The notes under the pieces are model-generated. The model saw only the letters and a program-made list of their open reading frames with translations. It ran no database searches and was not told where the DNA came from. This document shows, in pieces, positions 1-25,901 of a DNA stretch of 25,901 nucleotides. Where the stretch lies: IMG/VR virus record IMGVR_UViG_3300037235_000012, positions 1-25,901 of that record. One strand, given 5' to 3'. This stretch comes from a virus. Position numbers and translations under genes: made by a program. Every line of letters begins with the position of its first letter. The stretch's first letter is position 1.

Positions 1-1
1 T

Positions 2-190
2 CTCGGCCCGGCATTCCAGTACGATCTCCTTGTGGCCCCTGGGGCCGCGCTTGACACCCAAGTCTGGGTGAAGGAAGTCACCCGATCGGAGCTTTCGTAC
101 CAGGTCAATGTGCATCCTGCCCCTCTGAACCATCTGTTTGAGTGGTACCTCCAAGCGAATGGCCGCCGCGTGGGTTCCAAAGGAGCGTAG
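2..190 (+). CDS. C-terminal end of an unidentified phage protein (5' truncated)
   Basis: An open frame enters from the left edge and stops at TAG 188-190, giving the last 62 residues of a protein. The fragment includes the stretch AFQYDLLVAPG and ends VGSKGA. Its codons end mostly in G or C, like the genes downstream. I recognise no domain. Position at the head of a morphogenesis block means it could be the end of a portal-proximal or other head gene, but that is only inference. The next gene begins 3 nt after the stop, so the two are probably co-transcribed. Confidence 0.6.
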   Translation, partial: LGPAFQYDLLVAPGAALDTQVWVKEVTRSELSYQVNVHPAPLNHLFEWYLQANGRRVGSKGA

Positions 191-193
191 TCA

Positions 194-361
194 ATGCCGA
201 ACGAATCCAAGGCCCAGAAGCGCCTCATGCAGGCCGTCGAGCACAACAAGAAGTTCGCGAAGAAGGTCGGTATCCCCCAGTCGGTGGGCAAGGACTTCAA
301 CCAGGCGGACAAGGCCGAAGGCGTCTCCTACAAGTCCCTCCCGGAGCGCGTCGGTCGATGA
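194..361 (+). CDS. Small basic phage protein, 55 aa, function unknown
   Basis: ATG at 194 follows the previous stop by 3 nt, with GGAG at 181-185 of the preceding gene as ribosome binding site. The product starts MPNESKAQKRLMQAV and is rich in Lys, Gln and Glu, with no cysteine, signal peptide or membrane segment. Small proteins with a similar opening (Met-Pro, then a Ser-Lys-x-Gln-Lys-Arg helix) are common among phage head genes, from memory, but have no assigned function. Its stop TGA 359-361 overlaps the start of the next gene, suggesting translational coupling. Confidence 0.7.
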   Translation: MPNESKAQKRLMQAVEHNKKFAKKVGIPQSVGKDFNQADKAEGVSYKSLPERVGR

Positions 362-969
362 TGTCCCGCCGGCGCTTCCTGCAGATGACCGTGTCCTTGG
401 CCGCCGTCTCAGCCGCCGGCGGCTTCGTGGCCGGCGAGCTCGCGCCCTCGAAGGTCCCCGCGATCGCGCCGGCACTCGGGGCCATTTGGGTCCCGACCGT
501 GGCAGAAGTGGCCGAGTGGCTGGAGTATTACAAGCTCTGTGTCACCGGCTCGCATCGGCGCTTCGCGCAGATCATCGAAAGCCTGGGCACGGGCCCGGGG
601 GAGACCGATGCCGAGTTCACCAAAGAATTCTCCATGGCGGAGCGGGACTTCTACCGCTTTGAATCGGAGCGTCGGCGGGTGGCCTACGAGCAGGGGAGCG
701 GCTACAACGCTGGCCTTTCGGGTGCCCCCCGGCATAGCGTCGCCTTCAAGTACCCCTCGCACCCGGGCTTCGGCTGGTACAACTATTGGGCCCTCGGGGA
801 CTTCGATCGGCGCCGCGCCTTGGGTCTTCCGCGCTCTGGCCGCACCCTCGAGGAGGAATACGCCGCGTTGGGTCACCCCGCCCAGCCCCTCGTCCACGTG
901 AAGATCGAGCGTACCAATCCTCTCCTCATGGAAGCCGTACTGCGCTACCAGAAGACCGATCTTTCATGA
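358..969 (+). CDS. Unknown protein with a twin-arginine (Tat) signal-like N-terminus, 203 aa
   Basis: I start it at the tandem ATG ATG 358-363, where the first ATG overlaps the previous stop and GGAG lies 12 nt upstream. An earlier in-frame ATG at 142 would run through the whole preceding gene out of frame and is rejected. Residues 3-9 read SRRRFLQ, which fits the Tat consensus S-R-R-x-F-L-K, followed by a weakly hydrophobic Ala/Gly/Val region to about residue 26. The remaining 175 residues are rich in aromatic and charged residues and match nothing I know. A Tat signal is unexpected in a virion gene cluster. It could instead be an Arg-rich N-terminus that resembles the motif by chance. The stop overlaps the next gene (ATGA 966-969). 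Confidence 0.75.
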   Translation: MMSRRRFLQMTVSLAAVSAAGGFVAGELAPSKVPAIAPALGAIWVPTVAEVAEWLEYYKLCVTGSHRRFAQIIESLGTGPGETDAEFTKEFSMAERDFYRFESERRRVAYEQGSGYNAGLSGAPRHSVAFKYPSHPGFGWYNYWALGDFDRRRALGLPRSGRTLEEEYAALGHPAQPLVHVKIERTNPLLMEAVLRYQKTDLS

Positions 970-1493
970 ACGATGAGCGGACAGAGGACGGCGAGGCCCA
1001 GAAGATCCTGATCACCGCGGCCGAGCTCGCGAGCATGGCGCCCTCGAATCAGTTAGCGGACCCCGTCGTATACGAGATCACAGGTCCCCCGACAGCCTAC
1101 TTCGAGCTCCCCTTGGAGTGGTACATCAATGCGAATGCGGAGATTGAGCCGGGCCACTCGCCCGGGGCGGTGCGCATGGTGCAGCGGGTCTGGTACAAGA
1201 GTTTCAAGATGATCGGCCACTCCTCCGAGGAGGTCTGTGAGCTGGCAAACAGGGTGCGCGCGGAGGTGGCGGCGGAGCTTAAGCGCATGGGCGAGATCGG
1301 ATATATCTGGTGGCGCCTGTATCCAGAGTACAAGATTGAGGAGCTCACCCCCGAGGAGATCGCCAAGGGCAAAGCCGCACGGCACTTGGTCCGGATGCGA
1401 TTGGGTACGATGCCGGCCTTGAAGACCCGGTTCTGGCTGGATCTATCGCTCGCGGTCGACAACCGCTCGAACGAGCCCCTGGTGCCCCGTTGA
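966..1493 (+). CDS. Unknown phage protein, 175 aa
   Basis: ATG 966 sits in an ATGA overlap with the previous stop, typical of translational coupling. The frame extends further upstream without a stop, but only in a shadow of the previous gene. The product is acidic and probably mixed alpha/beta. It contains the aromatic patch IGYIWWRLYPEYKIEEL near residues 112-128, followed by a helix with TPEEIAKGKAARH and a basic segment. There is no signal peptide or cysteine cluster. It is the middle gene of a tightly overlapping set (194-2493) upstream of the scaffold gene, so a role in head assembly or packaging is possible but unproven. Confidence 0.75.
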   Translation: MNDERTEDGEAQKILITAAELASMAPSNQLADPVVYEITGPPTAYFELPLEWYINANAEIEPGHSPGAVRMVQRVWYKSFKMIGHSSEEVCELANRVRAEVAAELKRMGEIGYIWWRLYPEYKIEELTPEEIAKGKAARHLVRMRLGTMPALKTRFWLDLSLAVDNRSNEPLVPR

Positions 1494-1843
1494 GTAAACT
1501 CGTCCCCATCTCCCACGAAGAGGCGATCGACCTGAACTATCCGCGCTGTTGCTTAGGCTCATCGCTCGGTCTCGGGAATCGCGGCATCTACGCCGACTTC
1601 TACCTGGTCGATGAGCGCCGCCGGCGCAGGCATCGGCGAAAGGCGGCTGCCCAGCGCCGCGAAGATGCCCGATGGTGGGCAGAGATTTTCTCCAAGCGCC
1701 TAGGGCGCTCAGTCAGCTATGCGCACGCGCGCACCCGCAAGGTGATCTATTCCACGCCGCTCAGCGTCATGCCCGGGATCTCGGGTGCGAGGCCCGGTGT
1801 GATCGTCCTCGACGACCCGCTCCTGGGAGATAGGCATGGCTGA
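1490..1843 (+). CDS. Unknown arginine-rich phage protein, 117 aa, TTG start
   Basis: The most likely start is TTG 1490, overlapping the previous stop as TTGA. No ATG lies near the beginning of the conserved-looking frame. The product has a Cys-Cys pair near residue 20 and a strongly basic stretch of Arg, His and Lys around residues 43-60 (ERRRRRHRRKAAAQRR), followed by an aromatic segment (ARWWAEIFSKRLGR). The basic helix could bind nucleic acid or be a contact surface, but this is inference. The gene overlaps the next one by 8 nt. No known family recognised. Confidence 0.65.
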   Translation: MSKLVPISHEEAIDLNYPRCCLGSSLGLGNRGIYADFYLVDERRRRRHRRKAAAQRREDARWWAEIFSKRLGRSVSYAHARTRKVIYSTPLSVMPGISGARPGVIVLDDPLLGDRHG

Positions 1844-2045
1844 TGCCTACACGCAGCTTGCGAGCTTACGCAAGATGCTCATCGTCTCGCGCGAGCAGTT
1901 GAAGGAGCAGCTCGCGGACGGCCGCTCCGAAGAGAAGCATTGGGAGATCGTCGGGCGCTGCAAGGGCCTGAATTGGGCGATCGACAAGGTGAGTGAACAG
2001 ATCAAATCAATCAATGGAGATTCCGATGGCGACACCCCGCTCTGA
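1836..2045 (+). CDS. Small helical phage protein, 69 aa
   Basis: ATG 1836 overlaps the previous stop by 8 nt and is preceded by GGGAG at 1825-1829. The product is almost entirely predicted helix, rich in Leu, Lys, Glu and Gln (SREQLKEQLADGR, then NWAIDKVSEQIKSI), and so looks like a short coiled-coil protein. Small coiled-coil proteins in head clusters can be assembly cofactors or regulators, but nothing here identifies a function. Its last 20 nt overlap the start of the GroES-like gene. Confidence 0.7.
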   Translation: MADAYTQLASLRKMLIVSREQLKEQLADGRSEEKHWEIVGRCKGLNWAIDKVSEQIKSINGDSDGDTPL

Positions 2046-2493
2046 GGCCCCCAAATTCGATGTCGAGCGCGCGGCCCGCCGAGCGCTGCGGGAGGTCGCC
2101 CAGAAGCCGGATCTCCTGAAGGAAGGATTCCCGTTCGATCCCGGCTGGGTGAACATCGTGGTCGAGCCCATCGAGCCACGCACGGTGTCCGACGGCGGCA
2201 TCGAGGTCGTCGATCTCTCCCAGCAGGCAGAAGCCATCCAATGCACCGTCGCCCGAGTGTTGAAGGCGGGCCCCGCGGCCATGGAAGGGGTGACCGCCTC
2301 CGGCATCAAACTCTGTAACTTCCACAAAGACGTGCAGACCATCGAGCAGTTGATCGGCAAGTACGTGGTCTACCAGCTTCACTGCGGCCAGGAGCTCACG
2401 CTGCGCAGGACCGGCCAGAAGATCCGTGTGCTCAAGGTGACCGATCTTCTCGGGATCACCGATGACCCGCAGGCCTGGAAGTTCTACATTTGA
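2026..2493 (+). CDS. GroES/Cpn10-like phage co-chaperonin, 155 aa
   Basis: ATG 2026 is chosen over ATG 2014 and 1993 because GGAG at 2016-2019 is correctly spaced for it. Residues about 42-146 follow the GroES layout. An opening strand NIVVEPIEPRTV comes first. A Gly-Gly-Ile segment (DGGIEVVDL, residues 56-64) sits where the GroES mobile loop lies. Then come TVARVLKAGP, a late strand GKYVVYQL and the closing strand KIRVLKVTDLLGIT. GroES is about 97 residues, so there is an extra N-terminal helix of about 40 residues and a longer middle. Phage co-chaperonins such as T4 gp31 work with host GroEL to fold capsid protein, and the capsid gene lies 2.6 kb downstream. Similarity is by eye only. Confidence 0.7.
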   Translation: MATPRSEAPKFDVERAARRALREVAQKPDLLKEGFPFDPGWVNIVVEPIEPRTVSDGGIEVVDLSQQAEAIQCTVARVLKAGPAAMEGVTASGIKLCNFHKDVQTIEQLIGKYVVYQLHCGQELTLRRTGQKIRVLKVTDLLGITDDPQAWKFYI

Positions 2494-2722
2494 AATCTTG
2501 AAGGTCCGGCCACAGTATCTCCGTAGCCTTTAAGCGGTTGGCAGCCCCGAGAGCCGCGCAGCGGTCCGCCCCGTCCTCTCTAGCGGGGTGCCTCCCGTCC
2601 ATGCGCGGTCTGCCTCTTCACATCTGACCTCCTTGCCCATCCCTGCCAGTGGCTGGCATGTTTTCTTTTTTTGACCGCGAATAGATTGCGAAAAGCCCGA
2701 ACCCATTCGAGGAGCCTTCGCA
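2494..2722 (+). other. Noncoding gap between the early small-gene set and the capsid set
   Basis: This 229-nt stretch is the longest gap in the window and carries no convincing open frame. It holds a possible hairpin CCCCG/CGGGG (2569-2573 with 2584-2588, 10-nt loop) and, further on, an intrinsic terminator. After the terminator come about 50 nt leading to the scaffold gene, with GAGGAG at 2709-2714 as ribosome binding site. A TTGACC at 2671-2676 has no -10 box at the usual distance, so I do not call a promoter, although one is expected here. Confidence 0.6.
2644..2672 (+). terminator. Rho-independent terminator
   Basis: A perfect 6-bp stem TGCCAG (2644-2649) / CTGGCA (2653-2658) closes a 3-nt loop and is followed directly by the T-rich run TGTTTTCTTTTTTT (2659-2672). 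It is the only stem followed by a long T-run that I found outside a gene. It would end transcription of the small-gene/GroES-like set, possibly only in part because the stem is short, and so separate its expression from the capsid genes. Confidence 0.7.
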
Positions 2723-3739
2723 ATGTCAGAAGAGAGTCAGGCCCGTGCCAGCCGGCGCGCCCCTGAGACCGAGGTCTCGGTCGATTTATCCGAGAGCGAT
2801 CCGAACAAAGCGGTGACCCGCCGCTCGAAGCCTGCGAACGATATCGCCGCCGGCGTCCGGGACAACGAGGACGGCAAGCGCTACTCACCCTCCGAGCGCA
2901 AGATGTTCACGCGGATGACCAATCTGCAGAAGAACTTGACCCGTCAGTTCGATCAGAAGTTGGCCGACCAAGAGGCCCGCCACCAGCAAGAGCTCACCGA
3001 GATCAAAAAGCGCTACGAGGGCGTCTCCGTCGAGCGCGGGAGCGATCAGGAGGCGGCCACCGCTCATGAGAAGGCCATGAAGGCCTTGGAGGAGCAGCTC
3101 GCCGCCGCAAATGAGAAGGGCGATTCCGTGGCCGCCGCTCGCATCACCGCCGAGATGATCAAGGCGGATGGTGCTTACCACGCGAAGCTCTCTGGCTCCC
3201 GGCAGCGTGCCGATACGGCGGCCCCGGGAACGGCCCAAGGCCAGACCCCGCAGGCGCGAAAGCCCGCGGCCACGGGTCCCACCCCAGCCGGCTCGCGCTT
3301 CATCCTCGCGAACGAGGATTGGTGGGAAGACCCCGATTTTGAGATCGAGAAGCAGGCCGCGAGCGCGCTCTACATCAAGCTCGTGAACGAGGAGGGCTTC
3401 GACAACAACTCCGATGAGACCTTCAAAGAGGTCGCGAGGCGCTTGAAGGATAAATTCAAGGACCTACCCGTCGTCGCAGGCCGGCGCCGCGGCGGGGACG
3501 AGGAGGAGCCTGACGCGGAGGTCGAAGAGGGCCGTGACCGTGGCGAAGGCCGCCGGCGAGCTCCCACCGGCAACATGCAGGACCGGGGCTCTGCGCAGGG
3601 ACAGCGCAACAACGGCAGCCGCCGCATTCTCACCGAACAAGAGCGCAAGACCATGATCTCCGTCAATTTGAACCCTGACAATGACCGGGATTTGGTCCAG
3701 TTCCTGCGGGAAGCCTCGGCGATGGAGGCCTCCGCATGA
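2723..3739 (+). CDS. Putative capsid scaffolding protein, 338 aa
   Basis: ATG 2723 follows GAGGAG by 8 nt. The protein is highly charged with no cysteine: a disordered N-terminus, a long helical, probably coiled-coil stretch at about residues 55-157 (NLQKNLTRQFDQKLADQEA and onward), an Ala/Pro/Thr linker at about 158-190, and an acidic/Arg-rich C-terminal part around residues 250-310. This composition and a position two to three genes before the major capsid gene are typical of scaffolding proteins, which guide procapsid assembly and then leave. No sequence family is recognised, and a virion-internal role is the main alternative. It overlaps the next gene as ATGA. Confidence 0.6.
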   Translation: MSEESQARASRRAPETEVSVDLSESDPNKAVTRRSKPANDIAAGVRDNEDGKRYSPSERKMFTRMTNLQKNLTRQFDQKLADQEARHQQELTEIKKRYEGVSVERGSDQEAATAHEKAMKALEEQLAAANEKGDSVAAARITAEMIKADGAYHAKLSGSRQRADTAAPGTAQGQTPQARKPAATGPTPAGSRFILANEDWWEDPDFEIEKQAASALYIKLVNEEGFDNNSDETFKEVARRLKDKFKDLPVVAGRRRGGDEEEPDAEVEEGRDRGEGRRRAPTGNMQDRGSAQGQRNNGSRRILTEQERKTMISVNLNPDNDRDLVQFLREASAMEASA

Positions 3740-4404
3740 GCGTCATCGAAGTAGGCTGCGCCCCCGGCGCCGGCGATATCCGCGAGATGAAGGTGCAACG
3801 CGAGGCCAAGAAGCCCGCGATCGCGAGGCAGCGCGCCGAGAGCCGCGCCAAGGGGGCCGGCAATGCGCACGCGGTCGACCGCGGCCATGGCCCCTCGGTC
3901 AACCAGCAGGCGAAGTCCGCCCACAAGGTCGTCACCGTCGATACCGGTGCGCAGCGCTCCTGGCGCCGCGCGTACTCGCTCCCCTCCTTTCCGGATCCCC
4001 CGGGGTACTCGTACTGCTATATCGCGCGCCACAAGCGCCGGCATGGCGATGATGCGGGGCTCCTCGCCTCCTTGCGCGAGGGCTGGCAGTTCGTCAAGCC
4101 CGAGGAGATCGACGAGGACGACCTACCCGTCGAGACCTTCACCGGGCGCCTCGCGAAGTACGGCGAGGTCATCGGGGATGAGACCACCATCCTCATGAAG
4201 CTCCCCGACTACATGAAGGCGCAGCGCGATGCCCACTACAACGGCAACCGCGACCGGGCGACGAAACAGGTCACGAAGAAAAATCCGGGGCTCGATGTCG
4301 CGAGCCCGGCGATGCCGTTGGTCGAAGACCGCAACGAGGTGAGCCACAGCTTTGACCGGATGCGCGCAAGACGCCCCCGGGGCGATGCCGGGGCGGATGC
4401 GTGA
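3736..4404 (+). CDS. Unknown head-cluster protein, 222 aa
   Basis: ATG 3736 overlaps the scaffold stop (ATGA 3736-3739). The first 70 residues are Ala/Lys/Arg-rich and probably disordered. From about residue 75 there is a more ordered part containing WRRAYSLPSFPDPPGYSYCY and GEVIGDETTILMKLPDYM. The latter resembles small phage proteins that precede capsid genes, from memory and with low certainty. The C-terminus is again basic. Location between scaffold and decoration genes suggests a head assembly or minor capsid role. Confidence 0.65.
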   Translation: MSVIEVGCAPGAGDIREMKVQREAKKPAIARQRAESRAKGAGNAHAVDRGHGPSVNQQAKSAHKVVTVDTGAQRSWRRAYSLPSFPDPPGYSYCYIARHKRRHGDDAGLLASLREGWQFVKPEEIDEDDLPVETFTGRLAKYGEVIGDETTILMKLPDYMKAQRDAHYNGNRDRATKQVTKKNPGLDVASPAMPLVEDRNEVSHSFDRMRARRPRGDAGADA

Positions 4405-4414
4405 AAGCCACCCA

Positions 4415-4430
4415 CTTCAACCATTTAAGA
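4415..4430 (+). promoter_or_regulatory. AT-rich leader motif upstream of the decoration-like gene
   Basis: CTTCAACCATTTAAGA lies 13 nt before the start codon and just before the GGAAGAG ribosome binding site. A copy with 13 of 16 identical bases lies at 5064-5079 before the capsid gene. In a GC-rich genome such an AT-rich leader could keep the ribosome binding site unstructured or be part of a phage promoter. The sequence alone does not decide between these. Confidence 0.35.
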
Positions 4431-4443
4431 GGAAGAGCGATCT

Positions 4444-5055
4444 ATGGCAACTCCAGCCAACATCAATAACCCGTCCGGGTTCACGCCCGTGAAGCACATG
4501 GCGGGAGGTACCCCGAACCGGACGAACACCTCGGGCGACTATTCGATCGCCGGCGCCTTGGCCTCCAACATCTACCGCGGAAGCCTGGTCAAGCCGACCG
4601 GCACCGGCAACAACATCGATGTGGTCGCTGCGGGTGCGAACCCGTCCTTGGGCTCCTTCAAGGGCTGCAACTACGTCGATGCGGGCGGAAGCGTCCAGTT
4701 TCGTCCCTACTGGGGCTCAGGACAGACGACCGTCACGGGCTCGACCGTGGAAGCGTTGGTCTGGGATGACCCGGAGCTTCTTTTCGATGCCCAGGTCTCC
4801 GGAACCGCAGGCCTCGCCAACACGAACATCGGCAACACCGCGAACGTCGTGATCGGCACGGGCTCGACCCTGACGGGTAACAGCGCGGACATGGTGGATC
4901 AGTCGACCCTCTCGAACTCATCGACCACGCAGCAGTTGCAGATCCAGTCGCTGCGCCAATTGACCAACAACAACTACGGCCAGTACGCCCGCGCGTTGGT
5001 GACGATCTTCCTGCACTACAAGGGCGCGGTCGCCGGCGCCGGCGTCGTCTACTAA
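4444..5055 (+). CDS. Putative head decoration/virion structural protein, 203 aa
   Basis: ATG 4444 has a purine-rich ribosome binding site (AGAGGAAGAG). The product begins with a Gly-Phe-x-Pro-Val-x-His segment (SGFTPVKHMAGGTPNR), which I recall from a widespread phage virion protein encoded beside the capsid gene. Next come a segment reading ASNIYRGSLV, a Thr/Ser/Gly-rich beta middle, and LTNNNYGQYARALVTIFLHY near the end. It has no signal peptide or long hydrophobic segment. It ends 36 nt before the major capsid gene. Capsid decoration or stabilisation is the likely role; a minor tail role cannot be excluded. Confidence 0.65.
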   Translation: MATPANINNPSGFTPVKHMAGGTPNRTNTSGDYSIAGALASNIYRGSLVKPTGTGNNIDVVAAGANPSLGSFKGCNYVDAGGSVQFRPYWGSGQTTVTGSTVEALVWDDPELLFDAQVSGTAGLANTNIGNTANVVIGTGSTLTGNSADMVDQSTLSNSSTTQQLQIQSLRQLTNNNYGQYARALVTIFLHYKGAVAGAGVVY

Positions 5056-5063
5056 TCCAGTCG

Positions 5064-5079
5064 CTTCAACGACTTAAAA
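5064..5079 (+). promoter_or_regulatory. AT-rich leader motif upstream of the major capsid gene
   Basis: CTTCAACGACTTAAAA precedes the GGAG ribosome binding site of the capsid gene and matches the motif at 4415-4430 in 13 of 16 positions. Both copies occupy the same place relative to the start codon (12-13 nt away), supporting a shared role in expressing two abundant virion proteins. Confidence 0.35.
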
Positions 5080-5091
5080 ACGGAGTAAGCA

Positions 5092-5997
5092 ATGGCAATT
5101 TTACGAAGCGACGAACGCAAACAGCTCCAGCTCGGCCTAAATGCCGTGGTGGGCCTGGCCTACAACGAGTACCCGGACCTCTGGCCGGATATCTTCGTCG
5201 AGTCCCCGTCCGAGAAAGCGTACGAGGAAGACGTGATGATGGCGGGCACCGGGCCCGGACAGACCAAGCCCGAAGGCTCGGCCATCGAGTACGACGACAT
5301 GTACGAGACCTTCGTGTCGCGCTACCAGCACGCGACCATCGTCAAGGCGGTCGCGATCACGGAGGAAGCGGTCGAGGACAACCTGTACCTGACCATGGGC
5401 TCGCAGATCGCCCGCTCCATGGGCCGCTCGATGAAGTACTCGAAGGAGTTGAACAGGACCAACATCTTAAACTACGGCTTCGCGAGCACGAACCCGGGCG
5501 GCGATGGCGTGCCGCTCTTCTCGACCGCGCACCCCTTGGGCGGTGGGGGCGTGCTTTCGAACATGCTCGCGACCTCCGCGCAGCTCTCCGAGGCCGCCTT
5601 GGAGCAGATCTCCATCCAGATCGCCGAGTGGACGGATGAGCGCTCCATCCCGGTGCGCGCGATGATCAAGAAGCTCGTCATCCCGACAGAGCTCCAGTAC
5701 ATCGCCGCGCGGCTCCTGATGACCCCGTACCAGCCGGACACCGGGGACAACAACATCAATGCCCTCTTCAAGTTGGGCACCATCCGGGACGGCTTCTCGG
5801 TCAATCGGTACCTCTCATCGCCCACCCAGTGGTACCTGATCACGGATGTGCCGGATGGCCTTCGCGCGTTCAACCGCCGGAGCCTGAAGAAGGGCCTCGA
5901 GGGCGACTTCGAGACCGGGAACCTTCGGTACAAGATTTCCGAGCGCTACAGCCAGGGGTGGACCAACCCCCGCGGGGCGGCAGCGTCCGGCAACTAG
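5092..5997 (+). CDS. Major capsid protein, Mu gpT-like, 301 aa
   Basis: ATG 5092 follows GGAG by 8 nt. The protein matches the Mu-type major head subunit (gpT) pattern: an opening helix, then YNEYPDLWPDIF near residue 26, AITEEAVEDNLY near 88, a Met/Ser/Lys segment reading SMGRSMKYSKELN, and GDGVPLFSTAHPLGGGG near 142. Its 301 residues are close to the roughly 305 of Mu gpT, so it appears complete. It would form the icosahedral shell with the HK97 fold. No protease domain or cleavage signal is obvious. It follows the scaffold- and decoration-like genes and a conserved AT-rich leader, and is followed by a strong stem at 6016-6045. Confidence 0.88.
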   Translation: MAILRSDERKQLQLGLNAVVGLAYNEYPDLWPDIFVESPSEKAYEEDVMMAGTGPGQTKPEGSAIEYDDMYETFVSRYQHATIVKAVAITEEAVEDNLYLTMGSQIARSMGRSMKYSKELNRTNILNYGFASTNPGGDGVPLFSTAHPLGGGGVLSNMLATSAQLSEAALEQISIQIAEWTDERSIPVRAMIKKLVIPTELQYIAARLLMTPYQPDTGDNNINALFKLGTIRDGFSVNRYLSSPTQWYLITDVPDGLRAFNRRSLKKGLEGDFETGNLRYKISERYSQGWTNPRGAAASGN

Positions 5998-6015
5998 GCT
6001 AAACCAGCGACGAGT

Positions 6016-6045
6016 GCCACCCCTCGCCGGCGCGGCTGGGGTGGC
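6016..6045 (+). promoter_or_regulatory. 8-bp stem-loop after the major capsid gene
   Basis: GCCACCCC (6016-6023) pairs perfectly with GGGGTGGC (6038-6045) around a 14-nt loop that itself contains GCCGGC. It lies in the 96-nt gap after the capsid gene. No T-run follows, so it is not a standard terminator. It may protect the capsid mRNA 3' end or act as an attenuator; this is inference. Confidence 0.5.
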
Positions 6046-6093
6046 CAAACTTGACAGGAGTGCCCGAACGCCGGGCTGCTCGAGGAGCTTCGA

Positions 6094-6999
6094 ATGTCAC
6101 GACAACTCTATTCCCGCGCGAACCAGACCTTCTATGGCCGCGCCTCCATCGGCAACTACCAGACCGGCAAGCCCGGCCATGAGTGCCACAACCTCTTTCG
6201 CTTCCGCCCGACGGGCAACCGCGCCGCGACCGCAAGCGCCGCGATCGCCGCGGGCGCGACTTCCTTAACGCTCTCGGCCAACTGGGCTGGGGCTTCCGGG
6301 ATCTACCCGATCACCTTCTCCGATGGCGAGGTGCTCAACGGCATCTTCACTAACGGCGCGACCACGTGTCCGTTCCTGCCGAATACCTTCCCACAGGAGA
6401 TCACTTCCACCGGGCCCTATGGCGGCTCAGGCGCCTTGGTCAATGCGGTCACCTCCGCGATCACGGTGGGTGGCCAGCCCCCGGTCGTCGGGGTCTCGAA
6501 CTTCTACTCGGTGTCGGCCTCGATCGCCGCCGCCGGTACCGCGGTCTTGGCGGCCACGACCCCGGATGTGACCCGAAACGTGGTCGGCGCCTGGACGACC
6601 TCGAGCACCGTCACCGTCGCAGGTCTTGACATGTACGGGTATCCGCAAACCGAAGCGCAGACGGGAACGGCCTTCACCGGCAAGAAGACCTTCTCCCAGA
6701 TCATCTCGATCACGAGCTCGGCCTCCATCACCGCGGCGACCTTCGGCACGGGGAACGTCTTGGGGCTCCCCTTCAACACGCACTCGGGCGACATCTTGGC
6801 GATGACATTCAACGATGCGGCGGACGCCTCGACCTTTGTGGTGGCCGATGTCACCTCCCCCGCGACCACCTCCACCGGCGATGTGCGGGGGACCGTGACG
6901 CCGGCGGGAACCTTGAATGGGGCGAAGTTCTATTCGTGCTTGCTCAAGCCCGTGGATCCCTCGACCCAGTTCGGGACCTTCGGCGTGCCACCGGTCTGA
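6094..6999 (+). CDS. Virion structural protein with an inserted beta module, 301 aa
   Basis: ATG 6094 is preceded by GAGGAG at 6081-6086. The N-terminus (SRQLYSRANQTFYGRASIG) and the later segments TSPATTSTGDVRGTVTPAG and FYSCLLKPVD resemble a phage virion protein often encoded right after the capsid gene. Residues about 48-96 form a distinct module: ATSLTL, a Trp-x-Gly, YPITFSDGEV, then TNGATT. The same module occurs in the neck-like protein at 11848-12759. The protein is rich in Ala, Thr, Ser and Gly and is probably mostly beta. A head- or tail-surface role is likely; the exact place is unknown. Confidence 0.7.
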   Translation: MSRQLYSRANQTFYGRASIGNYQTGKPGHECHNLFRFRPTGNRAATASAAIAAGATSLTLSANWAGASGIYPITFSDGEVLNGIFTNGATTCPFLPNTFPQEITSTGPYGGSGALVNAVTSAITVGGQPPVVGVSNFYSVSASIAAAGTAVLAATTPDVTRNVVGAWTTSSTVTVAGLDMYGYPQTEAQTGTAFTGKKTFSQIISITSSASITAATFGTGNVLGLPFNTHSGDILAMTFNDAADASTFVVADVTSPATTSTGDVRGTVTPAGTLNGAKFYSCLLKPVDPSTQFGTFGVPPV

Positions 7000-7005
7000 T
7001 GCCCT

Positions 7006-7380
7006 GTGGCTAACTTCATGAACCGCCAGGGCATGCGACCGTCGCTTCCGACCTTTCGCACGCCAAACGGCCTGACCAACGCCGCCCCGGGGGTGGGAGC
7101 TCCTGCGCGCTCGCCGATCCTCACCCAAGGGGCGCCGACGGTCGCAGGTCCCGACCCCTTCAACCGGCCGCAGCCCGCGCAGACGCCGATCCAGGGGACC
7201 CAAGGCACGCGCACCACCCCGGCACCGGTGAAGCCGACCTTGACTCCTGCCGGCCCTGTGGGAGCCGCAGGGCCCGTGGGTGGGGCCTCGGTGCCCACGC
7301 CCCCCATCGTTGCGAACCAAGGGACGAAGCCCATGTCCTCCGCGCCGCCGCTCCCGACCATGCGTCCGATGATGAGATAG
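7006..7380 (+). CDS. Proline-rich low-complexity protein, 124 aa
   Basis: The frame begins at GTG 7006; ATG 7018 is a possible alternative, and neither has a strong ribosome binding site. After the short opening MANFMNRQGM the protein is dominated by Pro, Ala, Gly and Thr and contains a repeat-like GPVGAAGPVGGASVP. It has no cysteine or hydrophobic segment and is probably disordered. Codons end mostly in G or C and it fills the gap between two virion genes, so it is probably translated. It could be a flexible virion linker. No family recognised. Confidence 0.6.
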   Translation: MANFMNRQGMRPSLPTFRTPNGLTNAAPGVGAPARSPILTQGAPTVAGPDPFNRPQPAQTPIQGTQGTRTTPAPVKPTLTPAGPVGAAGPVGGASVPTPPIVANQGTKPMSSAPPLPTMRPMMR

Positions 7381-7383
7381 GCC

Positions 7384-8118
7384 ATGCCCAAGCAACGCAA
7401 TCTCACCACCGCGACGGGGCAGGCTGGCAGTTTGACCGCCATTGCCCTCTCGCAGTCCCTGGCGGGCGCCGCGGCTGTCACCTTGAACGGCGCGCTCGTC
7501 TCGACGAGCTATGGCTTGCCCTCGAGCGCGAATGTGACCGAGCCCGGGGGCCCTTACTCGAGCTCGCAGATCCTGGCCCCTTCCGCCGGCCAGCCGACCG
7601 CCGGCACCGCCGCCGTCTTGTCCCCGGCGCAGTCGGTCGTGATTGCCTCGGCCGGCAACGATTCGGGGATCAACTTCACCATCAAGGGCTTCGACTACGG
7701 CGGCTCGCCGCTGACCGAGGTTTTGGCCGGCGCCAACGTCGGTAACGCCGTATCGGTGAACCAGTTCGCGGTCGTGACCTCGATCAATAGTTCCGCGGCG
7801 ACCGCTGCGGCCGTGACCGTGGGCACCGGCGCCGTGATCTATTCGCCGTGGCTCATCCTCGGGGCGCAGAGGAATAACTTCACGACGAACCTGCGCGCGT
7901 TTCTGAGCGGGAGCGCCAATTTCGACGTCCAGGCGACCTCCGACGGGCAGATCATGAACAACACCGGCGGCTTCGCCGATGACATCGTGACCCTGCAGAC
8001 CGCCCAGACCGCCTCGATCACCACCCCCTTGGTCGAGACCTGGGAAGCGGTCCGCGTCAAGATCAATTCCGGCACCGGGACCGTATCCTTGAGGGCGCTC
8101 GAATCTAGGACGGCGTAA
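7384..8118 (+). CDS. Virion structural protein, 244 aa
   Basis: ATG 7384 comes 3 nt after the previous stop, with GAGATAGG just upstream. Residues 84-120 read as a beta segment (VVIASAGNDSGINFTIKG, then SPLTEVLAGANVG) that I recognise from a widespread family of phage virion proteins encoded near neck genes. It is followed by AAAVTVGTGAVIYSPW and a C-terminal beta domain with ITTPLVETWEAVRVKI. Its length and Ala/Thr/Val-rich beta composition suit a head-surface or head-tail joining protein. The exact role is not established. It is followed by a gp4-like neck gene. Confidence 0.68.
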   Translation: MPKQRNLTTATGQAGSLTAIALSQSLAGAAAVTLNGALVSTSYGLPSSANVTEPGGPYSSSQILAPSAGQPTAGTAAVLSPAQSVVIASAGNDSGINFTIKGFDYGGSPLTEVLAGANVGNAVSVNQFAVVTSINSSAATAAAVTVGTGAVIYSPWLILGAQRNNFTTNLRAFLSGSANFDVQATSDGQIMNNTGGFADDIVTLQTAQTASITTPLVETWEAVRVKINSGTGTVSLRALESRTA

Positions 8119-8123
8119 ACCCC

Positions 8124-8855
8124 GTGCCGACGCCGATCGTCACCACCAACGTCGCCTACTACTCGCCGGACTTGGCCTCGGTCTTCAGCGAGTGCTTTGA
8201 GCGCGCGGGGGTTGCCGCGAAGGCGATCGGGAATGATCACATCGACTCCGCGGTGCGTTCGCTCACCCTCCTGCTCAATTCCGAATGGCTCACCTTAGGC
8301 ACCCGGACGTATCAGTTCCAGGAGCTCTCGTTCACGACCTCCCTGACGACCGGCGCCTCGGTGATACTTCCCGTCGGCACCCTCATGGTCTGGGATGCGA
8401 TCCTGCGCCGCGACGGGCGCGACACCCCGATCAACCCGATGAGCCGGAACGAGTATCTCGAGATCCCGGACAAGACCCAGACCGGCCGGCCGGATCGGTA
8501 CTTGATCGACCGGCAGTACAACCAGCTGGTCTTGACCATGTGGCGGAGCCCTGAGAACAACACCGACCAGATCATCTATAACGCGATGGTCAACACCGCG
8601 CTCCCCGGGGATGACTTGTCGATGCAACTGCAGACCCGTCCTGAGATGTTGGAAGCCTTGCACGCGGGACTTTCGGCCAAGCTTGCGATGAAGTTCAACG
8701 CCGGGCGCTACGCCGTGCTGCAACGCTATTACAACGGCGCAAACGATGAGAACCCCCGGGAGATCGGTGGCGTCCTTGCGCTCGCCCTCGATGCCAACCG
8801 CGATTGGGGCGATGTGCGATTCACGCTCTACCGCAAAAAGCGCGGCCGCTGGTGA
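8124..8855 (+). CDS. P22 gp4-like neck/head-completion protein, 243 aa
   Basis: The start is GTG 8124, 5 nt after the previous stop. The N-terminal helices include SAVRSLTLLLNSEWLTLGTR at about residues 42-61. A beta part follows with ILPVGTLMVWDAILRRDG, then SRNEYLEIPDKTQTGRPDRY at 107-126, LVLTMWRSPE, and a C-terminal helix. This order (helical hairpin, Pro-Gly-Thr strand, Ser-Arg-x-Glu-Tyr loop, Gly-Arg-Pro) is typical of the P22 gp4 tail accessory/adaptor family, which seals the portal after packaging and connects it to the tail needle or tube. P22 gp4 is about 166 residues, so this is longer, as is common in relatives. Confidence 0.75.
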   Translation: MPTPIVTTNVAYYSPDLASVFSECFERAGVAAKAIGNDHIDSAVRSLTLLLNSEWLTLGTRTYQFQELSFTTSLTTGASVILPVGTLMVWDAILRRDGRDTPINPMSRNEYLEIPDKTQTGRPDRYLIDRQYNQLVLTMWRSPENNTDQIIYNAMVNTALPGDDLSMQLQTRPEMLEALHAGLSAKLAMKFNAGRYAVLQRYYNGANDENPREIGGVLALALDANRDWGDVRFTLYRKKRGRW

Positions 8856-8860
8856 GCGTC

Positions 8861-8895
8861 CGATAGTTATCCAATTTAAATACGATTTTTATAGG
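8861..8895 (+). promoter_or_regulatory. AT-rich leader with strong ribosome binding site
   Basis: Between the neck gene and the gene at 8904 lies a strikingly AT-rich stretch (TTATCCAATTTAAATACG, then ATTTTTAT) ending in AGGAG, 8 nt before the ATG. A -35/-10-like pair (TTATCC 8867-8872, TATAGG 8890-8895) exists, but its -10 overlaps the ribosome binding site. I therefore favour an unstructured translation leader over a promoter. Confidence 0.35.
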
Positions 8896-8903
8896 AGACG
8901 ACC

Positions 8904-9449
8904 ATGAGCAACCTTCTGAACCCGAAACCTCGCTTTGGCTTGGATGCGGCCGCGAACCTGATGTACGACTACGTCGCCGGACGCGATGTGCCGATCGTGG
9001 CGAACTATCAGGGCTTCGATGGCCAATGGAACTTAGTGCTGGTGAGGACCTTGATCCTCGAGGGCAAGACCATCGAGTCGGCGAAGCTCAACAGCACGCT
9101 GCCCCCGAAGGCCGCGGCGCCGAAGCCCGTGGCCCCCGTGCCGAACAAGCCCCCCGTGCCCAATCAGCCGGCCGCCGCCAAGCCTGCGACCCCAGCCCCA
9201 GCCCCCGCGGCCGCGGCCGCGGCGCAGCCGAAGCCCGGGACGCCGCTCTCGGTTCGAAAGTCCCTGACCGCGCAGCAGATCCAGGCCCTGAAGTTCGAGC
9301 CCCTGCAGCTCGCAGCGCTTGGCATCACGCCGAACCAGATCAAGGTGTCCGGCCTGACGAGTGAGCAGATCACGGCGATGCACATGAACTCGATTCGGGC
9401 GGCCAAATTGAAGCTGACGCCGGCGCAAGAGGCCGCGTTGACGGGATGA
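8904..9449 (+). CDS. Two-part virion-associated protein with Ala/Pro hinge, 181 aa
   Basis: ATG 8904 has an excellent AGGAG ribosome binding site. There are three regions. Residues 1-68 are globular with YDYVAGRDVPIVANYQGFDG. Residues about 69-118 are an Ala/Pro/Lys hinge (KPATPAPAPAAAAAA). Residues 119-181 are a Leu/Ala/Gln-rich part with a loose internal repeat built on LTAQQIQAL, LGITPNQIKV and LTSEQITAM. No family is recognised. The hinge suggests two domains held apart, as in structural adaptors. The stop overlaps the next small gene as ATGA. Confidence 0.68.
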   Translation: MSNLLNPKPRFGLDAAANLMYDYVAGRDVPIVANYQGFDGQWNLVLVRTLILEGKTIESAKLNSTLPPKAAAPKPVAPVPNKPPVPNQPAAAKPATPAPAPAAAAAAQPKPGTPLSVRKSLTAQQIQALKFEPLQLAALGITPNQIKVSGLTSEQITAMHMNSIRAAKLKLTPAQEAALTG

Positions 9450-9580
9450 GCCTTTACTTCGGCAATCCGGGCGTCGCTTACCGGGTGGAGGTCGAGATCA
9501 CCTGGGTGTCGCCCTATTGCGCGTTCGATCGCTGGCGAATGGCGATCGAACGCGCCTGGTGGAATCGGAGGAAGCCATGA
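9446..9580 (+). CDS. Small protein, 44 aa, containing a 14-bp inverted repeat
   Basis: ATG 9446 overlaps the previous stop (ATGA), and its own stop overlaps the next start (ATGA 9577-9580). The product begins MSLYFGNPGVAYRVEVEI and ends AWWNRRKP, with aromatic and basic residues. ATGA junctions on both sides favour translation. However, a perfect hairpin occupies 9519-9555, so part of this stretch may be kept for RNA or DNA structure rather than protein sequence. No homologue recognised. Confidence 0.5.
   Translation: MSLYFGNPGVAYRVEVEITWVSPYCAFDRWRMAIERAWWNRRKP
9519..9555 (+). repeat. Perfect 14-bp inverted repeat (hairpin)
   Basis: GCGCGTTCGATCGC (9519-9532) is the exact reverse complement of GCGATCGAACGCGC (9542-9555), with a 9-nt loop. 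Uniform base composition would predict far less than one such structure in 26 kb. There is no T-run after it. The ribosome binding site GGAGG of the next gene begins about 11 nt downstream. It may be an RNA hairpin affecting translation of the downstream gene, or a protein binding site. Confidence 0.75.
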
Positions 9581-9774
9581 CGAAACTGACCACGGGGCGC
9601 CGGGACGAGATCCCGGGGGGTGATTTCGCCTTACCCGGACGACGCTACCCGATTCACGATGAGAGCCACGCTCGAGCGGCGCTCTCGATGGCGCATTACG
9701 CGAGTCCTGCCGAGCAGGAGACCATCAAGCGCAAGGTGCACGCCAAGTACCCGAGTATCGACTCAGGCAAGTGA
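9577..9774 (+). CDS. Small conserved phage protein, 65 aa
   Basis: ATG 9577 sits in an ATGA overlap and follows GGAGG at 9566-9570, so it is preferred over the in-frame GTG/ATG-like starts upstream. The core reads DFALPGRRYPIHDESHARAA, followed by a helix and IKRKVHAKYPSI. From memory this matches small phage and bacterial proteins with a Pro-Gly-x-x-x-Tyr-Pro-Ile-x-x-x-x-His pattern (possibly DUF6582-like) of unknown function. It is soluble, with no signal peptide. Nothing indicates its role beyond its place among virion genes. Confidence 0.7.
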   Translation: MTKLTTGRRDEIPGGDFALPGRRYPIHDESHARAALSMAHYASPAEQETIKRKVHAKYPSIDSGK

Positions 9775-9782
9775 GATGACCG

Positions 9783-10334
9783 ATGCCGATGTATGCGCGA
9801 GGATCGATTGCATGGGGGCTTTGCCAGCGCTGCGGCTTGCGGTTCTATCTTCGTGAATTGGTCTTCGATGGCTACTACCCGAACCTTCGGGTGTGCGAGG
9901 GCTGCTACGACCCGCCCCAGCCCCAAGAGCGCCTAGCGATCGTCACCGACCCCGTGGCCCTCTACAAGCCTGCGGTCGACACCATGTTCGTCTCCGCGCC
10001 TGTGCTCACCCTGGTGCAGTCTGGGGATCTGATCGAGCTCTCCTGGTCAGGCTTCAATACGGTCCCACAGGTCGAGACCGATGACTTCAATCAAGCTACC
10101 CAGGGAAAAAGCCCCTTGGGCTCCTCCTCGGGCGCGAACATCACCGCCGGCTACTACGTCAATCGCTCGAGCGATGGGGTGAATTTCGCCGTGATCGCGA
10201 CGCTCATGAACACCGCGGATGAGTTCGGCGCCCTGGTGGTCGAGACCAACACCTACACCGACGATCCTGGGGTCGGGACCTGGTACTACTCGGTCACGGG
10301 CTTCGATGTCTTGGCGAATGCGGAGTACGGTTGA
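9783..10334 (+). CDS. Zinc-ribbon plus FN3-like protein, N-terminal part of a frame-split gene
   Basis: ATG 9783 begins MPMYARGSIAWGLCQRCGLR. Cys14-x2-Cys17 and Cys38-x2-Cys41 form a probable four-cysteine zinc ribbon, and the sequence around them (LRVCEGCYDPPQPQ) matches a phage N-terminal domain I recognise. From about residue 65 an FN3-like beta sandwich follows (IELSWSGF, GYYVNRSSDG, WYYSVTGFDV). The frame stops at TGA 10332-10334 just where an FN3 domain needs its last strand. That strand (PSATSNVLSATVAA) is encoded in the next frame from 10336. I therefore read it as the first piece of a protein of about 502 residues ending at 11293, interrupted by a one-base change or by programmed frameshifting. 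Confidence 0.75.
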   Translation: MPMYARGSIAWGLCQRCGLRFYLRELVFDGYYPNLRVCEGCYDPPQPQERLAIVTDPVALYKPAVDTMFVSAPVLTLVQSGDLIELSWSGFNTVPQVETDDFNQATQGKSPLGSSSGANITAGYYVNRSSDGVNFAVIATLMNTADEFGALVVETNTYTDDPGVGTWYYSVTGFDVLANAEYG

Positions 10335-11293
10335 GATGCCCTCCGCGACCTCCAATGTGTTGTCGGCGACCGTGGCCGCCGCCGGCGGGTACCTATTCGA
10401 TCACCCAGGATGTCGTGATCTCCTGCTCGACCCCAGGATCATCCATTTTCTACACCGACGATGGCTCGACCCCGACGCCGAGCTCCACCCCGTACACCGT
10501 GCCCGTGGTCGTTTCCACCTCCCAGACCTTAAAGGCGATCGCGACCGCGCCGGGCTACACCGACTCTGCGGTGGGAACGGCCGCCTACATCATCGAGGCA
10601 ACTCCCACCTTGGTACTGGCCCCCGTCGTCGGTGCCTCGCACATCCAGGGCGGCCATCTTTTCTATACAGCCTCCCTCTCCTGGACGAGCTCGATCACGC
10701 CGGATCACTTCGATATCTGGCGCCAGGTCAACGGCGGCGGGTTCGCCTTCCTGATGACGGTCACGGGCTCGACCGACACCTTCGGCGATGGGGGACTTGC
10801 GAGCAGCTGGACGTATGGGGAGTACGACTATCTGGTGCTCGCCAAGGATGCGAGCGACAACACGCTGGCGACCTCGAACACTGAGATCATCATCTGGTTC
10901 CAAATCACGGCCGGGATCAATTCAACCGGTCCGATCCCCGGCGCCGGCGCGGGCACCGGGTACTACGACGGGTCGACCAATGGGAGCTTCTCCTCGGGCT
11001 CCATCCTCGCGAATCCGACGCAAGTGTTCGGCTCCAATGTGACCGTGGCGGGCTTCCAGCAAAGCGCGGCCTTTTCGAACACCATCGTCCTCGCGATCCA
11101 AGGGACGAACCCGCAGAACTACTTCACGAGCTTTCGCTTCGTCGATCAGAGCGGCAACTCCTACAACTTGGCCTCGAGCGCCGCGGTGTATTCAACGACC
11201 GATGCCCCGGGCTCGACCACCTGGCAATGGCAGGCGGTCAACTCCACCCCCTTCGGCAACGGCTCGACCTACCCCATGACGGTGAATCCATAA
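10331..11293 (+). CDS. Chitobiase-like/FN3 adhesin-type protein, C-terminal part of a frame-split gene
   Basis: The frame opens at TTG 10331 but its first 17 codons look noncoding (Cys/Arg/Pro-rich with poor third-base GC). From about 10388 it encodes a CHB_HEX_C_1-like domain (GTYSITQDVVISC, then IFYTDDGSTPTPSS and LKAIATAPGYTDSA). After that come an FN3-like domain (FDIWRQVNGGGFAFL) and a Gly/Ser/Asn-rich C-terminal beta part of about 130 residues. The missing start is in another frame (10336 to about 10389), which continues the FN3 domain of the upstream gene. Fused, the protein would be zinc ribbon, FN3, chitobiase-like, FN3 and C-terminal beta domain, as in phage tail or adhesion proteins. 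No catalytic residues are identifiable. Confidence 0.65.
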   Translation: MRCPPRPPMCCRRPWPPPAGTYSITQDVVISCSTPGSSIFYTDDGSTPTPSSTPYTVPVVVSTSQTLKAIATAPGYTDSAVGTAAYIIEATPTLVLAPVVGASHIQGGHLFYTASLSWTSSITPDHFDIWRQVNGGGFAFLMTVTGSTDTFGDGGLASSWTYGEYDYLVLAKDASDNTLATSNTEIIIWFQITAGINSTGPIPGAGAGTGYYDGSTNGSFSSGSILANPTQVFGSNVTVAGFQQSAAFSNTIVLAIQGTNPQNYFTSFRFVDQSGNSYNLASSAAVYSTTDAPGSTTWQWQAVNSTPFGNGSTYPMTVNP

Positions 11294-11294
11294 A

Positions 11295-11861
11295 ATGCGT
11301 GAAGTCAGCATCCCCGTGCGATTGATCCAACGCCCAAAGCGCGGCCGCGATGGGCTCTACGTCCAGCCGAAGGAAGTGGGCCCGGAGCGCGAGCTCATCG
11401 AGAATCATCACCGGGATGGCTTTTCCAACCATTTCAACTATGCAGACCCGCGCACGGGCCGCTCGAGGACCTTCGACCCCAACGGCCGCTACAACTGCGG
11501 CGCCTGCAACATGTCGGAGGGGACGGACTGCCTGCTCTTGGACATCCCGCGCATCGACCGGGAAGCAGGCTCCTGCGGGGACTGGGAGGATAAGTGCGCC
11601 GGGGATCCGGAGCTCGACTTGGACGAGAAGAGCCCGGAGGCTGCGACCTACGGGGTCGCGGCGAATGGCAAGGGCTTTGGCTGCCACCGCTGCCCCTATG
11701 CGAGTGCGGCCTACGCCGAGGACAGTGCGGGCCGAGACCTTTATTGCGGCAAGGGCGACATGCGGGTGTACGGCGATGCCTGCTGCAGTTTGAACGGTGC
11801 GCCCTTGGTCGGCGAGACGACCGGCATCGAGGGGGAGGAGCTAGACCATGCAGGGCTTTAA
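11295..11861 (+). CDS. Cysteine-rich, probably metal-binding phage protein, 188 aa
   Basis: ATG 11295 follows the previous stop by one base. Ten cysteines fall in two clusters: 68, 71, 79, 94, 101 and 130, 133, 151, 163, 164, with Cys-x2-Cys pairs in each (CGAC and CHRC) and a terminal Cys-Cys. The spacing with GSCGDWEDKC recalls small Cys-rich phage proteins loosely compared with high-potential iron-sulfur proteins, but a zinc site or disulfides are equally possible. There is no signal peptide, so it should stay in the cytoplasm or in the virion. It overlaps the next gene by 14 nt. Confidence 0.68.
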   Translation: MREVSIPVRLIQRPKRGRDGLYVQPKEVGPERELIENHHRDGFSNHFNYADPRTGRSRTFDPNGRYNCGACNMSEGTDCLLLDIPRIDREAGSCGDWEDKCAGDPELDLDEKSPEAATYGVAANGKGFGCHRCPYASAAYAEDSAGRDLYCGKGDMRVYGDACCSLNGAPLVGETTGIEGEELDHAGL

Positions 11862-12759
11862 TTACACCGAGCTCTATGCGGCTCTGCAGGCCTGGCCGGT
11901 CAAGAGCTCGACGCTCTACCTTGCGAACCTCAATCGGATCATTTATTTGGGCGAGCTTCGCCTGGTGATTGACCTTGATCTGGACATCTTCGATGTGAAC
12001 GATTCGGTTCCAGCCACCCAAGGCGACACCTCGATCCCCAAGCCGAATCAATCGCAGCCCCTCGTGTTCTCCGCGCCGATCGCTCAGAACGCGACCTCCG
12101 CCACGCTCGCAAGCGCCTGGACCGGCACGACGGGCCCGTATGTCGTGACCTTCTCCGACCAAGAGATCCAAGCGGTCACTTTGACGAACGGCCAGACGAC
12201 CGCCGCCTGGACGCTCCCGATGGCGGCTGCCGTCACGGCGAATGCCACGTTGAACCCGCAGATGGTGGTCGAGCGAAACCTCTGGGTGGTGTACGACAAG
12301 CAGGACGGTCAGGGCCCTGCGCCGCGCACCCTCGTCAAGCGCTCCTGGGACTTCCTCACGCAGTATTTCTTGGCGGCCGAGGGGCAGCCTAAATACTTCG
12401 CCGACCAGGGCGCTTCCGAGTGGATCTTCGGGCCGCCGGCCGATGCCTTCACCTCGGCCTATGTGCGCCGCTACATCAAGCGGCCAGTCTCGATCATCAT
12501 CGCGCAGAACACGTGGCTCGGGGACAACGTGGGGCAGCTCCTCTTCGTGTGCTGCCTGATGGAGATGGAACACTTCATCAAGGCGGATGACCGCTACGCC
12601 GATATGAAGGCCAAATACTACGAGGAGCTCCTCCCGAATGCCCGCGGCGAAATCATGATCGCGGCCCGTTCCGGAAGCTACGCCCCTCTGGCCCCCGTGG
12701 CCTCCGTTCCGGGCCCACCGCCCGAGGCCGCACCACCACCACAACAAGCACAGGGGTAA
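11848..12759 (+). CDS. Neck/adaptor-like virion protein with an inserted beta module, 303 aa
   Basis: ATG 11848 overlaps the previous gene by 14 nt and is preceded by GGGGGAGGAG. The outer parts resemble a phage neck/adaptor family: a helical start with LANLNRIIYLGELRLVIDLD (residues 25-44), a middle with KRSWDFLTQYFLAAEGQPKY, then FGPPADAFTSAYVRRYIKRP and a helix around LLFVCCLMEMEHFIK. Between them, residues about 76-131, sits a separate module (NATSATLASAWTG, YVVTFSDQEIQAV, LTNGQTTAAW) shared with the protein at 6094-6999. The C-terminus is Pro/Ala-rich. It differs from the gp4-like protein at 8124, so the particle may have two adaptor layers. Confidence 0.68.
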   Translation: MQGFNYTELYAALQAWPVKSSTLYLANLNRIIYLGELRLVIDLDLDIFDVNDSVPATQGDTSIPKPNQSQPLVFSAPIAQNATSATLASAWTGTTGPYVVTFSDQEIQAVTLTNGQTTAAWTLPMAAAVTANATLNPQMVVERNLWVVYDKQDGQGPAPRTLVKRSWDFLTQYFLAAEGQPKYFADQGASEWIFGPPADAFTSAYVRRYIKRPVSIIIAQNTWLGDNVGQLLFVCCLMEMEHFIKADDRYADMKAKYYEELLPNARGEIMIAARSGSYAPLAPVASVPGPPPEAAPPPQQAQG

Positions 12760-12762
12760 GAC

Positions 12763-14427
12763 GTGGCAGATTCATTCACAACGTTCCTCCAGGTCCGCCT
12801 CCCCGCGACGGGAGCGTACGATAATACCTGGGGAGCGACGCTCAACTCCGATGCCTTGAACTTGCTCGACACCGCGATCACCGGGTGGACCGCGGTCAAC
12901 ATCGGCACAGCGACCGGGTACTCGATGCCGGCGATGAGCCAGGGCTCCGCCTCCATCGCGCGTTACTTCTCCATCACGTTGGTCGGTACCCCCGCAGGCC
13001 CGGTCACGGTCACGATGCCATCTTCCGTCGTCGGCAAGCAGTACCTGATCAACAACCAGACCGGGCAAACCTTGACCTTCACCTATGGCGGTGCGGGCGC
13101 GACCATCACCCTCGCCGCCGGCGTGCTTCAGTTCATCTGGTGCGATGGCACGAACTGCTATGCACCGGCCGCGGGGGCGTCCTCTGCGAGTCAGTTGAAC
13201 GGTGTCCCCGCCGCCAATTGGGTGCGCCAGTCGCGCACCGCGGCAGAGATCGCCGCCTCGACCATCGTCACGAACTCAGTCTCCATCCCCACCGCCTGGC
13301 CGTTCGCGACGGTGACGGAGGGCCCGACCACCACGATCGACTGCAACAACGGCAACAGCCAAATCCTGACCATCACCGGCAACCGCGTCATGGCGGCACC
13401 GGTGAACGTGCAGGACGGCATGGAGATCGAGCTCTGGGTGGTGCAGGACGGCACGGGTTCGAGGACGCTCTCCTGGAACGCGATCTTTCTCTTTCCGAAT
13501 GGCTTGGCGCCCGTGCTCGGCACTGCACCCGGGGCAATCGACAAGTTCCTCTTAAAATACAACGCCGCCTTGACCAAGTGGGGCGTTGGGCAGTTCGGCA
13601 ACTTGAACACGGGCGCCGGCACGACGCTTCCGATCACGATCTCCTCGAACTGCCTGAACTGGTCCTTGAAGGCCATCCTGGGCACCCTCGGGAGCCCCGC
13701 GACCATCAATATCCTGGTGACCAAAGGCACCATCGTCCAGTCGTTGAACGCCTTGACCCCGGCGATGGACCTCTCGGGGCTCATCTCCGGCTGCACGGTG
13801 AACTTGACCAACTTGGGCTACATCCAGGGCAAGGGCGGCGATGGCGGCGATGGGGCCTCTGGCGCCTATCCGGGGTCTGGCACCACGGTGATCGGCGCGA
13901 CCGCGGGCGCCAACGGCGGCAACGCGATCTTGGGTCCGGGCTCCGGGTGCACGTTCAACATCACGAACGGCAACGGCAACATCTGGGGCGGCGGCGGCGG
14001 CGGCGGCGCGGGCGGTGCGTACGATGGCATCTCCGGCGGCACGGGATGCGGGAATGCAGCGGGGGCGGGCGGCGGCGCGGGCGGCGGCAAGGGCGGCCGC
14101 GGCGGCCGGGGTCAATACATCGCGGGGGCCTATGCCCCGGGAGCCGATGGCGGCGGTGGTAGCGTGGGGGTCAACGGGACTTTCGGCACGGCGGGGAATT
14201 CCGGGACGGGCGCGAACGCGGGCGGCGGTCAATCAGGCACATCGCAGTCCGGGGGAAACTGGGGAACTGCGGGGACGGCGGGCACGAACCCCGCAACCAC
14301 GACCACGGGCCACTACACCCCGTTCTCTGCCGGCGGCGCCGCGGGTAAGGCGATCGAGCTCTCGGGAGGCTCCGCGACCTTCGTGTCAGGGTCCGGCTCG
14401 CCGAATGTCCAAGGCGCCGTATCGTGA
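12763..14427 (+). CDS. Tail fibre/adhesin with glycine-rich receptor-binding-type domain, 554 aa
   Basis: The start is GTG 12763, 3 nt after the previous stop, with AGGGG upstream. Residues 1-40 (VRLPATGAYDNTWGATLN) are a common phage fibre N-terminus. Beta-rich domains follow to about residue 345. Residues 355-510 are extremely Gly-rich, including a run of eight Gly near 409. Gly-rich stretches of this kind form polyglycine-II helix sandwiches in some adhesins, such as phage S16 gp38, whose loops bind receptors. The C-terminus (FSAGGAAGKAIELSGGSATF) is typical of such fibres. The likely role is host recognition. The gene overlaps the next by GTGA, suggesting that the two products are made together. 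Confidence 0.75.
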   Translation: MADSFTTFLQVRLPATGAYDNTWGATLNSDALNLLDTAITGWTAVNIGTATGYSMPAMSQGSASIARYFSITLVGTPAGPVTVTMPSSVVGKQYLINNQTGQTLTFTYGGAGATITLAAGVLQFIWCDGTNCYAPAAGASSASQLNGVPAANWVRQSRTAAEIAASTIVTNSVSIPTAWPFATVTEGPTTTIDCNNGNSQILTITGNRVMAAPVNVQDGMEIELWVVQDGTGSRTLSWNAIFLFPNGLAPVLGTAPGAIDKFLLKYNAALTKWGVGQFGNLNTGAGTTLPITISSNCLNWSLKAILGTLGSPATINILVTKGTIVQSLNALTPAMDLSGLISGCTVNLTNLGYIQGKGGDGGDGASGAYPGSGTTVIGATAGANGGNAILGPGSGCTFNITNGNGNIWGGGGGGGAGGAYDGISGGTGCGNAAGAGGGAGGGKGGRGGRGQYIAGAYAPGADGGGGSVGVNGTFGTAGNSGTGANAGGGQSGTSQSGGNWGTAGTAGTNPATTTTGHYTPFSAGGAAGKAIELSGGSATFVSGSGSPNVQGAVS

Positions 14428-14696
14428 TCGGCCGCCGCGTCGATCGGATCACGCTCCCGAAGGAGCTCGAGCCTGGCGATTACGGGTATCTCGAGGGCTA
14501 CGGCTGGTACGCTCGCACGCCGAACGGCCACATGGCCAATCTCAACGGCCACACCATCACCGATCACGGCGATAGCATAACCGTCGAGCCCTCCATCAAG
14601 GTGTCATCCTCCCGCATGGACCCCGCCAAGATGACCATGGTTGCCTTCGAGGTCTACCACGGCTTCCTCGAGCGCGGAGTCTGGAGGCCTGCGTAA
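14424..14696 (+). CDS. Small conserved phage protein downstream of the fibre, 90 aa
   Basis: GTG 14424 overlaps the fibre stop (GTGA 14424-14427). The product has an aromatic N-terminal half (GDYGYLEGYGWYARTPNG), a central His/Asn/Asp segment (NLNGHTITDHGDSITVEPSI) and ends VYHGFLERGVWRPA. This last pattern is familiar from small proteins of unknown function in phages (loosely DUF6527-like, not confirmed). Coupling to the fibre gene suggests a fibre chaperone or accessory role, which is inference only. GGAGG near its end serves the next gene. Confidence 0.68.
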   Translation: MIGRRVDRITLPKELEPGDYGYLEGYGWYARTPNGHMANLNGHTITDHGDSITVEPSIKVSSSRMDPAKMTMVAFEVYHGFLERGVWRPA

Positions 14697-15929
14697 GTGG
14701 CGGGCCAGCGCAAAGCCCAGTACGTCTCGATCCCGTTGGGTCCAGGCGTCCTCTCGAACGTCTCGGGGAGAGCCGCGCACACCCGGATCGCTTACATGAA
14801 CTGGGACCGCTGGAAAGATGCCTCCTGGGTGCGATGGCACAAGCTCATGCCAGAGAAGATGGGCGGCTGGCAGTATCAGGCACTCATCGACCCCCTGTTG
14901 GGCAATCCGATCCTGTACTTGGGCGCCGCCCGGGGCCTTCACGACTGGGCAAGCTACGACAACCAGTACTGGGTCGCGATCGGGACGAACTTAAAACTCT
15001 ACATCGCGAACGGCGGCACGCTCTACGATGTCACGCCGATCCGAAACACCGCGAACCTCTCGAACGCACTCTCGACGGTGGCGACCCACACCACGGTCAA
15101 TGTCACCGACAATGGCTCCGAGGGCCAGGGACACCAGGCGAACACCGGGGACTTCGTCGACTTCCCCGTCTCCGTCACCATCGGCGGCATCACACTCTTA
15201 GGCTCGTACCAGCTGACCGTCGTCGACCCGTTCAACTACACCGTGACCCAGGCGACCGCCGCGACCTCGACCGTCACGGATGGCGGCGGGGCGATCTCGA
15301 TCAATTACGAGATGTACACGGGGCTCGCCTCGAATGGTCTTCTCACAGGCTACGGCACCGGCACCTACGGCATGGGAACCTACGGCACCCCGCGCACCGG
15401 CGGCGCCGGCGTCTTGGCTCGCCTGCGCTCTTGGAGCTTGGAGAACTATGGCCAGGATCTGATCGCCTCGGAGTCCGACGGGGAGATCTACTGGTGGCAG
15501 AAAATCTCCGGCCCCAACACCCGGGCTGCGATCCTCGAGAATGCCCCCTTGAACGTCCAACGAGCCTTGGTCGATGCCGCCCAACGGGTGATCATCGCGT
15601 TAGGAAGCACCGATATCACCTCGAGCTACGATCCCTTGCTCGTTTCCTGGTGCACGCTCGATGACATCACCGACTGGGTGTCCACCGATGAGAACACGGC
15701 CGGGGACTATCAATTGACCGCGGGCTCGAGGATCGTCACGGGATTGAAGTCTCAGGGCCAAAACCTGATCTGGACCGACACCAACCTCTACCGCATGGTC
15801 TTCGTCGGTGGCACCGATATTTATGATTTTTACCCCGAACGCCGCGGTGGACGTGGACGGTGTCGCCTACTTCATGGGGTACGACAACATCTACAATTAC
15901 TCCGGCACCTTGAACCTGCAGGCCTGTGA
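14697..15929 (+). CDS. Tail stabilisation protein (P22 gp10-like), N-terminal part of a frame-split gene
   Basis: GTG 14697 follows GGAGG. The product is beta-rich with NISGR-like and NWDRW segments near the start, a Gly/Tyr/Thr repeat (GYGTGTYGMGTYGT) near residues 219-232, DLIASESDGEIYWWQ, and SWCTLDDITDWVST. These are typical of the podovirus tail hub/DNA stabilisation family (P22 gp10, T7 gp12-like). The conserved part ends at LYRMVFVGGTDIYDF (residue 378, about 15830). The last 32 residues to the stop at 15927-15929 are Arg/Leu-rich out-of-frame sequence. The true continuation is in the next frame, so I read the full gene as 14697-16650, about 650 residues, with a +1 change at a run of five T (15827-15831). 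Confidence 0.75.
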   Translation: MAGQRKAQYVSIPLGPGVLSNVSGRAAHTRIAYMNWDRWKDASWVRWHKLMPEKMGGWQYQALIDPLLGNPILYLGAARGLHDWASYDNQYWVAIGTNLKLYIANGGTLYDVTPIRNTANLSNALSTVATHTTVNVTDNGSEGQGHQANTGDFVDFPVSVTIGGITLLGSYQLTVVDPFNYTVTQATAATSTVTDGGGAISINYEMYTGLASNGLLTGYGTGTYGMGTYGTPRTGGAGVLARLRSWSLENYGQDLIASESDGEIYWWQKISGPNTRAAILENAPLNVQRALVDAAQRVIIALGSTDITSSYDPLLVSWCTLDDITDWVSTDENTAGDYQLTAGSRIVTGLKSQGQNLIWTDTNLYRMVFVGGTDIYDFYPERRGGRGRCRLLHGVRQHLQLLRHLEPAGL

Positions 15930-16650
15930 TACGTGGGAGACGGTGTTTGACCCCAATTACCGGAATGTGAACGGCAAGCAGACCGCGATAGACCCCTCCC
16001 AGGCCGAGAAGACCATCGCCTTCACCTTGGAGACCAAGACCGAAGTGACCTGGCTGTACCAGTCCTTGGGGTCCACCAATGGCGAGGTCGACCGCTACGT
16101 CTCTTTCAACTGGGAGGATGGGACCTGGTACGCCGGGGACTGGGCCCGCACGTGCGCGAGGGGGCGGGCGCCGGCGTTGAACGGCTACCCCTACGGCGTC
16201 AATGCAGGGTATCTCTACCAGCATGAGATCGGCACCGATGGCATCGAGGCCTCCGGCACCAATGCGATTCCCTGGTACATGGAATCCTTGGACATCACCA
16301 TCGGCGGGGCGAAGTCTGAGTACACCATGGGCGGCTCGGATGCGCGCTTCACCATCGGCGGGTCGGACTCGCACCTCTGTGTGCGCTCGATGGTCCCTGA
16401 CTGGCAGTCGATGACGGGGGAGATGAACTTGACGCTCCTCTCGAAGGATCGGCCGCAGGATGCCGCCTACACGGTCGCGGGCCCGGTCGCCTTCAACTCG
16501 ACGATGAGCCAGATCGACATCGACTCCCACGGGAGCCAGATCGTCATCCGCCTGGATAACCTGACGGGAGCGGCCGGCGCGCCCTCCTTGGGCTCGAGCT
16601 TTCGCATGGGCGTCTGGCAGGGGCTCGCCTTCCCGTACGCGAAGCGGTAG
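15808..16650 (+). CDS. Tail stabilisation protein (P22 gp10-like), C-terminal part of a frame-split gene
   Basis: GTG 15808 only marks the open frame. Coding sense begins at about 15832 with TPNAAVDVDGVAYFMGYDNI, the central motif of the gp10-like family (Pro-Asn-Ala-Ala ... Gly-x-x-Tyr-Trp/Phe-Met-Gly), followed by WETVFDPNYRNVN. Later there are VSFNWEDGTWYAG, a short internal repeat (TIGGAKSEYTMGGSDARFTI) and IVIRLDNLTG before a Gly/Trp end. The segment that should precede it is in the upstream frame. No ribosome binding site supports independent translation, so this is the second half of a single protein unless frameshifting or an assembly error explains the break. Confidence 0.7.
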   Translation: MAPIFMIFTPNAAVDVDGVAYFMGYDNIYNYSGTLNLQACDTWETVFDPNYRNVNGKQTAIDPSQAEKTIAFTLETKTEVTWLYQSLGSTNGEVDRYVSFNWEDGTWYAGDWARTCARGRAPALNGYPYGVNAGYLYQHEIGTDGIEASGTNAIPWYMESLDITIGGAKSEYTMGGSDARFTIGGSDSHLCVRSMVPDWQSMTGEMNLTLLSKDRPQDAAYTVAGPVAFNSTMSQIDIDSHGSQIVIRLDNLTGAAGAPSLGSSFRMGVWQGLAFPYAKR

Positions 16651-16655
16651 GCGCC

Positions 16656-18458
16656 ATGGCGGGGTCCACCGTTAACCGCATCCCGCAACTGGATGTGCAG
16701 TTTGCGCAAGGCTCAGCTTACGACCCGGTGAAGCTGCAGCGCATGGTCCAGGCGTTGACCACCGTCATCTCGAACGTCAATACCCAGAGCGCGCAGATCG
16801 CCGCGATCGCCGCCGAGGAGACGACGGGCGTCACCGAACACGTGCTCGCGACCGAATCGGGTTTGGGTCCCGCGCACACGGTCTCAGGCTTGATCCCTGG
16901 GAATGTCCTCATCGCAGTCACGAAGACTTCCGCCGAGTTCGCGGCGTTAAAGTTCAGCCAGATCGCCCAGGTCGACCCGAATACCTTCCTGGCGCCCGCT
17001 CAAGGCGATGTGATCACCTTCATCGATGGGTACTGGTCGGCGATGCCGCAGAACCCCTTGGACTTGTCAGACCCCGGTCAAAATGCGCTCGTCGCCTGGA
17101 ACGAGGCTGCGCAGACCTACACCTGGGCAATCCCGGATTCGAGCCTGATCTTCGCCGGCGGGACGCTCTCCGTAAACCAGGGCGACATCAACCACGCGAA
17201 CCTTCAGGGCCTCGAGTTCACGGTCGCCTCCGGGGGCACCGTGATCGCGAACGATCACCCCCAATATGCGCTTCTCTCTGCGGTGAACACCTGGGCGCTC
17301 CCGCAGACCTTCAGCGAGGGTCTCACCTCGAACGCCGATATCGACTTGGTCGGCAATATCGAGCAGTCCGGCCAGGAGGTCGAGTGGCGCATCCAGAACA
17401 CCGATGACACCGCGAACGAAGGGACCTGGCGCATCCACGCCGAGCCCGGGCAGTTGATCTTCTCGACCGTTTCGGACGATGGCTCCGATGGGGAGAACTG
17501 GCTCTCAGTCACCCGGGTCGCCGAACTCGCGGACGCGGTCAATATCCAGTCGAACTCCTTCAGCTTCAACGGCTCCCAGGTCTGGGCCACGGGCTACGTG
17601 CAGCAGGGGGCGAACATCTACTTCACGGCGGATGCCTTCGGCAATCCGGTGATCAACGCTGCGAATCCTGGTTCCGGCGGCGGCGGGGCAAGCCCGGCTA
17701 ACCCCACGGGGACCGTGGGCCTCTCGGCCGTCAACGGCGTATTGACAACGTATATGCGTTCGGATGCGGCGCCGCCGCTCTCGCAGTCGATCTCCCCCAC
17801 GATGACGGGGAACTGGATCTTCCAGCCGACCTCAGGACTCGCAGTCGAGATCCTGGCCGCGGCTGGAACGAATCTCCTCGAATTGACCGACGGCACGGTC
17901 GCCGGCGTCTTTGTGACCGTCGCCGCCTCCTCCTTGAACTTCGGCACGACCACGAACCACGCGGTGGTGCTCGAGACCGATGGCACGGCGCGCTGGATCA
18001 TCGCCGCCGACGGTGGCTTGTACGCGAACGCGGTCACGGGCGGCGATGAAGGCGCAGGAACGATCAACGCGAGTGCCTACTTTCAGAAGGGCTCTAGGCT
18101 CTCCTTCATCAAGGGCGCCGGCTGGAGCTCGAGCTCAGGGTCTGTGCCGGTGTCCGCGGTGACCCCGGTCGATATCATCATCCCGTACAACTGCACCCTG
18201 CAGGAGGTCTATATCGCGACCCAAGGGGGTACGGGGAGTTGCACGGTCGACGTCTGGAAGACCACCTTCCCGGGCCCTCCCACCTCCGGCAATGACATCA
18301 CCGGTGGGACGCCGCCCGCCATCTCCGCGGGCACGAGTTACTCGAACACGACCCTATCCGGCTGGACCACCACCTGCAACCAGGGCGACATCATCCGCCT
18401 GACCCTTGCCAGCAATGCGACCTTCACAGTGGTCGAGATCCAATTGAGGTTTCAATAA
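16656..18458 (+). CDS. Tail fibre protein, 600 aa
   Basis: ATG 16656 comes 5 nt after the stop of the gp10-like gene. The N-terminal 60 residues form a helix and probable virion attachment region (LQRMVQALTTVISNVNTQSA). A middle beta-rich shaft includes NDHPQYALLSAVNTWALPQT near 199-218. Residues 349-388 carry NPTGTVGLSAVNGVLTTYMR plus SDAAPPLSQSISPTMTGNW, a motif found in many phage tail fibres. The C-terminal 100 residues form a beta-sandwich-like domain (VDIIIPYNCTLQEVYIATQG, then RLTLASNATFTVVEIQL) of the kind that binds glycans. Together this indicates a host-binding fibre. Start and stop are adjacent to neighbours, so it is part of the same operon. Confidence 0.8.
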   Translation: MAGSTVNRIPQLDVQFAQGSAYDPVKLQRMVQALTTVISNVNTQSAQIAAIAAEETTGVTEHVLATESGLGPAHTVSGLIPGNVLIAVTKTSAEFAALKFSQIAQVDPNTFLAPAQGDVITFIDGYWSAMPQNPLDLSDPGQNALVAWNEAAQTYTWAIPDSSLIFAGGTLSVNQGDINHANLQGLEFTVASGGTVIANDHPQYALLSAVNTWALPQTFSEGLTSNADIDLVGNIEQSGQEVEWRIQNTDDTANEGTWRIHAEPGQLIFSTVSDDGSDGENWLSVTRVAELADAVNIQSNSFSFNGSQVWATGYVQQGANIYFTADAFGNPVINAANPGSGGGGASPANPTGTVGLSAVNGVLTTYMRSDAAPPLSQSISPTMTGNWIFQPTSGLAVEILAAAGTNLLELTDGTVAGVFVTVAASSLNFGTTTNHAVVLETDGTARWIIAADGGLYANAVTGGDEGAGTINASAYFQKGSRLSFIKGAGWSSSSGSVPVSAVTPVDIIIPYNCTLQEVYIATQGGTGSCTVDVWKTTFPGPPTSGNDITGGTPPAISAGTSYSNTTLSGWTTTCNQGDIIRLTLASNATFTVVEIQLRFQ

Positions 18459-19745
18459 ATGGCTACTTTCTCAACCTCTGCCGTTCTCGCGCAGACCTCG
18501 AATGCGACCTTTCAAGCGTGGGTCAACGAAGTCCAAAACGCTCTGGTCACGATGTGCGGCCTGACGCAGCTCTCCTCGTCCATGGATTCAGGGCAGATGG
18601 CCGTGCCCTCGGTCACTGCCGTGCCCGGCGCCGCGAACACTTCCGCCGGCTATTACATGTTCACGTTCAACGACACATTGGGCCAAGGGCCACTCGTTAC
18701 CGGGACTGCGCTCGTGTCGCACACGGGCGGCTCCGGGTACGACGGCGGCGGCTCTGGCACCTTCACTGGGGTGGCCCTCACGGGCGGCACCGGGAGCGGC
18801 GCCGCGGGAACCGTAGTCGTTGCTTCTGGCGTTATCTCCTCAATCACGCCGACCACCGCGGGCACTGGGTACAACGTCGGCGATAACCTGACGGTCACGA
18901 GCGCGAGCATGGTCGCGGCCGGCGCCGCGGCCGGCGGCTCGGGCGGCGGGGCCTACGTCGCGCAGCTAACGAGTGCGGCTTCTCCCGTGGTTATAAAACT
19001 CGAGTTTGGCTCCGGGCAGGCCGCGGCAGACCCCCAGATGTGGGTGACGGTCGGCACCTCCTGGGCGAGCGCGGGAACCCTCGGTTCTGCGGTAAACGGC
19101 GCGGTAACGGCGCGTTCCGCAGTGCTTTGGGGTGGCACGCCCTTGAGCACCGTAACAGCCTATGTATCGAGATACTGCTACATACCGGCGCTCAGTTTTT
19201 TGGGAATGGTGTTTAAAATAGGACAAGTGGCCTCGGCGACGCCTAATGCCGCTTCTGGCTGTTTGTTCATCTACCGCCACTCGAGCAACGCGGGCGCTGC
19301 AATAGCAAACGGCACCACCGTACTTACCACGGGGTTTAGTGCGTCGAACCCCGGCAACGGTCAAGAGAATGGATGTGCACAAAGTATTTCTTACACCACT
19401 AACACGGTGTACCCGACCACCTTAAATCAGAACAACAGCAACTTTTGGCCTGCTGTCAATGGAGGTCCCGGGACTGCCGCATCATTTGCTGGTTTGGCGA
19501 CGACTCTAGAGAACGGAACCGTTTTCGTCTTCCCGACGATAACTATCGACCCTGTTTTTAGATTTAGTGCGCTCCTAGGAATAGGACTGGCAAACGATAT
19601 TCCGCTGGGGGTCACATCCCCGGCATTCGCGATCATCGGTTCAACTACCATTACGTTTCTATCGGTCGGCTTGCCGTTCGGAGGTACCACTGGTTTCGCG
19701 TCTATAAATTCCGCGCTGATCACCTTGTTGATCCCCTGGCAGTGA
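18459..19745 (+). CDS. Tail-surface protein with inserted Gly-rich module, 428 aa
   Basis: ATG 18459 directly follows the fibre stop (TAA 18456-18458). The N-terminus (SNATFQAWVNEVQNALVTM) is a common opening of phage tail proteins. A domain beginning GYYMFTFNDTLG (64-75) resumes at PVVIKLEFGSGQAAADPQMW (176-195). Between them, residues about 82-168, is a Gly-rich module (GSGYDGGGSGTFTGVALTGG, then TGYNVGDNLTV). The second half (from about residue 228, 19140 on) uses noticeably more A/T-ending codons and has a different composition. I read it as a mosaic tail-tip or receptor-binding protein; the exact location is unknown. Confidence 0.68.
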   Translation: MATFSTSAVLAQTSNATFQAWVNEVQNALVTMCGLTQLSSSMDSGQMAVPSVTAVPGAANTSAGYYMFTFNDTLGQGPLVTGTALVSHTGGSGYDGGGSGTFTGVALTGGTGSGAAGTVVVASGVISSITPTTAGTGYNVGDNLTVTSASMVAAGAAAGGSGGGAYVAQLTSAASPVVIKLEFGSGQAAADPQMWVTVGTSWASAGTLGSAVNGAVTARSAVLWGGTPLSTVTAYVSRYCYIPALSFLGMVFKIGQVASATPNAASGCLFIYRHSSNAGAAIANGTTVLTTGFSASNPGNGQENGCAQSISYTTNTVYPTTLNQNNSNFWPAVNGGPGTAASFAGLATTLENGTVFVFPTITIDPVFRFSALLGIGLANDIPLGVTSPAFAIIGSTTITFLSVGLPFGGTTGFASINSALITLLIPWQ

Positions 19746-19749
19746 TTCC

Positions 19750-20577
19750 ATGGCTACAGCTACTTGCACGGGGGCCATCAGCGCGCCGGGAGTCCTGACC
19801 GCCGCGAGCGTCACCGGGACAATTCCCGGCGGGGGCGCTGCAAACCTGACGCTGCAAATAGGGCTAAGCGCGAGCGGCGGCCTCAACGGGGTATTTTTCG
19901 CGAGCCTCTTCGGTCCGCTTAGTCTCGGCAGCGGGGTTACGAACTTCACCGCGATAGGGAGCGGCGGTTCAGGCTACGTCCCCGGTACCTACACGAATGT
20001 GCCTCTCACATCGCAGCTCGGGGTCGCCACTGGGATTCTGGCAACGATAGTGGTCACCCTCGGAAACGTCACCTCGTGCGTCATAACCGCCGGGGGCGAG
20101 AACAACATCGGCAATATCGCAACCGGTATTGGCGGCTACGAAGATTCCCTCACCACGCCGAACTCGAATTTAGGCGGCACAGGATCGGGCTTCTACTTAC
20201 TCACCAACAGCGGCGGTAACTCTCTCGCGTCCTCCGCCGCGATCGCGATCGATGCTTATGGAACCGGTGGGACGTCCGGGACAGGGGCGGCCGGGACGTA
20301 TCAGACGACGGCCCTCGGGGCGGCCAACAATCCGACGACCATCGTCGGCAACGTGAGCGGCAATGGATTTACTGTCACAAGCGCCAATTGGGCGGCATGG
20401 TCGACCGCACCGCCGAGCACCTATTCTCCGCCCCTCGGTCAAATGCAGCCGGTGCCGAACGTCGCCATCGCAGGCGCTAAACCCGCGCCCGTGACGGGCA
20501 CGTACGCAACCTCGCCTCCCGTGCCGCTGCCGCAGACCCTCATCGGCACGACCAACATCTCGACCTATTCGATTTAA
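19750..20577 (+). CDS. Gly/Thr/Ala-rich tail-surface protein, 275 aa
   Basis: ATG 19750 follows the previous stop by 4 nt, without a strong ribosome binding site. Residues 66-125 hold a GSGY module (GSGGSGYVPGTYTNVPLT) related to that in the preceding protein. The rest is low-complexity Gly/Thr/Asn/Ala with no cysteine beyond the first residues, and the C-terminus is Pro-rich (TSPPVPLPQTLIG). Codons are again more A/T-ending near the start than elsewhere. A fibre accessory or tail-tip decoration is plausible. No enzymatic motif is visible. Confidence 0.65.
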   Translation: MATATCTGAISAPGVLTAASVTGTIPGGGAANLTLQIGLSASGGLNGVFFASLFGPLSLGSGVTNFTAIGSGGSGYVPGTYTNVPLTSQLGVATGILATIVVTLGNVTSCVITAGGENNIGNIATGIGGYEDSLTTPNSNLGGTGSGFYLLTNSGGNSLASSAAIAIDAYGTGGTSGTGAAGTYQTTALGAANNPTTIVGNVSGNGFTVTSANWAAWSTAPPSTYSPPLGQMQPVPNVAIAGAKPAPVTGTYATSPPVPLPQTLIGTTNISTYSI

Positions 20578-20598
20578 GCGGGTAGAGTCTGCCTCCCG

Positions 20599-20961
20599 AT
20601 GCGCTATGACCTGACTCAGCCGATCATGGACCTCTACGGTCACTCCGTCCCCGTGGACCCGGAACCGGGCGCCGGCGGCAAGGGATTTATCGATGGGCCA
20701 TCGCCCGCGCTCACCTTGGGAATGGTCCTCTTTCGTGCGGCGCTCTTTGTCGAGGCGAACTCGAACCCGCCGGCGGAGGAGAAATATCGCCAGGCGCAGC
20801 TCGCGGACAAGATCGTGAAGGGCGGATCGACCGTGGATTTGACCACCGAGGAGATGGGCAAGCTTCGCACCCAGGTCGGGCGCATGTACATGCCGACCAT
20901 CGTTTACCGAGTCTGGGGAATGCTCGATGTCCACGTCGCCGGCGCCGGCAAGGTCAACTGA
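20599..20961 (+). CDS. Small conserved phage protein, 120 aa
   Basis: ATG 20599 starts MRYDLTQPIMDLYG. The body is helical with LTLGMVLFRAALF, a Glu/Lys/Gln segment (AEEKYRQAQLADKIVKGG), DLTTEEMGKLRTQVGRMY and a closing YRVWGMLD. From memory the pattern Leu-Thr-Leu-Gly, then Leu-Thr/Ser-x-Glu-Glu, then a terminal helix is common in a family of unnamed phage proteins encoded among tail genes. It has no enzymatic motif. It could be a tail assembly chaperone-type protein, but this is not demonstrated. Confidence 0.7.
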   Translation: MRYDLTQPIMDLYGHSVPVDPEPGAGGKGFIDGPSPALTLGMVLFRAALFVEANSNPPAEEKYRQAQLADKIVKGGSTVDLTTEEMGKLRTQVGRMYMPTIVYRVWGMLDVHVAGAGKVN

Positions 20962-20967
20962 TTGGAT

Positions 20968-20988
20968 AGGTCCTCCGGACGGAGGCCT
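20968..20988 (+). promoter_or_regulatory. Hairpin covering the ribosome binding site of the next gene
   Basis: CCTCCG (20972-20977) pairs with CGGAGG (20980-20985). AGG (20968-20970) pairs with CCT (20986-20988) across a single bulged T. The right arm contains GGAGG, the ribosome binding site 7 nt before ATG 20993. Folding would hide it, suggesting control of translation of the following gene. Confidence 0.45.
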
Positions 20989-20992
20989 GGTG

Positions 20993-21130
20993 ATGGGACC
21001 CTTCGATGATTGCGATTGCCACTCACACCATGAACATGGCCCGAGCGGGCACCGCGGCTGCTCGCTCTGTCATCCTGAACTCCTCACCCTGCCAGCCACT
21101 GACATTCCGCTCGACCTTTTAGACCCCTAA
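20993..21130 (+). CDS. His/Cys-rich microprotein, 45 aa
   Basis: ATG 20993 has a perfect GGAGG at 7 nt and is preferred over the in-frame ATG 20927, which would overlap the previous gene by 35 nt without a ribosome binding site. The product begins MGPFDDCDCHSHHEHGP and includes GCSLCHPELL. The cluster of four Cys (Cys-x-Cys and Cys-x2-Cys) and six His in residues 7-29 could bind zinc or another metal. The C-terminal 15 residues are acidic and hydrophobic. No family recognised. It precedes the sulfotransferase-like gene by 54 nt. Confidence 0.55.
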   Translation: MGPFDDCDCHSHHEHGPSGHRGCSLCHPELLTLPATDIPLDLLDP

Positions 21131-21184
21131 AGTCCTTCCCATCCCGCGCCGTTCTTACGGTGCGCTGTGGCAAAGGGCTTCTCG

Positions 21185-21709
21185 ATGATCTCATTCATGG
21201 TGCTCTCCGCGCCGCGCTCAGGCTCAACCTGGGCCGCTAACTGGCTCACGACCGAGCATCAAATCTGCCTCCATGACCCCGTTCTCGAGAACGGGGTCGA
21301 GCAATTGGAGGTGCTCCCATTCGTTCGCCGCTATGGACTCGCCTGCACGGGGCTGCCGCTCTTGACCGATTGGGTGAATCGGCAACAGTGCCCGAAGGTG
21401 GTCCTGCACCGGGACCTGGACGAGGTGAACGCATCACTCGTCGCGATCGGTCTCTCGCCGCTCTCGAAAGCGTGGGACGGCGGGGTGCTCGAGCGCATCG
21501 AGGGCTGGCACGTCCACTACAAGGACCTCTTTCGCCCCGGCACCGCGCGCGCGATCTGGCAGCATCTTTTGGGACACGGCACCCCGTTCGATGGCACCCG
21601 TCACATGATGCTTGCGTCCATGCACATCGACCCGCATTTCCCCCGCGTGCGCATTGATCATGAGCGTACCCGGGAGTTCCGTGCCGAGATCAGTAAGGCG
21701 CTCTCATGA
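21185..21709 (+). CDS. Sulfotransferase-like P-loop protein, 174 aa
   Basis: ATG 21185 is favoured because AAGGG lies 7 nt upstream; GTG 21167 is an in-frame alternative. Residues 9-16 read APRSGSTW, the 5'-phosphosulfate-binding motif of sulfotransferases. HRDLDEVNASL places Arg76 and Ser84 eight residues apart, the spacing of the 3'-phosphate-binding Arg/Ser pair in that family. Such enzymes move sulfate from PAPS to hydroxyl or amino groups on sugars, peptides or small molecules. At 174 residues it is shorter than the usual 250-300, so acceptor-binding parts may be reduced. The stop overlaps the hydroxylase-like gene (ATGA). A 24-bp palindrome lies at codons 31-38. The substrate is unknown. 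Confidence 0.7.
   Translation: MISFMVLSAPRSGSTWAANWLTTEHQICLHDPVLENGVEQLEVLPFVRRYGLACTGLPLLTDWVNRQQCPKVVLHRDLDEVNASLVAIGLSPLSKAWDGGVLERIEGWHVHYKDLFRPGTARAIWQHLLGHGTPFDGTRHMMLASMHIDPHFPRVRIDHERTREFRAEISKALS
21275..21298 (+). repeat. Perfect 24-bp palindrome inside the sulfotransferase-like gene
   Basis: GACCCCGTTCTC (21275-21286) is followed at once by its exact reverse complement GAGAACGGGGTC (21287-21298). It is aligned with the reading frame and encodes DPVLENGV on both strands. Chance expectation in 26 kb is roughly 0.002 with uniform bases. A dimeric protein binding site or a modification/cleavage site is possible; no T-run follows that would make it a terminator. Confidence 0.85.
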
Positions 21710-22359
21710 AGGCTGCCCAGAAAAAGGCGCGCCAGGCCGTGATGAGAAACGAGCCCATCCGTGTCCTTCGCAAAGGCGTCAACGTGCAGCCCCTGGTCGA
21801 TCAAATCGAGGCGCAGCCGGAGCTCTGGAACGACAACGTGTTTCGCTCCTTCGGGAATGCGGCCGAGGGGTATTCCAATCCCCACAAGCGGGTCTCGGAC
21901 ATCATCGTCCGTTTCAACGACTGGAAGAACTGGAAGGGGGATCGGCATAAGTTCAACGAGCGCCACGAGTCGGTGTGGTGGTCGGCCTACCAGAAGCTCC
22001 CCTATGTGAAGCCCTTGGTCTTCGATCTGATGCGTCTTTACGAGGCCGAGAGCTTAGGCATGGTCCTGATCACCCGGATTCCGGCGGGCGGGGAGGTGCG
22101 CCGCCACGTCGATTCCGGCTGGCACGCGCAGCAGTACTTGAAGTTCGCGGTGCAGTTGAAAGCCGCTCCCGGGCAGAAGTTCTGCTACGACGAGATGGAG
22201 CTCGAGACCGAGAAGGGGGACCTTTTCGCCTTTGATAACTCGAAGCCCCATTGGGTCACGAACCCCACGGACTTTGATCGCTGGACGCTCATCGTCTGTC
22301 TACGCTTGGAACAACCGAATTGCCTGAATTGTCGGTGGCCCGGGCCCGACGTTCACTGA
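21706..22359 (+). CDS. Asp/Asn beta-hydroxylase-like 2-oxoglutarate/Fe(II) oxygenase, 217 aa
   Basis: ATG 21706 overlaps the sulfotransferase-like stop (ATGA), with AAGG 7 nt upstream. Residues 119-140 lead into the iron site ITRIPAGGEVRRHVDSGWH. His134-x-Asp136 and His182 (SKPHWVTN) form the facial triad. Arg192 (DRWTLIVCLR), ten residues after His182, fits the 2-oxoglutarate-binding Arg, with the same His/Arg spacing I recall for AspH-type hydroxylases. FCYDEMELETEKGDLFAFDN supplies the expected core strands. Such enzymes hydroxylate protein side chains or small molecules. A terminal Cys-x2-Cys (CLNC) may bind metal. Coupling to the preceding gene suggests a two-step modification; the target is unknown. 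Confidence 0.78.
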   Translation: MKAAQKKARQAVMRNEPIRVLRKGVNVQPLVDQIEAQPELWNDNVFRSFGNAAEGYSNPHKRVSDIIVRFNDWKNWKGDRHKFNERHESVWWSAYQKLPYVKPLVFDLMRLYEAESLGMVLITRIPAGGEVRRHVDSGWHAQQYLKFAVQLKAAPGQKFCYDEMELETEKGDLFAFDNSKPHWVTNPTDFDRWTLIVCLRLEQPNCLNCRWPGPDVH

Positions 22360-22377
22360 AACTTAAGGAGAAGGACT

Positions 22378-23418
22378 TTGCCAGCAGGGTGGGTAGCAGC
22401 CGCCGGCGCCGCGGTCTCCGCGGGCGAGTCGATCGAGGCGAATAACGCCGCCGGCGCGGCCGCCAAAGCGAACAACGCGAATGCGTCCGAACTCGCGGGC
22501 GCTCAGAACACGATGCTGAACCAGGCCGAGACGGTCGCCAACCAGCCCTTCCAGGCCTACACCGGACAGCTGACCGCGCCGATGACGGGCAACCAGCAGC
22601 AGGGCTACTCATTGGCCTCCTCGAGCGCGAACCAACAAGCGGGCCAGGCGGATGTCGCTCAGGGCACGAGCTTGCTCGGTTCCGAGCAGCCCTGGAACCA
22701 GGCGACCGAGGCCACCTACGCGAACCCGTATACGCAGGATGTCGTCAACACGACGCTTGCTAACCAGAACAAGAGTTACCTGCAATCGCTCGCCGCCGAT
22801 CAGACCGGGGAGGGTGCGACCAGCTCGTTCGGGAACTCGAGGGACGCCATCCAGGAGGCGACTCTCACCGCGGATAACACCCTCAACACCGCGACCACGA
22901 CCGCAAGCTTGAATGCGAACGCCTACAACGCGGCGATGAGTGCCTGGCAAAACGACAACCAAGCGAAGACGCAGGCCGCCACGGCTTACATGCAGGCCGG
23001 GAACGATGTCACCAACATGACCAACTCGCAGATCTCGAACCTACTTCAGACGGGCGGTGTGTCACAGGTCATCAACCAGACCAACCTCGATGCCCAGTAC
23101 GGTCAGTTCATGCGCCAACAGGGCTGGAGCGCACAGCAATTGGGCCCACTGATCAACGCTGTCACTGCCGGCAAGGGCGGCGTTGCGCAAAGCGCGCCCG
23201 TGCAGTCGAACGTCGGCAATTCGATCTTGGGGTTGGGCTCGACCTTGGCGGGCCTCTATGGGGGTGGCTCAACTGGGCAGCCTGCGACCGGGGGGACTTA
23301 CGGCACGAGCTCCTCCTCCCAGGCAGGCCTCGACAATGCGGCCTACAACTCGCTCACCATCCCGACCTACACCCCGGTCATGAACTTGGGGTCTTTCGGC
23401 TCGGGCGCCGGCGGATAA
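22378..23418 (+). CDS. Putative internal/ejection protein, Ala/Gln/Asn-rich, 346 aa
   Basis: TTG 22378 is chosen because AAGGAGAAGG ends just before it, giving MPAGWVAAAGAAVSAG. The protein is Ala, Asn, Gln, Ser and Thr-rich and mostly helical, without cysteine. YANPYTQDVVNTTLANQNK followed by GATSSFGNSRDAIQEA (about residues 118-162) matches a virion protein I recall from many short-tailed phages, thought to be packaged in the head and ejected. The C-terminus is Gly/Ser-rich. It is first of three long hydrophilic genes at the end of the block, the usual place for ejection proteins. Confidence 0.7.
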   Translation: MPAGWVAAAGAAVSAGESIEANNAAGAAAKANNANASELAGAQNTMLNQAETVANQPFQAYTGQLTAPMTGNQQQGYSLASSSANQQAGQADVAQGTSLLGSEQPWNQATEATYANPYTQDVVNTTLANQNKSYLQSLAADQTGEGATSSFGNSRDAIQEATLTADNTLNTATTTASLNANAYNAAMSAWQNDNQAKTQAATAYMQAGNDVTNMTNSQISNLLQTGGVSQVINQTNLDAQYGQFMRQQGWSAQQLGPLINAVTAGKGGVAQSAPVQSNVGNSILGLGSTLAGLYGGGSTGQPATGGTYGTSSSSQAGLDNAAYNSLTIPTYTPVMNLGSFGSGAGG

Positions 23419-23427
23419 GGAATACCC

Positions 23428-24774
23428 ATGGCAGCAGGAACCATCGCGCCCCCGGACCCTCAGGACACCTTGGGCGCCCCTCCCCCGATGCCACCCATCC
23501 AAGGTGCACCCGCGCCGTTGGCGGCCTCACCCAGCCAGCCCGCCTCCCCGGGCGCCGGCGCTACTGCGACGGCACCGCTTCAAGGACCGCCGACGCCCGT
23601 CCCCGGGCAGCAGCCCGCGAACGGCATCGAGAATCAGCCCCAGAAAGGCCAGATCAACACCGGGCCGCAGGCTGAGTTCGATCCGAAAAAGCTCGCCAAG
23701 GTGAAGAGCACCCTGGACCTACTGAATGCGATGAAGCCGCAGTCGCGCACCGATTACATGGATTGGTGGGAGAAGCAGCACGGCGACATCGATGAGAAGT
23801 ACGACAACTTGAAGTCCTCCTTGGGCGCCCGGCCGGACGATGACCAGGACTATTCCAAGAAAGAGAAGTTTGCGGCGCTCTTGGAGTTTGGCCTTCACCT
23901 GATGAAAAACTCGGCCGCCGCGGTTGGCTCCTCGAACCAAGCAGCCCCCCTCGCGAACGCTCTATCCGACTCGGCCGAGACCGCCCAGAAGGCGCACCAG
24001 GCCAATATCGCCGGCCAACAGTCCGCCTACGACACTCAGGCCCAGTCCATCGAGGATGCGCGCCAGAAAGCCCAAGCGGGCATCGGTACGCCGTCGGCCG
24101 CGATGAAAGAGCAGGCGGACTTGAATCGCCAGGACTCGGAGAATCTCAAGGACACGGCCTCCGCCTACAAGGATGTGAACTCGACCCTGGATCAGGGCAC
24201 GAAGAGCGCGGCCGCGAAGACCTACTCGACGGGGAAGGACGGGAATCTCTATTCGCTCGAGCCTGACGAGGACGGGAATCCGAAGGCGAAGCCCGTGCTC
24301 GGCATCGACGGCAAGCCCTACCAGGGCCAGGTCTTAGGCCGCGCCACCGGTTCAGGCATCGCGAAGGACGATACCGCGCAGATCCGTAACTACAAATATA
24401 TGACCGGAGTTTTGGGGATGGACCCGAACACCGCGCACGCGACCGCGTTCAAGCCCCCGACCGGCAACTCCCTGAAGGACCACGCCACGGTCTACAAGGC
24501 GATCATGTCCGCGACCATGGGCGATACCGACAAGTCGAAGCAGGGCGCGGACCAGTACATCATCGACAACTATGGCGCGGGCGAGCTCTCGAGGGCGACC
24601 GCGCCTCAAGTTCCCCCGCAAAAGCCCGGGGGCGGCGCCATCGGCTCACCGCCTCCGACCGCGCTTCAAGGGTTGAAGCCCGGCCAGGTGCGTGACTTCG
24701 GTGCGCGCGGGAAGTGGACGGTCGGCATCGATGGGACGCCGCAACAGGTGGGCGCTACCCAAGCGCTTCAGTAG
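23428..24774 (+). CDS. Putative internal/ejection protein, 448 aa
   Basis: ATG 23428 follows the previous stop by 9 nt, with AAGGAA upstream. The first 80 residues are Pro/Ala-rich and probably disordered. Residues about 85-260 are charged helix (KLAKVKSTLDLLNAMKP, NSAAAVGSSNQAAPLANALS, ANIAGQQSAYDTQAQSIEDA). The C-terminal half is Gly/Lys-rich with KDGNLYSLEPDEDG and ends GKWTVGIDGTPQQVGA. No cysteine, signal or membrane segment is seen. Composition and position fit the internal virion proteins of short-tailed phages. No specific family is assigned. Confidence 0.65.
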   Translation: MAAGTIAPPDPQDTLGAPPPMPPIQGAPAPLAASPSQPASPGAGATATAPLQGPPTPVPGQQPANGIENQPQKGQINTGPQAEFDPKKLAKVKSTLDLLNAMKPQSRTDYMDWWEKQHGDIDEKYDNLKSSLGARPDDDQDYSKKEKFAALLEFGLHLMKNSAAAVGSSNQAAPLANALSDSAETAQKAHQANIAGQQSAYDTQAQSIEDARQKAQAGIGTPSAAMKEQADLNRQDSENLKDTASAYKDVNSTLDQGTKSAAAKTYSTGKDGNLYSLEPDEDGNPKAKPVLGIDGKPYQGQVLGRATGSGIAKDDTAQIRNYKYMTGVLGMDPNTAHATAFKPPTGNSLKDHATVYKAIMSATMGDTDKSKQGADQYIIDNYGAGELSRATAPQVPPQKPGGGAIGSPPPTALQGLKPGQVRDFGARGKWTVGIDGTPQQVGATQALQ

Positions 24775-24777
24775 ATC

Positions 24778-25901
24778 ATGGCCGCCGGCTGGATACCGAA
24801 GGGCCCGGACACACCCGCCCCCGCGGGGGCCGCGCCTTCACCGACCGATCCCTGGACGCCGGTGGGCCCTGATCAGGCGACCATCCCCTCGCTCGCCCGC
24901 CCTCACCAGGCACCCGATGCCAATGCCATCGAGAACACGCGAAACCTCTTCCAGGCCTCAAGAGACGTGCTCTTCGGGCACACGCCTGACCCGAATGGCG
25001 ATCGAGTCTCGAACTACGGAATATTCCCCTCGATTATCGATTCTCTGAAAGAACGGGCGACCGAGCCTGATGGGCCATCCTGGGAGACCCTCGCGCAGTC
25101 CTACCCCCATGTGGTCGGGGCACAGCTTCAGAAGGTGGGCGCGGGTTACCAGGAATCCCACGGCGCGGCGGAGGTGCAAAGCGCGGGCGCGACCTTGGCG
25201 GCCTTGAACGTCCTCCCCCAGGTCGCTGCGCGGATGCCGGGCACCGACAATGGCGCCAAGATCGATGCCATGGCGAAAGACGCCCTGGTCCAGAAGACCG
25301 CGCGGTCCGTGGGGTTGGACCCCGTCGTCTTTGCGAACCTCTGGGGCCAGTACTCCGGTCTCACCCCGGAGGAGCAAGCGGACGAGGCGGCCAAAGCGCA
25401 GTCGACCTTGTCCGCCGGCAAAGCGAACTTGACCGCCGGCAAGTCCTCCCGCCTTCAGGCCTGGGCGGATGAGACTGCGTGGGCGCCTTCGGACCTTGAA
25501 GGCGGCAAGCTAGACCCCTGGAGCTTAAAAGGCGTCGCCTTCAACGCCGCCACCATGGCGCCTACCCTGGCAGCGACCGCCGCGGCCACGGTCGGGGCGA
25601 CCGCGCTCGCAGGGCCTGCAGCCGGTATGGCCGCCGGCGGCGCGACCGCGGCCGCACTCTTCGCGCCCGCCCAACGGGAGGACGTGAAGAACACCATCGA
25701 TGGCCAGGTCGATACCCTTCTTCAGAAGGCGGATGAGGCGGACCGCGTCGCGCCCATCGGCCAGCAGCGCGGCTTGAACCCCGTCTCGACCGCGCTTCGT
25801 CAACAGGCGGCAGACTTGGCGGCCTCCTCCGATAAGATCGCCGACACCGCCGGATTCTTCTACGGGGTTGCGGATGCCGCCGGCGCGCTCCCCGTGGCCG
25901 C
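24778..25901 (+). CDS. Large internal/ejection protein, N-terminal 374 aa (3' truncated)
   Basis: ATG 24778 comes 3 nt after the previous stop and the frame is open to the end of the window, so the gene continues. The start is MAAGWIPKGPDTPAPAG. After a Pro/Ala-rich region come charged helices and a repeat-like Lys/Ala/Gly segment (TLSAGKANLTAGKSSRLQ). At about residues 259-300 there is a long Ala/Gly/Thr stretch (MAPTLAATAAATVGATALAG, continuing hydrophobic) that could insert into a membrane. This layout suits the large ejection proteins (P22 gp16- or T7 gp16-like in role) that enter the host envelope with DNA. A lytic enzyme domain may lie beyond the edge. Confidence 0.7.
   Translation, partial: MAAGWIPKGPDTPAPAGAAPSPTDPWTPVGPDQATIPSLARPHQAPDANAIENTRNLFQASRDVLFGHTPDPNGDRVSNYGIFPSIIDSLKERATEPDGPSWETLAQSYPHVVGAQLQKVGAGYQESHGAAEVQSAGATLAALNVLPQVAARMPGTDNGAKIDAMAKDALVQKTARSVGLDPVVFANLWGQYSGLTPEEQADEAAKAQSTLSAGKANLTAGKSSRLQAWADETAWAPSDLEGGKLDPWSLKGVAFNAATMAPTLAATAAATVGATALAGPAAGMAAGGATAAALFAPAQREDVKNTIDGQVDTLLQKADEADRVAPIGQQRGLNPVSTALRQQAADLAASSDKIADTAGFFYGVADAAGALPVA

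Follow-up and report, generated by a model that had tools for sequence, protein, structure and literature searches.

Free amino acids, proteins and lipids are all substrates of 2OG/Fe(II) oxygenases of the Asp/Asn beta-hydroxylase kind. Asp/Asn hydroxylases have already been annotated in phages, as in Limnohabitans phage DC33 (PMC12195039), and one is a core gene of the pelagimyophages (PMC7029224). Another phage protein family, phrog_10855, includes the 'putative nucleotide triphosphate hydrolase' of the Pseudomonas phages NP1, PaMx25 and PaMx28, whose genes lie in modules of replication type, away from any hydroxylase of the family studied here. We analysed a stretch of viral DNA of 25,901 nucleotides (positions 1 to 25,901 of IMG/VR virus record IMGVR_UViG_3300037235_000012, referred to as the window in the rest of the text) in which a full-length member of phrog_10855 and a putative Asp/Asn beta-hydroxylase are encoded by two overlapping genes. 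Both families had thus been annotated before, the former probably under a wrong name; the pairing itself is unreported in the literature that we searched, in which few subscription papers were covered and only an unrelated soil study was found.

Gene 1 (21185..21709, + strand) is predicted to code for a 174-aa protein of sulfotransferase fold with a PAPS-type phosphosulfate loop, and gene 2 (21706..22359, +) for a 217-aa 2OG/Fe(II) oxygenase. An earlier note made from the sequence of the window had described two open reading frames overlapping by ATGA; both were found as described, and the stop-start overlap (21706..21709, +) suggests that the two genes are translationally coupled. We placed the start of gene 1 at the ATG at 21185, which is conserved among homologues, 18 nt downstream of the GTG at 21167 chosen by the ORF finder.

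Judging by its sequence and modelled fold, gene 2 is close to certain to code for a 2OG oxygenase. Its product matches PF05118 above the gathering cut-off (E 2.3e-07, 31.2 bits compared to 22.6), and 56 of the 57 gene 2 homologues match this family at E<=0.01. The metal ligands H134-x-D136 (22105..22113, +) are invariant in the 57 homologues, and the segment from the metal ligand H182 to the 2OG-binding R192, ten residues further on (22249..22281, +), retains these residues in all 56 homologues that reach the region. When the AlphaFold model (pLDDT 86) was searched with Foldseek, the best match was L-proline cis-4-hydroxylase (4p7w, E 2.1e-9, TM 0.61), and human AspH (5apa, E 1.7e-6) and other 2OG hydroxylases were also retrieved. 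Gene 2 therefore has the HxD/H/R residues and the fold in common with AspH and L-proline cis-4-hydroxylase, but it belongs to a separate phage branch of PF05118, with 9-17% identity to solved members in the fold search. These results uphold the hydroxylase-like class, as well as the His-x-Asp...His and Arg pattern, that the earlier note had read from the sequence. A weak PHROGs match (phrog_274, 1.5e-4) labels the protein 'DNA endonuclease V', which conflicts with the Pfam match, the fold and the residues, and the label looks wrong.

PF05118 also includes LpxO, which favours a reading in which the two enzymes work on a molecule of the host, be it LPS or lipid A at its surface or a metabolite, and might for example prevent re-adsorption. 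The LPS sulfotransferase NodH chain 9vki, to which gene 1 has a weak profile match, points the same way, as does a weak match of one gene 2 homologue (locus L097; L numbers denote the collected loci) to the LpxO equivalog NF033391. However, that match scores 20.6 bits, far from the cut-off of 500, and gene 2 of the window has no match to this profile. Moreover, the closest fold of gene 2 is an L-proline hydroxylase, and the neighbours of the pair are virion genes rather than sugar or lipid genes. We consider a host molecule a very unlikely target.

Gene 1 shares with the cellular sulfotransferases (Sulfotransfer_3/Sulfotransfer_1; SULT, Teg12) the order of a phosphosulfate loop followed by R-x7-S, but its product is about 100 residues shorter. 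The putative 5'-phosphosulfate-binding loop, APRSGSTW (residues 9-16; 21209..21232, +), was delineated by conservation and by hhalign alignment to the Sulfotransfer_3 loop, and the 3'-phosphate-binding type motif R76-x7-S84 (21410..21436, +) has the 8-residue offset seen in sulfotransferases; the loop and the Arg/Ser pair of the earlier note are thus both present. All 57 homologues have P10, R11, S12, W16, H30, R76 and R139, and 56 of them have S84, a conservation well beyond chance level. The invariant His30 (21272..21274, +) is a candidate catalytic base. The last T of the loop, which is of the P-[KR]-S-G-[ST]-T type, is replaced by A in 9 of the 25 paired homologues. Active-site residues that vary among homologues would, according to the earlier note, have spoken against its proposal; they proved to be conserved in both families.

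The protein aligns with phrog_10855 over nearly its whole length (E 1.2e-39, residues 1-171 to positions 1-175 of the 180 of the profile), and tblastn retrieved relatives from 48 phage records, mostly of Pseudomonas, the best sharing 41% identity across 98% of the length. Since the collected homologues measure 156-185 aa, the small size of gene 1 is a family trait and not the result of a truncation. The 'hydrolase' label that PHROGs gives to phrog_10855 looks wrong for a sulfotransferase-like protein.

The window protein lies below the cut-off for Sulfotransfer_3 (E 0.021, 15.5 bits compared to 27). At E<=0.01 this profile matches 20 of the 57 homologues (best E 4.2e-06) and Sulfotransfer_1 matches seven; scored singly, L097 alone just passes the Sulfotransfer_3 cut-off (27.6 compared to 27). 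Comparison of the gene 1 family by hhalign with four cellular Sulfotransfer_3 proteins, for which a motif filter missed eight other loci, gave 93.8%, the confident part being the phosphosulfate loop alone. In an unrestricted alignment, the strands of gene 1 that carry R-x7-S and, further on, 'Y-x-D-L' also line up, in the same order. Single-sequence PDB searches returned nothing useful. The AlphaFold model of gene 1 has a pLDDT of 94, and its top PDB matches by Foldseek were SULT and Teg12, with small kinases close behind; these matches are weak (E 3e-3 to 4e-2), none reaching E 0.001, and the TM score against SULT7A1 is about 0.5.

This evidence is suggestive and falls short of proof of membership in the sulfotransferase family. 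The sulfotransferase-like reading of the earlier note accordingly stands in its motifs and their conservation, but is no more than suggestive given the missed Pfam cut-off and the weak fold matches. Gene 1 could instead have the P-loop fold of sulfotransferases and another activity, either transfer of another group or nucleotide binding as a helper, in which case the pair would consist of an oxygenase and an accessory protein. Sub-threshold Pfam scores, matches that centre on the loop only, weak Foldseek matches mixed with small kinases and the PHROGs 'hydrolase' label all favour this possibility. Against it, the loop lacks the Walker A Lys, the kinase control reached only 0.3% by hhalign, ruling out a shikimate-kinase-like reading, and cellular sulfotransferases can be aligned to the loop, R-x7-S and the later D-L strand in one and the same order. 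We find another activity unlikely, and hold with moderate confidence that gene 1 codes for a minimal sulfotransferase; its use of PAPS is inferred.

To survey the pair, separate scans of IMG/VR were run with each family, and gene 1 was also used as the query against GTDB genomes. The two genes are adjacent in 26 of the 28 records holding both families, a fraction that applies to close relatives only, as the hydroxylase scan was confined to the best 80 of 474 relatives. Among the fetched loci we counted 27 distinct pairs, some of them near-copies (L109 and L115) and most on fragments, as IMG/VR records usually are; 26 are adjacent and one, L158 from a prophage-like locus of Lysobacter gilvus, has a 210-bp gap. 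A whole-record search found both families about 11 kb apart in L036. Fourteen of the 27 pairs allow the genes a 4-bp overlap, as ATGA or GTGA, and the gene order is reversed in four (L088, L109, L115 and L158). The earlier note had named a lack of co-occurrence elsewhere as grounds for rejecting its idea, and the pair turned out to be present in many other phage contigs.

Pairs are spread over several clades of both gene trees, and about 8 changes of the paired state are needed on each tree, the gene 1 tree having long branches (L129, L153 and L089) whose placement is unsure. Distances between partners correlate (r = 0.51), and none of 2000 permutations gave as high a value. Partners have also been swapped: the hydroxylases of L129 and L024 are 69% identical, whereas the adjoining gene 1 proteins share only 23% identity. 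Of all the evidence for a functional link, this recurrence of the pair with exchanged partners is the strongest, and we consider it likely that the pair is genuine, conserved and linked in function.

Each gene is nonetheless common alone. Hydroxylase is absent throughout 49 of the 50 records with gene 1 and no hydroxylase in the fetched flanks, and gene 1 is absent throughout all 50 records in the converse situation; these records had been picked for having no partner in the fetched flank, and many are fragments. Siphophages of Pseudomonas and Stenotrophomonas carry gene 1 without its partner, in modules of replication type. Conversely, phage DC33, which carries a gene 2 homologue, and phage PfAn1 are without gene 1. 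Neither gene therefore needs the other, and this argues against an obligate two-step pathway. The DC33 record (L006, PQ492659.1) is a 39-kb circular sequence whose taxonomy line reads Inoviridae, which is odd at that size.

Downstream of the pair in the window lies a gene for a DNA ejection-like protein (22378..23418, +; phrog_4287 'DNA ejection protein', E 2.7e-9), which marks the context and is itself a candidate substrate. An ejection-like gene follows the pair in 16 of the 24 paired loci that extend far enough to tell and follows the hydroxylase in 36 of 52 unpaired loci, while a cupin adjoins the hydroxylase in 14 of these 52 loci and in none of the 24 paired ones; these counts were made with regular expressions and are rough. 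Examples of the small cupin-like proteins are encoded at L146:5636-5992, L116:6546-6872 and L094:5714-6055. Directly upstream of gene 1, a GNAT-like acetyltransferase is encoded in L100 (4297-4797), L103 (4980-5480) and L137 (4992-5522), which thus contain a GNAT-sulfotransferase-hydroxylase run. In phage PfAn1, an annotated acetyltransferase (weak GNAT match) follows the hydroxylase. Since cupin, GNAT and gene 1 vary beside the hydroxylase, the hydroxylase is the constant element and its partner changes.

Such varying partners support the existence of a slot for modifying enzymes within the late operon. They also keep alive the explanation that genes 1 and 2 share a place without sharing a substrate, the fibre-ejection site collecting small co-transcribed accessory enzymes with different targets. 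Cupins that accompany the same hydroxylase family, the acetyltransferases and the few gene 1 copies that have an ejection-like gene close by but no gene 2 next to them (L026, L039, L040 and L052) are all in keeping with this explanation. However, 4-bp overlaps in both gene orders, with swapped partners, represent a tighter arrangement than sharing a slot needs, and we regard a shared place with different targets as somewhat unlikely.

Upstream of the pair, a 67-aa His/Cys microprotein (20927..21130, +) contains the motifs CxC and HHxHGPSGHRGCSxCHPEL, a pattern of zinc-binding type. The earlier note had proposed that it forms a three-gene cassette with genes 1 and 2. This extension is unsupported, because the microprotein occurs in only three records, the window and its two nearest relatives (L012 and L013), and is missing from sister clades: a search ahead of the pair did not detect it in L018, L020, L077 and L078. 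It is therefore best regarded as a neighbour outside the conserved pair. A link to the 'Znf' gene beside gene 1 in phage NP1 was ruled out, the sequences being different. Further upstream, 20599-20961 codes for a 120-aa protein with no family match, and similar proteins are encoded upstream of the pair in L012, L013, L018, L020 and L077.

We propose, tentatively and at somewhat short of an even chance for the scheme as a whole, that genes 1 and 2, as part of the late (virion) operon of a tailed phage, would make up a cassette of two enzymes with coupled translation. The Fe(II)/2OG oxygenase encoded by gene 2 would put a hydroxyl on an amino-acid side chain, and the minimal sulfotransferase encoded by gene 1 would take sulfuryl groups from PAPS made by the host. 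No APS kinase was found in the 25 paired records, most of them fragments, which is consistent with the use of host PAPS. The two enzymes would share a target, most likely a late-operon protein (a fibre, tail-tip or ejection protein), which would be hydroxylated by gene 2 and then sulfated by gene 1, at the new hydroxyl or at one close to it. We infer that both enzymes have one target, that hydroxylation comes first and that the target belongs to the virion; such a two-step modification of a virion protein would be plausible. A more far-reaching version, which we hold to be distinctly unlikely, is a widespread module in which a single residue, in a fibre or ejection protein, is hydroxylated and then sulfated, yielding a sulfated hydroxy-amino acid, with cupin and GNAT proteins as alternative or extra partners of the hydroxylase. 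We know of no sulfated hydroxy-amino acid from virions.

The recurrence of an overlapping pair with swapped partners beside ejection genes points to virion proteins that are modified after translation, a little-explored part of phage biology that mass spectrometry can test directly.
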